A stretch of DNA of 63,409 bases from Bacillota bacterium (GTDB taxonomy: Bacteria; Bacillota; Sulfobacillia; Sulfobacillales; JAIMBI01), in the NCBI GenBank assembly GCA_021797815.1, contig JAJZYZ010000003.1, positions 53,091 through 116,499 on the forward strand, read 5' to 3'. Every line of letters begins with the position of its first letter. Positions within the stretch are counted from its first letter, which is position 1. Both the position numbers and the translations under genes were made by a program. Positions 1 through 63,409 of the stretch are shown here, piece by piece. The notes under the pieces are model-generated. The model saw only the letters and a list, made by a program, of their open reading frames with translations. It was not told where the DNA came from and searched no databases.

Positions 1-225
1 TGAGCCGCCGGTCTTCCCACTCCACGGCCACCGCCTGCGGTGTCCGGGCGGCCTGCGCCTCCACCAGCTCCCCCAGCGTCGCCTCCGCCGGATACGCCGC
101 CGCCGTCGCGTTCCAGGCCACCACCGTCTCCTGATACTCCTCCGGGGTCACGAGCGGCAGCGCGCCCACGCGGGTCTCGGGATCCGCGGCCACCGCCGCC
201 AGCAGCACATTTAGATGACCCGCCA
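1..225. repeat. 225 bp near-identical repeat, copy 1 (C3-A3 junction)
   Basis: Bases 1-225 match 3115-3339 with one mismatch (C128 versus G3242). The copy encodes the end of condensation domain 3 and the first part of A3. It may extend left of the window. Identity stops abruptly at 225/3339, while flanking domains differ as normal paralogues do. Confidence 0.95.
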
Positions 226-3200
226 GGCGGCGGATGCTCGCCTCCTCGAACAGATCCGTGCTGTATTCCACATACCCGTCAAGTCCGCCATCCGCCGAAG
301 GCGCAAGCGCCAGCGTCAGATCAAACTTCGTCTCGTCGAGACTCACCGGTTCAGCTGTCACCTCAAGCCCCTTCAGGGCTATGGACCCGAGTCCCGCCGC
401 CTGCAGCACGAACAGTGTCTGCACGACGGGCGCGTAACGCGAATCCCGCTCCGGCTGCACGGCCGCCACCACCGTCTCAAAGGGCACCGCCTGGTGTTCG
501 TAAGCCCCGAGCGTCACGTCGCGCACACGCGCCAGAAGTGCCCGGAAACTGGGATCGCCCCCCAGATCCGTCCGGTACACCAGGGTGTTCACAAAATACC
601 CGATGAGTCTGTCCGCGGACGGGTGGAGCCGTCCCGCCGCCGGCCCTCCCACGAGAATGTCGTCCTGCCCCGTGTACCGGGCCAGGAGCGCCTGGTAGCC
701 GGCCAGCAGCAGCATGAACAGCGTGACGCCTTCGTGACCTGCCAGCCGTGCCAGCCGCCCCGTCAGGTCCGCCCCCACCGAGAAGCGCACCGACGCGCCC
801 GCTGAGGTCGGGCGGACCGGCCGCGGCCGGTCCGTCGGCAGCTCCAGCACCGGCAGCGGCCCCCGCAGGGTCTCTTGCCAGTATGGAAGCTTTTCGTCCA
901 GCACGCCGCTCGCAAGCCAGGCCTTCTGCCAGTCGGCCCAGTCCGCGTACTGCACCGCAAGCGCCGGCAGATCCTCCCCGGCATAAAGGGCCGCCAACTC
1001 CCTCTCCAAAATTCCCATCGACCAGCCGTCGGTCACGACATGGTGCAGGGTGAGCGCCAGCACGTGCTCCGTCGGCTGCAGCTCCCAGAGGCGCACCCGC
1101 CACAGCGGTCCGGCGCCCAAATCAAACGGGCGGTTCACCTCCGCGTGCAACTCCGCGGTGAGCGCGGCTTCCGTCACCGGCTCCACCACGATCCCCGGCC
1201 ACATCCCCATGACCTCCCGCTGAACCGGCGCCGCGTCGGACCCGGCCACCAGGACCGCCCGGAGCACGTCATGCCGCGCCACCACTCCCCGGATCGCGCG
1301 CTCGAGGGCGGCCACGTCCAGGACACCCCGAAGCCGCCACGCCGCCGGTACGTTGTAGCGTGCGGTTCCCGGCATCATCTGATCCACCAGCCAGAGCTGT
1401 GCCTGGGCAGCCGAGGCTGCCCGTCCGTCGAGCCCAGGCGTTCTTCGCAGCGGGATCTCCGGGGCGGCCGGCTCCCCCGTCAACCGCGCCGCCAGGCCAG
1501 CTACGGTCGGTACCTCGAACACCGCCCGCACCGGGAGCCTCTGCCCGAGCACCTGCTCCACCCGGGCCATAACCTGCGTCGCCAGCAGTGAATGCCCGCC
1601 GAGCGCAAAGAAGTCGGCGTCCACGCTCACGCGCGGCACGCCCAGGAGCTCCTCCCAGATCCCGGCCAGCAACTCCTCCTGCGGCGTCCGCGGCGCCACG
1701 TAGCCGCTTTCCGCCATGGCCGGAGCGGCCGTCTCTCTCAGTGCCCGCCGGTCTACCTTGCCGCTTGGCGACAGGGGCAGGTGCTCCTGCACCCCGATCG
1801 CCGCCGGCACCATATAAGCCGGCAGGAAGTTCGCCACCGCCTCCCGCAGCGCGAGCGGCTCGAGCACCGCGCCCGGCGAGGCGACCACGTATCCCACGAG
1901 CCGCGGGTCCCCGGGGGTATCCTCCCGCACCACGACCGCCGCATCCGCCACCCCGTCGAGTCCCGTGAGTGCCGCCTCTATCTCTCCCAATTCAATGCGA
2001 AAGCCTCGCACCTTCACCTGGTCGTCCGACCGCCCCAGGTACTCAAGCGTCCCGTCCGTCCGCCACCGCACCAGATCCCCGGTCCGATACATCCGCGCCC
2101 CCGGCGTGTCCACAAATGGATCCGGCAGGAAACGGTCTCCCGTTAAATCCGGACGGTTGAGGTAGCCGCGCGCCACTCCCACCCCGCCCACGTACAGCTC
2201 CCCCGTCACGCCTACCGGCGCCGGCTGCCCGCCAGGGCTCAAGACATACGCCCTGACGTTGGTGATGGGCCGTCCTATCGGCGGCGCCTGACCCGTGCCC
2301 GCCGTGCATGCGGCCATCGTGGCGATCACCGTCGTTTCGGTGGGGCCGTATGCATTGTAAAAGCGTCGGCCCGGGGCCCACCGGTCCACAACCGCCTGCC
2401 CGCACGCCTCCCCGCCGGTCAGCAGCACGCGAAGGCCGTGGAAGCGCCCTGGATCCAGCGTGGCCAGGAGCGCCGGCGGCAAGAGCGCCATATTGACCTG
2501 ATGGCGGTCGACCACGCCGGCCAGATCGTCCAGCAGATGCTCGCGCGGGGCCAGCACCAGGGTGGAACCTGTCACGAGCGCAACCGCCATCTCCCAGACC
2601 GACGCATCAAAACTGAACGCGGCAAACTGAAGCATCCGCACGGGCGCGTCGATGCCAAGGTCCCGAACCTGCCCCGCCGCCAGGTTGACCGCCTGCCGGT
2701 GCTCCACCAGCACGCCTTTCGGCCGGCCGGTCGACCCCGAGGTGTAAATCACGTACGCCACGTTCCCCGGACCCGCCACCGCCGGCAGCGCCGCCGCTCC
2801 CTCCCCCGCCACCACCGCCCACTCCGTGTCCAGTGCCAGCACCGGGGCCGCCCCCGCCGGGATCGCATCCCGCAGATGCCCCTGCGTCAAGACCACCGCC
2901 GGCGCCGCGTCCGCCAGCATGTAGGCGAGCCGTTCCGCCGGATACCCCGGGTCCAGTGGCACGTACGCCCCACCCGCCTTCCAGACCCCCACAATCGCAA
3001 TAATCTGTTCCAGCGACCGGTCCAGCCACAGCGCCACCCGTGTGTCCGGCCCGACCCCCCGCGCCCGCAGATACCGCGCCAGCTGGTTCGCCCACGCGTC
3101 CAGCTCTCCGTACGTGAGCCGCCGGTCTTCCCACTCCACGGCCACCGCCTGCGGTGTCCGGGCGGCCTGCGCCTCCACCAGCTCCCCCAGCGTCGCCTCC

Positions 3201-6200
3201 GCCGGATACGCCGCCGCCGTCGCGTTCCAGGCCACCACCGTGTCCTGATACTCCTCCGGGGTCACGAGCGGCAGCGCGCCCACGCGGGTCTCGGGATCCG
3301 CGGCCACCGCCGCCAGCAGCACATTTAGATGACCCGCCATCCTCTCGATGGTGGACCGGTCAAACAAATCCACGTTGTATTCAAAGCGGCCCCGGATGCC
3401 CTCCGCGTCCTCCAGCATGTCCAGGGTCAGATCAAACTTGGCGATGTCGGGGAACACCGTCTCGGCCACAACCACGCTCCCTTCCAGTTGAAGCGCCTCG
3501 GCCGGGGCGTTCTGGAGGACGAACATGGTCTGAAAGAGGGGGCTGTACCTCGGGTCGCGTACGGTCTCCACCTCGCGCACCAAGCGCTCGAAGGGAGTTG
3601 CCTGGTGGGTGAACGCACCGAGTGCCCCGGTCCGTACCCGGGTCAGCAGTTCGCGGAAGGTTGGATTGCCCGCCAGATCTCCGCGGTGCACGAGGGTGTT
3701 GATGAAGTAGCCGATGAGCGGCTCGGTCTCGGCCCGCAGGCGACCGGCGACCGGTGAGCCCACCAGGATGTCCTCCTGTCCGGTATAGCGGTGAAGGAGC
3801 ACCTGATACGCTCCGAGGAGCGTCATGAAAAGGGTGGCGCCTTCTCGGCGGGACAGCTCGCTGAGGCGGCGGACCACCTCCGACGGCACACGGAACCACA
3901 GCGTCTCACCCGCAAAAGATGGCTCGGCCGGGCGCGGCCGGTCGGTCGGAAGATCCAGCACCGGGAGACGTCCCGCCAGCCGTTCCTTCCAGTACTGAAG
4001 CTGCCGCTGATGCTCGGCTCCCTCGACCAGGGTCCTCTGCCACGAGGAGACGTCCGCATATTGAACAGACAGGGGAGCCAGATCCGGCCGGGTGCCCGAC
4101 AGGTGCGCCCGGTACAGGCGTGACAGGTCGTGGGCCAGAATGCCCACCGACCAGCCATCAATCACGACGTGGTGAAACGTGAAGAGGAGGTGATGGAGAT
4201 CGGGGGTTTCCTCTATTACAAGCACGCGAAAGGGAACATCGCGCGAGAGATCGAACGGCCGGTGGATCTCCGTCCGGATCGCTGCGGCAACCGGTTCCGA
4301 ACGCCCCGCCGGAGCGAGCTCACCGAGCCCGAGCAGCGACAGCGGTGGCCGGGACTCCTCCAGCACGGTCTGCCAGATGCCGCCGTCCCCCTCCGCCAGC
4401 ACGGTGCGGAGTGACTCGTGCCGGTCCATAAGCTCCGACAGCGCCGCCGTGAGGGCCCCGATATCGAGGGGGCCCTTCACGTGCCATAGGAAGGGCTCAT
4501 TGTAGGCGGCGGTGCCGGGATGCATGCGCTCAAAAAGCCACAGGCTCGCCTGAGCGTCTGAGGCAGGAATCCGGCCCGCTCGCGGAACCGGAACGATGGC
4601 GTCGTCGCCGCCCGCTCTCCCTGCGAGCCGCGCGGCAAGCTCCGACACGGTCGGCGCGTCAAAGACATCGCGGACCTGCAGGGCCGCCGGAATCTCCCGG
4701 TTCAGGCGTGCCACCATCCGGGTCGCGCTGATGGAGTGGGCGCCCCACTCGAAGAAGTTGTCATACAACCCTATCTGCGGAAGATGCAGAACGTCCGCCG
4801 CGATAGACGCCACCGCCCGCTCCATCGGGGTGCGCGGCGCCGCCTCCTCGGCGTCATGTGCGTAGTCCTGAAAAGCCGGGGCGGGGAGCGCGCGCCGGTC
4901 CACCTTGCCGTTGGCCGACATGGGTATGGCGTCGAGCGGCATCAGCACCGATGGCACCATGTAGGCTGGCAGCGCGGCGGCGAGCGCCCGGCGGATCTCC
5001 TGCCCGGAGGAAGCTTCAGGCCCGAGCACCAGGTAGCCGACCAGGCGTTTGTCACCGGGGGCGTCCTCCCGGCAGATCACGACCGCCTGCCGTACACCAG
5101 GCTGGGCGGCCAGTGCGGTCTCCACCTCGCCCAGCTCCACGCGGAATCCACGAATTTTCACCTGGTCGTCGCGCCGGCCCAGAAACTCGATGAGACCGTC
5201 TTCGGTAAAACGCGCCGCGTCCCCGGTCCGGTACATGCGCGCCTCAGGGTCGCCGGCAAACGGGTCGGGCAGAAACCGCTCTAGGGTGAGCTCATCCCGG
5301 TTCAGGTAGCCCCGGGCTACCCCATCGCCACCCACGTACAGCTCCCCCGGCACCGCGATGGGAACCGGCTCCTGCCGGTCGTCAAGAATATAAGCCGTGG
5401 AATTCCGTATCGGCCGCCCGATGGGCAGCGGGCCGCCAGGCCAGGAGCGCGGCACCGGATAAAAAGTGCTGAAGGTCGTGTTCTCCGTGGGGCCGTAGCA
5501 GTTGGTGACCGTGACGTGGGGATGCGCTTCGTAGATCCGGCGCACGTGCGCAGGCGAAACCACGTCACCGCCCGTGAACAGCTCTCGGACCCCGCGAAGG
5601 CCATCGAGGGCATGGTCCACCATGACATTCAGAAATTCAGACGTCATCCATAAGACCGTCACGCGGTGCGCGGCGAGCGCCTGCGACAGGGCATCCAGCG
5701 AAACCGGTCCCGCGGACAGGACCGCCAGACGGGCGCCGGACAGAAGAGGCCCCCAGATCTCAAGGGTGGCCGCATCAAACGACAGGTTCGAATAATGAAG
5801 AAAGACGTCATCCGGTTCGATGCGGGCAAAATTGTTGCCGCGGACGAGACGCACCGCGCCCCGGTGTTCCACCAGCACGCCTTTCGGGGTGCCGGTGGAA
5901 CCGGACGTGTAGTTGACATACATAACCTGGCGCGGGTCCCGCAACACAGCGGGAGGCTCCTGTGGCTCGTCGTCTATCCGGGCGCGGTCCGCCGACCAGT
6001 CGACCGTCACCGGCGCCAGCGGTCCGAAAACCAGCGCCGCCGCGGCGTCGGCCACCACCACCCGGACAGCCGTGTCCTCCAGCATGTAGCGGAGGCGGTC
6101 CACGGGGTAGTTCGGGTCGAGAGGCAGGTAAGCGGCCCCGGACTTTAAGATCCCGAGCAGGGTGACGATTAGATCGAGCGACCGCGGCAATGCCGTACCG

Positions 6201-7105
6201 ACGAGGTCGCCGGCCCGCACCCCCCGGGCTCTTAGGTGATGCGCCAGCTGGTTGGCGGCGCGATCGAGCTCCCCATAAGTGAGACGGCATTCCTCGTATT
6301 CGACCGCCACCGCGTCTGGTGTCGCACGGGCCTGCTCTTCAAACAAGTCCTCTATGGTCGCTTCCCTTGGATAAGGCGAGATCGTGTCGTTCCAGGCCGC
6401 CAAAAGGCTCTTTTCGGCCGTCGTAAGAAGAGGGAGCCGCCCGAGCGGCCGGTCGGGCTCGGCGAGCACCCCCGCCAGAAGGACCACGAGCTGTCCCGCC
6501 ATCCGTTCGATGCGGGGCACGGCGAAGAGTTCCCGGTTGTACTCGATGATGAAGGTGTCGGGGGCCTCTGACTCCCGAAAAACAAGGTCGGCCTGCAGGG
6601 CAGGATCCACCGCAATTCCGGCCCGCTCGAGCGCAAGCTGAAAAACGGGAGGGAAGCTCGCGGGAGCATGAAGCGTCGCGGGAAATACCTCCCGCCACGC
6701 CCGCACCGAGAGCGGGGGCGGCCGGTCGCGAAGACCCTCCCGGAGCCCGCGTTCCACGCTCCCCAATGGCGCCGACGGCAGGCAGAGGAGCGGCACGGCC
6801 CCGTACCGGGGGACAGCGTCCGGGCCGGCCGGCGCACTCACGCCCAAGACCAGCTCCTCGGCCCCCGCGTATCGCGAAAGAAGAGCCGCGAATCCCGCCG
6901 CGGTGAAGTGAAAGACGCGGTCGGGGTCCCATGCTAAATCCCGGATAGACCGCGCCAGGTCTGGTGGCAGCGAGAAGACGTATTGGGCCGGACTATGGCG
7001 CAGCGTGGCCGGTCGCGGCGCGTCCGTGGGAAGCTCCAGGCGGGGGAGCCCCGTCGGGAACATCTCGCCCCAGCCATCGCCCTCAAGCCGGTCCGTCATC
7101 GACAT
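1..7105 (-). CDS. Non-ribosomal peptide synthetase, 3' end cut by window edge
   Basis: Large NRPS reading frame, 2368 codons visible, open at the left edge. Domain order: N-terminally truncated condensation (C) domain (about residues 10-215), adenylation A1 (YTSGSTG near 395), carrier T1 (FFEWGAHS, Ser791), C2 (HHVVIDG near 978), A2 (YTSGSTGRPKG near 1450), T2 (LGGHS, Ser1839), C3 (HHVVTDG near 2021) and the start of A3. It would activate and condense amino acids on 4'-phosphopantetheine arms. The first C domain begins at the mid-domain LELPTD motif and has no HHxxxDG, so it is probably non-catalytic. The ATG at 7105 is preceded by GGAGGGAGC; a second in-frame ATG is at 7099. A-domain pocket residues read by eye against GrsA are D-A-L-W-F-G-C-T-F (A1, loosely Val-like) and D-A-W-L-L-G-A-V-I (A2, unassigned). 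No MbtH, phosphopantetheinyl transferase or thioesterase is visible. Confidence 0.95.
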   Translation of the reverse strand, partial: MSMTDRLEGDGWGEMFPTGLPRLELPTDAPRPATLRHSPAQYVFSLPPDLARSIRDLAWDPDRVFHFTAAGFAALLSRYAGAEELVLGVSAPAGPDAVPRYGAVPLLCLPSAPLGSVERGLREGLRDRPPPLSVRAWREVFPATLHAPASFPPVFQLALERAGIAVDPALQADLVFRESEAPDTFIIEYNRELFAVPRIERMAGQLVVLLAGVLAEPDRPLGRLPLLTTAEKSLLAAWNDTISPYPREATIEDLFEEQARATPDAVAVEYEECRLTYGELDRAANQLAHHLRARGVRAGDLVGTALPRSLDLIVTLLGILKSGAAYLPLDPNYPVDRLRYMLEDTAVRVVVADAAAALVFGPLAPVTVDWSADRARIDDEPQEPPAVLRDPRQVMYVNYTSGSTGTPKGVLVEHRGAVRLVRGNNFARIEPDDVFLHYSNLSFDAATLEIWGPLLSGARLAVLSAGPVSLDALSQALAAHRVTVLWMTSEFLNVMVDHALDGLRGVRELFTGGDVVSPAHVRRIYEAHPHVTVTNCYGPTENTTFSTFYPVPRSWPGGPLPIGRPIRNSTAYILDDRQEPVPIAVPGELYVGGDGVARGYLNRDELTLERFLPDPFAGDPEARMYRTGDAARFTEDGLIEFLGRRDDQVKIRGFRVELGEVETALAAQPGVRQAVVICREDAPGDKRLVGYLVLGPEASSGQEIRRALAAALPAYMVPSVLMPLDAIPMSANGKVDRRALPAPAFQDYAHDAEEAAPRTPMERAVASIAADVLHLPQIGLYDNFFEWGAHSISATRMVARLNREIPAALQVRDVFDAPTVSELAARLAGRAGGDDAIVPVPRAGRIPASDAQASLWLFERMHPGTAAYNEPFLWHVKGPLDIGALTAALSELMDRHESLRTVLAEGDGGIWQTVLEESRPPLSLLGLGELAPAGRSEPVAAAIRTEIHRPFDLSRDVPFRVLVIEETPDLHHLLFTFHHVVIDGWSVGILAHDLSRLYRAHLSGTRPDLAPLSVQYADVSSWQRTLVEGAEHQRQLQYWKERLAGRLPVLDLPTDRPRPAEPSFAGETLWFRVPSEVVRRLSELSRREGATLFMTLLGAYQVLLHRYTGQEDILVGSPVAGRLRAETEPLIGYFINTLVHRGDLAGNPTFRELLTRVRTGALGAFTHQATPFERLVREVETVRDPRYSPLFQTMFVLQNAPAEALQLEGSVVVAETVFPDIAKFDLTLDMLEDAEGIRGRFEYNVDLFDRSTIERMAGHLNVLLAAVAADPETRVGALPLVTPEEYQDTVVAWNATAAAYPAEATLGELVEAQAARTPQAVAVEWEDRRLTYGELDAWANQLARYLRARGVGPDTRVALWLDRSLEQIIAIVGVWKAGGAYVPLDPGYPAERLAYMLADAAPAVVLTQGHLRDAIPAGAAPVLALDTEWAVVAGEGAAALPAVAGPGNVAYVIYTSGSTGRPKGVLVEHRQAVNLAAGQVRDLGIDAPVRMLQFAAFSFDASVWEMAVALVTGSTLVLAPREHLLDDLAGVVDRHQVNMALLPPALLATLDPGRFHGLRVLLTGGEACGQAVVDRWAPGRRFYNAYGPTETTVIATMAACTAGTGQAPPIGRPITNVRAYVLSPGGQPAPVGVTGELYVGGVGVARGYLNRPDLTGDRFLPDPFVDTPGARMYRTGDLVRWRTDGTLEYLGRSDDQVKVRGFRIELGEIEAALTGLDGVADAAVVVREDTPGDPRLVGYVVASPGAVLEPLALREAVANFLPAYMVPAAIGVQEHLPLSPSGKVDRRALRETAAPAMAESGYVAPRTPQEELLAGIWEELLGVPRVSVDADFFALGGHSLLATQVMARVEQVLGQRLPVRAVFEVPTVAGLAARLTGEPAAPEIPLRRTPGLDGRAASAAQAQLWLVDQMMPGTARYNVPAAWRLRGVLDVAALERAIRGVVARHDVLRAVLVAGSDAAPVQREVMGMWPGIVVEPVTEAALTAELHAEVNRPFDLGAGPLWRVRLWELQPTEHVLALTLHHVVTDGWSMGILERELAALYAGEDLPALAVQYADWADWQKAWLASGVLDEKLPYWQETLRGPLPVLELPTDRPRPVRPTSAGASVRFSVGADLTGRLARLAGHEGVTLFMLLLAGYQALLARYTGQDDILVGGPAAGRLHPSADRLIGYFVNTLVYRTDLGGDPSFRALLARVRDVTLGAYEHQAVPFETVVAAVQPERDSRYAPVVQTLFVLQAAGLGSIALKGLEVTAEPVSLDETKFDLTLALAPSADGGLDGYVEYSTDLFEEASIRRLAGHLNVLLAAVAADPETRVGALPLVTPEEYQETVVAWNATAAAYPAEATLGELVEAQAARTPQAVAVEWEDRRL
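3115..3339. repeat. 225 bp near-identical repeat, copy 2 (C2-A2 junction)
   Basis: Second copy of the repeat at 1-225, offset 3114 bp, which is exactly one C-A-T module. It encodes the end of C2, the C-A linker and the first part of A2. Confidence 0.95.
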
Positions 7106-7265
7106 GCTCCCTCCGTGCAGCCGAGGCAGACTGGAAACCGTCTTCGCCATGGAGGAGGTGCCACGGATCTGACCAAGGAGCCTTCATCTTCATCGTAGGC
7201 CCGCCGGACGCGCTTGCAATCCAGTGCAACGGTTTTCGACCGGCCGCACGGACCTCTCGCCGCCC

Positions 7266-7625
7266 CTACACGCCTGCGAGAAAGACGACCGCGACCAGCA
7301 CCAGCATATGGAAGACCTGGTCGGTGACCAGGTAAAGCCACTGGTCGGCGGGTCGGGTGATGGACTGCACCCGGCGGCCCCACCAGTGCACAAACGTCCG
7401 TCGGTCCAAAATCGTGTGGGTCACGAACAGGAGGGCGATGCCGGCCCACGAGATCCTGCCGACCAGGAGACTCGCCGCCGTAACGGTGGCCGTATAAACG
7501 GCCGCGTGGGCAACGAGGGCTGGATAGCTCTTCGTCTTCTCCCGGGCCATCCACCCGGTCTGAAGAAGGAAGTCCCCCACGAGATGCCCGATTAGGAGCG
7601 CCTCGAATAGATTCACCTGACCCAA
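7266..7625 (-). CDS. DUF3307-type small integral membrane protein
   Basis: A 119-residue hydrophobic protein with about four membrane segments. The N-terminal motif (HLVGDFLLQTGWMAREK) and later H-x-x-x-D (THTILDRR) match what I know of DUF3307 membrane proteins, whose function is unknown. It lies 160 bp upstream of the NRPS gene on the same strand, so it may share a transcript with it, but no functional link is shown. Confidence 0.75.
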   Translation of the reverse strand: MGQVNLFEALLIGHLVGDFLLQTGWMAREKTKSYPALVAHAAVYTATVTAASLLVGRISWAGIALLFVTHTILDRRTFVHWWGRRVQSITRPADQWLYLVTDQVFHMLVLVAVVFLAGV

Positions 7626-7700
7626 TCCGTCCTTTACTCTTACTTTTTCCTGGCGGTTCCCGCGACGGGATCTGGCGGTGGGGGCCGGCAGCGGTCGATG

Positions 7701-8798
7701 CTACAGCCGGTCGACCACCCACCACAAACTCAAGGGTTCGTCCTTGCCCTTGACCAGGACCGGCTCGTGAGGCCGGAGTTCCACCAGTGGCCGGACCACC
7801 TCGGCCGTGGTGGCACCGACCAGGATGCCTTCCGGAAAGCCGTGGGTCAACCCTTCGATGCGGGACGCCACATTCACGGTGTCGCCGATGACGGTGTACT
7901 CCACCCGCTCTTCGGAGCCGATGTTGCCCACCACCACCTCGCCGGTATTGATCCCGATCCCGATGTGGATGGGCCCACCGAGCTTCTCGGCCCACTCCTC
8001 GTTGAACGCGGCGAGACGCTCGCGCATCTCGATCGCGCACAGCACCGCGTTCACCGGGTTGTCCAGCGAGGAAATGGGAGCGCCAAACACACCCAGGATG
8101 CCGTCGCCGAGATACTTGTTGACCGTGCCCTGATGATGGCGGATGGCCTCGGCCATGGTGCTGAAGTACGCGTTCAGGAATCTCACCACTGCCTGCGGAT
8201 CGAGGCGCGAGGACAGGGCCGTAAAGTTGCGGATGTCGGCCATCAGCACCGACACGATGCGCGATTCGCCGTCCAAGAGGCTGGCGTCGTCGCCTTGTTC
8301 GCGTATCATGTCCTGCACGACGTGCTCGGGCACGTACTTCTGGAAGAGGCGGACAACCCGTTCCTGCTGCGCGAGCCGCTCCTGCAGCTCTTCCATCAGC
8401 TGACGCTCCCGCCGCTGCAGACGCACCACATCCGCCGCCCCATTCAACGTCATCAGGAGTTCCTGCTCATCCCAGGGCTTGGTAATGTACCGGTACACGC
8501 GGCCGGTGTTGATGGCCTTGATAACGGCCCCGACATCACTGAACCCGGTCAGGATCATGCGCACCGTGTCGGGAAACTCCGGGGTGATGGCCTCCAGAAA
8601 CTGAACGCCCATCATGTCCGGCATGCGCTGGTCGGTGATCACAATGGGAATGTCATTTTCGCGCAGGATGCCGATGGCCTGACGGCCGGATGTGCTGGTA
8701 TGGACGCGAAAGCGCCGTCGGAAGGCGGCACGGAACGCGACCAGGTTGTGTTCTTCGTCATCCACGTACAAGACACCCATCGGCTCTTCAATGCTCAT
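7701..8798 (-). CDS. Response regulator with class III adenylate cyclase output domain
   Basis: Residues 1-120 form a receiver domain (acidic pair D13-D14, phospho-acceptor D56 in ITDQRMP, KPW lysine near 105). A coiled-coil linker follows (about 125-165), then a class III nucleotide cyclase domain (about 180-345). Visible cyclase residues: metal Asp in MADIRNF, Lys in NKYLGDG, Asp in VIGDTVN and the N-x-A-S-R tail. The Lys/Asp pair favours ATP over GTP, so cAMP is the likely product. The ATG at 8798 has GGAG six bases upstream; an upstream in-frame start would run into the kinase gene. The kinase gene ends 68 bp upstream, so the two probably form a two-component pair giving phosphorylation-controlled cAMP synthesis. 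Confidence 0.88.
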   Translation of the reverse strand: MSIEEPMGVLYVDDEEHNLVAFRAAFRRRFRVHTSTSGRQAIGILRENDIPIVITDQRMPDMMGVQFLEAITPEFPDTVRMILTGFSDVGAVIKAINTGRVYRYITKPWDEQELLMTLNGAADVVRLQRRERQLMEELQERLAQQERVVRLFQKYVPEHVVQDMIREQGDDASLLDGESRIVSVLMADIRNFTALSSRLDPQAVVRFLNAYFSTMAEAIRHHQGTVNKYLGDGILGVFGAPISSLDNPVNAVLCAIEMRERLAAFNEEWAEKLGGPIHIGIGINTGEVVVGNIGSEERVEYTVIGDTVNVASRIEGLTHGFPEGILVGATTAEVVRPLVELRPHEPVLVKGKDEPLSLWWVVDRL

Positions 8799-8866
8799 GT
8801 ATCGCTCCGTTCTGCACTCGGTAACCACTTCATGATGCAGGCCTAGACGGATGCGGGCGCACCTCG

Positions 8867-10633
8867 TCACCCGGTCTCGGCTGCTGCCGCAGACGCCGGC
8901 TGACTGACGGGCAGGACAATCGTGAAGCGCACACCCCCTGCCGGTGCGTTCTCGACACTTAGCCGGCCGTGGTGGCGCTCGACGATGGCATAGCTTATTG
9001 ACAGACCGAGTCCCGTGCCCTCTCCGACGGGCTTGGTCGTAAAGAAGGGCTCGAAGATGCGGCTCTTGATGCCGTCGGGAATGGCGGGACCGGAGTCCCA
9101 GATACTGATCGTGACAGCCGACTCAGTCCCGGCCATCTCGATCCGGATGTGTCCCGCACCCGCAATCGCCTCCATCGCATTAACCAGCACATTCATGAAC
9201 ACCTGGTTCAGCTGGCCGGCGTTTCCTTCCACTACGACTACGCCGGTCTCCGGGTCGGTCACGACGTCGATCTCGATGCGCGGATAGTACCGCTCTCGCA
9301 GGAGCATGAGGGTGGTGTCAATATTCTCCCGCAGGTCGACCTTCTTCATATCGGTCTCGTCCACGCGGGCGAAGGTCCGGAGCCCGCGGACAATCTCGGA
9401 TGTCCGTCGGGCTCCCTCTTCCATCCCGTCCAGGAGCTCTCGTATCTCCTCCTCCAGGAGTGGGAGGTCCTGAAGGGCGTGGCCAATGTCAGCGGTTCCG
9501 CCGGCCGGCCGCAGGAGATCGAGGAGCTGGTCGATGTCGCGGCGCAGTGAGGGCACGCTGGACGCGAGAAAGTTGACGGGATTGTTGATCTCATGGGCGA
9601 CGCCGGCCGTAAGCTGGCCGAGCGACGCCATTTTTTCCGCCTCTACCACCTGGCGCTGGGTGTCTTTCAGGGTCGTCAGCGTCGACTCCAGATCGGCACT
9701 CCGCTCCTGCAGCCGATTGAGGAGCTCGTTGTTATCGGCCACGCGCTGCCACAGCCAGCCCAGCACCAGCGGCAGGGCCGGAAGAGCCAGAAGGCCGGCC
9801 GGACCCGTTCCGGGCCCGCCCAGAAGTTCGTAGGCCAGGACGGCGACCGCCACCACCCCGCCGAGGCCAAATCGATTGCGCGTCACCCGCAGCGGACGAG
9901 CCTCCCATCCCACTTCCCATTCACAGCGGTCGGCACCAAGAGCCCGGCAGGCCGTTTCCTCCACATGTGCAGCCGGCAGCCCGAAAAGCACCGCCGGCAG
10001 GGAAGCCACGGCACCCCGGGCCGTCTCGCACCCATAGCGAATGTAGGCGTTGCGGTGCGCCTCCGGGACCGCCAGCACCTCCTCACGGTCGTCCCACCGC
10101 ACGTGAACCGACCGCCCCTCCCGTCCAAGGAGCTGGAGCCGGCCCGCTCCCGTCCGCCTGAAGACCGACGCCAGCTGCAGGAGTGCACGTGGAACGCCGA
10201 GCGCCCGACGCACCCGGAACCCTGCCGCCGGAACCAGCACCGCGCCGGTGTTGAACGCAAACTGCGCGTCGCCTGACATGTTCCGGCCGACTTCGCTCAT
10301 TACCAGCAAGAGCTCTGGCGACAGGGGCGTCTCCGGATTCAGGACGTCGGCCGGACTCAGGCGCCGTCCGGCACTAGCCATGGCGAGGTTCACGAGCCGT
10401 ACGAACTCCTCGGCCGTCTTCTGGCGAAGGGGCTTCAGAACCCGCTGCCGGTCGCTCCAGGAAGCGGTCTTATTCAGATCGCGTTCCGCCTTGCGCACGA
10501 TCACATCCTGTAGGGAGCGAAGGATCGCGGCCCCTCGCCGCCCCCTCTCGGGCGTGCTTTTATTGACGGGGAGGAACGGCGTCCCGAGTAGGCGCCGGGG
10601 ACTCTTCGGTTCGCCGCCCATGACTGCGCTCAA
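8867..10633 (-). CDS. Sensor histidine kinase with N-terminal V4R/heme-NO-binding-like domain
   Basis: About 588 residues. The N-terminal ~260 residues resemble a DUF2378/V4R-type sensor: VEETACRALGADRCEWEV matches the C-x7-C pattern at the end of such domains. Two hydrophobic segments follow (about 265-300), then a coiled coil (NRLQERSADLESTLTTLKD), HisKA (H347 in AGVAHEINNP) and HATPase_c (N box FMNVLVNAMEAI, GEGTGLGLSISY, FFTTKP). Start choice: TTG at 10633 has AGAGGGG six bases upstream; TTG at 10711 and ATG at 10621 are alternatives. The presumed partner is the downstream receiver-cyclase. The ligand is not evident; the cysteine pair could bind metal. Confidence 0.82.
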   Translation of the reverse strand: MSAVMGGEPKSPRRLLGTPFLPVNKSTPERGRRGAAILRSLQDVIVRKAERDLNKTASWSDRQRVLKPLRQKTAEEFVRLVNLAMASAGRRLSPADVLNPETPLSPELLLVMSEVGRNMSGDAQFAFNTGAVLVPAAGFRVRRALGVPRALLQLASVFRRTGAGRLQLLGREGRSVHVRWDDREEVLAVPEAHRNAYIRYGCETARGAVASLPAVLFGLPAAHVEETACRALGADRCEWEVGWEARPLRVTRNRFGLGGVVAVAVLAYELLGGPGTGPAGLLALPALPLVLGWLWQRVADNNELLNRLQERSADLESTLTTLKDTQRQVVEAEKMASLGQLTAGVAHEINNPVNFLASSVPSLRRDIDQLLDLLRPAGGTADIGHALQDLPLLEEEIRELLDGMEEGARRTSEIVRGLRTFARVDETDMKKVDLRENIDTTLMLLRERYYPRIEIDVVTDPETGVVVVEGNAGQLNQVFMNVLVNAMEAIAGAGHIRIEMAGTESAVTISIWDSGPAIPDGIKSRIFEPFFTTKPVGEGTGLGLSISYAIVERHHGRLSVENAPAGGVRFTIVLPVSQPASAAAAETG

Positions 10634-11243
10634 TCGACACCCCTCTCCAGCCGCGTGGGTTTTGAAGTTTCCTATAGGGATAGTTGGGTCCTTTGGGAAC
10701 AATGGTGCCAATGATCGGCCAACACCCGCTCCAACTGCCGACTAGGGGGCGGCCATTTCTGTCACGTAGGGCTTCGTGCGGAGCCGTGGCGCCGACAGGA
10801 TCCGACAAAGAGCGCTATTGCGGTCGCGGACGAGCGCCACGGACCGCCTGCCGACAACTCACAAAGCCGCCTGCATGGAACGGGCAGCCCATCGTCCCTC
10901 GCCCGTCCCTGGCGCCCGCCAGCAGCTTCCCACCAACCGGATCACCTGGCAGCCGACCCCTGGAGACAGAAAGACGGCACCTGCCATGAATCCCGCACCG
11001 CCCCATAAGACCCCGTTCCCGCAACAAATCCCGGAGGTTGGGCCCCTTCCCAGACACCCTCGCTCACGTAAGCGGCGTCCTCCTCTGCTTCTTCGGGGTC
11101 TAAACAGCCGCGGTAGTTGCGACCAGTTCCACTATTGCATATTACCTCCCGAATCGGAACCTTTTCCGCATGCCGGGCAGTTCTGCGCGCGCCTCTCGCG
11201 GTGAGCTACACTCAATTCCACCGGCTGCCATCGAGGAGGCCCT
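10634..11243. other. Intergenic region without a clear gene (610 bp)
   Basis: Divergent region between the sensor kinase (minus) and the M55 peptidase (plus). Open frames on both strands have non-protein-like composition. An AT-richer stretch near 11115-11150 could hold the peptidase promoter (TTGCGA, about 17 bp, TATTAC), but the match is weak. Confidence 0.5.
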
Positions 11244-12089
11244 ATGGGACCCAAGATATGGATTTCCGTAGATATGGAGGGCATGGGCGGACTTGTCGAC
11301 CGCACCCAGTTTATACCCGACGAGCCAGCGTACACCCGAGCGCGGGCCCAGATGATTGCCGAGATGCGGACTGTGGTCGAGGCTGTCTGGGACGCCGGAG
11401 CGGGGCGGGTTGTCGTGAACGACTCCCATGATGGCCAGCTGAACCTGGCCTATGACAGCCTCGTGGGGCTTCCCAGCCGGACCGAGCTCATTTCCGGCAT
11501 GGGCAAACGTTTCGCCATGGCGGAAGGTATGCGGGGGATGGACCTCGCCCTCCTCGTCGGGTATCACGGACGCTCAGGGACCTCCCATGCCATCATGGAC
11601 CATACCGACAGCAAAGACGTGTGGAGCGTGTCTGTGAACGACATCGATGTCGGGGAGTTCGGCTTAAACGCCTATCTGGCGGGCCATTATGGCATGCCGG
11701 TGGGGCTGGCGGCAGGCGATGCGGCCCTGACCCATGAGGTGGAGGCGCTCCTCCCCGACACGCTCTGCGTGGTGACCAAAACCGCGGTCGGGCGGCGGGC
11801 CGCACGTGTCATCCATCCCGCGCAGGTGCGCGATGAGCTCTGGGAGGCCGCACGCCGGGCGGTCCTTCACTTTGCCGACGGGCTCGGGCCCCGGCCCCTG
11901 CCCGTGACGACGCCGATCATCCTGCGCGTGAGCTTCATGACGACCGAGGGGGCGGATGCCGCCATGCTGTATCCCGGCTCCGCCCGCGTCGACGGGCGCT
12001 CCGTGGCCGTGCGCTGCAACGACATGGAACACGCCTACCTGGCAAGCCGTACGCTCTTTCTCATGGGCACCGGCTTTCCCCTCTACTAG
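11244..12089 (+). CDS. dppA: M55-family D-aminopeptidase (DppA-like)
   Basis: A 281-residue zinc peptidase of family M55, whose DppA member in Bacillus cleaves D-Ala-containing dipeptides. Expected metal ligands are visible: D10 and E12 in SVDMEGMGG, H62 in NDSHDG, the His in VGYHGRSGTSH, and a glutamate in the VGEFGLNA region. The length is typical. The ATG is preceded by GAGGAGG with seven-base spacing. It is a single gene on the plus strand; the downstream aldolase gene converges on it. The substrate is probably D-amino-acid peptides from cell-wall turnover, inferred from the family. Confidence 0.9.
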   Translation: MGPKIWISVDMEGMGGLVDRTQFIPDEPAYTRARAQMIAEMRTVVEAVWDAGAGRVVVNDSHDGQLNLAYDSLVGLPSRTELISGMGKRFAMAEGMRGMDLALLVGYHGRSGTSHAIMDHTDSKDVWSVSVNDIDVGEFGLNAYLAGHYGMPVGLAAGDAALTHEVEALLPDTLCVVTKTAVGRRAARVIHPAQVRDELWEAARRAVLHFADGLGPRPLPVTTPIILRVSFMTTEGADAAMLYPGSARVDGRSVAVRCNDMEHAYLASRTLFLMGTGFPLY

Positions 12090-12248
12090 CCCGAGAACCG
12101 GACTCGAGCCGTACGCGGAGCCGGCCGCCAGCAGGCCCGGCGGCGCGTGGTAGGCAAACCTGGCCCCGCGCCCGCCCTTGCGCGTCGAAAACCGGCGCGT
12201 CGCCGCTCTCCTCGTCAAGCATTCGGCGCGCCCCGGGGCCGAGACGCC

Positions 12249-12953
12249 TCACTCACCGTAAGGCGCATCGACGTAGCGCACGCCCTCTTGCTCCAGCACG
12301 GGCCGCAGGTTCGAGAGATCCAGCGACAGCGCCCCCGCGCGAAGGCGCGTCCGCGTCTCCTCCTCGCGCGCCGCGCGGGCCGCGCCCCGACGGATCACGG
12401 CATCGACGTCCCGCCGAGGCACGCACACGACTCCATCGTCGTCTGCCAGCACGAAATCTCCCGGTCCGACCGCCGCTCCCCCGGCGGTTACCGGAACATT
12501 CACCCGTCCGCCCTCGTGCTTCAGCGCGCCGCCGGCGTGCACGGTCCGGGCCCACACGGGGAGTCCCAGGGCGCGGATGGCGGCAACGTCGCGTACGCCC
12601 GCATCAAGAACCACGCCCGATATTCGGCGCCACCTGCACGCTTCGGCCAGCAAGTCGCCAAACACGCCATGAGTCGAGGACCGGGGCCAGGTTGTCACGA
12701 CCAGCATGTCACCCGGCCGCAGCAGTTCAATCGCGGCGTGCAGCATGAGATTGTCTCCGGCCGGCATCTCCACCGTCACGGCCGGGCCGGCGGCCGCCAT
12801 ACCGGTCGCAAGCGACCGGATACCGGCGTCAAAAAGACCCCGGCGCGCGTGCGCCTCGGCGACAGTCGCGACCCCAAGCCGCGTCAGTTCCGCCGACCGC
12901 CCCCGGTCGGCGTCTTCTCGGACAATCGTCCGGTAAATCACGTAATCAGCCAT
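12249..12953 (-). CDS. RraA-like aldolase / oxaloacetate decarboxylase
   Basis: A 234-residue protein of the RraA fold, which includes 4-hydroxy-4-methyl-2-oxoglutarate / 4-carboxy-4-hydroxy-2-oxoadipate aldolases and oxaloacetate decarboxylases. Visible signature: GVVLDAGVRDVAAIRALGLPVWAR with the catalytic-type R-D pair, and the VGPGDFVLADDDGVVCVP beta segment. The ATG at 12953 has GGAGG eight bases upstream; the frame is open further upstream but that part is not protein-like. RraA itself (RNase E inhibitor) is less likely because the tail and context fit catabolic homologues. It is divergent from the RidA gene. Confidence 0.85.
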   Translation of the reverse strand: MADYVIYRTIVREDADRGRSAELTRLGVATVAEAHARRGLFDAGIRSLATGMAAAGPAVTVEMPAGDNLMLHAAIELLRPGDMLVVTTWPRSSTHGVFGDLLAEACRWRRISGVVLDAGVRDVAAIRALGLPVWARTVHAGGALKHEGGRVNVPVTAGGAAVGPGDFVLADDDGVVCVPRRDVDAVIRRGAARAAREEETRTRLRAGALSLDLSNLRPVLEQEGVRYVDAPYGE

Positions 12954-13173
12954 AAGAGTCGCCTCCGTCTCCTGGTGCATCTCTTTTTCGGCACCGCCCC
13001 TGCCCGGTCCCTGCCGGACGGCCGCATCTGACCTCCCGCTGCCCGTACCCTCAGAAGTTCCTGGGAACACGGGTATAGGCGCCGCGATCGGGGCACGGAC
13101 GGCTATCATGAACAGGCAGGGCGCCGGTGGTAGCAAATGTGGCCGGCGGTTCAGGTTCAGGAGGGCGGTTTCC

Positions 13174-13560
13174 ATGAAGGGAAAGACGGCGGTCCGCACC
13201 GACGGTGCCCCGGCCCCCGGAGGAGTCTACTCGCAGGCCGTGCGCGCGGGCGAATTTCTCTACACGGCGGGGGTGGGTCCGCTCGACCCGGCAAGCCGCG
13301 AGGTTGTGGGAAAGAGCATCGAGGACCAGACGCGGCAGACCCTGTCGAATCTCATGGCCATTCTGACTGCCGCCGGCGCCACGGAGGCGCAGGTGGTCAA
13401 GACGACGGTTCACCTGCAGAATCTGGCCCGGGACTTCGCAGGCATGAACGATGTGTACCGCGAATTCTTTAAGGAGCCGTACCCGGTCCGTACCACCGTC
13501 GGTTCCACGCTCCACGGATTTCTGGTGGAGATTGACCTGGTGGCGTTCTTGGGCGGCTGA
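13174..13560 (+). CDS. ridA: RidA family enamine/imine deaminase
   Basis: A 128-residue RidA/YjgF protein that hydrolyses reactive 2-aminoacrylate-type enamines. Visible features: [17 protein letters not shown] near the N-terminus, the [18 protein letters not shown] helix, and the C-terminal YPVRTTVGS block with the substrate-binding Arg. The usual C-terminal glutamate strand is [11 protein letters not shown]. The ATG at 13174 follows AGGAGGG with eight-base spacing. It fits next to PLP and amino-acid genes, where 2-aminoacrylate arises. Confidence 0.92.
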
Positions 13561-13611
13561 CCTACATGCGTGTGCGTATCAAAATCGGCCCCTGAGGCGT
13601 TTGTCCATGGG

Positions 13612-13641
13612 TAGACGTTCCCGGCTTGCGAGTGTTAAAAT
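13612..13641 (+). promoter_or_regulatory. Putative promoter of the sigma factor gene
   Basis: TAGACG (13612-13617, 4/6 to TTGACA), 18 bp spacer, TAAAAT (13636-13641, 5/6 to TATAAT) preceded by TG at 13633-13634 as an extended -10. It lies in the AT-richer part of the gap, about 155 bp before the GTG start. Confidence 0.4.
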
Positions 13642-13795
13642 TATGTCAACCACGCACGTGAGCCCTCCGCTAACAGCGGTGGGCGTGTCCCATGCCACGT
13701 ATCGGTCGCCGGGCTCGCCGTCTGACCTTCCGTCACGGTGCGGCCCCAGTTTGCCCGACGCGGCGGGGACGCTGGGTGCGGAAAGGAGCGGTTGC

Positions 13796-14830
13796 GTGCC
13801 AGTCGCGAAGTCGATGCCCATCACCACTCATGACGACCCCGAGGTGGACGAAGGGGTTCTCCTCGCACGCGACGGCGAACACGTGCTGCCGGCCGGGCAG
13901 GATGCCCGGGGGCGGGAGCGGAGCCCGGCGCGCCGGGAAGGCGACGAGCCGCGCGCAACACGTGCGCATGGTCGGCGTCCTTCTCCAGCTGAAACCACCG
14001 ATGTTGCCGAGGACCACGTCCGCACGTATCTGCGCGAAATCGGGCAGGTGCCGCTGTTGAATGCGGCCCAGGAGGTAGAGCTCGCCAAACGTATTGAAGC
14101 GGGCGATGCCAGTGCTCGCCGTGCGTTGGCCGAGGCCAACCTTCGCCTCGTGGTGTCTATCGCCAAGCGTTACGTCGGCCGGGGGCTTCACCTTCTGGAC
14201 CTGATCCAGGAGGGCAATCTGGGGCTCATGCGGGCCGTCGAGAAATTTGACTATACGAAGGGCTTCAAGTTCAGCACCTACGCGACCTGGTGGATTCGAC
14301 AGGCCATCACCCGCGCTATCGCGGATAAGGCGCGGACCATTCGGGTGCCGGTGCACATGGTGGAAACCATCAACAAGCTGAACCGCGTCGAGCGGGAACT
14401 CCTGCAGCAGGTCGGCCGCGAGCCGACGGCCGAGGAGATTGCGGAGAAGATGGGCATCACCACCGATCGGGTCGAAGAGATCCGCAAGGTGGCCCAAGAC
14501 CCGGTGTCGCTGGACACACCGGTGGGAGATGGTGAAGACACCGAGCTTAAAGACTTTGTCGAGGATATGGACGCCGCCACCCCCGTTGAGGCCGCCGGCC
14601 GGCGGCTTCTCCAGGAAGAACTTGATCTGGCCTTGCACGGTCTCACCCCCCGGGAGGAGGCGGTGCTCCGACGCCGCTTCGGATTCACCGACGGGCGGGT
14701 CCGTACGCTTGAAGAAGTAGGCGCGGAGTTTGGCGTCACCCGCGAGCGCATCCGCCAGATAGAGGGAGCGGCCCTTCGCAAGTTGAGGGAACCGGTGCGG
14801 AGGACCCACCTGGAAGAGTACCTGCAGTAG
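13796..14830 (+). CDS. sigA: RNA polymerase sigma-70 family factor, RpoD/SigA type
   Basis: A 344-residue group 1/2 sigma factor. Region 1.2 is [26 protein letters not shown]; region 2 includes [30 protein letters not shown] and the -10 helix [19 protein letters not shown]; region 3 is [13 protein letters not shown]; region 4.2 is [27 protein letters not shown] short acidic/basic N-terminus replaces a long region 1.1. The GTG at 13796 has AAGGAG seven bases upstream, which decides the start over more distal codons. Whether it is the principal or an alternative group 2 factor cannot be told here; both recognise TTGACA/TATAAT-type promoters. Confidence 0.95.
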
Positions 14831-14841
14831 GCGAATTGCGG

Positions 14842-14873
14842 ACGCCCCGCCAGGTAAGGCGGGGTGTTCTTTC
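14842..14873 (+). terminator. Rho-independent terminator of the sigma factor gene
   Basis: Perfect 7 bp stem CCCCGCC (14845-14851) / GGCGGGG (14858-14864) with loop AGGTAA, followed by TGTTCTTT. It lies 12 bp after the stop codon. Confidence 0.8.
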
Positions 14874-14941
14874 ATGCGCGCCAGGCATAAACCGAAAGGG
14901 GTCGTGGACATGGCGGCAGGCCCGCCCATCACACGGCAGGA

Positions 14942-16294
14942 GTGCCCGCGGGTCTGGGCCCTGAAGCACGGCATGTCGGCGTGACGCCTCAGCATGAAGG
15001 GAGCGGCGCGGCCGGGCTAAAGCGCGTCTTGAGCTGGCGGGAAGGCGCCGGTTTCACGATTGCCGCCGTTCTGGGCTCCGGCATTCTCGTATTGCCGGCC
15101 CTCACGGCCAATCTGGCCGGACCCGGTTCGCTTTTAGCCTGGGCCATTATGGCGATTCTCATCGTCCCGCTGGCATGGGTGCTGGGGCGGCTCGCCGCCG
15201 CCTATCCCCATGCGGGCGGGATTGCCGAGTTTGTGCGCCAGGCCTTTGGAGCGAGGCTCGGCCGGCTGACGGGACTCCTCTACATCGCCACGGTCCCGAT
15301 GGGCGCCCCGGTGGCGGCGCTCATCGGCGCCGCCTATCTGGGTGCGGCGATAGGGCTCCCGCACGCGGGTGTGATGGCGGCGGCGGCCGCGATGCTGTTC
15401 TTGTCGATCCTGCTGAACGTCCTGGGAGTCGAGTTCTCCGGCCGCACCATCGTCTTCGTGGTGATCGGCATCTCCCTCATCCTGCTGCTGGGGGTCGTGA
15501 CCGCCATACCCCATCTGCGCCTCGCAAACTTCTCCCCGTGGCTTCCCCACGGCATCTGGCCCGTGGGTAAGGATGTGGCGCTTCTCTTCTGGGCTTTTGT
15601 CGGCTGGGAGATGCTGGCCCACATGACCGAGGAATTCAAGAATCCCGCCCGTGACGTCATGCGGGCGATGTTTGTCGCCATGGTGGTGGTTGACCTGCTC
15701 TACCTCTCAGCGGCGGTCGCCACCGTGGGCACCCACACTTACGGACCGGGCCGCACGGCCAACGCGCTGGCCGACCTCGTCGGCCTGACGCTCGGGCGGA
15801 GCGGCGAGATCCTGGTGGGCATCCTTGGATGGCTCATCTCCTACGGGACGATTCACACCTATGTGGCGGGCTTCTCCCGACTGGTGTACGCCGAGGCCCG
15901 CATCGGCAATCTGCCTCGCTGGCTCCATCAGCTCCATCCCCGCCGCCGGACGCCAACCCGCATCCTGTGGCTTCACGCCGTGCCCTGGACCATCGTGATG
16001 CTGTGGACGTATCTGAGCGGTGTGAGCCTGGCGACCCTGATTGCCTGGCCCTCCGCCGTGTTCATCGTGCTCTACATCCTCGCCATGGCGTCCGGATTCC
16101 GCCTGCTGGACCCCCTCCAAGAGCGCGTTTTGGCCGCGATCGGTGTTCTGGTGTCGTTCGGCGCGCTTCTCTTCCTCGGATGGACCATGCTGTATCCGGG
16201 TGCGGTCCTTCTCCTCGGCGCGATCTTCTGGCGGCGGCATTCGGTGATGCCCGCGCATGGGGGTCCGGATGACCCGTCACCCTGCGACCAATAG
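14942..16294 (+). CDS. APC superfamily amino-acid permease, YjeH-like
   Basis: About 450 residues, 11-12 hydrophobic segments. The first helix AGFTIAAVLGSGILVLPAL carries the G-S-G unwound motif of APC transporters, and PMGAPVAALIGAAYLGA resembles the YjeH methionine/branched-chain exporter subgroup. WEMLAHMTEEFKNPARDV matches the TM6 region. Start uncertain: GTG at 14942 (GGCAGGA immediately upstream) and GTG at 14981 are both possible, so the first ~20 residues are tentative. Likely role: proton-coupled amino-acid uptake or efflux at the cytoplasmic membrane. Confidence 0.85.
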   Translation: MPAGLGPEARHVGVTPQHEGSGAAGLKRVLSWREGAGFTIAAVLGSGILVLPALTANLAGPGSLLAWAIMAILIVPLAWVLGRLAAAYPHAGGIAEFVRQAFGARLGRLTGLLYIATVPMGAPVAALIGAAYLGAAIGLPHAGVMAAAAAMLFLSILLNVLGVEFSGRTIVFVVIGISLILLLGVVTAIPHLRLANFSPWLPHGIWPVGKDVALLFWAFVGWEMLAHMTEEFKNPARDVMRAMFVAMVVVDLLYLSAAVATVGTHTYGPGRTANALADLVGLTLGRSGEILVGILGWLISYGTIHTYVAGFSRLVYAEARIGNLPRWLHQLHPRRRTPTRILWLHAVPWTIVMLWTYLSGVSLATLIAWPSAVFIVLYILAMASGFRLLDPLQERVLAAIGVLVSFGALLFLGWTMLYPGAVLLLGAIFWRRHSVMPAHGGPDDPSPCDQ

Positions 16295-16369
16295 CCCTTG
16301 GCGACGGTGGCCGGACGGTTCAGCATCAACGCATGATGTCTGAAGCCGAAACGCCCAGGGGGATGACCT

Positions 16370-17425
16370 ATGTCATATGCTGATGCCCCACACGTGGTCA
16401 CGTGGGAGGTTACCCGCGCCTGCCAACTCCACTGCCGCCACTGTCGGGCAAGCGCCATTCGGCACCGCAATCCCGACGAACTTATCTTTTCGGAGGCGCT
16501 GTCGGTCCTCGACGACCTGGCGCAGGGATTCAGCCGCCCGCCCATCCTGGTGCTCACGGGCGGCGATCCCCTGGAACGGCCGGACCTGGATGACCTGATC
16601 CGGGCGGCCGTGTCGCGCCGGCTCGTGACCGCCGTGGCCCCCAGCGTAACGCCCCTCCTCACGGAAGCGGTCGTCACCCGCTGGGCCGAGCTCGGCGTCC
16701 ACTCGGTGTCGCTCAGTCTCGACGGGGTGGACGCGGCCACCCATGACGGGTTCCGCGGCGTCCGCGGCACCTTTGAGCGCACCATCCAGATGGCCGAAGC
16801 CGTTCGCGACGCGGGGCTGAGACTTCAGATCAACAGTTCGCTGGCCCGGCAGACCGTGCACCAGCTGCAGCCGATGGCAGAGCTGGTGGACAATCTCGGT
16901 GTGGCCAGCTGGGAAATCTTCTTTGTCATTCCCACCGGCCGTGCCCGGGTGATGGACGCGCTCGACTCTCAGGGGATTGAAGAGGCGCTCTCCTGGCTCG
17001 CCGGCTATCTTCCGTCACGGCCATTTCGGATCACCGTCGTGGGCGCGCCGCAATGGGTGCGCGTCCGTGCGGAGAGAACTCCGGCTGCGGGACGGCCGGC
17101 CCCGGCGGCCCGGGAAGCGCGTGGATTTGCGTTCATTGACCATCGGGGCGAGGTGTATCCGAGCGGGTATCTCCCGGTTACGGGCGGCAACGTGCGCGAA
17201 CGGCCGCTGTCCGAGATATACCGAGACTCGCCGCTCTTTTCTTCGCTTCGGGATCCGGCCCAGCTGGATGACGCCTGCGGCCTGTGCGAATACGCCGAGA
17301 TCTGTGGAGGCTCGCGGGCCCGCGCGTATGCCATGACAGGGAATGTTTATGCCGCCGATCCGGGCTGCGTCCGCGTGGGCTGGCCGGGTGCGGGCACGGC
17401 TCCCGCCACCGAGGTCCACGGATAA
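16370..17425 (+). CDS. Radical SAM/SPASM domain protein (AhbD/NirJ-like)
   Basis: A 351-residue radical SAM enzyme. The 4Fe-4S motif is C18-x3-C22-x2-C25 (CQLHCRHC), followed by LTGGDPLERPD (GGxP-type SAM motif) and SLDGVDAATHDGFRGV. The C-terminus has a SPASM-type cysteine cluster (CGLCEYAEICGGSRAR, terminal DPGC) for auxiliary clusters. The N-terminus (VVTWEVTRACQLHCRHCRA) is close to the alternative-heme-synthesis enzymes AhbC/AhbD/NirJ and to uncharacterised relatives. No peptide precursor or heme gene is adjacent, so the substrate is unknown. It has its own gap upstream and ends at a hairpin shared with the converging reductase. Confidence 0.85.
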   Translation: MSYADAPHVVTWEVTRACQLHCRHCRASAIRHRNPDELIFSEALSVLDDLAQGFSRPPILVLTGGDPLERPDLDDLIRAAVSRRLVTAVAPSVTPLLTEAVVTRWAELGVHSVSLSLDGVDAATHDGFRGVRGTFERTIQMAEAVRDAGLRLQINSSLARQTVHQLQPMAELVDNLGVASWEIFFVIPTGRARVMDALDSQGIEEALSWLAGYLPSRPFRITVVGAPQWVRVRAERTPAAGRPAPAAREARGFAFIDHRGEVYPSGYLPVTGGNVRERPLSEIYRDSPLFSSLRDPAQLDDACGLCEYAEICGGSRARAYAMTGNVYAADPGCVRVGWPGAGTAPATEVHG

Positions 17426-17457
17426 GAGATTGCGGGATACACGCCGGCAGAGGACGA

Positions 17458-17483
17458 CGCGGCCGGTTGTGACACCGGCCGCG
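17458..17483. terminator. Putative bidirectional terminator hairpin
   Basis: Perfect 10 bp stem, CGCGGCCGGT (17458-17467) / ACCGGCCGCG (17474-17483), loop TGTGAC, between two convergent genes. No long T tract on either side, so termination is inferred from position. Confidence 0.5.
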
Positions 17484-17504
17484 CCGCTTCGTTCCGGCTA
17501 CCCT

Positions 17505-18398
17505 CTACCCCTGGCCCCTGCGGTCGAAGCCCGCGGCCCCAGCCCATGCCGCGCGAATGGCCCGAAACAGGTCGGGGTCGAGGGGCCCCTCATCCACATA
17601 GGACGCGTTCTCCTGCCAGCGTCCGGGGCTTTTCGTCCCCACGATGGCGGTGGACACCCCCGGTGCCGAGAGCGTGAACCGGAGAGCCAGTCCCACCGTC
17701 TCGCCCAGCGGGGCTGCAAGCCATGGGAAAGCCAGCACCTTCAGACGCTCGCCGTACTCATACCCGTAGTCCTCCTCGGGCAGCTGCGGCACCCGCCAGG
17801 CCACGTTGGCAACCGGCCGCTTGGCAATCACGCCCATGCCAGCCGCGTGCGCCTGCGGCAAGATGTGATCCAGCACCGCCTGGTCGGCGATGTTGATGCT
17901 GGTCTGCAAAGACGCAAACCGCCCTGACTCCACGGCCCATGACGCGGCCTCGTTGTCTCCGCTGTAGCCGATGTAACGAACTTTGCCAGCGTCGCGTGCC
18001 CGCTCGAGCTCCAAAATCAAGTCGCCCCGCTCCAGGATCTCCCGGCTGCAGCTGTGCAGCTGGATAAGGTCAAGGTGGTCGGTGCGGAGTCGGGTCAGGC
18101 TCCGCTCGATGCTGTGGCGCACCGTCCGTGGGTCCCAGTCGGGCGTCGGAAGGTCCACGGCGTGTCCACACTTTGAAAACAGATAGTACTCGTGGCGGCG
18201 GTGACCGATGGCAGTGCCGATAAGCTCTTCACTAAGCCCGTAGCACGCGGCCGTGTCCACCACGTTGAGCCCAGCGTCCAGAGCTCCCGTGAGCAGCGCC
18301 TCCGCGGTTGCCACGTCGGTGTCTGATTGGATTTCCGAGCCTCCGAATCCAAGCGCTGACACTGTCATGTCTGTTCGTCCAAACTGACGCCGTTCCAT
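17505..18398 (-). CDS. Aldo/keto reductase
   Basis: A 297-residue NADPH-dependent oxidoreductase of the AKR superfamily. The tetrad is visible: D48 and Y53 in VVDTAACYG, Lys in YLFSKCG and His in IQLHSCS. The C-terminal cofactor segment VSTAIVGTKSPGRWQEN is typical. The ATG at 18398 follows AGGAGG with good spacing; the upstream extension is not protein-like. It resembles the group that includes L-glyceraldehyde-3-phosphate reductase and vegetative stress reductases; the substrate is unknown. It converges on the radical SAM gene. Confidence 0.9.
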   Translation of the reverse strand: MERRQFGRTDMTVSALGFGGSEIQSDTDVATAEALLTGALDAGLNVVDTAACYGLSEELIGTAIGHRRHEYYLFSKCGHAVDLPTPDWDPRTVRHSIERSLTRLRTDHLDLIQLHSCSREILERGDLILELERARDAGKVRYIGYSGDNEAASWAVESGRFASLQTSINIADQAVLDHILPQAHAAGMGVIAKRPVANVAWRVPQLPEEDYGYEYGERLKVLAFPWLAAPLGETVGLALRFTLSAPGVSTAIVGTKSPGRWQENASYVDEGPLDPDLFRAIRAAWAGAAGFDRRGQG

Positions 18399-18989
18399 GT
18401 GGGCCTCCTCTGTTCGCGTGTTGACACCTGCCGGAATCATGGGGCGGCCCCCGCGAACCGTGACCGACCGGTCGCCTGCAAAGCGTACCAGAGCTCCGCC
18501 GCCGAGTGGCACATCCACGATGCGTAAGAAGGACGCTTTAAAGATAGCGGGGCAAGCCGGGACGGAGCGGCCGGCCCGATTGTGCGACGCTTCTCATCGA
18601 CGCCCTCACCATGCGGGTCGCGGCGTCGGGCAAACGAGCTCCATGGCTTTTGGAGCCAGCCGGTCCGCCCCCGTCCGCGTTGGAGGCGGCACCGACCGGC
18701 GCCTGGTCTGCCTGACGTCCGCAGGCGGCCAATGCCGGAGGCAGCCGGTCCCCGAGGGAGCCAAAACCGCCTCCGCTGGCCCATCATCGCGGCCGTGCGA
18801 GCACAAGTTTCGCCTTCGGTCGGGTCGTGCGTGTTCCGTGAGCCGCGAAGGGCTCGCCTCTGGTCGCTCAACTTCTCTAATCACGCCTCAACGTCTGATG
18901 AACACGCCATCGGACGTCCTCTCACATATCTCTAGAAATCTCGATTAAAATCAAATCATGTCAGGACCACTCTAGGAGGTGACCGGTCA
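18399..18989. other. Intergenic region, about 590 bp, mostly non-coding
   Basis: Divergent region between the aldo/keto reductase and the second APC permease. Frames here lack protein-like composition. The last 80 bp turn AT-rich; TAAAAT at 18946-18951 with CTCACA at 18921-18926 (19 bp spacer) is a weak promoter candidate for the permease. Confidence 0.5.
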
Positions 18990-20537
18990 GTGGAACTTCG
19001 AAGGCGTCTTGGGATGTGGGACCTTGTCATCCTGGGGATCGGCGGCGCGGTCGGAACCGGCGTGTTGTTCTCGAATGCCGGCATGGCAGCTCTCGCCGGT
19101 CCAGGGGTTATCGTGGCCTGGATCGTCGGCGCCATCTTCTACTTCTTTATAGGGCTCACATATGCGGACCTCGGGGCGCTGTACCCGGAAGCGGGCGGTC
19201 CCTCGCGATACAGCCTCTACACGCACGGACGGGTGACGAACCTCGTCAACTCGTTTTCCGACCTCATCTGGTACCTCTTCATCCCTCCTATTGAGGCGCT
19301 GGCCGCCGCCGAGGGGATCAACTACTTCTATCCGCATCTCGTGAACGCGAGCGGCGGTCCGACGACGCTTGGGGCCGTCGTCGGGGCCATCCTGCTTCTC
19401 ATCTTCCTGCCGTTCAACTACTACGGCATCAACCTGTTCCGGAATTCCACCAACCTCCTCGGGGGCGTCAAGCTCCTGATATATCTGCTGGTCGCCGTCG
19501 GATTCCTGTCGCTCGGCCACTTCGGAAACTTGAGCCTTCACGGCATTGGCTTCATGCCCTTCGGCGTCGGCGGGATTTTCGCGGCAATTCCTCTGGCCAT
19601 GTTCGCGTTCGGAGGAATTCGCGTTCTGCCCGACTACGCGGAGGAGACGACCGAACCGCGCATCCTCCGAAGGAGCATCGTCACCACGGTTATCGGGCAG
19701 ACCATCGTATACGTGCTGTTCGCCGTCGCATTTGTGGTGTCGGTGCGCTGGTCGGCCTTCGGCATCAAGACCGGCGCGTGGGCCTCCGCCACCAGCCTGC
19801 CCGGCAATCCATTCCTGGCTCTGGCCGGCAAGATCCATGTCGGCTGGCTCATCATCCTGACCGTGATCATTGCCATTCTGGGACCGTTCGTCACCGGGTA
19901 CATCTACCAGGGCGGCGGCAGCCGGGTCATGTTCGCGATGGGTCGGAGCGGGGTCCTGAGTCAGAAGGTGCGCGCCATCTCCGAACGCTATCGGATTCCC
20001 GGGCCGGCCCTCATCGTGTTCACGGTGGTCGGCATCATCGTTGCCTACATCGCGGCTCCGCTGCCCAGCATCTATCAACTGATAAGCGATGCCGTGGTGG
20101 CCGGTTACATCGGCTTTGCCGTGAACCCGGTGGCGGTCATGGCGCTCGCGCGCCAGGGCCATCAGGGGCGCGTGCGTACGAACGGTGTCATCTCGGTCCT
20201 GGCGTTTGCGGCGGCGGCGCTCATTGCGTATTGGAGCGGCTGGCCGTCGGTTCCCTACGCTGTCGCCATCCTGGCCGTACTGAGCCTGGGATTCGGCCTG
20301 TACTACCGGGTGGGTGACCATTTCAAAAACGCGGTCTGGTACCTGGTGTGGATTCTTTTCATCACCGCCATGACCTACGTGGGAAGTGTGGGCCGGCTGT
20401 CTATCATCCCCTTTGCCTGGGGAAGCATTCTTGTGGCCGTCGTCTCGGTGGGATTGTTCCTCCCGTGGGGCGTTGCCTCCCGTCTCGAGAAGGCCGCCCG
20501 GGAGCCGGGCGAGGAGGAGGCGGCCGCGGCCGGCTAG
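18990..20537 (+). CDS. APC superfamily amino-acid permease
   Basis: A 515-residue protein with about 12-14 hydrophobic segments. The TM1 motif ILGIGGAVGTGVLFSNAG is the classical G-x-G-x-G APC substrate loop; GLTYADLGALYPEAGGPSRYSLYTHG and FAFGGIRVLPDYAEETTEPR cover TM2 and TM6. The GTG at 18990 follows AGGAGGT with ten-base spacing. It differs from the 14.9 kb permease in length and sequence. Substrate unknown; an amino acid or polyamine is likely for uptake. Confidence 0.9.
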   Translation: MELRRRLGMWDLVILGIGGAVGTGVLFSNAGMAALAGPGVIVAWIVGAIFYFFIGLTYADLGALYPEAGGPSRYSLYTHGRVTNLVNSFSDLIWYLFIPPIEALAAAEGINYFYPHLVNASGGPTTLGAVVGAILLLIFLPFNYYGINLFRNSTNLLGGVKLLIYLLVAVGFLSLGHFGNLSLHGIGFMPFGVGGIFAAIPLAMFAFGGIRVLPDYAEETTEPRILRRSIVTTVIGQTIVYVLFAVAFVVSVRWSAFGIKTGAWASATSLPGNPFLALAGKIHVGWLIILTVIIAILGPFVTGYIYQGGGSRVMFAMGRSGVLSQKVRAISERYRIPGPALIVFTVVGIIVAYIAAPLPSIYQLISDAVVAGYIGFAVNPVAVMALARQGHQGRVRTNGVISVLAFAAAALIAYWSGWPSVPYAVAILAVLSLGFGLYYRVGDHFKNAVWYLVWILFITAMTYVGSVGRLSIIPFAWGSILVAVVSVGLFLPWGVASRLEKAAREPGEEEAAAAG

Positions 20538-20656
20538 GCCGGCAGCTGGAACCGGCCAGGATGGCCTCGGCCTTCTCCGAAAAGCGTTCCCCGCTTATGG
20601 ATTTTTCCTGTCCGGCGAGGGGCGCTTTTCTATGGCATCCCCAAAGACTCCCCCAA

Positions 20657-20768
20657 CCGCGGCCAACCCATGCTGCGCTGTAAAAGTGCTTCTCGAAAAG
20701 AGGAGGTTCGCCTGTCCGCGGCCAACCCGACAGGTTGACAGCTCCGATTGCGCAACGGGGAGGTTCGC
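20657..20768. repeat. Imperfect tandem duplication in the leader of the AraC-type gene
   Basis: CCGCGGCCAACCC occurs at 20657-20669 and 20716-20728 (period 59); GGAGGTTCGC occurs at 20702-20711 and 20759-20768 (period 57). The second GGAGG is the ribosome binding site of the downstream ORF, so the RBS-bearing unit appears duplicated. Confidence 0.7.
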
Positions 20769-20772
20769 ATCA

Positions 20773-21084
20773 ATGCATCGTGCCACCGCCGCGCCATCCG
20801 TCGTGCCGGCGACCCTCACCGTGGAAGTGGCGGGCACGGCCTACCGGTGGGTGGGAACCCTGGTTTTGGAAGAGTCGGCAGGCGATGTCCCGGCCGTGGT
20901 ACGGCGGGCGATGGAGTATATCGACGCCCACATTGGCGAGCCCGGCCTGAGCCTGGCCAATGTCGCCGACGCCATCCCGGTGTCGAAGTGCTATCTGGCC
21001 CGTCGATTCAAGGAGGCGTGCGGCATGACCTGTAATACGTATATCGACACCCGGCGCGCCAACCTGGTTGAGGTGCAGGCTTAG
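20773..21084 (+). CDS. Short AraC/XylS-type DNA-binding protein, truncated
   Basis: A 103-residue protein. Residues about 43-103 match the first half of an AraC DNA-binding domain: AMEYIDAHIGEPGLSLANVADAIPVSKCYLARRFKEACG, then M-T-x-N-T-Y-I-D-T-R-R. It stops at RRANLVEVQA, before the second helix-turn-helix (normally R-x-x-x-A-x-x-L-L ... I-A-x-x-x-G-F). No sugar-binding domain is present. The ATG at 20773 follows GGGGAGG. It may be a decayed regulator or a minimal one-HTH protein. The 900 bp downstream has no clear gene, which favours decay. Confidence 0.65.
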   Translation: MHRATAAPSVVPATLTVEVAGTAYRWVGTLVLEESAGDVPAVVRRAMEYIDAHIGEPGLSLANVADAIPVSKCYLARRFKEACGMTCNTYIDTRRANLVEVQA

Positions 21085-21987
21085 CGTCCGCTCCCCGCGT
21101 CTGACCGTTTACGCCGTCGGCCATCGCTCGGAAATGTCATGTCGGTGAGCGGCCGAACTTCCATGCACCCGTTGCCGCGGCGGCCAAACCCTCCAGCCCA
21201 CACAGACCCATCGGATCGGCCAAGGGACCACGCGTCCTGGCAGCGCGGCCTCTCCGGCATCTGATCCCGATGTGACGAGAGCCCGCGACACGTCGGTTTC
21301 CAAGAGCGTCTCCGCCGTGACCGTGATGCCACCGTCCGGAACGACCGTGAACGGCGTGTCTCGCCATATGGGTGGGCCACGAGGGTCGGCCGGGCCAGAC
21401 CGTCCCGGCTCTCCCTGCCGGTCCGGCGACGTATCCGCCTTCACCGGGGGCCCCAGCGCCTTCGTATAGACGACCGCCGAGCTCAAAGCCGCGCTTTTCG
21501 CTTCCAGCTCCGGTTTCTGCTTCGTGGGCGGCACCAGCGAGTGAGCACCGCACCGGTTAGCCGACAGGGCTCGCAAGACGGGGAAGCCAATCCTGTACCG
21601 GATTGCCGCCGACTCCAGGGGATCGGGCCATGACGTTCACCCCATCGCGCTCCGGAACGATGCGGTCCCCGCCTCGCCTGCAACCTCGGCGAGTCAGACG
21701 ATCTCCCGAGCGGGCCCAGCTCTCCTAAGGTCCCGGTCCCTATCCTCCCGCGCGGCCTGAGGCCGAAAGTCAAGACGAGAGGCGCGGCACGCTCGTCTTG
21801 GCAGATCCCCTCGGGCGTCTTCAAGCGCGACGCCCCGCCCCTCCCGCAAAAACTTTGTCCGCAGGGTGCGGGGCATCGCCTTGCGGCGGGCGCCATGGCC
21901 CTCTGGGGCTGGCAGGGCAGCCTGACCGGCTCGCAATTTGGGCGGCGCAGAACAACAATGCTCCGAGCCGCCGCACTGAGGCGCTCT
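21085..21987. other. Gene-poor region, about 900 bp
   Basis: Several overlapping open frames exist on the minus strand (for example 21109-21576), but their composition is arginine/proline/glycine-rich and I recognise no family. Possibly the remains of the missing half of the AraC gene and other decayed sequence. Confidence 0.4.
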
Positions 21988-22857
21988 CTAGGGACTGCCC
22001 TCCGTCTGGTTGGTCGCACGCACGGCCGCGGCGGTCAGAAGAACGGTTGCGGCCACGCCGACCGCCTCGTGAATGGCCAGCACGGCCTCCGCGAGATGGC
22101 TGGCCACCAGCAGCATCCCGAGCAGTGCCTGCACCACCACCGTCAAAAAGCCTGCCACCAGGTACGGAGCCGTACCGGCCGGAAGGCGCCGACGGCCAAG
22201 AAATGCCGCCACCGCCAGTCCTATCAGAAGAGCCCCCAGAAGCCAGTGCCAGAGTCCGGCGTAGCTCCCCTCGGCGATGCCAAGGATCCGCACGCCTGCC
22301 CACAGCGCCGGCACCGGCAGGTCGAGATGCGCGAGGTAGCTTCCCATCATCACAGTAACCCAGGCAACTCCGGCCGCCGCCCAGAGAATCGGCACCCCTG
22401 CCCTCTCGAGAAGCCGCGCGCCGTCCCGTCCGGCCAGGAGAGCCTCCACCATCAGGGTGGCGAGAAACGCCGTGGCCACACCGTCATGAACGGCCACCAC
22501 CCCCGCCGGAATCCCGTTCAGCACGATGGCCGCTCCGAGGGCCACCTGGGCGAGAAGGAGGAAAACGGCGAGCCAGGACAGTCTTCGCGCCCACTTGTTC
22601 CTGGAGTACCGTAAGGTCGCGTAGACGGCGGCCACCACCAACACCGACACGACGCCGGCCACGACCCGGTGACTCCACTCCACATCCCCGTGAAACGTGC
22701 CCGGAGGGAGCCACTGGCCGCGGCAGTCGGGCCAGTTCGCTCCACACCCGAACCCGGAGTCGGTCGAAGTCACGAACCCACCGAGGACCACGAGTCCGAA
22801 CGTGAGAAGCGTGCTCGCCCCCCAAAGCAGAAGAAGCACCCGCCGCGTAATCCCCAT
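21988..22857 (-). CDS. ctaA: Heme A synthase
   Basis: A 289-residue, eight-helix membrane enzyme oxidising heme O to heme A for aa3-type oxidases. Four heme-ligand histidines are visible in SHRVVAG, VHDGVAT, WHWLLGALL and IHEAVGV, plus the extracellular cysteine pair CGANWPDC seen in Bacillus-type CtaA. The frame is open upstream of 22857, but the ATG at 22857 (ITRRVLLLLWGAS) fits family N-termini; GCGGGG lies just upstream. No cytochrome oxidase genes are in the window. It is divergent from the ABC permease pair. Confidence 0.93.
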   Translation of the reverse strand: MGITRRVLLLLWGASTLLTFGLVVLGGFVTSTDSGFGCGANWPDCRGQWLPPGTFHGDVEWSHRVVAGVVSVLVVAAVYATLRYSRNKWARRLSWLAVFLLLAQVALGAAIVLNGIPAGVVAVHDGVATAFLATLMVEALLAGRDGARLLERAGVPILWAAAGVAWVTVMMGSYLAHLDLPVPALWAGVRILGIAEGSYAGLWHWLLGALLIGLAVAAFLGRRRLPAGTAPYLVAGFLTVVVQALLGMLLVASHLAEAVLAIHEAVGVAATVLLTAAAVRATNQTEGSP

Positions 22858-23038
22858 CACCCCGCTTATTCGTCTGACGCTACCGGGGGCAGCTGGCAGC
22901 ACCAACGGGCGGAAGTCGGGTTTCGAGGGGGCCGACTGTCGAGACATGAACGCCGACGCCCACCGGGACATGAAGGATGGAGCCGCGAGCGGTCCTTCCC
23001 GGAGCGACGCCAAAGACGCCGGACATCGAGAGACTCGC

Positions 23039-23986
23039 ATGCCGGGAGGAGGATCACCATTCGAGTCGAGAAGGAGGGAGAGCAGGGGAGGGGTTGGCCT
23101 GACAGACGCCCAGGAACGCGCCGAAGCCCGCGAGAGTGCCGCCCGCGGCCGCACGGCCCGCCGGCTCCTGCACGAACATGGTTTCTGGCTGGGCACGGTC
23201 TTGCTTGCCGGCCTGGTCGGCTTTGCCTTTTTAGGTCCCCACCTCTATCACCAGAGCCCGTATGCCATCAATGCCAACCTGTCACTCGCCGGCCCGGGTC
23301 GCGGACGCCCGCTCGGAAGTGACGTCCTCGGCCGCAATGAGCTGGCGCGGCTGATGCTGGGCGGCCAGGCCTTCCTTCTTATCGGATGCTTCTCGGCCAT
23401 AATAGCCGTCGGCGTCGGCATCGTTGTCGGTCTGGTCGGGGCCCTGGGCGAGGGGACCGCTCCCTCCCTGCTCATGTGGTTCTCTGACACCGTGCTCAAC
23501 ATCCCCCAGGTGGTGCCGCTCCTCCTGTTCGAGGTCCTGCTGGTCCCGAACGTGCTCACGTTCGTCATCGTCATCGGCGGCACCGGATGGCCGTCGGTTG
23601 CGCGCATGGTGCGGGCAGCGGCCCTGGAGGCGGGCGCTCGAGACTACGTCGAGGCGGCCCGCGCCCAGGGGGCGTCGGGGCCGCGCATTTATTTCCGGCA
23701 CGTGCTGCCGAACATCCGCGGCACCTTGCTGACGGCCGCCAGCCAGCAGGCCAATCAGGGCGTGCTGGTTCTGGCCACCGTCTCCTTCCTCGCCTTTGGC
23801 CTTCCCCCACCGCTCCCCAACTGGGCCAATATGATTGCAAACAGTTTCGGATCCATTCAGAGCGGGGCGTGGTGGCTTGTCATCCCTCCCGGGGTCGCGT
23901 TCGTGCTCCTGCAGATAGGCGTGAACTTGACCGCGGACGGCCTCCACCGCGCCCTCGAAGTCAGAACCGGGGAGCGTGTGCGCTGA
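23039..23986 (+). CDS. ABC transporter permease, DppC/OppC type
   Basis: A peptide/nickel-type ABC permease with about six membrane segments. Visible: N-terminal HGFWLGTVLLAGLVGFAFLGP, the LGSDVLGRNELARLMLGG sequence typical of DppC/OppC, and the EAA loop EAGARDYVEAARAQGASGPRIYFRHVLPN. The start is unclear: ATG at 23039 is used, ATG at 22949 is possible; both have weak ribosome sites. The stop overlaps the next start (TGATG), so the two permeases are translationally coupled. No binding protein or ATPase gene is adjacent. Confidence 0.85.
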   Translation: MPGGGSPFESRRRESRGGVGLTDAQERAEARESAARGRTARRLLHEHGFWLGTVLLAGLVGFAFLGPHLYHQSPYAINANLSLAGPGRGRPLGSDVLGRNELARLMLGGQAFLLIGCFSAIIAVGVGIVVGLVGALGEGTAPSLLMWFSDTVLNIPQVVPLLLFEVLLVPNVLTFVIVIGGTGWPSVARMVRAAALEAGARDYVEAARAQGASGPRIYFRHVLPNIRGTLLTAASQQANQGVLVLATVSFLAFGLPPPLPNWANMIANSFGSIQSGAWWLVIPPGVAFVLLQIGVNLTADGLHRALEVRTGERVR

Positions 23987-24912
23987 TGATGCGCTATATC
24001 GCCTCGCGCACGGCCATTGCCCTCCTGTCTCTGATGGCCATCTCGCTGGCCGTGTTCGGTCTGCTGCACTTAGACGCGGCCACTCCCGCCGCGGCCATTC
24101 TGGGCATCCGGCACGACACTCCCGCCAATATCGCGGCGCTCAACCGGGCGATGGGACTTAATCTCCCGGTCCCGGTTCAGTACGCGCACTGGCTCTCAAC
24201 CTTCACGCGCCCCCACGGCGCCGGAACGCGCATCCTGCTTGGCAATCTGCCCGTCACCCTGGAACTCCTGGGACTGGGCATGGGCTTCTCTCTCCTCCTC
24301 GGCGCCTGGGTCGCCCTCTATCAGGTGCAGCGCCCTGGCTCGCGGGGTGAGAAAGCGCTCACCGCCGCCACCTACATCATGTCGGCCGTGCCGGGATTCT
24401 GGCTCGCCATCATCCTGGTGTGGATCTTCACTCTGAACTTTCTCTGGCTTCCGCCGCCCGGCCCTCCGCTTCCCGACCAGATGGGGTTCTGGTGGTGGGC
24501 ACGGTTTGAGACACTGCCCGTGGCCACCATCGCCCTCACGACGGTCGGGTACTGGTCACGGCAGTTCAGGTCCGCGCTGGAAGAGGCGCTCCGATCCGAG
24601 TACGTACGGACGGCGCGTGCGAAGGGACTTCCCGAGCGACGCATCCTGTACCGGCACGTATTGCGAAACGCCGTCCTGCCGCTCATCGCGCTGGCCGGCC
24701 TCTCTTTGCCGAACGCGCTCAACACGGTGATTGCCGTCGAGGTCATCTTCTATCTGCCGGGTGCCGGCCGGCTCCTCATCAACAGCGTAAACGGCCTGTT
24801 TTTTACCACGGCCACCAGCGTGGCCATGGTCCTGGCGCTGGTGACGGTGGGCGCCAACTGGCTCGCCGATATCAGCTATAGTCTTATTGACCCCCGCATC
24901 GAATATCATTGA
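23986..24912 (+). CDS. ABC transporter permease, DppB/OppB type
   Basis: A 308-residue partner permease. N-terminal helix ASRTAIALLSLMAISLAVFGLLHL, LGNLPVTLELLGLGMGFSLLLG and the EAA loop EALRSEYVRTARAKGLPERRILYRHVLRNAVLPL match DppB/OppB. The ATG at 23986 overlaps the preceding stop. The gene order C-B is the reverse of the usual B-C order, and the ATP-binding and substrate-binding genes are absent from the neighbourhood. Confidence 0.88.
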   Translation: MMRYIASRTAIALLSLMAISLAVFGLLHLDAATPAAAILGIRHDTPANIAALNRAMGLNLPVPVQYAHWLSTFTRPHGAGTRILLGNLPVTLELLGLGMGFSLLLGAWVALYQVQRPGSRGEKALTAATYIMSAVPGFWLAIILVWIFTLNFLWLPPPGPPLPDQMGFWWWARFETLPVATIALTTVGYWSRQFRSALEEALRSEYVRTARAKGLPERRILYRHVLRNAVLPLIALAGLSLPNALNTVIAVEVIFYLPGAGRLLINSVNGLFFTTATSVAMVLALVTVGANWLADISYSLIDPRIEYH

Positions 24913-25045
24913 CCGGCTCCCTATCGCCCAGGCTGGAGACGTCCCGTATCAAGAGAGACACGCGCGGCCCATGAAATCGGCGTCTCTCAACTCTCCCTGG
25001 TCCGGATGACCCATCACGAAGGTCTCGGCGAGCCGCTTGTCACGC

Positions 25046-26740
25046 TCACAGCGAGCGGTCGCCGGACGACCCCTCGCCCAGCACCCGGACCGTCCCGGCG
25101 TCCCCGTCGAGCTCGAGGCGCATCCCGGTGATGATCCGCCGGGTCGCGGCCGGCACCGCCAGCACGGCGGGTATGCCAAATTCGCGCGCCACCACGGCCG
25201 CATGACTGAGGGCCCCGCCGGCCTCGGTCACGAGTCCCCCCAGCATCGGAAACCAGGTGGCCCAGCTGGGATTGGTGGTCCCGGTGACCAGAATCTCACC
25301 CGCCTGCAGGGCCGGTGCCTCCGCGATCGTGCGCAGGACGCGCGCCACCCCGGTCACCCGGCCATGCGAGGCGGGAAGGCCCCGGAAAAGCCCTGGATCG
25401 TCAGGACCGGCCGTGGGTGGCAGTGAAGCGTCCTCCCCATCGAACAGGGGATGCGCGGGAGGTGGCGCCCCGACGGTTCCAAGCTCTGTGGGGGCCTCGA
25501 AATCGCGCCACCGTTCCATTTCGGCCCGCCGTTCGAAGACTCGTTCCTTCAGACCGTCCATCTCACCCCGAAGCGCGGGGACAAGCTCTCCGGTTTCCAG
25601 CAGCTCCACATCCTGGACCTGGTCGAGGATGCCGCGGGCCGCAAGCCGCCTCGCAAACTCCATCACGATGCGCCGGAAATGATACGGAGCCTTCTGGTCG
25701 ATGTAGAAATTGTGGTCTTCCATGAGGCGGCTTGCGAATGCGGCATTTCGCAGCAGGGTGTCAAACTCTTCCTGCACCATCCGCGGGTAGCCCTGCAGAC
25801 GGGTCCGCACCTCCCGCAGGCGAGCGTCGCGTGCGGCCACCACGTCCAGGCGCTGCGCGCGTGCGATTCCCCCGCCCCGGTCCAGAATGCCCCGGAGGTT
25901 TTGAAGAGGGAGTGTCGGTTCTTCGTCCCAGGTAGGATCTGTAAATGCCCCTACCAGTTTCTGTCCGTGAACCTTTATGAAGTGGACAAACCGATCGCGG
26001 AATTCGGCACCCCCCGGCACTTTCGAGAGGGAGGCGTCCACGTCTGCCCACGACCCCGCCGCTACGACCCGCGCCAGGTCCGGGTGCGCTGCGACGAACG
26101 CGGCCAGATCTACCAGCGCCTCTCCGTCCGCAACGCTCCAGCTGTGACCCCCGGCCGTGAACAGGCGCGTGCCGAACTCCGTCTCCGGCCCAAAAAGGTC
26201 CCGACAAAAGCGGTCGAGTTCACCCTGGACGTAGCTGCAGCCAAACACCAGCTCAAAGTGCACCTCCCACAGGGTCCGCCCGGCCGCATCCGCCCGGTCG
26301 AAAGCCTCGGCGAGCTCCGCATCCGTGGCGCCCGCGGGTGGAAGCCCTTCAAGCGTCTGCAGGGACCCCTCGATGCGCGGCCACCACAGCCGCTGGAAGT
26401 GGGCCTCGACATCCGCGCATAGGGCATCGAGCTTCTGCTGCGCCCGCGCCGCCCGGGCACGGAGCTCTTCCTCTCCCAGCACAAGCGGCACCTCGGCCGA
26501 AAACTCAAAGGTATTGAAGCGGTGTCGGCGGACGTCGGCCAGGGGAACCTCCCAGTATGCGTATCCGTGGCGAATCCCATCGTGAACCCAGGGCAGCGAT
26601 GCCATTATGGGAGCGGACGGACCCGCTACGTGCTCCGTGTCCCGCGTCCAGTGCAAGAACGCATCGGCCGGATGGGCCCAGATGACCGGAAAGTCCTCAC
26701 GTTCCGGAATCGGAGTGCCGGGGGGCTGCTCGGCCACCAC
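25046..26740 (-). CDS. PEP-utilizing enzyme-like protein (swivelling His domain, no ATP-grasp domain)
   Basis: A 564-residue protein. The C-terminal ~110 residues form the PEP-utilizing-enzyme mobile domain with phospho-histidine H513 in GGALSHAAVVAREFGIPAVLAV. The first ~400 residues are largely helical, with several W/F/H-rich motifs (WAHPADAFLHWTRD, LWWPRIEGSL), reminiscent of the PEP-synthase/rifampicin phosphotransferase-like central region but without an N-terminal ATP-grasp module. The GTG at 26740 has AGGAGG seven bases upstream. Such proteins usually work with a separate ATP-grasp subunit, which is not here. It follows the MFS gene on the same strand, with an operator-like repeat in between. 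Confidence 0.7.
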   Translation of the reverse strand: MVAEQPPGTPIPEREDFPVIWAHPADAFLHWTRDTEHVAGPSAPIMASLPWVHDGIRHGYAYWEVPLADVRRHRFNTFEFSAEVPLVLGEEELRARAARAQQKLDALCADVEAHFQRLWWPRIEGSLQTLEGLPPAGATDAELAEAFDRADAAGRTLWEVHFELVFGCSYVQGELDRFCRDLFGPETEFGTRLFTAGGHSWSVADGEALVDLAAFVAAHPDLARVVAAGSWADVDASLSKVPGGAEFRDRFVHFIKVHGQKLVGAFTDPTWDEEPTLPLQNLRGILDRGGGIARAQRLDVVAARDARLREVRTRLQGYPRMVQEEFDTLLRNAAFASRLMEDHNFYIDQKAPYHFRRIVMEFARRLAARGILDQVQDVELLETGELVPALRGEMDGLKERVFERRAEMERWRDFEAPTELGTVGAPPPAHPLFDGEDASLPPTAGPDDPGLFRGLPASHGRVTGVARVLRTIAEAPALQAGEILVTGTTNPSWATWFPMLGGLVTEAGGALSHAAVVAREFGIPAVLAVPAATRRIITGMRLELDGDAGTVRVLGEGSSGDRSL

Positions 26741-26819
26741 TTCACACCTCCTTTAACGCTGTCCTCATATCGGTCCGGCGTTCCCACCCATAATTGTCCG
26801 GCATTATTGGCGGTGCGGC

Positions 26820-26858
26820 ATGATTCCGGCATTTATTCGCGCGGAATCATCTGATTCC
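26820..26858. promoter_or_regulatory. Three alternating TGATTCC half-sites (operator candidate)
   Basis: TGATTCC at 26821-26827, its inverse GGAATCA at 26843-26849, and TGATTCC again at 26852-26858. The outer pair ATGATTCC/GGAATCAT (26820-26850) is a perfect 8 bp inverted repeat with a 15 bp spacer; the inner pair is a 7 bp inverted repeat with a 2 bp spacer. It lies just after the MFS stop and about 80 bp before the PEP-enzyme-like gene, in AT-rich sequence. Confidence 0.5.
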
Positions 26859-26859
26859 T

Positions 26860-28215
26860 TCAGACGCCGGCACCCGGCGCCGGCGGGGAATCGGTCATCG
26901 GCAGAAATCCCCGAAACCCCTGCGCTGCGACGAGACCAATGACGGCCGCCGCGACGAGGATGACGAGAAACAAGACCGGGAGGCCGGGCAGGGAAGCCAG
27001 CACGGCCGCCGCGAGCGTGCTTCCGAGATAGCGAAAGGTGGAGTAGATGCCGGCCGCCATGCCCGCCCGGCTCCGATCCACCGACTGCAGCGTGGTGGCC
27101 TGGATCGACACCCCGCCAATCCCTGATCCCACGCCGGCCACAATCATCCAGATGGCATTCAAGTAGCTGTTGTGAAGTGGCAGCACCAGCGTCAGGCCAC
27201 ACAGCGTGACCAGGCTGATGAGAAACGCCGCGCTGACCAGCGCCCGGCGCGAAAACCTCTCCGACAGGCGGCCGCCGACAAAGGAAAAGACCGAACCTGT
27301 CAGGGAGAACAGCAAGAGATAGAAGCCCGAGAGGGCAATCGGCTCGTGCTGGCGCGCCACCAAAACCGGCGTCGTAAGGAGGACGCTGTACATCAGGAAG
27401 TTTTGAAGCGCGACTGCGAAGTTCGAGGCGCGAAACGGCGCGCTCCGAAAGAGACTGACATCAATCAGCGGCGTGGGCCGCCTTCTCTCCCACCAGACAA
27501 ACGCGGCCAAGAGCACGGCTGCGCCCGCAAGGAGGCTCGGATGGCTCCGGATGCCGACCGTCAATAGGACCAGCAGGCCGGCCAGCAGCATCGAGCCCGT
27601 CACATCCGGCCGCGCCGCGGGCATGGCGTCGCTCCGCGGCAGTACCAGCACGGCCATGACGATGGCGACGGCCAGGATCGGCACGTTGATCCAGAAAATA
27701 CCGGACCAACCGAAGGCGACGACCAGAACGGCACCGATAAGGGGTCCGGCCGCCGCCCCGGCGCCCATCACCATTCCCACGGTTCCAAGTACGCGGGGCA
27801 GCTTCTCGGCCAGCTGGCGCCGCAGAATCGCCGTCCCGTTTGGTCCCGCCATGCCGCCGCCAAGAGCCTGGACAGCGCGGTAGAGGATGAGCTCCGAGAG
27901 GTTCTGGGACGTGGCCGCGAGAAGCGAGCCCACCAGAAAGAGACCGAGTCCCGCCAGAAAGATGCGTCGGTGGCCGTAAAGGTCCCCGGTGCGGCCCGCG
28001 ATGGGCTGCACCACCGCCATGACGATAAGATAGACGGACACGACCCACACGGTCGCCGCAAGCCCGTGTCCCAGACTCCTCGCGATGTCCGGCAGGTCCA
28101 CCGCAATCATGCTGGAGTTCAGGGGCACAAGAATCGAGCCCATCACCACCGTCAGGATGAGGAGGGCTGGGCGAACCTCCCGTCTCGGCGCCTCGTCGGT
28201 GCGAAAGGTATGCAT
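26860..28215 (-). CDS. MFS transporter, drug/solute exporter type
   Basis: A 451-residue major facilitator protein with about 12 or more membrane segments. Visible motifs: LNSSMIAVDLPDIARSLG in TM1 (motif D1-like), the loop 2-3 motif GRTGDLYGHRRIFLAGL, RAVQALGGGMAGPNG (TM4) and GAGAAAGPLIGAVLV (motif C, typical of exporters). The ATG at 28215 has no strong ribosome site. The substrate is unknown. It is the first gene of a possible unit with the PEP-enzyme-like gene. Confidence 0.88.
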   Translation of the reverse strand: MHTFRTDEAPRREVRPALLILTVVMGSILVPLNSSMIAVDLPDIARSLGHGLAATVWVVSVYLIVMAVVQPIAGRTGDLYGHRRIFLAGLGLFLVGSLLAATSQNLSELILYRAVQALGGGMAGPNGTAILRRQLAEKLPRVLGTVGMVMGAGAAAGPLIGAVLVVAFGWSGIFWINVPILAVAIVMAVLVLPRSDAMPAARPDVTGSMLLAGLLVLLTVGIRSHPSLLAGAAVLLAAFVWWERRRPTPLIDVSLFRSAPFRASNFAVALQNFLMYSVLLTTPVLVARQHEPIALSGFYLLLFSLTGSVFSFVGGRLSERFSRRALVSAAFLISLVTLCGLTLVLPLHNSYLNAIWMIVAGVGSGIGGVSIQATTLQSVDRSRAGMAAGIYSTFRYLGSTLAAAVLASLPGLPVLFLVILVAAAVIGLVAAQGFRGFLPMTDSPPAPGAGV

Positions 28216-28686
28216 CCGCCATCAATTCGGGTCAGCCGAGGCAGTTTCCTTCGCCTCTCCGCGTGCATCGCCGCGAGACGATATTCCCCATTCAATTGGG
28301 GGGAGAGGGCCTCCGTGATGGTGGACCCCCACCCGACCACCCAGCCTATGCGTCAGAATCTCTGCCTCGTCCTAGACGCGTTGGCGGGGGGCCGTTACTT
28401 CACGGCCGACAACCTCTCCTCCAATCCTCGGCCAGCCGCTCCGTACTGGTGGTTCGGGTGTTGTCGGTAGAATGCCCGCGATCGGAAGGGCATTGAAAGG
28501 CTGTAGCCGTAAATCTGACTTTGCCTGAATGAGATGCCTCAATATGCCATCTTTCGACACCGTACGGGAATATGGGCCGCAATAAGAAGGACTTAATGGC
28601 GGTGTTCCGAAGCATGTGCTATCCAGGCCCTTGACCTCGCCGGCAGCCCGGTGCGCCATTGGCGAAGTTGTTGCCCAGGGGGTCCC
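28216..28686. other. Divergent intergenic region (470 bp)
   Basis: Between the MFS gene (minus) and the signalling operon (plus). No protein-like frame. A relatively AT-rich part (28500-28600) precedes the operon and probably contains its promoter, but I see no convincing -35/-10 pair. A short CCCCA/TGGGG inverted repeat lies near 28287-28302. Confidence 0.4.
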
Positions 28687-30987
28687 ATGAATCTTGGTAC
28701 GATCGCGGAAGCGATCCTTGTGGTCGCTTTCGTGGCAAGCCTCTGGCCGCGGCCGCAGGCACGCATGGTGCAGAGATATCTCGCTCCGGTCCTGGGAGCA
28801 CTGGCCGTGAGCGGCCTCAGCACGCTCACCTACCTTCTTCCCCTCCCCTGGTCGACGGTGCTGACCGGTGTGGCGATGGCCGCCCTGTCGTTTCAGCCTT
28901 ACCTGCTGCTGCGCCTCGTAAGCGTCTTGCAGCCTGTGTCCCGCTGGCTAATGACAGCCATCGGCCTCGTCACCGCTGTTCTTATCCTGCTGGACCTTTC
29001 CATGCCTTTTTTGGCACCGCGGGCAGGAAGACTGGCCGAGACGGCGCTCGTGTTCCTCTTGATATGTATCGAAGCTTACGGGGCAAAACGCCTCGCGGCG
29101 GCGGCCGTGAAGAGCGTCGGCGCGACACGCCACCGGGCCGCTCTCTTGAGCGCGGCGTCGTGGGGCGTAACGGGCGTCCTTCTCCTGGTCGCGGCTCGCG
29201 TGATTGCGCACGTCCACGTCGGCACGACGTTGACCGGGGCTGTCTCGGCAACGTTGGCGCTGGCCTACCTGACGGCGGCCGCTCCCCCCCGCTGGCTCCG
29301 CCACGCCTGGGAGATGCCGGTCCTGTACAGGTTCTACCAACGGCTGAACAGCGCCGACATCCAGACGGAGACCGCGCTGGAGAACGAATTAATCCGGCTC
29401 GCGATCAAGATCGTCGGGGGCGTCGCTGGCGGAGTTCTCTGGCGCGACCCCGACCGCCCGCGATACCATCGCGACGTGGCCGTGGGCTTGTCCGTTGAGA
29501 CCCCAGACGGCGACCCGCTCACATTTGACGTCGCGGCCGACGACCTATTGGAGGAAGCCTGGCACGAAGGCGCCTCCCGGATCGCCCAGGTGGACAGGGC
29601 GAGCCTCTCGCGGGTGGCGGGCCCCGGCATCACCAACCTCCGGGCTATCCGGCGCGTGGTCACAGTGCCCGTGCAGGCAGGCGGAGAGACACAGTGCGTC
29701 ATGCGCCTGTTCACGCCGGTGCACGGACTCTTTCTGCAAGACGACAGTGACCTCCTGGCGGCCCTCGGGACGTACACGGGGGCCCGCATCCAGAGCGCAC
29801 GGACCCTCTCTCGGGAGCTTGACATGAGCCGCCGCCTGCGAGAGGCCAACCGGGATCTGCGCGCCGCCAGTCTCGCCAAAAGCGATTTCCTGTCTGGCAT
29901 GAGCCATGAGCTGCGCACGCCCCTGAACGCCATCATCGGCTTCTCGGACCTGTTGCTGGAGCGCCGGGCCGGCGCCCTCACAGACCGTCAGGAGCGCTAT
30001 ACCGCCAATATTTTAGAGAGCGGGCAGCACCTCCTCCAGATCGTGAACGACGTACTGGACATCGCCAAGGCGGACGCCGCCCGACTCGACATCCGACCCG
30101 CCGCCGTCCGCCTCTCGCGGGTTGTCCAGGGAGCCCTCCTGCTGGTCGGCCCCCAGGCCGGGTCGGGGGGAGTCGCGCTCCATGACGAAGTCCCCCCAGA
30201 TGCCTTCATCTGGGCCGACGAGCTGCGGGCGCGGCAGGTCCTCGTGAACTTGCTGTCCAACGCGGTCAAGTTCACATCGGTGGGCGGGCGCGTTGCCGTG
30301 CGTGCCGAGCCTCGTGACGCCGTCATCGAAGTGTCGGTGGCAGATACCGGGATCGGCATCGACGCCGCCGACCTCGCCGGTATCTTCGACGAATTTACCC
30401 AGGTGTCGCAGGGGACTGACCGGACCTACGAGGGAACCGGCCTCGGACTTCCCCTGGTGCGGCGCCTGATGCAGGCGATGGGGGGAGGAGTCCGGGCTGA
30501 GAGCTCGCCGGGATTCGGCAGTGTCTTCACCGTCTGGTTTCCGAAGGCCCACGAGCCGCCGGCCGCGGACCGTCTGCCGGCGTCCTCGACGGGGTTGCCG
30601 TCCGGGCGCATTCCGGTGCTGGTCATTGACGATGACCGGCTGGTCCGGGAGCTCAGCGTGCACACGCTGGCCGATGCTGGATACGAGGTGCGCACGGCGG
30701 CCACCCTGGCTGCCGCGCGGGAAGCGATGGAGCTTCAGGCTCCGCGGGTGATCGTGCTGGACATCATCCTGGACGGTGAGTCCGGCGACGGCCTCTTCGC
30801 ATCCCTTGAGGAGATGCGGCCGCGCCCCCGAGTCGTCGTGATGACTATTCTGGACCGCGGGCGACACACCGTTCCCGGCGAGGTCGATGCCTGGCTCGTA
30901 AAGCCTGTCAGGCCCGAAGAACTCTCGCGTGCCGTCACGCGGGTTCTGTCTGATGAGGCAGGCGAGGAGGTGGCATCGCGTGGCTGA
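28687..30987 (+). CDS. Hybrid sensor histidine kinase with multi-helix membrane sensor and C-terminal receiver
   Basis: A 766-residue protein. Residues 1-205 hold about seven hydrophobic segments; a GAF-like domain follows (about 220-385), then a short coiled coil, HisKA with H407 in GMSHELRTPLNAIIGFSD, HATPase_c (N box LVNLLSNAVKF, DTGIGI, GTGLGLPLV) and a receiver with phospho-acceptor D692 (VIVLDIILDG). The ATG at 28687 follows AGGGGG. It heads a four-gene operon: its stop overlaps the next start by 8 bp, implying coupled synthesis of a phosphorelay. Confidence 0.9.
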   Translation: MNLGTIAEAILVVAFVASLWPRPQARMVQRYLAPVLGALAVSGLSTLTYLLPLPWSTVLTGVAMAALSFQPYLLLRLVSVLQPVSRWLMTAIGLVTAVLILLDLSMPFLAPRAGRLAETALVFLLICIEAYGAKRLAAAAVKSVGATRHRAALLSAASWGVTGVLLLVAARVIAHVHVGTTLTGAVSATLALAYLTAAAPPRWLRHAWEMPVLYRFYQRLNSADIQTETALENELIRLAIKIVGGVAGGVLWRDPDRPRYHRDVAVGLSVETPDGDPLTFDVAADDLLEEAWHEGASRIAQVDRASLSRVAGPGITNLRAIRRVVTVPVQAGGETQCVMRLFTPVHGLFLQDDSDLLAALGTYTGARIQSARTLSRELDMSRRLREANRDLRAASLAKSDFLSGMSHELRTPLNAIIGFSDLLLERRAGALTDRQERYTANILESGQHLLQIVNDVLDIAKADAARLDIRPAAVRLSRVVQGALLLVGPQAGSGGVALHDEVPPDAFIWADELRARQVLVNLLSNAVKFTSVGGRVAVRAEPRDAVIEVSVADTGIGIDAADLAGIFDEFTQVSQGTDRTYEGTGLGLPLVRRLMQAMGGGVRAESSPGFGSVFTVWFPKAHEPPAADRLPASSTGLPSGRIPVLVIDDDRLVRELSVHTLADAGYEVRTAATLAAAREAMELQAPRVIVLDIILDGESGDGLFASLEEMRPRPRVVVMTILDRGRHTVPGEVDAWLVKPVRPEELSRAVTRVLSDEAGEEVASRG

Positions 30988-31369
30988 TAAAATGCGCACC
31001 GCCCTTTTGGTGGACGACAATCGCATGGGCCGTGAACTGGCCGCCGAGGTGCTGGCCACAGCCGGTTTCCTGGTTCGTGAGGCGTCATCGGTCGGCGAGG
31101 CGCTCGACGCGCTCAACGTGTGGTGCCCAGATGTGGTGCTCTTGGACTGGCACCTCAAAGGGGCCACGGGGGATGTTGTCCTCCGACAGCTTCAGACAAT
31201 GAGTCCGCGGCCGTATGTCGTGATTGTCACCGCCGACGCCCGGGACTCGGTGCGGTCGGCCGCCATCACAGGTGGCGCCGACAGCGTGCTGACGAAGCCC
31301 TATCGCATCTCAGCGCTCGCGGCCATGATGGCAGACGCGGCCCCCGAGCAGACGGAAGGGAGCATCTAG
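30980..31369 (+). CDS. Single-domain response regulator (CheY-like)
   Basis: A 129-residue receiver-only protein: acidic pair D12-D13, phospho-acceptor D56 (VVLLDWHLKG), Thr in VIVTADA and Lys in VLTKPYR. There is no output domain, so it may relay phosphate between the hybrid kinase and the HD-GYP regulator. The GTG at 30980 has AGGAGG eight bases upstream, inside the end of the kinase gene, and is preferred to the ATG at 30992. Confidence 0.9.
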   Translation: MADKMRTALLVDDNRMGRELAAEVLATAGFLVREASSVGEALDALNVWCPDVVLLDWHLKGATGDVVLRQLQTMSPRPYVVIVTADARDSVRSAAITGGADSVLTKPYRISALAAMMADAAPEQTEGSI

Positions 31370-31372
31370 ACG

Positions 31373-32365
31373 ATGGCCCAGGTGTTGGTGGTCGATGATG
31401 ACGAGAAGAATCGGGAATTGCTGGCCGATGTCCTGACTGAAGAAGGCTATACCGTCACGCTGGCATCTGACGGTGCCGAGTGCCTCCAGCGATGCCGCGA
31501 AGGGGATGTGGGGACGGTCCTGCTGGATGTCAGGATGCCCGGCGTGGACGGGCTCAGCGTGTGTCGCGCACTGAAGGCCGACCCATCCACCGGGCTTCTC
31601 CCCGTGATCCTGGTCACCGCCTATGGAGACCGGACAGCCCGCGTGCAGGGGCTCGAGGCCGGCGCCGACGACTTCCTGACCAAGCCCGTTGACCGTGAGG
31701 AGCTGGTGCCGCGGGTCCGATCGGCGCTTCGCACCCACCGGCTTGTCCGCCAGACCAGCACCGTGTTCGCGCTGGCCATCACGCTCACGAGTGCGCTCGA
31801 GGCGCGCGATCCATACACCCACCAGCATTCGGGCCGTGTGGCCGCCTCCGCCTTGCGCACCGCGGAGGCGATGGGCGTCGGTCCGGCGCATCGTCGAGAT
31901 GTGTTCCTGGCGGGCCTGCTTCATGACGTCGGCAAGGTCGGCATCCGCGACGCCATCTTGCTAAAACCTGGGCCCCTGACCGCCGAGGAGTACCGCATCG
32001 TCAAGACCCACGCGGCCATTGGCGAGCGCATCTGCTTCAACACACCCGGCCTCGAGGTGATCGCGCCCATCGTGGCCGCCCATCATGAGCGCTGGGATGG
32101 CGGCGGCTACCCGAAGGGGCTTCGTGGAGCCGCGGTGCCGTTCCTGTCCCGAATCGTGTCGGTGGCGGATGCGTTTGACGCCATGACGTCAACGCGCCCC
32201 TACCATGCGGCGATGTCGGTGAGCGAGGCCTGCGAGGAGGTTCGCCGATGCCGTGGCACCCAGTTCGATCCGGTCGTGGCCGACGAATTTCTGAGAGTGG
32301 AAGCTTACAGAATCCAACCGGGAGACGGCGATCCGCAGAACCTGTTCGGCGTCCTCGATCTGTGA
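31373..32365 (+). CDS. Response regulator with HD-GYP c-di-GMP phosphodiesterase domain
   Basis: A 330-residue regulator. Receiver domain (D8-D10, phospho-acceptor D52 in VLLDVRMPG, Lys in FLTKPVD) followed by HD-GYP: HSGRVAASALRTAEAMG, H184-D185 in LLHDVGKVGI, HAAIGE and HHERWDGGGYPKGLRG (237-252), then SVADAFDAMTSTRPY. All residues expected of an active c-di-GMP phosphodiesterase appear present. It starts 3 bp after the preceding stop and is followed by a diguanylate-cyclase-type gene, so synthesis and breakdown are encoded together. Confidence 0.93.
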   Translation: MAQVLVVDDDEKNRELLADVLTEEGYTVTLASDGAECLQRCREGDVGTVLLDVRMPGVDGLSVCRALKADPSTGLLPVILVTAYGDRTARVQGLEAGADDFLTKPVDREELVPRVRSALRTHRLVRQTSTVFALAITLTSALEARDPYTHQHSGRVAASALRTAEAMGVGPAHRRDVFLAGLLHDVGKVGIRDAILLKPGPLTAEEYRIVKTHAAIGERICFNTPGLEVIAPIVAAHHERWDGGGYPKGLRGAAVPFLSRIVSVADAFDAMTSTRPYHAAMSVSEACEEVRRCRGTQFDPVVADEFLRVEAYRIQPGDGDPQNLFGVLDL

Positions 32366-32401
32366 CGTCTCAGCAGATGATGGGCAGAAAGGATCGTGCA
32401 T

Positions 32402-34153
32402 ATGCCGTCCCCCAGTGAGACTGCCTCCCCGGACAACGGGCTCCTGGCGCGATTGTTCGCCGCCATTCCACTGCCTTTCTTCATCGTAGACGCCAGTGGC
32501 CACGTACTGGAGGCCAACGCCGAGGCGATCTCCCTGACCGGGGGCGATGTTCGGGGTGGAGTCGGCTCCCCGGTGCTCGGGGTCCTGGGGGCCGCCCGGG
32601 TGGAGCGGGACCAATTGCGGCCGTGGTCATCCTGGCCCGCTCTTCTGGCCGATCTGGAACGTGGGGGGCGCATCACGTGCCGCTTCGTGCTGCCGGATGG
32701 CACCACGCGATCCGGATATCTGGTGGGGACGTCCTTTCCGTATGCGGGCCAGACCTTGACTCTCATCGCCGTGCTGTACGACCGCGGTGAGACGGTCGTA
32801 ACGGAGCCGCCGCTGTGGTCCCTTACCGACCCCGTGACGCACTTGCCAAACCGCCTCTTCCTGGCCCGGCACCAGTCGATCTGGAACCGTCAGGCCGGCA
32901 CGATTCTTCTTCTGGACGTCGACGAGTTCAAGATGGTGAATGACCTCTACGGGCATCCGGAAGGCGATCGGCTGCTGGCGGTCGTGAGTCGGGAACTGAG
33001 CCACTCGACCCCTGGCGATGGCTACGTCGTGCGCTATGGCGGCGATGAATTCCTGGCCTGGGCGCCCGGCACCGATCCCACGTGGGCCCAAGACGCCAGC
33101 ACGGCCCTGCACCACCGCCTCACCGACGCGGCGTCCGTGGAAGCCCTGCCGGTCGTGCCTTCCGTGAGCTGCGGCGTGGCCGGCTACGCGGCGGGACACC
33201 TGCAAGAAGGTCTCCAGTCGGCGGAGGAAGAGCTCTACACCCGCAAGGGCACGCTGTTAAAGACGCTCCATGGCTCGCTCCTGGTAACCCGGACGAGGCA
33301 GGTGGCCTTGCTCGAACCGTCCGACGAAGAGAACGACGACCCGGGACACCTGGCGTCGCAAGTGGGTCCGGATTTTGACGAAGTCCTCCATCAATCCATG
33401 CGCCAAGCGCAAGAGGATGCCCGCCGATTTGTGGGGTGGGTGGGGGTGCAGGCGGGAACCGCCGTCGTTGAGGTCGGGGCGGGAGCCGGCCGTCTGGCCG
33501 TGGAGGGCGGCCTCCAAGACGCCGTGGGACGCGAGGGGGCGCTGCTCCTTACCGACCCATCCGAGCTTCAGATGCACAGAGCACGCCGCCGCCTGGGGGC
33601 ACAAGGCACCTGGGTGCGCTTTCTGGTTGCACCGGCCGAGCGTCTGCCGCTCGCCTCTGCACGCGTTGACCTCACTCTCGGCGCGTGGTTTCTCCACCTA
33701 TGCCGCGCGACCGAGGCCGTGTGTGAGCTTAGGCGGGTCACGCGCCCCGGCGGCCGCATCGCTCTCGACGTCGTGGTGGACGGGCGATGGCCGCCGGCTT
33801 GGCACGACATCCTGACTCCTCTGCGCGATGTGCTCTCGGAACATCAACTCCCGTTCGGCATTTCGGGGCACAGGCAGGGGGAGATCCCCTCCCTGTGCGA
33901 GACCCACGGGCTTCGCGTCACGCGGGTGCTGGTCCATGACGCCGCGCTCACGTTTTACGACCCCGAGGTCGCCTGGCGGTTCCTGGTCCAGGGCGGACAT
34001 TTGAGCCTCCTCTCCCGCGGCCTCCCGGCCGACGTCCGCCGGTTAGCCTGGGAAGGGGTCAGGACCCGGCTCCGCGCCGTGTTTGCCCAGGCATCCCCGG
34101 ACGACCTCACGGTAGCGGGGGGCGTCGAGTACGTGGAGGCCCGGCGCGTTTGA
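32402..34153 (+). CDS. PAS-GGDEF-SAM-methyltransferase fusion protein
   Basis: A 583-residue protein. Residues about 10-125 look like a PAS sensor (IPLPFFIVDASGHVLEANAEAI). A GGDEF domain follows (about 140-290) with DVDEFKMVNDLYGHPEGDRLL and intact GGDEF at 213-217; the RxxD inhibitory site is not visible. The C-terminal part (about 325-583) is a class I methyltransferase-like domain: motif I VVEVGAGAGRLAVEGG near 355, LTDPSELQM, AERLPLASARVDLTLGAWFLHLC and RVTRPGGRIALDVVV. The ATG at 32402 has AAAGGAT eight bases upstream; a GTG at 32396 is too close to it. It is last in the signalling operon, after the HD-GYP gene. A ligand-gated diguanylate cyclase joined to an unknown methylation is the simplest reading. 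Confidence 0.85.
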   Translation: MPSPSETASPDNGLLARLFAAIPLPFFIVDASGHVLEANAEAISLTGGDVRGGVGSPVLGVLGAARVERDQLRPWSSWPALLADLERGGRITCRFVLPDGTTRSGYLVGTSFPYAGQTLTLIAVLYDRGETVVTEPPLWSLTDPVTHLPNRLFLARHQSIWNRQAGTILLLDVDEFKMVNDLYGHPEGDRLLAVVSRELSHSTPGDGYVVRYGGDEFLAWAPGTDPTWAQDASTALHHRLTDAASVEALPVVPSVSCGVAGYAAGHLQEGLQSAEEELYTRKGTLLKTLHGSLLVTRTRQVALLEPSDEENDDPGHLASQVGPDFDEVLHQSMRQAQEDARRFVGWVGVQAGTAVVEVGAGAGRLAVEGGLQDAVGREGALLLTDPSELQMHRARRRLGAQGTWVRFLVAPAERLPLASARVDLTLGAWFLHLCRATEAVCELRRVTRPGGRIALDVVVDGRWPPAWHDILTPLRDVLSEHQLPFGISGHRQGEIPSLCETHGLRVTRVLVHDAALTFYDPEVAWRFLVQGGHLSLLSRGLPADVRRLAWEGVRTRLRAVFAQASPDDLTVAGGVEYVEARRV

Positions 34154-34594
34154 CGCGCTCGGATCAGGAATCAGTGGCGGGAGCGAGCCTGGCGGCTGGA
34201 ACGGAGAGTCGCCACGCCCCCAAGAGCCGGAGAAATGCACTTCGGGACCATTCTGGGAAAGATGGTGCGGGCAGGCCCCTTTGTCGGCGATCAGCACGAA
34301 TCGGGGCCACGGCCGCTCCCCGGCCAGCGTTCAGCCCCTGGGAGCGCATGGCGTCGGCGGGGTCCGCGGCGACTCTCTTCGCACGGCTACCGGAAGGGCA
34401 TTCGCGCCCAGGCGCCGCAGGGATTGGAAAGCGCGTCACGGACCCGGTCGTGGTTAAATCCTTCCCCTCGCCCTCCCACGTGCGCCCCTGACCCGGTCCA
34501 TGCCCGACTCGTGTGACACGGTTCGTCAAAATAGTTGCCAAGACGCGTGTGCGCCGCGCAAGCGGCAGTACACTGACTCTTAAGGACGCCCTAG
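34154..34594. other. Intergenic region (440 bp)
   Basis: Open frames on both strands have low-complexity, arginine-rich composition and no recognisable family. I see no convincing RNA element. It separates the signalling operon from the HNH endonuclease gene. Confidence 0.4.
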
Positions 34595-35557
34595 GTGCAG
34601 ACGGGATGCTTTCCAACTCCGATGGCGCAGACAGGCGAGCGTGTTGCGATGCAAGATATCGCTTGGGATCGGTACGTGCGTGACGCGGCCATGGCGTGGC
34701 TCCATGAGATGAATCCCGCCGAATCCAAACTGTTTCGGCGAGAAGAGCTTGAAGGCTTTGTCGTGCGCGGTGTGCGAATTCCCCTGCTGGACCGCCAGCG
34801 GGGCATCCGGAAACCCATTCAGATGTCGGCGGCGCTCTCCATCCGCACGACCTTCACGCCCCCCGGGCAGCGGCCGCCCTATGATGACGCCACCGGCCCT
34901 GACGGGCGCGTACGCTACAAATATCGGGGCCTCGACCCGAGGCACCCGGACAACGCGGCTCTCCGTGCGGCGATGGACGACCGACTGCCTCTTATCTGGT
35001 TCGTCGGTGCCGTCGTCGGCGCGTATGTGCCGATCTTTCCGGTCTGGATCGTGGATGAAGAGGCGGACCAGCACCAGTTTGTCCTGGCGTTGGACGCCGC
35101 CCAGAGCCTGATCCCGGTCGGGCCCATCACCGACAGCATCCAGCGGGCCTACGTCGAGCGGCAGACGCGGGCCCGCCTGCATCAGCCGCTGTTCCGCGCT
35201 CAGGTGCTTCACGCCTATGATGGCCAGTGCGCCATCTGCCGGCTCCGATATCTGTCCCTCCTGGACGCCGCCCACATCCTGCCCGACGGCCACCCTCGGG
35301 GGACTCCCGACGTTCCCAACGGGCTTGCCCTGTGCAAGATTCACCATGCCGCCTTTGACCAGAATCTCCTCGGCATCCGGCCTGACAGCATGGTGGTCGT
35401 GCGAGCGGACATCCAGGCGGCCGTGGACGGGCCCATGCTGCGCCACGGCCTGCAGGCGATGAACGGGGTGCGCCTCGCCCTCCCCGTGTCCCGCACCGCA
35501 CGGCCTGATCCCGCCCGGCTGGAGGAGCGCTACGAGGAATTTATCCACGCCGGTTGA
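34595..35557 (+). CDS. HNH endonuclease, predicted restriction-type
   Basis: A 320-residue protein. The C-terminal HNH nuclease (about 212-254) reads C-A-I-C, then LLDAAHILPDGHPRGTPDVPNGLALCKIHHAAFD: catalytic His in DAAHI, Asn in NGLAL, and the final H-H with C-x2-C/C-x2-H zinc-type pairs. The N-terminal ~200 residues would supply target recognition, as in solitary predicted restriction endonucleases (COG3440-like, some specific for modified DNA). No methyltransferase is adjacent. Start uncertain: GTG at 34595, or ATG at 34622 or 34649. Confidence 0.82.
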   Translation: MQTGCFPTPMAQTGERVAMQDIAWDRYVRDAAMAWLHEMNPAESKLFRREELEGFVVRGVRIPLLDRQRGIRKPIQMSAALSIRTTFTPPGQRPPYDDATGPDGRVRYKYRGLDPRHPDNAALRAAMDDRLPLIWFVGAVVGAYVPIFPVWIVDEEADQHQFVLALDAAQSLIPVGPITDSIQRAYVERQTRARLHQPLFRAQVLHAYDGQCAICRLRYLSLLDAAHILPDGHPRGTPDVPNGLALCKIHHAAFDQNLLGIRPDSMVVVRADIQAAVDGPMLRHGLQAMNGVRLALPVSRTARPDPARLEERYEEFIHAG

Positions 35558-36013
35558 TCCCGCGGGAATAAGGACGCCGGGCGTGGCCGGTGACCGGCGG
35601 ACGCCCACCGGCGTTCCGACCCTCGTTTCGCACAGCTGTCCAGCGTTGGTGCGACCCCGGTCGCACCATGGTCCGACGTAACCGAGGGATCGCCGGCGAG
35701 GCGCCCGGCCACCATCGACGGGCTTCGGCCGCGGCCGGGTGCCTTGCTCGCGGCCCCGGTTCTAGACTCCTTAGGGGGAAGGAAAGAGACCCGCGTCGTG
35801 GGTGTTGTCACAATCGAGGCGGCTCGACAGATTAAACTTGAGACGGCGGGTTGGCCGCGAGGCGGTAGCGATTCTCCATCTGGCACGGTCCCCGATGATC
35901 GAGATCTCGGGATTCGGCTCCAAACAGGCCTTGGTCGTGGCGGCGACCGCGCGCCGGCCGTTTCGGATACGCTGCGGCCGTCGGCGTGGCCGCGGGAAAG
36001 GCAGGGGCAGCGT
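35558..36013. other. Intergenic region with a perfect palindrome
   Basis: 456 bp without a confident gene; a frame in phase with the DUF488 gene stays open from 35744 but is not protein-like. It contains TGGTGCGACC (35647-35656) / GGTCGCACCA (35659-35668), a perfect 10 bp inverted repeat with a 2 bp centre, 90 bp after the HNH gene. It could be a terminator-like hairpin or an operator; there is no T tract. Confidence 0.5.
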
Positions 36014-36397
36014 TTGCCGTTCGCACTAAAAGGGGCGCGGCTCTGGTCGCCGCCAGACGGATACTATCGGGTCCTCGTCGACCGGCTGTGGCCCCGCGGG
36101 ATTCGGCGCGTGGGGGCTCCCTTTGACGAGTGGATCAAGGAATCTGCCCCAAGCACCGAACTCCGTCTGTGGTACGGGCATGATGCGGCTCGCCATCAGG
36201 AGTTTGTCGCCCGCTACCGGGCCGAGCTTAGCGCCAGACAGGATGAGCCGCCCATGCAGCATCTCCTGGAGCTTGTGCGCTCTCGGCCGGTGGTGCTGCT
36301 GACCACCACGCGAGCCCTGGAAATCAGTCACGTTCCGGTTCTGGCAAGCTTCCTGGAAGACGCGGCGCGGCGAGAAACGGACGCACCGCCGCCGTGA
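36014..36397 (+). CDS. DUF488 family protein (YeaO-like)
   Basis: A 127-residue protein with the family signature VLVDRLWPRGIRRVGAPFDEWIKESAPSTELRLWYGHD, then FVARYRAEL and a C-terminal VVLLTTTRALEISHVPVLASFL. Biochemical function is unknown; homologues are linked to stress. The TTG at 36014 has GGGG six bases upstream; an upstream in-frame start at 35744 is possible but adds non-protein-like sequence. It lies 96 bp upstream of the AhpD-like selenoprotein gene on the same strand. Confidence 0.85.
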   Translation: MPFALKGARLWSPPDGYYRVLVDRLWPRGIRRVGAPFDEWIKESAPSTELRLWYGHDAARHQEFVARYRAELSARQDEPPMQHLLELVRSRPVVLLTTTRALEISHVPVLASFLEDAARRETDAPPP

Positions 36398-36493
36398 GCG
36401 GCGTTTCCCGCCCGCTCGGCTGAAGGGAGTTCGGGAGGAACGCCACTGAACCGGCAAGCGACTGAACCGAACTAAACGAGGAGGAGCATTCTC

Positions 36494-36934
36494 ATGGCCC
36501 CACGGATCGACTGGCCGAGGGTATCTCCGGCGGCTCTCACGGCGATGTCGGCCATACAGCGGCACGTCAACACGAGCGGCCTCGAACCGTCGCTCATCCA
36601 GCTTGTGGATGTCCGGGCGTCGCAGATTAATGGATGCGCGTACTGACTGGAGCTCCACACACGACTGGCCCGGGAGGCCGGTGAACAGGAAGAACGCCTA
36701 TATGGCCTGTCGGCCTGGGAAGAGGCCCCGTTCTATTCCGAACGGGAACGGGCTGCTCTCAAGTGGACAGAGGCCATCACCCTGGTCCACGACGGGCATG
36801 TGCCCGATACCGTGTACGAATGTGTCCGCCAGCACTTTACCGAAGAGGACTTGGTCCATCTCACGATGACCATCATCGTTATCAACGCCTGGAATCGCCT
36901 CGCCATCGGGTTTCGAACGCCGATTGAGCGCTAG
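36494..36934 (+). CDS. AhpD-like selenoprotein with Cys-x-x-Sec (in-frame TGA at 36644)
   Basis: Reading from ATG 36494 to TAG 36934 gives 146 residues, interrupted only by TGA at codon 51. Around it the protein reads RASQINGCAY-U-LELH: C48-x-x-U51-x3-H55. AhpD/carboxymuconolactone-decarboxylase-fold peroxidases have C-x-x-C-x3-H here, so TGA sits exactly on the second redox cysteine. The remainder is intact and family-like (YGLSAWEEAPFYSERERAALKWTEAIT ... TIIVINAWNRLAIGF). A hairpin after the TGA fits a bacterial SECIS element. The ribosome site GAGGAGGAG is strong. Expected role: thiol/selenol-dependent peroxide or organic hydroperoxide reduction. Translation needs SelA, SelB, SelC and SelD encoded elsewhere. 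A nonsense mutation is the alternative but would be a striking coincidence. Neighbours: DUF488 before, folE after. Confidence 0.85.
36644..36682 (+). promoter_or_regulatory. Bacterial SECIS-like hairpin
   Basis: Immediately 3' of the in-frame TGA (36644-36646). Stem ACTGGCC (36664-36670) pairs with GGCCGGT (36676-36682), 7 bp including one T-G wobble, loop CGGGA (36671-36675). The loop starts 24 nt after the TGA and has G in its second position, as expected for bSECIS elements (loop about 16-37 nt downstream). Confidence 0.75.
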
Positions 36935-37047
36935 CGCGGGCCGCGGCGCGGGACGACCGGCTACCCGCTGACCGCAGACCGGCGCGGCACACGGGATGCG
37001 GGCGTTCTCCGGGCGCTTTCTCGTGGCCCTCGGCTCCGATGCAGATC

Positions 37048-37076
37048 TTGTCACGGTAGTAGTTCTTAGAGATACT
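37048..37076 (+). promoter_or_regulatory. Putative folE promoter
   Basis: TTGTCA (37048-37053, 5/6), 17 bp spacer, GATACT (37071-37076, 4/6). It supports the downstream ATG (37110) as the folE start. Confidence 0.5.
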
Positions 37077-37080
37077 ACTA
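37057..37080. promoter_or_regulatory. Palindromic operator overlapping the folE promoter
   Basis: TAGTAGT (37057-37063) and ACTACTA (37074-37080) form a perfect 7 bp inverted repeat with a 10 bp AT-rich spacer. It covers the promoter spacer and -10 element, the position of a repressor site. The cognate regulator is unknown; the TrmB-type gene downstream of folE is a candidate. Confidence 0.6.
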
Positions 37081-37109
37081 TGACGGATCGCGAAAGGAGC
37101 CCGGTAATA

Positions 37110-37754
37110 ATGCGCACGGCGGTAGAGCCCCTGCGTCTTGGTAATGAGCCGGCGGACAGGGCCAGGGTCAACGATGGGCGTCACCGCCAGGGCCCCATTG
37201 ATGTTGAGTTGATTGCGCAGGCTGTCCAAATGATGCTGCGCGGAATCGGCGAAGATCCGGATCGTGATGGACTGAGAGACACGCCGGCCCGGGTGGCCCG
37301 CATGTATGAGGAATTGTTTTCCGGCTTACACGCCGACCCGGCCGCGGTCCTCGATACGACCTTCGAGGAGTCGTACGACGGCGTCGTGCTGGTACGGGAC
37401 ATTACTTTTTACTCCATCTGCGAACACCATCTCCTGCCCTTCTTCGGCAAGGCCGACGTCGCGTACGTGCCCAACGGCCGCGAGGTCACAGGCCTGTCCA
37501 AACTGGCGCGGCTCGTGGAGGGGTATGCACGCCGCCCCCAGGTTCAAGAGCGCCTGACCGACTTGATTGCCGATGCCGTCGATGCCAGGCTCCAGGCGGT
37601 CGGGACGCTGGTCGTGGTCGAGGCGGAACACCTGTGCATGGTGATGCGGGGCGTCCACAAGCCGGGATCCCGCACCACGACTATGGCGGCTCGCGGACGG
37701 TTGGCCAAGAGTGGCGAAGAGCGCCTCGAGGTGCTGCGGCTTATGGGCCGCTGA
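37110..37754 (+). CDS. folE: GTP cyclohydrolase I
   Basis: A 214-residue FolE converting GTP to 7,8-dihydroneopterin triphosphate, the first step to tetrahydrofolate and pterins. Zinc ligands are visible in [14 protein letters not shown] (Cys, His) and [17 protein letters not shown] (second Cys). [23 protein letters not shown] and TTTMAARG are conserved blocks. The ATG at 37110 has AAAGGAG ten bases upstream; the ATG at 37080 lies inside the operator/promoter and is unlikely. No other folate genes are adjacent. The TrmB-type regulator gene starts 13 bp downstream. Confidence 0.95.
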
Positions 37755-37767
37755 GTCGTCGTTTTTC

Positions 37768-38553
37768 ATGGACCAGTCCCGACACGACGCTCACCGGGAT
37801 CGCGAAGGGATGGTGCGGGGCGTGCCCAAGATGGAGATCTTGGATGTGGTCCAGGATCTGCGCGGGCTCGGCTTTACGGAAGTGGAGGCGCGCGCCTACG
37901 TCCTGCTCCTGCACACCGTCAGGTCCATGACCGGGTACGAGGTGGCCAAGGAGCTTGGGACGTCGCGCGCCAACGCCTATGCCGCGCTACGGCGCCTGCA
38001 GCACAAAGGATACGCGAATGTCACGGTAGAGGGTCGCGCGGCCACGTATCAGGCCCTTCCCTTTCGAGCGGTGGCCGCGGCGACCATGGCGAGCCTTCGA
38101 GGCCGCATCGATCGCCTGACCATCGGCCTTGACACCCCCGATCAGGCACCGCATACCTTTACCGGCGTCGGGTGGGACTTTTTTGTGGTCGAGGGCTCAC
38201 GCCTCATCGCCGGAGCCCGGCGGCGGCTGGACCTCGGAGCCACGGCGCAGCCGATTAGACGCCTTGCGGACCCTCTCAATGCGGCACGGGCACGCTCGGT
38301 AAGAACCCGCTACAGCTGCTGGGATGGTTGCCCGCCGGAAGGCTGCGGCGTGTGTCGGCGGCCGCTGGCGAGGCCCGGGCCGAAGGGGCTCCGCCGTCCG
38401 TGCGTGGTGGTCGTGGACTCGCGCATCGGGCTTTCCGCTTCCGACGAGGACGGAAAAGTATCGGTGGTCATCACGGAGGCACGGCCGCTGGTCCTCGGAC
38501 TGCAGCGCCTCGTCTGTGAGCCGGAGGAGCTTCGCGACTCTCCGTACCAGTAA
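37768..38553 (+). CDS. TrmB-type transcriptional regulator with a cysteine-rich C-terminal segment
   Basis: A 261-residue protein. The N-terminal winged helix (LRGLGFTEVEARAYVLLLHT ... TSRANAYAALRRLQHKGY) is the TrmB/sugar-specific regulator type. The C-terminal domain lacks an obvious sugar-binding signature but has CWDGCPPEGCGVC near residues 190-202, four closely spaced cysteines likely to hold metal or a cluster, or to act as a thiol switch. It starts 13 bp after folE and may be co-transcribed, possibly regulating through the palindrome upstream of folE. The start could be later (ATG 37810). Confidence 0.75.
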   Translation: MDQSRHDAHRDREGMVRGVPKMEILDVVQDLRGLGFTEVEARAYVLLLHTVRSMTGYEVAKELGTSRANAYAALRRLQHKGYANVTVEGRAATYQALPFRAVAAATMASLRGRIDRLTIGLDTPDQAPHTFTGVGWDFFVVEGSRLIAGARRRLDLGATAQPIRRLADPLNAARARSVRTRYSCWDGCPPEGCGVCRRPLARPGPKGLRRPCVVVVDSRIGLSASDEDGKVSVVITEARPLVLGLQRLVCEPEELRDSPYQ

Positions 38554-38572
38554 CCCGCCCCGCCCCTCCACG

Positions 38573-39019
38573 CTATGGCACCGGATTAACGGTGACCGGT
38601 CCCACCACGTACTCGAGATAGTCGCGGACGGTCCTGCCGATGAAGCAGAGATCGCGGCTCTCTCGGGCCGCAGCGTCGTACGCCGGTTGTCGGGCCGGAT
38701 CCCCGCCGAAAATCACTGGAGACACCGTGACACGACGGTATCGCGCATCCCTCGGGTATCCCTCGACCACACCCGTGGTGTCGATCCGAAGCCTTTCTGC
38801 GGGAAGTCCCTGCCGTTCGAGGACACGAAAGAGGGTTCCGCTGTAACACGAGGCCACGGCCGCCAGCAGGAGTTCTTCGGGACTCGTGCCGACGCCCTTG
38901 CCGCCCATGCTGGAGGGCGCGCTGTAACGGACGCGGTCGCCTCCTGTCTCGAGAACCCCCTCTCCTCCGCGGCCGCTTCCCGCCCACTCCGCCCGGATCG
39001 AAAATGATAAGTCCGCCAT
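38573..39019 (-). CDS. OsmC/Ohr family hydroperoxide-stress protein
   Basis: A 148-residue peroxiredoxin-like protein. The two reactive cysteines expected of OsmC/Ohr are in AVASCYSGT and SRDLCFIGRTV, with the substrate-pocket motif GTSPEELLLAA. Such proteins reduce organic hydroperoxides. The ATG at 39019 follows AAAGGAG with eight-base spacing. It converges with the TrmB gene. A role in thiol-peroxide defence alongside the AhpD-like selenoprotein is a reasonable inference. Confidence 0.9.
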   Translation of the reverse strand: MADLSFSIRAEWAGSGRGGEGVLETGGDRVRYSAPSSMGGKGVGTSPEELLLAAVASCYSGTLFRVLERQGLPAERLRIDTTGVVEGYPRDARYRRVTVSPVIFGGDPARQPAYDAAARESRDLCFIGRTVRDYLEYVVGPVTVNPVP

Positions 39020-39143
39020 ACCTGCAGCTCCTTTGACATGAATCGTGACCCGCGCCCACGAGCTTCGCCGCTTCCTACCAATAGGCCGCCTTCCCCGCGG
39101 GAGCTATCCTCGCTCTATCCTCTCTCTCTCAATCTTTCGTCCG

Positions 39144-40433
39144 TCACCCCGAGGTCCGAAACGGAGACCGGCTGGTAGAGGGAGGCAGGATGCCGGGTTC
39201 ACGCAAGAGTGCCTGCAGGACCGCCGCCATCAGGCGCAAGACCCCGGCTCCGGCCAGCGCCAACGCTAGCGCGAGCGCGGTTTTGGATGCGGCGACCAGC
39301 GCGACTGCCCCCGCCGCCACCCCCGTACCGTAGAGAAGGTATACCTGCCAGGTCCATGTCTCCGGAAGTATGTCGCGCATGCGTGGGACAGGTTCACGGC
39401 CGATTTTCGGCGCATACCGGTGGAGCCAGAGCAGGAACGGCACGATCTTTTGCAGGTAGCCAAGAATGGACAGTCCCATCCACCCGAAGAAAAAGAGATA
39501 GAGCACGATCGCCCAGCCACTGACGCCGCGGTCGGCCAGAACGGCGAAAAGTGCTGTCAGGGGTAGAAAGCCGAGACCGGTGAGCGCCGTCAAGACGGGC
39601 GCGTCCAGCACCCGCCGGCGCCGTGCCCGAAGGAGCGTCGTCACGTCTGCGGCGTAACAGGCAAATGCGGCTGCCCCAAACCCGCCGGCGATGCCGAGCA
39701 CGTCTGGAATTCCCATGAGGCTCCCCAGGATGGCGACGCCAATGGACGCGTTCAGAAGACCGTAGACCCACCAGGCTCGCGGAGCTCGGGCCGGGGTGAG
39801 CGCGAACATGGGAAGGAGTTTGTACGACACGCCTATGAGCGTAAACGTGAACCACCCGAGAAGGCCGAGGGCCAGATGCACGGGAATGAAGACGCCGCCT
39901 TGCATAAAGGGATGGACGAAATTCCAGGCCAGAAGCCAGCCCATCGCGACCGTGAGTCCGAGGTAGCCAATCGCGGTGGCGACATAGGCACCGGAGGGAC
40001 CCCAGATTGTCGCCTGCGCGAGGGTCCTGACCATGTTGAAGACAAATACGGCGACACCCGCCACGACCAGGCTCCCCCCTGCCGCCATCAGGGCGGGGTC
40101 CAGGACCAGCATGCCGAAGACCAGGCCGGCCACGCCCGGCACAAAGAGGCCGTAGTGCCAGAATCCGAGGCCTACGCTCCAGAGCGTGGTGTTCATCACA
40201 ACCGGCACCAGCTGGTACATGGCGCCCATCATCACCATGGAGATAAAACCGAGGGTCATGAGATGGGTGGCCGACAGCAGCGCCCCCGATCCGTACGCCA
40301 GTCCGATCAGGTTTCGGGTGTGGACGCCGAGGTCGACGAGCGCACCCAAGAGTCCCGCGAGCCCGGTGACAAAGAACGTGAGCGGCAGCGCGAGCGGCGG
40401 AGCGTTATCCGTGTGCGGACCCAAGGGCGTCAT
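39144..40433 (-). CDS. Heme-copper-oxidase-subunit-I-like polytopic membrane protein (paralogue 1)
   Basis: A 429-residue, ~12-helix protein. Conserved with the two paralogues at 41.3 and 47.1 kb: TDxAP ahead of TM1, HxxTLGxxxMxMxGxxYQxxPV (SATHLMTLGFISMVMMGAMYQLVPV), IPVHLALGLLGWF followed by YKLLPMF, and a W-L-H motif (FLLWLHRYAP). Intramembrane histidines and the Y-x-x-P-V block resemble cbb3-type subunit I/NnrS-like heme proteins, but the six-ligand pattern of a true oxidase is not clear. The DUF2249-type gene ends just upstream (overlap 4 bp), so both share a transcript. Function unknown; NO or O2 chemistry is plausible from context. Confidence 0.7.
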   Translation of the reverse strand: MTPLGPHTDNAPPLALPLTFFVTGLAGLLGALVDLGVHTRNLIGLAYGSGALLSATHLMTLGFISMVMMGAMYQLVPVVMNTTLWSVGLGFWHYGLFVPGVAGLVFGMLVLDPALMAAGGSLVVAGVAVFVFNMVRTLAQATIWGPSGAYVATAIGYLGLTVAMGWLLAWNFVHPFMQGGVFIPVHLALGLLGWFTFTLIGVSYKLLPMFALTPARAPRAWWVYGLLNASIGVAILGSLMGIPDVLGIAGGFGAAAFACYAADVTTLLRARRRRVLDAPVLTALTGLGFLPLTALFAVLADRGVSGWAIVLYLFFFGWMGLSILGYLQKIVPFLLWLHRYAPKIGREPVPRMRDILPETWTWQVYLLYGTGVAAGAVALVAASKTALALALALAGAGVLRLMAAVLQALLREPGILPPSTSRSPFRTSG

Positions 40434-40666
40434 CCTCTCCTCCCCCCGCGCCCGCTGATCCGAACGTAGACACCGTCGTTTCGGACCTCCACACCATATC
40501 GGAGAGCACGTTGGTCAAGCTCGGGGAAGAGCAGATACGGCATCCGATCGTACACCCCGGTGAGCGTCGAGGTCTGCTCGAGGCTCTTTAGGGTCATCAA
40601 GAGAGGCTCGGGCGGGGCGAACCCCCGACAGTCGAGCGTGATCGTCGTTCGCGTCGTCGAAGCCAT
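40430..40666 (-). CDS. DUF2249-type small protein (a)
   Basis: A 78-residue protein, LDCRGFAPPEPLLMTLKSLEQTS...VYDRMPYLLFPELDQRALRYGVE, matching DUF2249-like TusA-fold small proteins common near denitrification/NO genes. It lacks the CPxP cysteine of TusA, although one Cys (LDCRG) is near the first strand. The ATG at 40666 has GGAGGG upstream. It overlaps the membrane-protein gene by 4 bp. Confidence 0.75.
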   Translation of the reverse strand: MASTTRTTITLDCRGFAPPEPLLMTLKSLEQTSTLTGVYDRMPYLLFPELDQRALRYGVEVRNDGVYVRISGRGGRRG

Positions 40667-40793
40667 ACCCCCCACCCTCCCGTCGCGTCGCCCGGATCCC
40701 GGCCTGGCCGACCTGCGGACGCTCTCCGTATGCTGCCGCGCCATTCCCCATGACTAAAGCAGCCTCAGTATCACCGAGGCGTTAGAGCGGGTC

Positions 40794-40809
40794 CGTGACC
40801 GGGATCACA
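40794..40809. promoter_or_regulatory. CRP/FNR-like site A
   Basis: CGTGA-N6-TCACA; 9 of 10 positions match the TGTGA-N6-TCACA consensus. It lies 128 bp upstream of the minus-strand DUF2249/membrane gene pair. Confidence 0.6.
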
Positions 40810-40844
40810 ATAAACGGCGGCGGCTTCTACAATCCCCCATCATC

Positions 40845-40860
40845 TGTGATCGCCGTCACG
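40845..40860. promoter_or_regulatory. CRP/FNR-like site B
   Basis: TGTGA-N6-TCACG; 9 of 10 match. It lies 112 bp upstream of the plus-strand DUF2249 gene at 40973, so the divergent region has one site for each direction. Confidence 0.6.
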
Positions 40861-40972
40861 GTGTAGGGAGCGCAGGGCCCCCATACTCAGCGGGAAGTCA
40901 GGCAGACGGCCCTCTTTAGCCAGATGCTGGCCCGAAGTATCGATGCCTTGACCGACTTGAGGAGGACAGAAC

Positions 40973-41221
40973 ATGGACGCAGAGTCTGTTCCGGCCGTGG
41001 TGATAAACGCCCCCGTCCTGCCGCCACCCGTACGCCATCAGCTCATCTTCGATGTCTTCGACGCACTGCCGGTGAACCATTCGGCGCTTCTCATCAACGA
41101 TCACGACCCAAAGCCGCTCATCTATCAGCTGCAGGCGGAACAGCCAGGCACGTTCTCGATCAACTATCAGGAGTCCGGCCCCGAGCGCTATGCCATCAAG
41201 GTCACGCGTCGGGCGGTGTAA
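40973..41221 (+). CDS. DUF2249 small protein (b)
   Basis: An 82-residue protein with the clear DUF2249 core LIFDVFDALPVNHSALLINDHDPKPLIYQLQAEQPGTFSINYQESGPERYAIKV. NDHDPKPL is the family hallmark. Function unknown; the domain is often fused to or next to hemerythrins and NO-related genes. The ATG follows GAGGAGG. It precedes membrane paralogue 2 by 79 bp. Confidence 0.9.
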   Translation: MDAESVPAVVINAPVLPPPVRHQLIFDVFDALPVNHSALLINDHDPKPLIYQLQAEQPGTFSINYQESGPERYAIKVTRRAV

Positions 41222-41300
41222 CCGGGTCACGAGGAGACGTTCGGTTCACGCGCTCACGAAGGGGCCGGTCGCGGCCGACAAGAGAAGGAGTCTCGACTCG

Positions 41301-42626
41301 ATGGAGCGTCCCCCGAATGCAGGACCGTCGGCACGGCGTTACCAGCCGAGCGTGAACATAACCAGGGCTCCCGCGGCAAGCGTCCCCCTTCCCTTTATGG
41401 TGGCCGGATGGGGGTTTCTCATCTGGGCGGTCTGGGAGCTGGCCGCGGCGCGCGCCTCCTTTGCCGGGGGGGTCTTCGGCGCCTTGCCGGTGGTCGCGGC
41501 CGTGCATGGCGTGACCCTCGGCTTTCTCACACTGACGATGACGGGGTTTTTATATCAGTGGATTCCGGTGGTGTTCGACGTCCCGCCACTGCCGCGATGG
41601 TTCAGCTGGAGTGAGGGAGCCGTCCATACGCTCGGACTCCTGATGTTCCTCGATGGGTGGCTTGCGGGGGTGCCCGGGCGGATGGCTGTCGGTGGTGCCC
41701 TTCTAAGCGTCGCCCTCCTGGCCTTGGCCGTCGCGGCCGGGATGCGCGTCGCTGAGAGCCGGCGCCCTCGCGACACCGTGACCGCCGCCGTTGCGCTGTC
41801 GCTTGTCGGCCTGACGGCTACATGGGTGATGGGACTCTTGATGGCCATCGGTTTGGCCGAAGGCCAGGCAAGTTTGGGCTGGCTCGCGCTTCACATTTCT
41901 GTGGCCCTCGCGGCCTGGGTGGCCACCCTTGTCTCTGGCGTGCAGCTGAAGCTTGTGCCGATGTTTTCGATGTCGCGCGCGGCGGGTCGCCTCACGGCCC
42001 TGCCGCTCGTCTTCTTATGGCTCGGCGTCGGCGCCGCGGCCGCCGGTCATTGGCTTTCCATTCCGGGAACCCTCATCACCGCCACCGTATTCTGGTTCGT
42101 GGCCGCGGTCGGGGCCCTTGTCCTCATCACCCGTATCCGACGGGCGGGAAAGGCTCCGGAGGCCGATACCGTGTTTGTGACCGTTATTGCGGGATGGGGC
42201 CTGTGGGCCATGGCAGCCGTTCTCATCCTGGTCTCCGCCCCTCTCGCCGTCATCGCGGCGCTCGGGGGTGGGATCGTGATGGTGCTGGGCTATCAGGCCC
42301 GGCTGGCACCTTTCATGGTGGCGCTTGCAAGTGCCCGCCGCCTGCCGGGTCCGCCGGAGAAGGCATTCTTCATGGCCCGGAGCATGGGCTCCCGACTCGC
42401 GCCTCTCCTGACCGGGTACGGGATGCCCCTGGCGGTCGCGCTGCTCATGCTGGCCGTCGCGCGGCATCAGGGGGGCTATGTTCTTTCCGCCGTCTTTCTG
42501 GTCACGGCCGCGTGGGTCGGCTCCACCGGCTCCATGGCGGCCGCCGCTGTTCGAGCGCGCCGCCGACAACCCGGGCCGGTCACGCCCGCTCATGATGCCG
42601 GGTCTGCCGTTGACCTCGACCAATGA
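41301..42626 (+). CDS. Heme-copper-oxidase-subunit-I-like polytopic membrane protein (paralogue 2)
   Basis: A 441-residue, ~12-helix protein related to the products at 39.1 and 47.1 kb. Conserved elements: VHGVTLGFLTLTMTGFLYQWIPVVFD, ALHISVALAAWVATLVSGVQLKLVPMFSMS, and a third conserved stretch near GYQARLAPFMVALA, where the W-L-H motif of the paralogues is replaced. The ATG at 41301 has GAAGGAG ten bases upstream. It forms a probable operon with the DUF2249 gene downstream of CRP-like site B. Confidence 0.7.
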   Translation: MERPPNAGPSARRYQPSVNITRAPAASVPLPFMVAGWGFLIWAVWELAAARASFAGGVFGALPVVAAVHGVTLGFLTLTMTGFLYQWIPVVFDVPPLPRWFSWSEGAVHTLGLLMFLDGWLAGVPGRMAVGGALLSVALLALAVAAGMRVAESRRPRDTVTAAVALSLVGLTATWVMGLLMAIGLAEGQASLGWLALHISVALAAWVATLVSGVQLKLVPMFSMSRAAGRLTALPLVFLWLGVGAAAAGHWLSIPGTLITATVFWFVAAVGALVLITRIRRAGKAPEADTVFVTVIAGWGLWAMAAVLILVSAPLAVIAALGGGIVMVLGYQARLAPFMVALASARRLPGPPEKAFFMARSMGSRLAPLLTGYGMPLAVALLMLAVARHQGGYVLSAVFLVTAAWVGSTGSMAAAAVRARRRQPGPVTPAHDAGSAVDLDQ

Positions 42627-42958
42627 CGCGAAATTCCGGCTCACCCCCGGTCGTTGCTAGGGAGCCCAGAGACGCGGACCATGCATCTTCGAGACGTACG
42701 CGGCGTGTCGATTCTACGGGCCGTGCCGCAGTCAGAACCCGAGTCGGCGGGCGGCGTCCGCGTGCGGCCGGAATTCGCGCGCGGTCCGTGCGGCCAACAC
42801 AGCCGGAACCATTAGGTGAACAGCGACCCTGGACACCCTCCGGATGCTCCCGTGATTCGTGCGCATCACACGGGACACTCACGCACACCACGGAGCCGGC
42901 CTTCTGGAGTATCGACCGGCCCTCGCATAGACGCGTGAGGCGGTCCCAACCGCGATGC
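42627..42958. other. Intergenic region (332 bp)
   Basis: Convergent gap between paralogue 2 and the unknown minus-strand gene; no protein-like frame. It contains GTGAT (42852-42856) and ATCAC (42865-42869), an inverted pair whose spacing differs from the CRP-like sites. Confidence 0.4.
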
Positions 42959-43447
42959 TCAGGACGCCTTTCCTCCCGCATCCACGCTCCGGGCCGTACA
43001 AACGGGTGCGGCCTTTGCGGCCGCGCACGCTTCGAGTCCAGATTTTGCCGCATCCGTCCTCGGGGCGTCCGGCCTGCGCGTTCTGGCCCGGTAGTACCCG
43101 TGTCTGCTGGTCCCGATCATGAGGCCGAGACTGCCGTCCAGGATCTCCATGAGTGACCAGATGGGGCCGAGACGGTCGGCCCCAAAGCTCCGGTCCATGA
43201 TTTCACGCCAGTTGCTGAGCATCCCGCGCGGCGGAAGCGAGCCGAGCCGTATCTGACGGCGCACCAGGCCCTCGACCACCTCGGCCAGTAGGGCGTGAAG
43301 GTGGTCCGCCGCCGCGTCCGCTCCATCGATCGGACCGAGGCACGTGAGCGTCACGGGATACGCTTCTTCATGATAGACGCCTTCGCGCACCTGGAAGCGG
43401 AGACGCCATTCGCCCCCCGTCCAGACCGCATCCTTCATCTTGACCAT
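42959..43447 (-). CDS. Uncharacterised protein, 162 aa
   Basis: I do not recognise the family. The ATG at 43447 (MVKMKDAVWTGGEWRLRFQVREGVYHEEAYP) has GAGGGGG upstream. Composition is protein-like for about 130 residues (VVEGLVRRQIRLGSLPPRGML, FGADRLGPIWSLMEILDGSLGLMIGTSRHGYYRA), then a basic, alanine-rich tail with three cysteines. No signal peptide or membrane segment. It is divergent from the MIP18/SufT gene across CRP-like site C, which suggests membership of the same regulon. Confidence 0.6.
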   Translation of the reverse strand: MVKMKDAVWTGGEWRLRFQVREGVYHEEAYPVTLTCLGPIDGADAAADHLHALLAEVVEGLVRRQIRLGSLPPRGMLSNWREIMDRSFGADRLGPIWSLMEILDGSLGLMIGTSRHGYYRARTRRPDAPRTDAAKSGLEACAAAKAAPVCTARSVDAGGKAS

Positions 43448-43875
43448 CGCGCGGCCAACCCCCTCTTCAGGTCTGAGCGTCGTAGACCTGCGCGGACATT
43501 CCGTGACACCCGTCACGAACGGCTCCCAATCTCGGGGGCGGAGCGCCGGGGGAGCCAAACGCGAAAACAAGAACCCGATCCCGAAACCGTATCCCGGGCA
43601 GGTGAGCAAGGTGCCGACAGGTGGACGCGTGAGCGTGGACCGATGCGTCTGGTCTCTGCCTAGTCCCTCCCCGCGCGGTCCCCTGCGTGCTCGGCCGGGT
43701 CGCCGGCCGCCAGGGCGGGCACCGAAACCTCTTGGCCACGGGATTGTGGCCGCAAGCGGGCTGACACCCCCCGGTTGTGATCCGGATCACCAATCATGCG
43801 GCGTTTTCGGAACACGATGGAGCAGCGCTCGGACTTGGGGCCGGAAGCGCCGTGGCCTTCGAAGGAGTGGTGACG
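43448..43875. other. Divergent regulatory region (428 bp)
   Basis: No gene recognised on either strand. It holds CRP-like site C at 43776-43791 and the ribosome site GAAGGAG (43861-43867) of the next gene. Confidence 0.5.
43776..43791. promoter_or_regulatory. CRP/FNR-like site C
   Basis: TGTGA-N6-TCACC centred on a perfect 14 bp palindrome GTGATCCGGATCAC (43777-43790). It is 85 bp upstream of the MIP18/SufT gene start and serves the divergent pair. Confidence 0.6.
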
Positions 43876-44181
43876 ATGACCTGGACGCGGGAGCGCGTAG
43901 AAGAGATCCTGCAGGACGTGCTGGATCCGGAGGTGGGACTGAACATCGTGGAGATGGGCCTCGTCTACAACGTGTCGGTGGACGAAGACGCCAATGTTGA
44001 TGTGCGCATGACCCTCACGACGCCAGGATGTCCGATGCATGGCTCCATCGCCGAGGGCGTGCAGCGGATACTAGAAGATCAGCCCAACATCGGGCAGGTG
44101 GCGGTCGAGCTCACGTTTGAACCGCCTTGGGATCCTAGCATGATGTCGATTGAGGCGCTAAAGAAGCTCGGATGGCAGTGA
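43876..44181 (+). CDS. MIP18/SufT-like DUF59 protein
   Basis: A 101-residue DUF59 protein. It shows ILQDVLDPEVGLNIVEMGLVYNVSVDEDANVDVRMTLTTPGCPMHGSI, including the conserved D-P-E and the T-x-P-x-C-P motif cysteine. Homologues (SufT, PaaD N-domain, yeast Cia2) assist Fe-S cluster or metal-centre assembly. The ATG at 43876 follows GAAGGAG. In this block it may mature an Fe-dependent protein such as the hemerythrin or the membrane proteins. Confidence 0.9.
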   Translation: MTWTRERVEEILQDVLDPEVGLNIVEMGLVYNVSVDEDANVDVRMTLTTPGCPMHGSIAEGVQRILEDQPNIGQVAVELTFEPPWDPSMMSIEALKKLGWQ

Positions 44182-44287
44182 CCGCGATTTCGCCCGCACC
44201 CCCGAGGGAAAGGCCGACCCGGGGACGTGCGCCAAAACGGATGGCGCAGCGGGATCCGGACTCGTCCCTAGAAGGAGATGCGCATCT

Positions 44288-44545
44288 ATGGAGCGGACCC
44301 GGGCACCAGACTCGCCGGTCGTTCCCCTCGTCGGCGTCGATTTGGCAGACGACCATGTGCGGGCGCGTGTGCTCCGAAAGGCTAAAGGGCTTCGTGGCCG
44401 CAAGGCGCTCTACGTCGAGAGCTCCCAGACCGGGGTCGGTTTCGTGGCATGGCTCTCAACCTCAGCGCCGGAAATCGTGGCCGAGACCATGCCTTCCGGC
44501 GACGGCCGCTTCCGCGCCGTCCTGTATCCCCGATCGATGGCCTGA
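44288..44545 (+). CDS. DUF2249-like small protein (c)
   Basis: An 85-residue protein, VGVDLADDHVRARVLRKAKGLRGRKALYVESSQTGVGFVAWLSTSAPEIVAETMPSGDGRFRAVLYP. The layout resembles the small DUF2249-type proteins of this block, although the family hallmark is weak. AAGGAG precedes the ATG. It is downstream of the MIP18 gene in the same direction (106 bp gap). The frame stays protein-like after its TGA stop; see the next entry. Confidence 0.6.
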   Translation: MERTRAPDSPVVPLVGVDLADDHVRARVLRKAKGLRGRKALYVESSQTGVGFVAWLSTSAPEIVAETMPSGDGRFRAVLYPRSMA

Positions 44546-44746
44546 TCGGAAGATGCTGTCGCACAAGCCGACGAAAAGGCACGCGCCGGGAGCCTGAAAA
44601 GCGCACGCGTGGCGCTCAGCGCCTTTGACGAGGAAGCCGCCGCACGCATTGCCGCGGCTTCCCGTGTCGCCCTGACTCCCGGATGTTCGGCCCGGCCGCT
44701 GTTAGACGGGCTCCTCCATCGCTTCACGCATGCGCATCATGGCCGC
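44546..44746 (+). pseudogene. Possible in-frame continuation after a TGA
   Basis: After TGA 44543-44545 the same frame runs 66 more codons to TGA 44744-44746, with helical protein-like sequence (SEDAVAQADEKARAGSLKSARVALSAFDEEAAARIAAASR). Possibilities: a nonsense mutation in a longer gene, read-through, or chance openness in GC-rich DNA. I find only weak hairpins behind this TGA, with no convincing SECIS, so selenocysteine is not favoured. Confidence 0.3.
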
Positions 44747-44757
44747 GGCTGACGGCG

Positions 44758-44988
44758 TTATCCCGCTTCGCTCTGTGGCCGGAACGTGACAAGCCAGGTT
44801 CCGTCCGGCCACTCCACCGCCTCCGTCTCGTATCCGCGCCCGCCCATCAGATTAATCAGAGGATCCGGCCGAAACGTGGCCAGCAGCTCCCAGGCCTCGC
44901 TCGCTCCCAGGCCGGCCTGAAAAGCCATGATGGTTTCGAAAGGCTCCCGTCCCTCCTCAAGATCGCTGCGTACATCCAGGCGCTTCAT
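44758..44988 (-). CDS. DUF2249 small protein (d)
   Basis: A 76-residue protein, MKRLDVRSDLEEGREPFETIMAFQAGLGASEAWELLATFRPDPLINLMGGRGYETEAVEWPDGTWLVTF. L-D-V-R-x-D-L-x-x-G-x-E-P-F is the DUF2249 N-terminal signature. The ATG at 44988 has AAGGAGGGG upstream. CRP-like site D is 90 bp upstream. Function unknown. Confidence 0.85.
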   Translation of the reverse strand: MKRLDVRSDLEEGREPFETIMAFQAGLGASEAWELLATFRPDPLINLMGGRGYETEAVEWPDGTWLVTFRPQSEAG

Positions 44989-45525
44989 GTCTAATTTGCC
45001 CCTCCTTCGTCTCCTATGCGCGCCGGTGCCGCGCGCCTTCCCGTGCCCTAAAGTGTGCGTGGCGCGGGTGGGAGCGCCGTGATCGGGATCACAGTGGCCG
45101 TCCCGGCAGTACTTCGCGCCCGTCTTCTGACCTGACCGCTCCTGGTGCGAGATTGTGACCGCCGACACGGTGGGCCGCGGCGCGAGGGCGTACATAAGAC
45201 GCGAGGGGCCGGGGCTCGCGGCTCCAAAATCTCGGAGGGTACATCCGTCGAGCCCGAAGCCGCCATCGCGGCGCTTCCGCTCATCGTCAGGCCCGGCCGC
45301 GACGCCCACTCGATGCTGCTCCGGCGGGACGATAGGCCACAGGTTTCGGCTTCGCCTGCGCGGGCCAGGCCGTCCAGCCATTGGCCCCCGGTAGGGAGTT
45401 GCGGTTCCGCTTCGGAGAGACGTCCTGACTGACGACCCGTAGGAGCGTGAGAACGGGAGGCTCGCGACGCGGGTGCGTCGCCGGGTCAGCGCACAGGCTG
45501 TCCATTCACTAAGGAGGAGTCGTTG
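44989..45525. other. Divergent regulatory region (537 bp)
   Basis: Between DUF2249 (d) and the hemerythrin gene. No convincing coding frame. Contains CRP-like site D (45078-45093) and the strong ribosome site AAGGAGGAG (45511-45519) of the hemerythrin gene. Confidence 0.5.
45078..45093. promoter_or_regulatory. CRP/FNR-like site D
   Basis: CGTGA-N6-TCACA, nearly the same 16-mer as site A (13-base run TCGGGATCACA-like core). It is 90 bp from the DUF2249 (d) start and 433 bp from the hemerythrin start. Confidence 0.6.
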
Positions 45526-45984
45526 ATGACACAAGAGGTCGCAGAAATCGTGGCCGCCATCGAAGGGCACCATGCGGCGATGGTGCAGGAATTAGCCGCC
45601 CGGGCCGCCGTGGTCGTGGAGACGGACGGGGGAGAAGCCCGCGAGCGCGCCCGCCACGAGCTCGTAGCCTACATCGATGGTGAACTTCTTCCGCACGCAC
45701 AGGCCGAAGAGGCCACCCTCTACGCGCGGGGCGCAGACGATCCGGGATTGGCGACGCTCGTGGCGAGCATGATTCGCGAGCATGAAGTGCTGAAGAGCCT
45801 CCGAGACGACCTCGCCCGTGGGCCTGGCCGGACGGCGCTCCTCCTCCGCACGGGAGCCTTCACCGGGCTCTTTGAGACGCATGCCGCCAAAGAAAATGAG
45901 TTTCTGGTCCCGGGACTCGTCGCTGCCGGCGTGGACATCGGCGCGCTCCTTGGCGCCTTGCGCGAGGAGCTCATCGGTCACTGA
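45526..45984 (+). CDS. Hemerythrin-like HHE domain protein
   Basis: A 152-residue four-helix protein. Diiron-type ligands are visible: H-H in IEGHHAAMV, His in ELLPHAQAEEATLY with E-E, His in IREHEVL, and His/Glu in FETHAAKENEFLVP. Hemerythrin-like proteins bind O2 or NO, or repair Fe-S centres (YtfE/Ric). The ATG at 45526 follows AAGGAGGAG. It sits 16 bp from the end of the convergent Crp/Fnr gene. Confidence 0.9.
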   Translation: MTQEVAEIVAAIEGHHAAMVQELAARAAVVVETDGGEARERARHELVAYIDGELLPHAQAEEATLYARGADDPGLATLVASMIREHEVLKSLRDDLARGPGRTALLLRTGAFTGLFETHAAKENEFLVPGLVAAGVDIGALLGALREELIGH

Positions 45985-46000
45985 CGCCGGCCGCGTTTCC

Positions 46001-46735
46001 TTAGATCGGAAGGCGATGGGGGCGGGCCGGGAGGTCGCTGGCGTCGGCCCCCGCCTCCACATACGCGGCCAGCCGGTCGCGATTCACGATCCGGATATGC
46101 CGATAGCCGCTCTCCACCCATCCGCGCCGCTGAAAGTCTGCCAGGACGCGGCTCACGGTCTCGCGCTTGGTGCCGACCATATGGGCCAGATCCTCGTGCG
46201 TGAGCGCCACGTCGAGACCTTCTCGCGCCGATAGGGTTGAGAGAATTACGGCCACCTGGATCGCGACCGGGCGTCCGCGGGTGTCGCTCACCAGTTCTTG
46301 GATATAGCGAAGGCGCGCCGCCAGCATTCGGCTCACGGATTCTCCGAAATCAGGCAGGGTTCGGTGCAGGCGAAGAAACCTCTCGCGCTCCATCCAAAAA
46401 AGACGCGTGGGGTTGTCAAGCGTCCGGGCCGTCGCCGGGTAGCCGGACCCGTCCCAGATACCCGCGATTCCGACGATGTCCCCTGGCTGCCAGATGCCGG
46501 TGGTGTACACCAGCCCATCGGAGCCCGTGCGTTCGATGGCCGTACGGCCTTCGACGATGACCCATAGCCCGCTCGTGGGCTCTCCCTGTCGGAACACGAA
46601 CTCGCCACTCGTAAAGGTGCGGGTGACCCCGTTCTCGTCGAGAACATTGGCCGGAATCGACTGGAACAGCGTGAGGCTTCCAGGCGTAACGACGCGTGTC
46701 GGCGGACTCTGGCCGCCCTGGCTGGACTTTTCCAT
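46001..46735 (-). CDS. Crp/Fnr family transcriptional regulator without cysteines
   Basis: A 244-residue regulator. The N-terminal cyclic-nucleotide-binding-fold sensor runs to about 130 (GEFVFRQGEPTSGLWVIVEGRTAI, QPGDIVGIAGIWD), then a dimerisation helix and a C-terminal HTH (LTHEDLAHMVGTKRETVSRVLADFQRRGWV). The recognition helix R-E-T-V-S-R has the CRP-type R-E-x3-R, which reads TGTGA half-sites. The CRP cAMP contacts (G-E-L-G and R-S-A) are replaced (G-I-A-G, P-A-T-A), and no cysteine exists in the protein, so neither cAMP nor an FNR-type 4Fe-4S cluster is expected. This resembles DNR/NnrR/HcpR-type heme/NO sensors. CRP-like site E is 46 bp upstream of its start. Confidence 0.88.
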   Translation of the reverse strand: MEKSSQGGQSPPTRVVTPGSLTLFQSIPANVLDENGVTRTFTSGEFVFRQGEPTSGLWVIVEGRTAIERTGSDGLVYTTGIWQPGDIVGIAGIWDGSGYPATARTLDNPTRLFWMERERFLRLHRTLPDFGESVSRMLAARLRYIQELVSDTRGRPVAIQVAVILSTLSAREGLDVALTHEDLAHMVGTKRETVSRVLADFQRRGWVESGYRHIRIVNRDRLAAYVEAGADASDLPARPHRLPI

Positions 46736-46780
46736 AACGCCATACTACCGACTCCGGGACGCGGCCGCACGCGGCGTTTT

Positions 46781-46796
46781 CGTGATCTGAGTCACG
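46781..46796. promoter_or_regulatory. CRP/FNR-like site E
   Basis: CGTGA-N6-TCACG, 8 of 10 match and self-symmetric. It lies 46 bp upstream of the regulator gene (likely autoregulation) and 67 bp upstream of the divergent small gene at 46863. Confidence 0.6.
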
Positions 46797-46862
46797 TTCC
46801 ACGTCAGGAGGCCGTGGCACGGTCAAGGCGAGACCACGTTCTGAAAATCGGGGAGGCGTCAG

Positions 46863-47075
46863 ATGCATCACGAGCCTCGCATGGTCGTTCAAGTCGCCCG
46901 TCGGATGTGCATGGGCGGCGCGGAGGGCCTGAGCCTGTTGGGGGACGCCGGCAATCTGGCGCTCTCTTTCGTCCGCGGCCGCATGCATGCGACCGACCGC
47001 ATCTATTCGGACAGGTGGGACCGTCTGACGCACGGGCACGTAAGCGGCCGGTGGGTGTGGATGGACGGTGCCTGA
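46863..47075 (+). CDS. Uncharacterised 70-aa protein upstream of membrane paralogue 3
   Basis: MHHEPRMVVQVARRMCMGGAEGLSLLGDAGNLALSFVRGRMHATDRIYSDRW... The ATG follows GGGGAGG at seven bases, a good ribosome site. Protein-like, one Cys, no membrane segment; family not recognised. It sits between CRP-like site E and paralogue 3 and probably shares their transcript. Confidence 0.6.
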   Translation: MHHEPRMVVQVARRMCMGGAEGLSLLGDAGNLALSFVRGRMHATDRIYSDRWDRLTHGHVSGRWVWMDGA

Positions 47076-47121
47076 AAAGGTCTTGGGTGCTGGGACAAGG
47101 ACGCTTCCGGGGAAGAATTCG

Positions 47122-48369
47122 GTGAAGGGTCGCGTCCGGACCGACCAGGCGCCCAACCTCGGCACCCCCTTGCCCTTCTTCGGTGCGGCACAGCTCTTCG
47201 CCGTGAGCGGGCTCCTCATGCTTTCGCTCAATGCCCGCACGGTCGTGCAGGGTGTCCTTACGGGACCTGTGGTCGTGAGCATGGTCCATCTCTTCACGCT
47301 TGGAACCATCACCATGGCCATGATGGGGGCCCTCTATCAGTGGCTCCCCGTGATTGGGGCGGGGACCACGGTTCCGGCCTGGAGGGCGCGCCTGCAGTTT
47401 GTCCTGTTCACGGCGGGGGTGCTGGGATTCGTGCCGGGCGTTGCCACCGGACGCACCCCGCTCTTGGTGATGGGCGGCGTCGCGCTGGAAAGCGGCCTCG
47501 TACTGTTCCTGTACAATATCGCGGCCATGGGCCTTCTCCGCCACCTTCGAGCGCGAGACAGCGCCCTCGTGGCGGCGGGACTTGCGGCTCTTGCCGCCAC
47601 GGCCATCCTGGGCGGCCTCATGGCCGGGCGACTTGCCGCCGGGACCGCGATCCCCAACTCCTGGTTGGCGGCCCATCTGGTCCTTGGACCGGGCGCATTC
47701 GCAGGCCTGGTGCTGGCCGGCGTATCGTACCGGCTCTTGCCGATGTTTCTGCCGGCCCCGCCGCATCCGTCCCGATCCGGCTGGGTGCTGGGATTTGGAA
47801 GCGCGGCCATCGTGTCGGGCGTGCTGATGCCCGCGCTCCCGTTGGTCCCGATTGCGGTCCCGCTCCTGTCTCTCACCGCCGCCGGCGTGTTCTATCTCCT
47901 CGACGTGTCGCGGTACTGGAGACAGCGCCGACGGCGAACACCGGACGGGCTTCTCCTTCTCATCGGATCATCACATTTAGGCCTTCTGGCGGCCCTCGTC
48001 ACAATCGTGTTGGCGGTGGCCGGGGCGCGTCCTCTCCTCCCCGCCGCCGTCGCCGTATCCGTTCTTGGATGGTATCTCCTGGCCTGGCTCGGGTTCTCCC
48101 AGCGCATCCTGCCTTTCATCGCGTGGCTGCATGGGATGAGAGGCGGGCGGCGCGACACACCGCATGTGGCCGAACTCTGGCCATCCTGGCTCGGCTGGAT
48201 GACGAGCGTCGGCGCGATCGCGGGCAGCGTCGGCGTTCTCATCGGCTTTCTGATACGTGTCGTTTGGACGCTCCAGGCAGGATCTCTCCTGCTGGCGGCA
48301 TCCATCGTGTTATTTCACGGAGGCGGCTGGCGCATGCTGGCCCGGGTGCACCGGCGCGCTCACCGCTGA
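47122..48369 (+). CDS. Heme-copper-oxidase-subunit-I-like polytopic membrane protein (paralogue 3)
   Basis: A 415-residue, ~12-helix protein. VHLFTLGTITMAMMGALYQWLPVIG, AHLVLGPGAFAGLVLAGVSYRLLPMF and LPFIAWLHGM align with paralogue 1. Start chosen as GTG 47122 because GGGGAAG is correctly spaced and TDQAPNLGTPLPFF then aligns with TDNAPPLALPLTFF of paralogue 1; a GTG at 47068 overlapping the small gene stop is the alternative. Function unknown. Confidence 0.7.
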   Translation: MKGRVRTDQAPNLGTPLPFFGAAQLFAVSGLLMLSLNARTVVQGVLTGPVVVSMVHLFTLGTITMAMMGALYQWLPVIGAGTTVPAWRARLQFVLFTAGVLGFVPGVATGRTPLLVMGGVALESGLVLFLYNIAAMGLLRHLRARDSALVAAGLAALAATAILGGLMAGRLAAGTAIPNSWLAAHLVLGPGAFAGLVLAGVSYRLLPMFLPAPPHPSRSGWVLGFGSAAIVSGVLMPALPLVPIAVPLLSLTAAGVFYLLDVSRYWRQRRRRTPDGLLLLIGSSHLGLLAALVTIVLAVAGARPLLPAAVAVSVLGWYLLAWLGFSQRILPFIAWLHGMRGGRRDTPHVAELWPSWLGWMTSVGAIAGSVGVLIGFLIRVVWTLQAGSLLLAASIVLFHGGGWRMLARVHRRAHR

Positions 48370-48438
48370 TCCGACGGGCCCTCGGGCGCTACACTGAACC
48401 CGCGAGGCCGAGCGCGAAAAGAAAAAGGAGCAAACGGC

Positions 48439-48615
48439 GTGGCTATCGAGGCGGGGTCCTCGGTTCGTGACCCTCGGGTGCCCGGACGCGAGGGTACGGT
48501 CCTGGCCGTGTCTGTGAACCCGGTGTGTCTTCTTCGGACCCTCACCATCGCATGGCGGGACACGGGCACGGTCGAAGAGGTGGTCGAAACCGACCTCGGC
48601 CCCCTGGAAGACTGA
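48439..48615 (+). CDS. Uncharacterised 58-aa protein
   Basis: GTG 48439 follows AAAGGAG with eight-base spacing. The product (VAIEAGSSVRDPRVPGREGTVLAVSVNPVCLLRTLTIAWRDTGTVEEVVETDLGPLED) reads like a small beta-rich domain of the KOW/SH3-like type: GREGTVLAV, TIAWRDTG, VEEVVETDL. It is located 69 bp after paralogue 3. Function unknown. Confidence 0.6.
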   Translation: MAIEAGSSVRDPRVPGREGTVLAVSVNPVCLLRTLTIAWRDTGTVEEVVETDLGPLED

Positions 48616-48773
48616 CTGAATTGGCGCCCGGCGTATGGAGCGGCTGGGACATGCGGCCAGCTTTATCTTCAAGGCGCGGCCCACAGTGCGCGTGCCGCCA
48701 TGCCATACAGGGTTCGGCCGCCCGGCTGCCGAGCTCCCGGGTGGCCGAATGACGCGCTCGTCTCTGATGGCCG

Positions 48774-49151
48774 CTAGAGGCTCAGGGCCTGGCTCATGAA
48801 GTAGATGCGGGCCTCTTGGATGTGGCTGTCTTCGATGTCATAGACAACACAGAGGGGAATCCGCACCGGATCCGCCCGTGCGGCCATTCCGGCAAACTCC
48901 TTCACCTGCCGGCCGACAAAGTCACACTCGACAATGCCGCCGCTCTCGGTCCCCTGCACCCGGGCGTTCTCCACGCGAGCGTCAAAGGTCCCGTGATAGA
49001 AGTCGTTCAGCATGGCGGTGATGGCCTCGCGACCCTCGGCGCTGCCCCCGCTGCCCTCCAACCGAAATACGGCGTCGTGCGCCACGAGGTCGGTCGCGTG
49101 ATCGCCGCTCAGGTACTGGTTCAGCACCTTGAGGTTTTCGTTGACTCCCAT
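48774..49151 (-). CDS. SnoaL/NTF2-like protein
   Basis: A 125-residue protein with NTF2-like layout: LKVLNQYLSGDHATDLVAHDAVFRLEG, GREAITAMLNDFYHGTFDARVENARVQG and VYDIEDSHIQEARIYFM, as in SnoaL-type cyclases, limonene-epoxide-hydrolase-like and stress-associated small proteins. The ATG at 49151 has AAGGAGGT nine bases upstream. Catalytic function cannot be assigned. Confidence 0.7.
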   Translation of the reverse strand: MGVNENLKVLNQYLSGDHATDLVAHDAVFRLEGSGGSAEGREAITAMLNDFYHGTFDARVENARVQGTESGGIVECDFVGRQVKEFAGMAARADPVRIPLCVVYDIEDSHIQEARIYFMSQALSL

Positions 49152-49590
49152 CCTCACTCACCTCCTTTCCCACGTCCCGTGGGGGACGGTTTCTGGTATC
49201 GGCCACAGAGGCGGTCCTTCTCGAAACGAGATGCAGCGGCCAGCAACCCGATAAGCCCGCGTACAAAGAGCAGGTGGACAGCGCACATGCCTTCTCGCGG
49301 CTATGAGAGGACGATTCGCCCGTCGGCATTTTGTGTCCTGGCAGTGGAGCATAAGATTTCTTGAAATATCGAAGGAGTCTGGCCTGTCGCTACCGCGGAG
49401 ACCAGCGCGACAATGAGCCGGTCCCTCTTACCAGTGCGGTCGGGCCGGATCCACTCGCGCACGAAGTCCCGCGACCACGAGGAGCCACTGCCGGAGCCGC
49501 TGGGACTTCACGGGCGCGGGCGACGAAACACGGCAACTAGGCCGGCGCGCGGCCTATTGGCCATGCGCGCCGCTCCTGGTTGCGGACGCC
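49152..49590. other. Intergenic region (440 bp)
   Basis: No recognisable gene. Near the GH4 gene end is a perfect 6 bp hairpin TAGGCC (49538-49543) / GGCCTA (49551-49556), loop GGCGCGC, which could terminate the minus-strand sugar operon; there is no strong T tract. Confidence 0.45.
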
Positions 49591-50856
49591 CTACTGGTAG
49601 GGGTCGACAAAATCCCGGTTGACCTCAAAAAACTCCGACAAGATGGCCTCGGAGTCTTCGGCGTCCGGGAACAGGGGGTGCACAAGCATCGACAGACGGA
49701 GGTCTCGAAGGCTCCGGGAAAGAGCCGCCCGTACCCAGTAGCGATATACGGTAGACATCGTGAGCACGAGCGGGAAGACAGCCTCCGGCAGAGGACCGGT
49801 GTCAAGCGCCAGCACCTCACCGTTCACGGCCACCGCCGGGACCTCCACCACCGTGTCCGGCGGAAGGCCGGTCAGGGTGCTGCCGTTGCGGACGTTCACG
49901 TAATGAACACGGTGGTCGTTGGTGACCAGACTCTGAATCAGATTGACCACCACCTTAGAGTACCCGAAGCCGCCGCGCTTACTCAGAAGGTCCGGCACGG
50001 TGTCGGCACCCGGCTCGGCATACAGGCTCATCAGTTCTTTCTCGAGGGCAAGAACCTGCTGGCCCCGGCTCGCTTCTCGTTCCTGGAGCTCCTGGAGCCG
50101 GCGTCGGGCATGGAAGTAGTACTGGAGGTACCCGTTGATTCCGAGGCCGAGATCGCCTAAAACGTGTTCCGAGAAGGGAAACCCTGGAGACCATGGCCCG
50201 ACTTGTCCGAGCACGTCCGGCAGACGATTGACGGCCGAGCTTCCGGCCGTAATCTGAGACACGAACGTAAGATGGTTCAGACCCTTCCAGTCCATGGCGA
50301 TGTCGGCCGTGTCCACGCCCAGGGTCTCTGCGGCCGCCTTGACGAAGAAGAGGGGGGAATTGCAGACGCCGACCGCGTTCACCTCCAGCGCCTGCAGGAA
50401 CTGGGTCATGGCCCCGGCTGGATTCGTAAAGTTCATCACCTGTGCGTGCGGCGCCCGCCGGCGGATAAGCTCGGCCAGCTTCTCATAGATGGGCACCGAA
50501 CGGAGATAGGCCCCGAGACCAGGAACGGTTACCGTTTCTACGAACGGCACCGCATGTCGGAGCGCTATCGCCTCATCTTCTATCCGCATCTTCTGGCCGC
50601 CGGCTCGCAGCTGGATGAGGACAAAGTCGCTCCCGTCAATCGCCTCCGCGTAATCGGCCGTCGTCTCGACGCGGAACGTCCTCCCCTTCTTGGCCACCTG
50701 CCGTCGCGCCATCCGGGCGATGGTGTCAAGCCGTTCACCGTCGATGTCCATCAATACCAGAGAACCGATCGACAGCGGACACTCGGCCAGAAGATCCACG
50801 AGCTCTGGCGTGAACACGCTTCCGCCGCCAATCACGCCGATCTTGATATCTCTCAT
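49591..50856 (-). CDS. Glycoside hydrolase family 4 enzyme (6-phospho-glycosidase type)
   Basis: A 421-residue GH4 protein, NAD+- and divalent-metal-dependent. N-terminal Rossmann motif KIGVIGGGSVFTPELV, metal-binding cysteine C165 in VGVCNSP, and MDWKGLNHLTFV with the catalytic-region Asn-His. FTNPAGAMTQ is also typical. The subfamily cleaving 6-phospho-beta-glucosides (LicH/CelF-like) is the nearest I recognise. It lies 36 bp after the FGGY kinase gene in the same direction, so they probably work on one imported sugar. Confidence 0.9.
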   Translation of the reverse strand: MRDIKIGVIGGGSVFTPELVDLLAECPLSIGSLVLMDIDGERLDTIARMARRQVAKKGRTFRVETTADYAEAIDGSDFVLIQLRAGGQKMRIEDEAIALRHAVPFVETVTVPGLGAYLRSVPIYEKLAELIRRRAPHAQVMNFTNPAGAMTQFLQALEVNAVGVCNSPLFFVKAAAETLGVDTADIAMDWKGLNHLTFVSQITAGSSAVNRLPDVLGQVGPWSPGFPFSEHVLGDLGLGINGYLQYYFHARRRLQELQEREASRGQQVLALEKELMSLYAEPGADTVPDLLSKRGGFGYSKVVVNLIQSLVTNDHRVHYVNVRNGSTLTGLPPDTVVEVPAVAVNGEVLALDTGPLPEAVFPLVLTMSTVYRYWVRAALSRSLRDLRLSMLVHPLFPDAEDSEAILSEFFEVNRDFVDPYQ

Positions 50857-50892
50857 GACGCTCTCCTCTCGTCTGGGGCCGTCGGCCCCACC

Positions 50893-52356
50893 TCATGCCC
50901 ATGCCAAAGCATCAAACACGTCCCGGTATGCCTCGTGGCGCTTGGCGTCCGCCTCTACCGCAGTGACCCGGTCCCGAAAAAGTTCTGCCGCCTGCTCCAG
51001 GCTGTCGAAGTATCCAGCTCCCACGCCTCCGAGAAGCGCCGCCCCCACCGCGGAGAGCTCCGACAGCTCATGCACGTATACCGTCCGATTCAACATGTCG
51101 GCCTTCAACTGTCCCATGACGCGGCCGCGCGAAGCGCCCCCGGTCATGATGAGGGCTGGCGGCGGGCCCGATCGACCGGTCTCCAAAAGCTCGAACATGC
51201 GGGCTCCAAGATAGCCGATCCCCTCCACCACCATGCGCGCCATCTCGCCAGGTCCGACCCTGGCGTCAACGCCGGAGAAGGACGCCTTCCTGTCCCGGGA
51301 CTGGTGGGGGAAGAACTGGTGCCCGAGAAACGGGGCGTAGATGCGGCCCGCCGGCGCCTGCGGTGGGGCGTCGGCAGCCGCCGCCAGGAAATCCGAGGGA
51401 GACAGCCCGAGAACCCTTCGCGCCCACTCAATCTGTCCCCCGCTCCAGAACTCGAGGCTCTGGGTCCCCAGGCCTGGCAGGACATGCAGGTCGTGCAGCA
51501 CCTCGTGCGGCTCGCCACCGCCCCAGCCGCCCTCGGCCCCGATCTCCACGAACTGGGCCGCCATCTCCCATGTTCCCAGAACATTGAGCGATGCGGCCGG
51601 CCCGGTAATACCGGCCGCGAGCGCGGCCGCCAGGTAGTCGTGGCCACCGCTTGCCACCACCACCCGCCGCCCTGGCAACAGCCACCGATTCTCGCCGAGG
51701 CCAGTGCCCGCGGGCCGGAGCTCGGGAAACCAGGCGGGGTTGAGGTGACCCGCCCCGAGGAGAGCCGGCGACCATGTCCGGGTCCGCCGGTCAAACGCAC
51801 CGCTCGCTCCCGCGGTGGACGGCTCGGCGGCCATCACTCCCGAAAGCCGGGCCGCCACATAACCCCCGATAGACAGCACGCCGACCACCTGCTCGGCACG
51901 GGCCGGGTCGTGCTCCCGGAGCCACGCGAGATGAAATACGGGTGGATGATACCAGTGGGGACTCCCTGCTTCCTCATAGAACCGGTCGGCGTCATACGGA
52001 AGGCACGCGTCCATCTCTTCCGGGCGGACGCCCTCCCAGTGCCCCACCACCGGCCATACGGGCCGAAGATCTTTATCCACCGCCACGAGCGGGGGTCCCG
52101 CCGAAGACACGGCGATGGCGACGGTCCCCCGCCCTGGCGGCACCAATTCCCGGATTAGCTGGAAGCCGGTCTCGACCAGCGCCTCTGGGTCACTGAGACG
52201 CCGGTAGGTTTCGCTTCCGATGGAGCAATCTCTGGCCCGGACCGGGGGTGCTGCGGCCTTGAGTCCCGCCACCTGACCGGTCGCCGGATCCACGAGGACC
52301 GCCTTTACACGGGTCTGGCCGTAATCGAGGCCCAAGAGCCAGTCGGCGTCAGGCAT
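50893..52356 (-). CDS. FGGY family carbohydrate kinase
   Basis: A 487-residue sugar kinase. N-terminal phosphate-1 motif LLGLDYGQTRVKAVLVDPATGQ, C-terminal MARMVVEGIGYLGARMFELLE and ALIMTGGASRGRVMGQLKADMLNRTVYV, and AVGAALLGGVGAG match the FGGY fold (ribulo-/xylulo-/glycerol kinases). A glycine-rich insertion (GAEGGWGGGEPHEV) lies near the sugar site. Substrate unknown. The ATG at 52356 overlaps the stop of an upstream minus-strand frame, with GGAGCC as the ribosome site. Confidence 0.9.
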   Translation of the reverse strand: MPDADWLLGLDYGQTRVKAVLVDPATGQVAGLKAAAPPVRARDCSIGSETYRRLSDPEALVETGFQLIRELVPPGRGTVAIAVSSAGPPLVAVDKDLRPVWPVVGHWEGVRPEEMDACLPYDADRFYEEAGSPHWYHPPVFHLAWLREHDPARAEQVVGVLSIGGYVAARLSGVMAAEPSTAGASGAFDRRTRTWSPALLGAGHLNPAWFPELRPAGTGLGENRWLLPGRRVVVASGGHDYLAAALAAGITGPAASLNVLGTWEMAAQFVEIGAEGGWGGGEPHEVLHDLHVLPGLGTQSLEFWSGGQIEWARRVLGLSPSDFLAAAADAPPQAPAGRIYAPFLGHQFFPHQSRDRKASFSGVDARVGPGEMARMVVEGIGYLGARMFELLETGRSGPPPALIMTGGASRGRVMGQLKADMLNRTVYVHELSELSAVGAALLGGVGAGYFDSLEQAAELFRDRVTAVEADAKRHEAYRDVFDALAWA

Positions 52357-53617
52357 TGAAGGCTCCAAAAATGACATCGGAAGGCAAGGGACCGTCCAAA
52401 GGCTCGAACGCCACCGCCGCCGCTGACAGGGCCAACGCTTCCGCTTCCTCGAGACCATGGGACGGCACGCCTTTACGGGCAGGCCCTGTCACGAAAACCC
52501 GTGACCAGCGCGCTGACGAGGCCCGGACACGGCTCCACGCCCCCTGGAACGCGCTAACCGTCCTCCACCGAAGAGTCCGCGCACGGAGGACACGGGCATG
52601 CCTGAGGCCGTTGCGCGGGATCCTCCCGGGAATCGGGCCCGCGTCCTCGATATCGAACGGCAGCGCCATGATGCGGGCCCCGGAGAACCATCCGGCGAGC
52701 ACGCGCCTCGCGGGGAGGACGACGGGAATGAATCGGCACAGATTTTGGAGAGACTGAACGCCGTCTCCCACTACATGGCAATAACGTCCAGGAGACGATT
52801 CACGACGCACCCCCGTCCCAACCACCCGGCCGGGCGCAGTCAGTCCCATCAGTAGAATACCTCCCGGCACGTGGTCCGGAGACAGGGTCAGATTCCGGAC
52901 AGGGCGCCCACGGCAGCGGACACGGCCGGGCTGAAAATCTGGCCGGTGGTCCTGACACGGTTTCACAAGGACCGAGTCGACTTCGGGTCCTCTCCCGCTA
53001 GAATATGGACCGGGTCCACGGCTTTCATTCACAACCCCCTGGCCCCCACGAGCCCGATGGCCCAAACGTGACGGAGCACCGGAAAAAGACGCCCCGCCAC
53101 CGGTCGCGCCCGGCGCCGCCCGCAGTCGCGGGCAGATGCATGAGGGTGCTCTCGAAACCCGCTACAAAGATGATGACAGTGTGCCGCGACCCCCACCAGG
53201 GGTTGCCCGTTCGCGCCGACAAGCGCGTCGGCTTCGACGCCTCAATAGAAAACCGTGTCGCGGAACCCAAACGTCCCGCACCTCATCATCAACAGTCGGA
53301 TGACCGGCGTGCAGAGGAAAAGCCACTACCGATCCCAAACAACCTTGCGCCGCCCAGAGACAGGACCGCGGCAGACTGAGAGGCCGCGGAAGCAGCACGG
53401 ACCACGACAGACGTCACACCAACAACACGATCATCCTTCCCTCTGGCACACGGCCACGAAGAACTATTCCATCAAGCTCGAGTCCGGGGTGTGGAGAGCC
53501 GTTTCACTGAGCCCTAGTCGGACGAGGGGTTAGCGCCGCGCCCCTCTTCACCATCTCAGCAAGGGAAATCGGCGAGCCTCGTCGCGCCGTCGCAGTTCTT
53601 TGCTTAGCGTTCGTCAA

Positions 53618-53646
53618 TTGCAGCCGATATCCTGGATGGCTACAAT
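53618..53646 (+). promoter_or_regulatory. Promoter of the SIS-domain gene
   Basis: TTGCAG (53618-53623, 4/6), exact 17 bp spacer, TACAAT (53641-53646, 5/6) in the only AT-rich stretch before the gene. Confidence 0.6.
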
Positions 53647-53653
53647 CACTTTC

Positions 53654-53666
53654 ACAAAGTTTTTGT
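53654..53666. promoter_or_regulatory. Inverted repeat downstream of the -10: operator candidate
   Basis: ACAAA (53654-53658) and TTTGT (53662-53666), spacer GTT, starting 8 bp after the -10 element at the expected transcription start. The nearby DeoR-type regulator is the obvious candidate binder. Confidence 0.5.
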
Positions 53667-53695
53667 CCTAAGTAGGTCAGGAAAGGATGTGCCCG

Positions 53696-54685
53696 ATGGA
53701 CGGCGACCGCGTCCGCCAGCTTATTTCGCATCAGGAACAACGCTGGTCTGCCGCTCTCCATCAAGCGCTTTCGCTTTCGGTGTCTGCCCCCCTTCTGTTC
53801 GTGGGCTGCGGGTCGTCATACTACCTCGCTCAGACTGCCGCGGCGGTGGCCAGGGGTCTCGGCTTCCTCGCCTCAGCCGCGCCCGCCGGCGACGTGTGGA
53901 GCGATCCTGCGGCGACCCTTCTCGGCATCAGCGGCGTCGTGTTGATCTCACGCTCCGGCACAACGTCTGAGGTTCTCCTCGCCGCCGCGACGGTTAAGGC
54001 CCGCGGGATCCCCGTCCACGCCCTGACGTGCAATGCCGACACCGCGCTGCGGCAGGTCGCCGACAATGTGACGGTGCTGGACGCCGATGACGGCACAGTG
54101 GTCATGGTCCAGTCGTTTACCACTATGCTGATGTGGCTTCAAGCATCGCTTATGCGCATGCGTGGAAATGATCTCGACGGCCTTTTTCTTCCGGGGCTCG
54201 CCCCCGCGGTACTGTCCAGCGCAGAGCCCCTCGTCAGAGATCTGGTCCGGACAGTCCCGCGGCGGACAATCTACCTAGGTGCTGGCCCGCGCTTCGGAAT
54301 CGCCCAGGAGGGAGCGCTGAAAGCCCTCGAAATGGGAGGAACTCCGGTTCTCTGGTATGAACCCTTGGAGTTTCGTCATGGGCCCTGGGGATCAGTTGAC
54401 ACAGGCGACGTCGTCTGGTTGCTGCGGCTCGAGGACAGGAGTCCGGGTGAACTCTCTTTAATTGCCGAGCTTGAGGTGCGAGGGGCGCGCGTCGTAGAAA
54501 TCGTGCGGGCCGGCGCCGAATCCGCGCGCAAAGACGTGGTGAAAATCCCACCAAGCGTGCCAGACTTGCTCGCAGGGCCGCTCGCGGTTATTCCCCTTCA
54601 ACTGTATGCATGGTCGCTTGCGGTGGCCCTCGGCCGTGACCCTGACCATCCCCGCAACCTGCTCAAGGTTGTAAAGATTGACTGA
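53696..54685 (+). CDS. SIS-domain sugar-phosphate isomerase/deaminase (AgaS/FrlB-like)
   Basis: A 329-residue protein with two SIS domains like the isomerase half of GlmS. SIS-1: LFVGCGSSYYLAQTAA and VLISRSGTTSEVLLAA. SIS-2: IYLGAGPRFGIAQEGALKALEMG and EPLEFRHGPWGS. The tail DPDHPRNLLKVVKID mirrors the GlmS end. Likely acts on an amino- or amadori-sugar phosphate. The ATG at 53696 has AGGAAAGGA eight bases upstream, better than the ATG at 53687. It has its own promoter and operator-like repeat and converges with the DeoR-type regulator gene. Confidence 0.88.
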   Translation: MDGDRVRQLISHQEQRWSAALHQALSLSVSAPLLFVGCGSSYYLAQTAAAVARGLGFLASAAPAGDVWSDPAATLLGISGVVLISRSGTTSEVLLAAATVKARGIPVHALTCNADTALRQVADNVTVLDADDGTVVMVQSFTTMLMWLQASLMRMRGNDLDGLFLPGLAPAVLSSAEPLVRDLVRTVPRRTIYLGAGPRFGIAQEGALKALEMGGTPVLWYEPLEFRHGPWGSVDTGDVVWLLRLEDRSPGELSLIAELEVRGARVVEIVRAGAESARKDVVKIPPSVPDLLAGPLAVIPLQLYAWSLAVALGRDPDHPRNLLKVVKID

Positions 54686-54706
54686 TTTTTGAGAAGCGGC
54701 CCGAAC

Positions 54707-55531
54707 TTATCCGTTTCGGAGCATCCACGCGACTGCCGGGCCACGCGCTGGAGGCCCTAGGTTTAGTTGTTCCTGCCAACCCTCTATCCTGGACTCGCTG
54801 GAGGGGTCCGAGATGAGCATATCGACCATGGGCCACGCGAGCATCTGGTGCGTGGCGGTCTGACCGAACTTGCGTGCGTCCGCCACCACGACCACGCGGT
54901 CGGCCGCCCTTGCAAACGCTGCTCCAACCGAGGCCTCTTCGGCCGCACTGGTACTGATGCCAAAGTTTACGTGAACCCCGTTCGCACCGAGAAATGCCCA
55001 CTCCAGATGGAGACGTTCCAGTTGGTGAACGGCTTCGACGCCCGTTGTCTCATAATTGGAGGGGCGGAGGCCTCCTCCCACCACAACGACCTGAATGCGA
55101 GGACTGGTTAGGATCATCGCTATATTCACGGCGTTCGTGACGACCGTAATGCGCTTGCCTGCCGCCACCAGAGCCTCCGCGATACGCATAGTTGTGGTGC
55201 CGCCGTTTAGCCCGATGACGGTTCCATCTTCTATAAGCCCGGCCGCCATTTCGGCGATCGCCGTCTTCGCGTCAGGCGCCTCCTCCATCTTGTCTTGAAA
55301 CCATTGCTCGAGAATCACGCCCCGCGCTGCGGCCACCCCGTGATACCGTGTCATGCCCTGCCCTTCGGCGACCAGAAAGGTCAAGTCGCGCCGAATGGTC
55401 ACAGGCGAGCAATGGAGTCTTGCGGCCAGCTTGGAGACACTGGTTGACCCCTCGGTCCGCATGATTTGGATGATCGTCGCCCGACGCTCGCGGACACGAC
55501 CCTGAACCTTACGAGAGTTCGGCGCCTGCAC
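54707..55531 (-). CDS. DeoR family transcriptional regulator
   Basis: A 274-residue DeoR-type repressor. N-terminal HTH ERRATIIQIMRTEGSTSVSKLAARLHCSPVTIRRDLTFL, then a sugar-phosphate-sensing domain: GLNGGTTTMRIAEALV, TVVTNAVNIAMIL, VVVVGGGLRPSNYETTG, AFLGANGVH and VVVADARKFGQ. It probably controls the adjacent SIS gene and the GH4/FGGY operon, with a phospho-sugar as inducer. It ends 21 bp from the convergent SIS gene. Confidence 0.92.
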   Translation of the reverse strand: MQAPNSRKVQGRVRERRATIIQIMRTEGSTSVSKLAARLHCSPVTIRRDLTFLVAEGQGMTRYHGVAAARGVILEQWFQDKMEEAPDAKTAIAEMAAGLIEDGTVIGLNGGTTTMRIAEALVAAGKRITVVTNAVNIAMILTSPRIQVVVVGGGLRPSNYETTGVEAVHQLERLHLEWAFLGANGVHVNFGISTSAAEEASVGAAFARAADRVVVVADARKFGQTATHQMLAWPMVDMLISDPSSESRIEGWQEQLNLGPPARGPAVAWMLRNG

Positions 55532-56182
55532 GTTGTGTGGTCCTTTCTCGCTTCTGGCTCGGTCCTGCTTCGCTCTTGTTTGTCATGGGGCGCATCCAGT
55601 TATGCGGAACACAATTGGAGACGGTCGACCGGGACACGGCGTATTGCCCTCACCATTTCGATGGGGCATTTGCATCGCGACGTGCGTGCTACACACCGGC
55701 TGGTACGGGGCGCAGGAAGGCTTCTTCCGGACGCCGTGGCCGGACCGCCTCGACTTCGGGCATGACAGGTCGTCCGCCTCTGCGGAACCGCGCTCGCCAC
55801 TCGCCCAGTCTCTCGACACAGACGCCACGCCTTAGCCACTTTTGCTTTCGTCGTGATGGGCCGTAGGTTCACGCGACCGCCAGACAACGCCTGAGCCATC
55901 CGCAATCCGACCCCTCACAGACCCGCCCCGGCTGCGGACTGCGAATGGCGGTGGCAGCACCCCCAACGTGAACCGGTGCCGTGGGATGACCGACAGATTA
56001 CGCCATCGTTCCCCGGGACACGGCGCGACGGCAAATCCAGCTGCTCTATCCGGGCAGGACCCCAGAAGTTGAAGCGCCCACGCGCCGTGGGAGAAGACGT
56101 CCGTCTCCCCCCTATCGTGAACGAGTCCCATCGCCCCACGCTGGCATCCTCTGCCTCGACACCGCATGCGGCCGATGGCCGG
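55532..56182. other. Intergenic region (650 bp) without a recognised gene
   Basis: Between the regulator and the P5C dehydrogenase gene. Several open frames on both strands have no family-like sequence and no good ribosome site. No RNA gene seen. Confidence 0.4.
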
Positions 56183-57766
56183 TCAAGGCGTCCCGGCGCT
56201 CGCGCCTGGATACCGGACCCTCTCGGTAACCACCTGAGCCTCCAGGAAGAAGCCCAGGTAGTCCGGACCTCCGACTTTCGGTCCCGTGCCCGACCATTTG
56301 TAGCCCCCGAAGGGATGGACGCCCGCCATCGCGCCGGTGGAACTTCGATTCAGATAGAGATTTCCCACGTAGAAGTTGTCCCGCAGGTAGTCGAGCTCTG
56401 CCGCATCGCGGGTGAAGGCCGCACCCGTGAGTGCGTATTCCACGCCGTTCGCGAACCCGGTCGCTTCCTCAAGGGTGCGGGCCGGGATGACAGCCAGCAC
56501 CGGGCCGAATATCTCGTCCTGGGCGAGGGGCGAGCCGGGCGCAACCCCGTCTACGAGAGTCGGGGTCAGGGTGTAGCCGAGGTCCTGGTCGCGACTACCC
56601 ATCAGCACCACGCGGCCGTCCCGGCTGGCCTGCTCCGTGTAGCTTTCCACCTTGGCGCGCGCCGCTTCGTTGATGAGGGCGCCAAACGGGGCATTGTCGA
56701 CGGCGCGGCCACGCCGTTCAACGGTGGCCTCCATCTCCGCCCGCATGGCGTCGACCAGCGCGTCATGGATGCCCGGAAGCGTGATGACCCGCGATGTGGC
56801 CGAGCACTTCTGCCCCTGAAACCCAAGCGCGGCGCGTACAATCTCGGCGGCGGCCCAGGGGACTTCAGCGTGCTCGGTCACGATGGTAGCGTTCTTCCCG
56901 CCCATCTCGGTCATTACCCGTCGCAGCGCCCGCTGCCCCGTGGTCGGGATCGCGGCGCGCTGGGCAATCTCGGTGCCCACCCGCCGCGATCCCACAAACG
57001 CCACGAAACGGACCCGGGGATCCTCCACCAGAGCCGGACCCACCTCGCTCCCCGTTCCCGTCACGAGATTCACGACACCAGGGGGAATACCGGCCTCGAG
57101 CAGGATCTCGACCAGATGATAGGCGAGGACCGATGACTCCTCGGCCGGCTTCAGGACCACCGTGTTGCCGGCTGCGACCGCGGCGACCACCATGCCCAGG
57201 GGAAGCGTGGTGGGAAAGTTCCAGGGCGAGATGACCACGCCGACGCCGAGCGGACGGTACCGGTACTCGTTGAGCTCCGTGGTAAGCGGCTGGATGGCCT
57301 TGCCTTCGGCCCACTGGAAAACTTGACGGGCGTTCCACTCAAAATGGTCGATGGCCTCGCCCAGTTCCCCATCGGCCTGGTCGAAGCTTTTGCCGACTTC
57401 AAGCGCCATCCAGGCCAGGAACTCTCGCCGCCTCTGCCGGAGAAGGTCGCCGGCACGAAGCAGCCGCGCGGCCCGCTCGCGGACGCTTACGCGAGACCAG
57501 GGAGGAAAGGCGGCCTCGGCCGCTGCCAGAGCCCGAGCCACGTGCGACGGGTCGGCCAACGCGACCTCCCCCACCACAGTCTCGGGGTGATCGGGACATC
57601 GGGAGATAAACCACCGTCCCGTCTCGATGCGCTCCCCGCCGACAATGAGGGGATAACGATGCCCGAGCCGACCACTCACATCCTCCACGGCCTGTCGCAT
57701 GCGCGTCTGTTCGTCCAGGGTTCCAAAATCCAAGAGCGGTTCATTGCTAAACGGGAAGAGTGCCAT
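56183..57766 (-). CDS. rocA: Delta-1-pyrroline-5-carboxylate dehydrogenase
   Basis: A 527-residue aldehyde dehydrogenase. Catalytic Cys321 in GFQGQKCSATSR, general-base Glu in RVMTEMGGKNATIV, NAD motif FVGSRRVGTEIA, SPWNFP and EIFGPVLAV. Length and GQKCSA are typical of RocA/PruA, which oxidise glutamate-5-semialdehyde to glutamate in proline/arginine catabolism. The ATG follows AGGAGG. It lies downstream of a class III aminotransferase, which could supply the semialdehyde from ornithine. Confidence 0.92.
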   Translation of the reverse strand: MALFPFSNEPLLDFGTLDEQTRMRQAVEDVSGRLGHRYPLIVGGERIETGRWFISRCPDHPETVVGEVALADPSHVARALAAAEAAFPPWSRVSVRERAARLLRAGDLLRQRRREFLAWMALEVGKSFDQADGELGEAIDHFEWNARQVFQWAEGKAIQPLTTELNEYRYRPLGVGVVISPWNFPTTLPLGMVVAAVAAGNTVVLKPAEESSVLAYHLVEILLEAGIPPGVVNLVTGTGSEVGPALVEDPRVRFVAFVGSRRVGTEIAQRAAIPTTGQRALRRVMTEMGGKNATIVTEHAEVPWAAAEIVRAALGFQGQKCSATSRVITLPGIHDALVDAMRAEMEATVERRGRAVDNAPFGALINEAARAKVESYTEQASRDGRVVLMGSRDQDLGYTLTPTLVDGVAPGSPLAQDEIFGPVLAVIPARTLEEATGFANGVEYALTGAAFTRDAAELDYLRDNFYVGNLYLNRSSTGAMAGVHPFGGYKWSGTGPKVGGPDYLGFFLEAQVVTERVRYPGASAGTP

Positions 57767-57954
57767 GACCTTCCTCCTCTAGGCGTCCAAGGGTCCCAAG
57801 CAACGCGGCGGGCGATATACGGCGCCCGGGTCGGCGACCTGTCTGAAACACGGGCCGGCACCCCCCACCGTCGAGAGCACCCACAACACAGCCCGGCCGC
57901 CGTATCGGGGTCCCCGTCTAGCCAAAAACCGCCGGAAACGGCCCTCGGCCAGTG

Positions 57955-59223
57955 TCACGACCGGACGTGCGCGGTCTCCTGAATGACGTCGGCGACGACG
58001 CCGATAGCGTCCAGAAGCGCCGACTCCCCAATATTGAGGGGAGGCATCAACCGTATGACCTCATGGCGGACGCCAGCCGGATGGAGATAAAGTCCGCGCT
58101 CGAGGCCGCGGCGAAGGACGCGCTCCACATGGGCTGCCGCGTCCTGGCCCTGAAATTCGACCGCCAGCATAAGGCCCCGGCCCCGCACCTCGCGGATCTC
58201 AGGCAGCGCCGCGAGCTCTTCGAGGCGTGCGAGAGCCGCCTCACCGAGCACCTGTGCGCGTTCCACCAGTCCCTCGTCGCGGATGACCGTCAGCGTCGCC
58301 AGACCCGCGGCGCAGGAAACCGGGTTGCCCCCAAACGTGCTGCCGTGGAGTCCGCCCGTCCACGCGTCCAGCACCTCGCCCCGCCCGATAAGGGCTCCCA
58401 ACGGCAGGCCGCCGCCGAGCGCCTTTCCCAGGGTGATGAGGTCCGGCTCGATATGTTCATGCTGGTACGACCACATGCGTCCCGTGCGACCGAGCCCGGT
58501 CTGCACCTCGTCCATCACCAATAGCATGCCGTGGTCCCGGGTAAGCTTCCTAAGCCAGGGTACAAACCCGGCCGGAGGAACCACATAGCCTCCCTCTCCC
58601 TGAATGCCCTCCACCACCACGCAGGCCACCTGCTCCGGCTCCACTTCCAGCGTGAGGAGCTGGTCCATCTGCTGCCGGACGTGCTGGAAAGCCTCATCCG
58701 GTGTCATGTCCAGGCGGGTGGGCGCCGGATAGTCGAGATGGTATACGGAAGGGAGCAGCGGTTCGTAGGCTGACCGGTAACGCGCGGCCGACGCCGTCAG
58801 GGACAAAGCCCCGAGGGTGCGGCCGTGAAAGCTGCCCCGGAAGGCGATGATGGCGGGACGTTTGGTGGCAAAGCGCGCCGCCTTGATGGCGGCTTCCACG
58901 GCTTCCGCGCCCGAGTTGCCGAAGAAGACCAGCGAGTCGGCACCCACTTCGGCGGTGAGCGCCTCCGCGAACGCCACCACACTCTCTTGATATCCGCTTC
59001 CACTGTAGACGTGCATGTGGCGGCTCACCTGCTCCGTCACCGCCCTGATTACCGCCGGATGCCCGTAGCCGAGGGCGTTCACAGCGATCCCCATGACCAG
59101 ATCGAGATAGCGGCGCCCGTCGGTCGCCGCCAGATAGGACCCCTCGCCGCGCGCAATCTCGATCGACGTCTCCATCGGCACCACCGGGGCCAGCGCGGCC
59201 CGATAGCGCTCCGCCAAGGTCAT
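57955..59223 (-). CDS. Class III aminotransferase (4-aminobutyrate/ornithine type)
   Basis: A 422-residue PLP enzyme, fold type I. PLP lysine K267 in LITLGKALGGGLPLGALIGR, FFGNSGAEAVEAAIKAAR, FRGSFHGRTLGALSLTAS, and VVVEGIQGEGGYVVPPAGF with VMDEVQTGLGRTG. Closest groups are 4-aminobutyrate and ornithine aminotransferases; pairing with P5C dehydrogenase favours ornithine, but GABA cannot be excluded. The ATG at 59223 has AGGAGG eight bases upstream; the ATG at 59244 is less well placed. Confidence 0.9.
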   Translation of the reverse strand: MTLAERYRAALAPVVPMETSIEIARGEGSYLAATDGRRYLDLVMGIAVNALGYGHPAVIRAVTEQVSRHMHVYSGSGYQESVVAFAEALTAEVGADSLVFFGNSGAEAVEAAIKAARFATKRPAIIAFRGSFHGRTLGALSLTASAARYRSAYEPLLPSVYHLDYPAPTRLDMTPDEAFQHVRQQMDQLLTLEVEPEQVACVVVEGIQGEGGYVVPPAGFVPWLRKLTRDHGMLLVMDEVQTGLGRTGRMWSYQHEHIEPDLITLGKALGGGLPLGALIGRGEVLDAWTGGLHGSTFGGNPVSCAAGLATLTVIRDEGLVERAQVLGEAALARLEELAALPEIREVRGRGLMLAVEFQGQDAAAHVERVLRRGLERGLYLHPAGVRHEVIRLMPPLNIGESALLDAIGVVADVIQETAHVRS

Positions 59224-59424
59224 CGTGAAAGCCTCCTCTGACATCACCCCGTGTCTTCTGCTCGTCGAAGAATTCCATCTGCCCGGAGGCCTCTCCTGCC
59301 GCCGCGACCGTGTTGCATCAGCCGGCAAGCCGTCCTCGGGAGGAGACTTCAGAGACCCTGACGAAGGACCTCATTCACATACACGCCTTAGATAGACGAC
59401 CGGCGTACCGAAAGAAGGACACGT

Positions 59425-60456
59425 ATGCGTCCGCGAGCCCGCGACCGCGGTTTCCCGTCGGGCATGTTTCCCGCCGGGCCCTTCAACGCCGTCACCGACG
59501 TTGCGGGGGTCCGGGTCGGCCATGCAACTCTCTGGCGCGGCGAACCGGGAGATGCTTTGGTGGCGCGCACCGGTGTCACGGTTATCGATGTCGCCCCGGA
59601 CCATTCCTGGGACTACCGCGCCTATGCGGGGTCACATATCCTGCACGGCATCGGACAGCTCACGGCCCGCGACATGATTGAGGCGCAAGGCTTTCTGTCC
59701 GGCCCAATTTTCCTGACAGGAACCCGGAGTCTCGGGGCGGTCTACGATGCGGCCATTGCCGACGCGCTCGGCGACGGGCACGACGAGGTACCCATCCCGG
59801 TCGTGGGCGAGTGTGATGACGGCTACCTGAGCTCTCCGGGCGCGGTCGTCGGTCCTGACGACGTGGCGAAAGCCCTCGCGGCGCGAGCGGGCGGTCCTGT
59901 GGACGAAGGTGCGGTGGGCGCCGGAACCGGCATGCATCTCTTCGCCTACAAAGGCGGTATCGGGACATCGTCGCGGCAGGTCACCACGCTTGACTCGCTG
60001 CCGACGTACACCGTGGGGGTGCTTGTCCTCACCAACTTCGGCTCTGAACAGGACCTCCGTCTGCCGCCAGGCATCGAAAAGCCCGACCCGCCTGACGCCC
60101 GGCCGCACCCGGGCTCCTGCATCGGCGTAGCCGTTACTGACGCTCCCCTGCATCCCCAGCAGTTGTCCCGTCTGGCCATGCGCATCGGGTTCGGTCTCGT
60201 TCGCACCGGCTCGGTCGGGCGATCCGGCAGTGGTGAGATCTTTCTTGCGGCCTCGACCGCCCATCGTTTGAACCGAGAGAGTCCGCTCGTCGAGGGAAGC
60301 TTCCTGCAAGACGATTTCGACGGCGAGGTAAGCGTGGTAAGCGAGCTTTACGCCGCCACGGCGGACGCCGCCGAAGAGGCGGTATGGAACGCGCTTTGTG
60401 CCGCCACCACCGTCGTCGGCCAACAGGGGCGCGTGGTCCGCTCGTTCTATCCCTGA
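59425..60456 (+). CDS. P1-family (S58) peptidase, DmpA-like
   Basis: A 343-residue L-aminopeptidase/D-esterase-type protein of the DmpA/DOM fold, matured by self-cleavage. The expected cleavage point G230-S231 lies in HPGSCIGVAVTDAPLHPQQLSRLAMRIGFG. FNAVTDVAGVRVGHATL, GTRSLGAVYDA and GAGTGMHLFAYKGGIGTSSRQV are family blocks. AAGGA precedes the ATG. It is the first gene of a three-gene operon, divergent from the aminotransferase/P5CDH pair. Likely hydrolyses amide or D-residue peptides. Confidence 0.9.
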   Translation: MRPRARDRGFPSGMFPAGPFNAVTDVAGVRVGHATLWRGEPGDALVARTGVTVIDVAPDHSWDYRAYAGSHILHGIGQLTARDMIEAQGFLSGPIFLTGTRSLGAVYDAAIADALGDGHDEVPIPVVGECDDGYLSSPGAVVGPDDVAKALAARAGGPVDEGAVGAGTGMHLFAYKGGIGTSSRQVTTLDSLPTYTVGVLVLTNFGSEQDLRLPPGIEKPDPPDARPHPGSCIGVAVTDAPLHPQQLSRLAMRIGFGLVRTGSVGRSGSGEIFLAASTAHRLNRESPLVEGSFLQDDFDGEVSVVSELYAATADAAEEAVWNALCAATTVVGQQGRVVRSFYP

Positions 60457-60479
60457 TGGGAGGCGAAGGGGGTGCTTGC

Positions 60480-61508
60480 GTGGGGCAAGTCATGACGGTG
60501 CGAGGGCCGGTGCCGAAAGAGTTCCTCGGTATCACCCTTCCCCACGAGCATCTTCAGATAGATCTGTCTGGACTGTTCGAGGCGCCTCGGAGCGCGTCCC
60601 GCCAGCACCTCATCGACGCCCGTGTCACCGCGGATCTCTATCCGGTCCTCCTTGAGGACCCTTACCAATGCCGCGACAACATGGTGCTGGACGAGCGCGA
60701 CGTAGCCGCCCGCGAACTCTCGCGCTTCCGCGATGCCGGCGGCAGAACCCTGGTCGATCTCTCGACCCGCCCCATTGGACCGCATCCCGAAGCGCTCTGG
60801 GACCTTTCCGCCCAGACGGGAGCCCATATAGTGGCCGGCACGGGTTACTACGTGGCCAGCCTCCATCCGCCATACGTGGTCCGGTCCCCGTTTGAGGCAC
60901 TCCGGGACGAAATGGAGCACGATCTCACGGTGGGCTTCGGGAATACCGGCATCCGGGCCGGAATTATAGGGGAACTTGGCACCAGCTCCCCCATTCATCC
61001 GACCGAGGAGAAGGTGCTCCGGGCCGCGGCGGCGGTCCAGCGCGCCACCGGCGTCGGAATCAACGTCCACCTGTCTATCTTTTCTGCCGAAGGTCTCCAC
61101 GTGCTGGACCGCTTGGAGACGTATGGGGCTGACCTCTCTCGCGTGGCATTGAGTCACCTCGACGAGCATCTAGACCCGGAATACCATCGGCAGATTGCCG
61201 AGCGTGGGGCCTTTCTCAGTTTCGACACTTTCGGCTCTGAGTGCAGGTTTCGGGAGTCGGGAGAGGCAGAGCCACAGGACAGCGAACGCATCCGGTCCCT
61301 TCTCCGGCTTTTGGACGCCGGATACGTCGACCAGATGCTCCTCGCACAGGACGTGTGCACCAAGATGCAGTGGCATCATTACGGCGGACGGGGATACGAC
61401 CACGTCATCCTGACCATCGTTCCGAGCCTGAGGCAGGCGGGAGTGTCGGAACGGGACGTGGAGACCATGCTGGTGGACAATCCGGCGCGACTGCTGGGCG
61501 GAACGTAA
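60480..61508 (+). CDS. Phosphotriesterase-family metal hydrolase
   Basis: A 342-residue TIM-barrel amidohydrolase. Binuclear site: H-E-H in TLPHEHLQID, bridging Glu in GIIGELGTS (Glu rather than the carboxylated Lys of true phosphotriesterases, as in PHP proteins), His in INVHLSIF and VALSHLDEH, and Asp in LLAQDVCTK. Relatives include lactonases and N-acyl-amino-acid deacylases. The GTG at 60480 has AAGGGGG seven bases upstream, 23 bp after the peptidase stop; the ATG at 60492 is an alternative. Confidence 0.87.
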   Translation: MGQVMTVRGPVPKEFLGITLPHEHLQIDLSGLFEAPRSASRQHLIDARVTADLYPVLLEDPYQCRDNMVLDERDVAARELSRFRDAGGRTLVDLSTRPIGPHPEALWDLSAQTGAHIVAGTGYYVASLHPPYVVRSPFEALRDEMEHDLTVGFGNTGIRAGIIGELGTSSPIHPTEEKVLRAAAAVQRATGVGINVHLSIFSAEGLHVLDRLETYGADLSRVALSHLDEHLDPEYHRQIAERGAFLSFDTFGSECRFRESGEAEPQDSERIRSLLRLLDAGYVDQMLLAQDVCTKMQWHHYGGRGYDHVILTIVPSLRQAGVSERDVETMLVDNPARLLGGT

Positions 61509-61550
61509 CCGCGTCGCCGGAGCATCCGAGCCTTCCGAAATGAGGCGTTC

Positions 61551-62858
61551 ATGACACCGGAAAGTCAAGACCGACCATCATGGGTGCTGCACCGGGATCT
61601 CCATCGCCGCTATCCCGTCATCACCCATGGTTCCGGCATCAATCTCTATGACGACGCCGGAAAATGTTACCTCGACGGGTCTTCGGGAGCGCTGGTTGCC
61701 AATCTCGGGCACGGCCGCCACGATATGGCCGCAGCTATGGCCGAGCAGGCTGGACAGGTAGCGTATGCCCACACCCTCACGTTTACGACCCCAGCGTTAG
61801 AGGAGTTGGCGAGGGAGGTCAGCACTCTCGTCGGGGACTCGGTCCCCTGGTACACCTACCCCACGTCAGGAGGATCCGAGGCGGTGGAGACGGCGGTCAA
61901 GCTTGTCCGGCACATCGCCTTGCTCCGAGGCGCGACCGGCCGCCATCGTATCCTGAGCTTCCGCCCGAGCTACCATGGGAACTCGCTCGGAGCGCTTGCG
62001 GTATCGGGCGACCCTGTGCGCCAGGCGCCATATCGGCCGCTTCTCGGGCCGGCGTTCGTCCACGCCCCACCCATCTCGGAGAACTGCTCCGGCATTGGAG
62101 CGGACGGATCGTGTCCCTGCCTTATCGCCGTGGAGGATACGCTCCGGGAGTACGGGGCGGATACGTTCGCCGCCGTGATTCTGGAACCCGTGTCGGGTTC
62201 CGCCCGAAGCGGCTTTACGCCCCATGAAGGATTTGTGGCATCACTCACCCGCCTGGCGCACCGGAACGGCCTCCTGGTCGTGGCGGACGAGGTGATGACC
62301 GGGTTTGGCCGGACCGGAAAACTTCTGGCCATGGACCACCACGGCGTCCGGCCAGACCTCTTCACCGCCGCGAAGGGTCTCTCGGGCGGTTACGCGCCAA
62401 TGGGCGCGGTGATAGTCTCGGGTGCCCTCTACCAGGAGCTCCTGGGTGGGCCGGGAAGCTTCCTGAATGGTTTTACGTACAGCGGCAATCCGGTCAGTGC
62501 CCGGGTCGCCGCCAAGGCACTTCAGATTGTGCGGGATGAGAATCTGGTGGCGCGATCGGCGGACATGGGGTCACGGCTTCATCAAGGTCTCCTTGAGCTG
62601 GCCGCCCGTCATCCCGTCATCCGGCGTGTGCGGGGCCGCGGACTCATGCAGGGAATCGTCCTGGAGCAGATTTCGGGCATCGCGGCCCGCGTTGTTGAAA
62701 GCGCCTTTGAGCATGGCCTCATTCTGTACCACGGGCACGGTGCCGCCGAGGGAGGAGACGGCGAGCACGTCCTCATAGGACCGCCCCTCATTATTGACGT
62801 CGACGGAATCCACCGGCTCCTCGATCTCCTCGATCAGGCGCTGGGATCCATCCGCTAG
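61551..62858 (+). CDS. Class III aminotransferase
   Basis: A 435-residue PLP enzyme. PLP lysine K275 in LFTAAKGLSGGYAPMGAVIV, TYPTSGGSEAVETAVKLVRH, FRPSYHGNSLGALAVSG, ILEPVSGSARSGFTP and VVADEVMTGFGRTG. It resembles omega-amino-acid:pyruvate/glutamate-1-semialdehyde-like aminotransferases more than the gene at 58 kb. It is the third gene of the peptidase operon, 42 bp after the hydrolase, so the three may successively release and transaminate an acylated or beta-amino acid. Confidence 0.9.
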   Translation: MTPESQDRPSWVLHRDLHRRYPVITHGSGINLYDDAGKCYLDGSSGALVANLGHGRHDMAAAMAEQAGQVAYAHTLTFTTPALEELAREVSTLVGDSVPWYTYPTSGGSEAVETAVKLVRHIALLRGATGRHRILSFRPSYHGNSLGALAVSGDPVRQAPYRPLLGPAFVHAPPISENCSGIGADGSCPCLIAVEDTLREYGADTFAAVILEPVSGSARSGFTPHEGFVASLTRLAHRNGLLVVADEVMTGFGRTGKLLAMDHHGVRPDLFTAAKGLSGGYAPMGAVIVSGALYQELLGGPGSFLNGFTYSGNPVSARVAAKALQIVRDENLVARSADMGSRLHQGLLELAARHPVIRRVRGRGLMQGIVLEQISGIAARVVESAFEHGLILYHGHGAAEGGDGEHVLIGPPLIIDVDGIHRLLDLLDQALGSIR

Positions 62859-63212
62859 CGAGTGACGCGTGTCAAAGCGGACGCGTCTCCTTGGGGTCGA
62901 ATACCGCGCTTGGCTCCGCCACAGCGTGCGCGTGGCGGCACGAGTTCAAACACCATGTCACTTGCCGGCGGCGAGAGCGCTGCCGTTGGGCCCCAAGCCG
63001 CCTCGTTCCCCAAGCTGCCTCCCGGAACGGCCGCCAACTGTTCATGCTCTCGGTGCTGGCGGGAAAGTGCCTGCTCTCTCTTGCAGTCCGCCGGCCCCGC
63101 TGTGACCAGAGCCCTGGTCACGGTTCCTCGCCCTCGGGTCCGGGCAACTCACCCAATAGCAGAGGCGACCGGGCCGGCCGCCGTATCTGACGGAATGACC
63201 CGTCCCGCCTAT
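62859..63212. other. Intergenic region (354 bp)
   Basis: Convergent gap at the right edge. Frames are not protein-like; no clear terminator or RNA gene seen. Confidence 0.4.
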
Positions 63213-63409
63213 CTATTCTTCCCGCTCTTCCCGCGGCGGTCCGGGACGGCGCCGCATGCGACCACGCAAGGGAGGGACCACTAGCGCCCCGACCAGGATG
63301 ACGGCCAGCACCAGCATTATCCGGTGGCCCGTCGGCGACCTCACCCACACGGCCGCATAGCCCAGCAACGGCAGCGTAAACTGTGCCACGTAAACGTCCC
63401 GCCCGCGAA
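63213..63409 (-). CDS. C-terminal end of a membrane protein, 5' part beyond window
   Basis: Minus-strand frame ending at TAG 63213-63215 and open to the right edge; 65 residues seen. RGRDVYVAQFTLPLLGYAAVWVRSPTGHRIMLVLAVILVGALVV followed by an arginine-rich tail ending PPREEREE. One clear membrane segment. The VGY-like turn, R-S-P-T-G and final helix recall the C-terminus of SipW-type signal peptidase I, but with this little sequence that is a weak guess. Confidence 0.6.
   Translation of the reverse strand, partial: RGRDVYVAQFTLPLLGYAAVWVRSPTGHRIMLVLAVILVGALVVPPLRGRMRRRPGPPREEREE

What the first reader, a model, noticed from the sequence alone, without database searches (positions are those of the whole stretch)
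36494..36934. AhpD-like selenoprotein with Cys-x-x-Sec encoded by an in-frame TGA
The gene is intact from ATG to TAG except for TGA at codon 51, which sits on the resolving/peroxidatic cysteine of the C-x-x-C-x3-H motif (GCAY-U-LELH). A plain gene caller would discard or truncate it. AhpD-like selenoproteins are known from metagenomic selenoproteome work, so the family is precedented, but this implies a full Sec pathway in this organism.
Basis: partly seen in the sequence, partly recalled or inferred. Interest (0 to 1): 0.9.

Follow-up and report, generated by a model that had tools for sequence, protein, structure and literature searches.

The report
AhpD-like selenoprotein with Cys-x-x-Sec active site
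This gene makes a small antioxidant-type enzyme in which one active-site cysteine is replaced by selenocysteine, read from a UGA codon that normally means stop; it is genuine and well supported, but selenoproteins of this kind are already known.

Summary
Window 36494-36934(+) is one frame from ATG to TAG with a single in-frame TGA (36644-36646, codon 51), exactly on the second cysteine of the CxxC-x3-H active site of a PA0269/Atu0492-type AhpD-like protein. It is not an error or pseudogene: this gene and three intact relatives in one Bacillota family (two copies in sister genome G001, one in G004) all keep TGA there. Synonymous sites are near saturation while amino-acid change is slow on both sides of the TGA, so the downstream part is translated. 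A SECIS-like hairpin 24 nt after the UGA is shared by all four and by 0 of 17 Cys homologues. SelB and a TGA-containing SelD are in the genome. selA and tRNA-Sec are missing from this draft, but their sister-genome neighbours (hemB, cysK) run off contig ends here, so their absence looks like assembly gaps. AhpD-like CxxU selenoproteins have been known since 2005: a new member of a known kind. One extra: all four Sec proteins have Gln at the Glu36 position of the PA0269 proton relay, seen in none of 38 Cys homologues. No protein or activity was measured.

The parts
36494..36934 (+). AhpD-like selenoprotein gene, 146 aa, ATG to TAG
   Evidence: translation; family and solved-structure relatives; alignment; model of the read-through product, pLDDT 95, TM about 0.95 to 2gmy/2ijc
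36644..36646 (+). in-frame TGA, Sec51, at the second cysteine (Cys51 of PA0269) of CxxC-x3-H
   Evidence: same codon in G001 (two copies) and G004; Cys in 38 of 38 more distant homologues collected by a motif that requires it
36635..36637 (+). codon 48 (TGC), the partner cysteine of Cys-x-x-Sec
   Evidence: invariant
36664..36682 (+). SECIS-like hairpin: 7-bp stem ACUGGCC/GGCCGGU with loop CGGGA, loop beginning 24 nt after the UGA
   Evidence: same hairpin place in all four Sec genes, 0 of 17 Cys homologues; joint synonymous-codon resampling 0.001
36480..36488 (+). Shine-Dalgarno-like GAGGAGGAG before the ATG (read by eye; coordinates approximate)
   Evidence: sequence
35744..36397 (+). upstream neighbour with DUF488 domain (true start uncertain); also upstream in G001
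37104..37754 (+). downstream neighbour, GTP cyclohydrolase I (FolE; start codon uncertain); also downstream in G001

Best explanation
The gene encodes a Cys-x-x-Sec AhpD-like protein of the short PA0269/Atu0492 type. Shown from sequence: the UGA is kept under selection at the catalytic position, the downstream part is translated, and a hairpin suitable for SelB follows the UGA. Inferred: SelB carrying Sec-tRNA-Sec(UCA) reads the UGA with the help of that hairpin. Sec51, which takes the place of Cys51 of PA0269 and Cys133 of M. tuberculosis AhpD, reacts with a peroxide or other oxidised substrate. Cys48 then resolves it through a selenenylsulfide, and a cellular thiol donor or partner protein reduces that bond. 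The physiological substrate and reductant are unknown. The confidence given is for the selenoprotein reading; the peroxidase/adaptor role is less sure (about 0.6).
For: Frame and family. Conserved TGA in four intact genes of two genera. Selection: dN 0.08-0.23 downstream of the TGA against dS of 1.2 or more, sometimes saturated, while the Cys48 codon switches TGC/TGT. Hairpin. SelB with winged-helix SECIS-binding domain in the genome. SelD with its own in-frame TGA in the genome: and one TGA in all 38 above-cut-off SelD of the 42 genomes searched. selA above cut-off in 36 of 42 and tRNA-Sec above cut-off in 31 of 42 genomes, both including the sister genome. Missing selA and selC explained by contig ends: C126 begins inside hemB, C1 (39,888 bases) ends 4 bases after the matched start of cysK, and in the sister genome selC itself lies on a 127-nt contig overlap. 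Sec proteins form one clade, 97/96. Catalytic residues Cys48, Tyr50, Cys51, His55 from PMC3141380.
Against: selA and tRNA-Sec were not found in this assembly, so their presence is inferred from relatives and contig ends. The hairpin's folding energy alone is not unusual for such GC-rich sequence, it has no compensatory changes, and its loop here is CGGGA without the GU seen in the relatives. No Rfam match. No proteomic or selenium data.
Confidence: 0.95

Rival explanations
1. The gene is a pseudogene or carries a sequencing error at a TGC/TGT codon, and the TGA simply stops translation.
For: A decayed relative with TAA at this codon, other stops and a frameshift exists in G003, so loss of this gene does happen. 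Only a draft assembly was available.
Against: Four intact copies in three separate assemblies have the same TGA; the frame downstream is under strong purifying selection; no other stop or frameshift in the window gene.
Confidence: 0.02
2. UGA is read as tryptophan or by general suppression rather than as selenocysteine.
For: Read-through of UGA by near-cognate tRNA is known in bacteria (general knowledge).
Against: The only tRNA-Trp seen in the genome stretches scanned has anticodon CCA (the whole genome was not scanned with ARAGORN). The TGA sits on a redox cysteine that is Cys, never Trp, in the full-length homologues read, and the Sec machinery is present.
Confidence: 0.01
3. The protein is a Sec-containing AhpD-fold enzyme but not a peroxidase: for example a disulfide/selenenylsulfide reductase, an adaptor for another enzyme, or a dehalogenase-like enzyme. 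(A rival to the role only, not to the selenoprotein reading.)
For: PA0269 itself reduces H2O2 only weakly and AhpD is an adaptor for AhpC (PMC3141380). The relay Glu36 is Gln in all Sec members. The same fold includes the debrominase Bmp8. The neighbours DUF488 and FolE give no peroxidase context.
Against: Cys48, Tyr50 and His55 of the peroxidase site are kept, and the closest solved relatives are the PA0269 type.
Confidence: 0.35

Closest known systems
AhpD-like selenoproteins of marine metagenomes (AhpD-like 1, COG2128; AhpD-like 2, pfam02627; PMC1088965, PMC2398784)
   Same: CMD/AhpD-type protein, CxxU motif, bacterial SECIS-like hairpin after the UGA, Cys homologues widespread
   Different: Those sequences are metagenomic and could not be aligned here; this one is placed in a Bacillota family with its Sec machinery, and forms one local clade among Cys homologues
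PA0269 of Pseudomonas aeruginosa (PDB 2ijc, 2o4d, 7xw1; PMC3141380)
   Same: Nearly the same length and the same numbering; Cys48, Tyr50, position 51 and His55 align; predicted fold TM about 0.95
   Different: Cys51 is Sec and Glu36 is Gln
Atu0492 (PDB 2gmy)
   Same: Best fold match, TM 0.95, 41% identity
   Different: Cys-x-x-Cys; His at position 36 and Phe at position 50 (PMC3141380)
NCBIfam NF053654 YciW-related (seleno)protein and NF041238 AhpD-related CFYUT (seleno)protein
   Same: Weak to moderate profile matches; named as including Sec members
   Different: Scores 68 against cut-off 310 and 28 against cut-off 175, so not members

Membership tests
AhpD-like / CMD family | CMD domain profile above curated cut-off | tested here: met
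   PF02627 71.3 bits against 23; TIGR00778 56.7 against 27.8
AhpD-like / CMD family | CxxC-x3-H active site, with Sec allowed for one Cys | tested here: met
   C48-A-Y-U51-LEL-H55
AhpD-like / CMD family | Glu36 (or His) of the proton relay; usual but not invariant (PMC3141380) | tested here: not met
   Gln36 in all four Sec proteins; E 28, H 4, D 4, R 2 of 38 Cys homologues. Because it also varies among Cys members it does not define the family
AhpD-like / CMD family | peroxidase or adaptor activity | not testable with these tools
   no assay
Bacterial selenoprotein | In-frame TGA conserved in at least two sequences and paired with Cys in homologues | tested here: met
   four intact TGA genes; Cys in the more distant homologues
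Bacterial selenoprotein | SECIS-like hairpin just after the UGA with a G in a small apical loop | tested here: met
   loop CGGGA, 24 nt after UGA; energy not exceptional
Bacterial selenoprotein | SelB and SelD in the genome | tested here: met
   SelB 354 bits against 242; SelD 362 bits against 125 with its own TGA
Bacterial selenoprotein | SelA and tRNA-Sec in the genome | tested here: inconclusive
   not in this draft; present in the sister genome and most of the order; neighbouring genes run off contig ends here
NF053654 / NF041238 selenoprotein families | score above curated cut-off | tested here: not met
GOS/Sargasso AhpD-like 1 or 2 subfamilies | direct alignment or clade with the published sequences | not tested

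The most novel reading that the evidence does not exclude
In this clade the Cys51-to-Sec change went together with loss of the acidic proton-relay residue (Glu36 to Gln). This suggests that the more acidic selenol makes the relay base unnecessary, and that Sec here rewired the mechanism rather than just speeding it up. It rests on one evolutionary event, so it may be coincidence.
Probability: 0.3. Interest if true: 0.45.

Novelty: new member of a known kind. Interest (0 to 1): 0.33.

Why it matters
It is a clear case of a selenoprotein gene that a standard gene caller would truncate or drop. It comes with a natural set of Sec, Cys and decayed versions in one family, a compact test bed for how Sec replaces Cys. 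It also shows how two apparently absent Sec genes in a 97.75% complete draft can be assembly gaps. The Gln at position 36 gives a directly testable point about what Sec does for an active site.

Tried and rejected
Rfam scan of the window: no match, so no named SECIS family. ARAGORN on the tRNA-Sec-like hits of this genome: those in the eight fetched loci are ordinary tRNAs (Ser, Arg, Leu and others), so no selC is hidden there. ARAGORN with introns or low thresholds gave only noise. Hairpin energy against synonymous shuffles: not significant per gene (z near 0), so only the joint conservation of position is used. Scan of the window for other in-frame TGA next to redox motifs: the top of the list by codon-position GC held no other convincing Cys/Sec redox gene; candidates were not checked by homology. 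Sec forms elsewhere in the class or phylum sample: in 154 class genomes only genes of this family have TGA at E <= 1e-25; none in 398 phylum genomes apart from the window gene itself, in a sample that left out the other family members. Formate dehydrogenase of this genome: the full-length match has no in-frame stop, so it is not a Sec form.

Full report
What is there. Window 36494-36934 on the + strand reads ATG to TAG in one frame with a single TGA at codon 51. With TGA read through, the 146-residue product is a carboxymuconolactone decarboxylase/AhpD-core protein (PF02627 6.9e-20; TIGR00778 1.3e-15). By sequence its closest solved relatives are PA0269 of Pseudomonas aeruginosa and Atu0492 (4e-40 and 3.6e-39). 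A model made from 21 aligned sequences has mean pLDDT 95 and matches 2gmy and 2ijc at TM about 0.95; it was built with Cys in place of Sec. The numbering coincides with PA0269, whose proton relay is Glu36, Cys48, Tyr50, Cys51, His55 (PMC3141380). Here these are Gln36, Cys48, Tyr50, Sec51, His55.

Is the TGA meaningful? Homologues were searched in 61 genomes, then in 154 genomes of the class and 398 of the phylum. Besides the window gene, intact genes with TGA at the same codon occur in the sister genome G001 (two copies, 82% and 75% identical) and in G004 of another genus of the family (68%). G001's loci match MAG YP2.bin78, labelled Bacillota bacterium. The full-length homologues outside this group that were read have Cys there; the 38 used for residue counts were collected by a motif that requires Cys at that place. 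Between the four Sec genes synonymous sites are near saturation (pS 0.60-0.81) while dN is 0.08-0.23 downstream of the TGA and 0.16-0.34 upstream; the Cys codon three codons before is TGC in one gene and TGT in three, but the TGA is the same in all. That is strong evidence that the part after the TGA is translated and that the TGA itself is kept. A fifth copy in G003 has TAA at the same codon, a further stop and frameshifts: it is decayed.

The hairpin. A stem of 5 to 7 uninterrupted pairs with a five-base loop beginning 24 nt after the UGA is present in all four Sec genes at identical coordinates. Its loop is CGGGA here and CGUGA or CGUGC in the others. None of 17 Cys homologues has it at that place, and joint resampling of synonymous codons for the four genes gave a shared hairpin in 0.1% of sets; that resampling treats the four genes as independent, which near-saturated synonymous sites only roughly justify. 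The folding energy per gene is not unusual for such GC-rich sequence, and no pair shows a double change. So the hairpin is a good SECIS candidate, not a proven one. The genome's SelD has an in-frame TGA of its own followed by a hairpin with loop CGGGU.

The machinery. SelB (C139, with its winged-helix domain) and SelD (C15, in-frame TGA) are in the genome. selA and tRNA-Sec were not found. In the sister genome G001 selA lies between reading frames that look like etfBA and hemB, and tRNA-Sec (anticodon TCA) lies just after a cysK-like frame (these neighbour names are my reading of the translations). In the window's genome the hemB fragment starts at base 3 of contig C126, and the cysK start ends 4 bases before the end of contig C1. 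In G001 the tRNA-Sec gene itself sits inside a 127-base overlap of two contigs, showing that this locus breaks assemblies. selA is above cut-off in 36 of 42 and tRNA-Sec above cut-off in 31 of 42 genomes of the order searched, and SelD carries one TGA in all 38 above-cut-off matches. I therefore read the two absences as assembly gaps, an inference that closure of the genome would settle. The order may be that of Sulfobacillus (my inference from genome sizes, not shown); published work reports Sec-containing formate dehydrogenase and peroxiredoxin in Sulfobacillus (PMC4378227, PMC7409299).

Origin. In a tree of 30 proteins the four Sec rows form one group with 97/96 support, next to a Cys protein of the same class at weaker support. 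One Cys-to-Sec change within this family, followed by duplication and at least one decay, is the simplest account. Residues fixed in the Sec group and rare in Cys homologues include Gln36, Asp39 and Leu54. Gln36 stands where the relay Glu usually is and is not seen in any of the 38 Cys homologues. Because it goes with the Sec change in a single clade it cannot be separated from chance with these data.

What it does. The most likely role is a thiol/selenol-based peroxidase or an AhpD-like redox adaptor: Sec51 attacks, Cys48 resolves. This is inferred from the family. PA0269 itself is only a weak H2O2 reductase, and the substrates of the family are not known. The neighbours DUF488 and FolE are also found in G001 but do not name a substrate.

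Novelty. AhpD-like CxxU selenoproteins were described from the Sargasso Sea in 2005 and the GOS data in 2008 (PMC1088965, PMC2398784) and are listed in a current review (PMC13188914). This is a new member of a known kind, in a lineage not named in the passages I read.

Noticed in passing
L045:1501-1791 (G048, another family of the class): A different AhpD-like frame with TGA in a C-S-Y-U motif and no His four residues on; best NCBIfam match NF053654 below cut-off. A single instance, possibly another selenoprotein.
   Followed up: partly
L099:9934-10027 and L100:30-123 (G001): The tRNA-Sec gene lies in a 127-base overlap of two contigs, so the selC locus appears to break metagenome assemblies, perhaps because it is variable or a site of insertion.
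   Followed up: partly
L044:1501-1881 (G003): Decayed copy of the same gene, TAA at the Sec codon, with a further stop and frameshifts.
   Followed up: yes
window 38573-39019 (-): OsmC-like protein gene without an in-frame TGA, also present some 5 kb from the selenoprotein gene in G001; OsmC-like selenoproteins are known elsewhere.
   Followed up: partly
L079 (G001, second Sec copy): The sister genome's second Sec copy lies at another locus, near a hemerythrin-like and an NAD(P)H/FAD oxidoreductase-like reading frame (my reading of the translations, not searched).
   Followed up: no
L154 (G000:C63:10096-12102): Formate dehydrogenase alpha of this genome reads without an in-frame stop, unlike the Sec form reported for Sulfobacillus.
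   Followed up: partly

Follow-up and report, generated by a model that had tools for sequence, protein, structure and literature searches.

The window, that is, the whole 63,409-nt stretch of DNA that was analyzed, belongs to a MAG of the order Sulfobacillales. It includes a 6.0-kb block in and around which lie the gene for a Crp/Fnr-family regulator (REG), the DUF2249 genes D1 to D3, the membrane protein genes M1 to M3, genes for a MIP18-like protein and a hemerythrin, two further ORFs, and a set of short palindromes (Table 1). D1 overlaps M1, and the two therefore probably form one operon. No Pfam family was found for gene U in a profile search. The MIP18 gene probably starts at the ATG at 43876 rather than at the GTG at 43777, where site 4 falls.

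Table 1. Genes and palindromic sites of the block, in window coordinates.
Feature	Position	Strand	Remarks
M1, membrane protein	39144-40433	-	heme-copper-oxidase-like family
D1, DUF2249 gene	40430-40744	-	start more likely 40666; overlaps M1
Site 1	40794-40809		CGTGACCGGGATCACA; -10-like GATACT, 29 bp from center, toward D1-M1 operon (-)
Site 2	40845-40860		TGTGATCGCCGTCACG; -10-like CATACT, 29 bp from center, toward D2 (+)
D2, DUF2249 gene (DrpA-like)	40973-41221	+	45.5% identity to the DUF2249 gene beside Thermus nar (DrpA position)
M2, membrane protein	41301-42626	+	inferred start; downstream of D2
Gene U, 162 aa	42959-43447	-	conserved with upstream site in the order
Site 3	43502-43517		CGTGACACCCGTCACG; 62 bp ahead of gene U (-)
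Site 4	43776-43791		TGTGATCCGGATCACC; between gene U and MIP18; CACGAT 29 bp from center toward MIP18 (+)
MIP18/FeS_assembly_P (SufT-like) protein	43876-44181	+	
D3, DUF2249 gene	44758-44988	-	
Site 5	45078-45093		CGTGATCGGGATCACA; between D3 and hemerythrin; CACACT 28 bp from center toward D3 (-)
Hemerythrin HHE-domain protein	45526-45984	+	proximal full site absent
REG, Crp/Fnr-family regulator, 244 aa	46001-46735	-	no Cys; RETVSR recognition helix
Site 6	46781-46796		CGTGATCTGAGTCACG; between REG (-) and 70-aa ORF, then membrane gene (+)
70-aa ORF	46863-47075	+	no family; between site 6 and M3
M3, membrane protein	47122-48369	+	ORF opens 47068; NorB/cbb3 subunit I-like fold predicted; two invariant His in family

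The initial annotation had reported five palindromes fitting (C/T)GTGA-N6-TCAC(A/G/C), all between divergent genes. A pattern scan of the window recovered each of them in place, and each placement was borne out by the gene calls. The site at 43502 had been overlooked, and its addition brings the total in the block to six. Sites 1 (40794) and 2 (40845) both sit between two DUF2249 genes, and gene U in relatives has an upstream site with a -10 element at 29 bp. The block hemerythrin had also been named as a target, a claim that the sites do not support: its nearest full site is 447 bp away, and the distances for its orthologues at two relatives' loci (L035 and L036) are 851 and 612 bp. Control of this gene by site 5 (45078) is likewise unsupported. 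The hemerythrin gene that does have a proximal site is a second copy, which heads the nar operon described below.

REG belongs to the Crp/Fnr superfamily, with matches to PF00027 (57.8 bits) and PF13545 (68.3 bits) that are each above the cut-off. Against the CRP equivalog model it scores 41.9 bits, far from the cut-off of 266. NCBIfam scores were discarded as a discriminator, as NnrR and DnrT likewise fall below every cut-off. Sequence identity is 26% to NnrR, 26% to DnrT, 24% to FNR, and 23% to CRP, which puts REG scarcely nearer to the first two than to the others. A structural model of REG (pLDDT 81) has Crp proteins as its top Foldseek matches, and a REG profile search of the PDB places actinobacterial and Thermus CRP proteins best, with DNR (3dkw) present far below the actinobacterial CRPs. 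In the MAG, HTH_Crp_2 has REG as its sole full-length match, and no other Crp/Fnr regulator was detected; four weaker HTH_Crp_2 matches look ArsR-, DtxR-, small-HTH-, and CodY-like from their sequences.

As first noted, REG is free of cysteines and carries an R-E-x3-R recognition helix (R191-E192-x3-R196). FNR-type cysteines are absent from REG, no Cys column is conserved among 33 family members, and R-E-T-[VI]-[ST]-R is kept in 33 of the 33. An excerpt of PMC1274295 indicates that R180 and E181 predict G3 and A6 of a CRP-type box. The REG helix appears matched to a GTGA half-site, and the protein does not fit the DNR/NnrR type in this respect: its predicted box is GTGA-N6-TCAC and its helix KRETVSR, whereas that type has an FNR-like (DNR) or TTGcg (NnrR) box and a helix that lacks Arg at position 180. 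In E. coli CRP, cAMP is contacted by E72, R82, and S83. These align in REG to a gap, Y99, and P100, in agreement with the earlier observation that the cAMP-contact residues are missing. The sensor pocket has a strongly conserved motif of its own, G-x-A-G-x-W-D...Y-P, which suggests a REG-specific ligand. His124 (85% conserved in the 33 members) and His180 (100%) are candidate heme ligands.

In the window, YGTGAN6TCACV gives 12 strand-hits against 0.88 expected, and 0 of 100 shuffles scored as high. The pattern GTGAY-N4-RTCAC has 20 matches in the 2.9-Mb MAG: six in the block, two before the hemerythrin-narGHJI operon, one in another intergenic region, and 11 within genes. The block thus holds 6 of 20 matches against 0.04 expected (binomial P 3e-12), a post hoc value because the block was chosen for its sites. 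The seventh match in the window, at 31603, falls within a response-regulator-type gene and was rejected as a regulatory site. Another match (C108:8870 at locus L195) runs into the end of a gene and has a mannosyltransferase-like gene downstream of it, and hcp is not among the genes scanned beside the intergenic sites of the MAG. A reversed-pattern control gave two matches in the MAG versus 20 for the real pattern, a comparison that underestimates the background because 5-29 sites turn up even in class genomes that lack a close REG relative. For the same reason, whole-genome enrichment was set aside as proof: members of the class outside the order have 5-29 sites, and the count of 20 is not special. 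The genome scan that had been proposed as a check yields a total within the outgroup range. Site position, not site number, carries the signal.

This positional signal recurs across the order. At 30 Sulfobacillales loci fetched by D2, not by REG, and drawn from 37 genomes with a D2 match, a site lies within 400 bp upstream of the D2 orthologue in 27, compared with 0/30 for each of five control patterns, the FNR box among them (this threshold, and that of 1.3 kb used below, were chosen after the first loci had been inspected). Five further D2 copies, taken from 15 in the order, all have an upstream site (5/5), whereas class outgroup copies have none (0/5; all six were taken, one with only 99 bp being uncounted). 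G009 and G017, both of which have REG, lack a site before D2; the G009 copy contains an internal stop, and G017 has sites elsewhere in its D2 cluster. The 24 REG loci and the window together contain 66 sites; 45 of them fall in the 400 bp ahead of a block-gene homologue and none falls inside one, and the corresponding values are 0/18 for four letter-shuffled patterns and 2/19 for four wrong spacings. This count left out nine of the 33 fetched loci, those without a block-gene homologue (L037, L038, L039, L040, L043, L117, L123, L133, and L135), which contained five sites.

At class II Crp-activated promoters, the site is centered at -41.5 and the -10 hexamer follows 29 bp on. The sequence NANNNT occurs 29 bp from the site center in 34 of 53 promoters, where the largest maximum over 1000 shuffles was 11, and the stricter -10-like TANNNT occurs there in 20 of 53 rows, the next offset having 3. 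Judged by its sequence, this fixed 29-bp offset points to class II Crp activator geometry. The -10 elements are weak or shifted at sites 3, 5, and 6 and at the MAG's own nar sites; site 6, for example, is flanked by CACGGT at 29 bp on the plus side and by TAGTAT at 41 bp on the REG side.

The link to nitrogen oxides comes in part from narGHJI, which was identified in the MAG and lay beyond the view of the initial annotation. Two sites precede a distant hemerythrin-88aa-narGHJI operon, with a SLAC1 anion channel gene divergent from it. In the order, a site occurs in the 1.3 kb ahead of 13 of 18 narG operons, and the other five lack a proximal one; outside the order the count is 0/2, with 2 of 6 matches taken. 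The 18 come from 22 order matches above the cut-off, the remainder being G021 (118 bp), G037:C336, and two at contig ends (G023 and G041:C167). A nirK match is lacking in the MAG, as is a clear NO reductase, and NO would therefore come from nitrite chemistry or from outside.

The three membrane proteins are predicted to share a NorB-like fold. The M3 model (pLDDT 72) aligns with NorB (4xyd; Z 25.4, rmsd 3.6, 362 residues) and with cbb3 (Z 25.1), although the Foldseek E was only 0.02, and these alignments suggest the fold of heme-copper oxidase/NO reductase subunit I. Heme-copper oxidases have six conserved metal-ligand histidines. These are not kept in the M family, wherein only His 56 and 185 are invariant among 38 aligned sequences. 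A search of the PDB with the M profile found nothing. NnrS gained no support as an identity for these proteins, with no NnrS model in the Pfam matches of M1-M3 and an hhalign probability of 1.1 to two NnrS sequences.

The order-wide sites, the -10 spacing, the nar link, the sole Crp/Fnr protein in the MAG, and the recurring gene cassette together support a regulon well. The palindromes are probably REG sites that serve class II activation of the block and the nar operon in a nitrogen-oxide or anoxia response; we infer the binding, the activation, and the sensed signal from sequence. A REG dimer would read GTGA-N6-TCAC with its R-E-T-V-S-R helix and, with the site centered near -41.5, bring in RNA polymerase by class II activation. 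Plausible targets are MIP18, the DUF2249 genes, and the three heme-copper-oxidase-like membrane proteins, through their operons; the block regulon would also include gene U and perhaps REG itself, and the distant part would comprise the hemerythrin-88aa-narGHJI operon and the divergent SLAC1 channel. The trigger may be anoxia or a nitrogen oxide, of which NO is the probable one, and the outcome would be to turn nitrate respiration on together with defense against the resulting nitrite and NO at low pH. The part of the original regulon claim that finds support is a conserved CRP-type-box regulon that is tied to nitrogen oxides and governed by a Crp/Fnr protein with neither cysteines nor the marks of a cAMP receptor; the block hemerythrin lacks such support.

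The alternative that fares best, although we consider it unlikely, is that REG is cAMP-type or constitutive and that its amount sets the regulon, as proposed for DnrT, with the signal coming from Drp-like DUF2249 proteins. The PDB matches to actinobacterial and Thermus CRP proteins, the 45.5% identity of D2 to the Thermus gene, and the site ahead of REG's own gene fit this idea, as does DnrT, which an excerpt of PMC6282519 describes as O2- and nitrate-insensitive and concentration-dependent, with DrpA and DrpB proposed as nitrate sensors. However, the loss of the E72, R82, and S83 equivalents is contrary to cAMP, and the conserved pocket motif suggests an own ligand.

It is rather improbable that the sites belong to another Crp/Fnr protein or to several paralogues, REG being one user. 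Some genomes have 2-3 REG homologues, RE-x3-R helices also occur in Crp proteins of class outgroups, and three order MAGs (G014, G021, and G036) keep the site before D2 with no REG orthologue found, which could reflect incomplete assembly (95, 93, and 71%) or another Crp protein. Against this, no second full-length Crp/Fnr HTH was found in the MAG, REG lies within the block and often adjoins sites in relatives' loci, and no site precedes D2 in class outgroups whose Crp homologues include no close relative of REG. Marginally less probable still is that REG acts as a repressor: a dimer at -41.5 would cover the -35 region too and might conceivably block polymerase, but the constant 29-bp offset fits class II activation. 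Chance or codon-driven repeats without a regulatory role, which the 11 intragenic matches and the 5-29 outgroup matches might suggest, are very improbable given the clustering, the fixed -10 spacing, and the orthologous promoters (27/30 versus 0/30).

Returning to REG as a class II activator, we offer a speculative extension that may well prove wrong as a whole. REG would be the founder of a branch of nitrogen-oxide sensors that spans the order and is free of cysteines, Fe-S clusters, and a cAMP site. Its own conserved aromatic pocket (W58, W82, W94, Y99, and W114) might respond to NO, to nitrite, or to a DUF2249 partner. Under its control would stand NorB-fold membrane proteins that lack catalytic ligands lost in evolution and act as NO/heme sensors or carriers, and the regulon would be kept in nar-less Sulfobacillus purely for nitrosative stress in acid.

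The Sulfobacillales, an order that matters for bioleaching and for acid mine drainage, include relatives of acid-mine Sulfobacillus. Our literature searches found no nitrogen-oxide regulon described for the order, and a search of PMC4378227 for the terms "regulator" and "FNR" gave no match. The predicted regulon, with its sites, targets, promoter geometry, and regulator, extends to many genomes, including that of cultured S. thermotolerans, which has D1, D2, D3, MIP18, and M genes. It places three obscure families, DUF2249, MIP18-like, and pseudo-oxidase membrane proteins, under one predicted switch and makes the question of DUF2249 function directly testable.

Comparison with known systems yields partial likenesses. 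REG shares with E. coli CRP the GTGA half-site, N6 spacing, RE-x3-R helix, and class II promoter geometry, but differs in its cAMP contacts and in overall sequence. HcpR1 of Desulfovibrio is also a Crp/Fnr protein tied to nitrogen oxides, and its box (wTGTGAnnnnnnTCACAw in an excerpt of PMC1274295) is of the CRP type; its targets are hcp and frdX, whereas those predicted for REG are nar, DUF2249, MIP18, and HCO-like genes. In Haloferax mediterranei, DUF2249 and denitrification genes have a common promoter motif and DUF2249 is up under denitrifying conditions (PMC11218638), although the motif (CGAAYATDKTYG) and regulator type are other ones. Denitrifying rhizobia, by contrast, have an NnrR with helix TLHTVSR, the box ctTTGcgnnnncgCAAag (PMC1274295, in excerpt), and both nir and nor. 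Their Crp/Fnr gene nevertheless lies near nirK, nor, and nnrS with the same cassette, ordered DUF2249, M-type membrane protein, DUF2249, metal-sulfur assembly factor, between nor and nnrS/nirK/Crp-Fnr. The Crp/Fnr gene by Thermus nar encodes a protein with helix VPEAVSR where REG has KRETVSR, and GTGA-N6-TCAC was not found in the scanned parts of that locus. Yet the DnrT/DrpAB/nar system of Thermus thermophilus likewise has a cysteine-motif-free Crp-family activator adjoining narGHJI (PMC6282519 and PMC5748679), and the Thermus nar cluster (NC_017588.1) contains the same kinds of genes, namely DUF2249 genes, an M-type membrane protein, and a metal-sulfur assembly factor.

The six palindromes in the block are predicted to mark the members of a regulon, a reading that comparison of sequences supports well. 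The five sites that the initial annotation assigned to a cysteine-free Crp/Fnr regulator were all found as described, and a pattern scan of the window located an extra one in the block at 43502. In the 2.90-Mb source genome (142 contigs, the window being part of contig C141), GTGA-N6-TCAC occurs 54 times versus 9 for a reversed control, and the stricter form GTGAY-N4-RTCAC occurs 20 times. Six of these 20 lie in the block (P 3e-12, a post hoc value as the block was picked for its sites), two sit in the interval separating a SLAC1 channel gene from the hemerythrin gene at the head of a narG-narH-narJ-narI operon, one is at C108:8870, and 11 fall within genes. We read the MIP18 start as the ATG at 43876, which makes site 43776 upstream; the gene-finder call had placed it inside the gene. 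A good-scoring site at 31603-31618, within a response-regulator-type gene (31373-32365), was taken as chance. Because whole-genome counts are similar in class members outside the order (5-29 sites), the argument for the regulon draws on where the sites lie and how they are conserved.

Of 61 genomes, 37 have relatives of the regulator, REG (E <= 1e-20), and almost all of these belong to the order Sulfobacillales. Among 24 loci carrying such relatives, together with the window, 45 of 66 sites are upstream of a block-gene homologue at a distance of <=400 bp, and no site falls inside such a homologue; the corresponding upstream counts were 0/18 for four letter-shuffled palindromes, 2/19 for four other spacings, and 3/5 for the FNR box. 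When loci were retrieved by the DUF2249 protein D2 alone, a set in which many genomes overlap the REG loci, a site was present within 400 bp in 27 of 30, and each of five control patterns gave 0/30. Further copies of D2 from the order carried the site in 5/5 cases, copies from the class outgroup in 0/5. Three MAGs of the order (G014, G021, and G036) keep the D2 site with no REG detected, and two genomes (G009 and G017) have REG with the D2 site absent. A same-genus MAG encodes a second regulator, 45% identical (L040, 6173-7080), with a site ~280 bp downstream of its gene.

Counted from the site centre towards the gene, TANNNT begins at 29 bp in 20 of 53 promoter rows (3 at the next best offset). 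For NANNNT the number at 29 bp is 34 of 53, and it never exceeded 11 at any offset in 1000 shuffles. The rows, drawn from 8 genera, are not independent of one another. A −10 hexamer at this distance would centre the site near −41.5, which is the class II activator position. Clear −10 elements at 29 bp in the window precede D1 (GATACT), D2 (CATACT), and MIP18 (CACGAT), that of D3 is one base off, and that of gene U is weak. Gene U encodes 162 amino acids with no Pfam family match; it is conserved beside DUF2249 genes, and its copies in relatives have a site together with a good −10 element.

Autoregulation of REG is uncertain, because the hexamer of its own promoter lies at 41 bp and the start codon falls where transcription would begin. 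In this region (46735-46800), TAGTAT is followed 12 bp further by the REG ATG, and a near relative (L035) has TACTAT in the same place. The spacing suggests a leaderless transcript.

REG carries the Crp fold domains and is the sole full HTH_Crp_2 match in its genome. As had been proposed, it has no cysteine, and the cAMP contacts of CRP are not conserved. Its recognition helix reads R-E-T-[VI]-[ST]-R in 33/33 family members, and its pocket has a distinct motif with conserved Trp and Tyr. PMC1274295 ties residues 180/181 to box bases 3/6, such that R-E predicts GTGA. Identity is 26% to NnrR, 26% to a Thermus Crp/Fnr gene beside nar, and 23-24% to CRP and FNR. The closest solved structures are actinobacterial and Thermus CRPs, and the match to DNR is weak. 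The heme/NO-sensor role and the likeness to DNR, NnrR, or HcpR that had been suggested for REG are putative.

A site lies <=1.3 kb upstream of 13 of 18 narG operons of the order, mostly before a hemerythrin gene heading the operon, and is absent from this proximal position in the other 5; two narG operons outside the order had no site. Over 90 kb, 30 sites were counted upstream of narG; the three controls gave 1, 4, and 0. The SLAC1 channel possibly serves nitrate/nitrite traffic. Many members of the order have REG with no narG over the cut-off. Sulfobacillus thermotolerans likewise lacks such a narG, yet its D1, D2, D3, M, and MIP18 genes are present and carry sites; one example is GATAAT 29 bp after a site upstream of MIP18. 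The divergent region of that MIP18 also holds a small cupin-like gene (L323, 9769-10095) with TACGCT 29 bp from a site. Since REG and the regulon persist without narG, we infer that a core role in NO or nitrite handling is more likely than one in nitrate respiration itself, and nar would join the regulon in genomes that have it.

Coordinates of the regulator, membrane protein, and channel genes
Feature	Locus	Position
M1, paralogous membrane protein	window	39144-40433
M2, paralogous membrane protein	window	41301-42626
Gene U	window	42959-43447
REG, Crp/Fnr-family regulator	window	46001-46735 (-)
M3, paralogous membrane protein	window	47122-48369
SLAC1-family anion channel gene and hemerythrin-narGHJI, divergently oriented, two sites between	L197 (source genome, C120)	3751-4773 and 4962-5040

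The M proteins of three phyla can be aligned, with only two invariant histidines among 38 sequences. The M3 model is predicted to have a fold like NorB (Z 25.4) and cbb3 subunit I (Z 25.1), at a Foldseek E of only 0.02 and pLDDT 72. The source genome has only two full COX1 matches and no match to NirK. PMC11218638 credits Pei et al. 2014 with a link between DUF2249 and heme-copper-oxidase relatives, so the M family may have been described before. The D2 protein shares 45.5% identity with a DUF2249 gene product of Thermus thermophilus JL-18 whose gene follows narGHJI and a transporter gene, the position of drpA; the drpA product is proposed, in PMC6282519, to be a nitrate sensor under DnrT control. 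Sinorhizobium and Ensifer plasmids carry DUF2249, an M-type protein, DUF2249, and a metal-sulfur assembly factor in this order, between nor and nnrS/nirK/Crp-Fnr. The family of M1-M3 is common to rhizobial nor/nirK and Thermus nar clusters.
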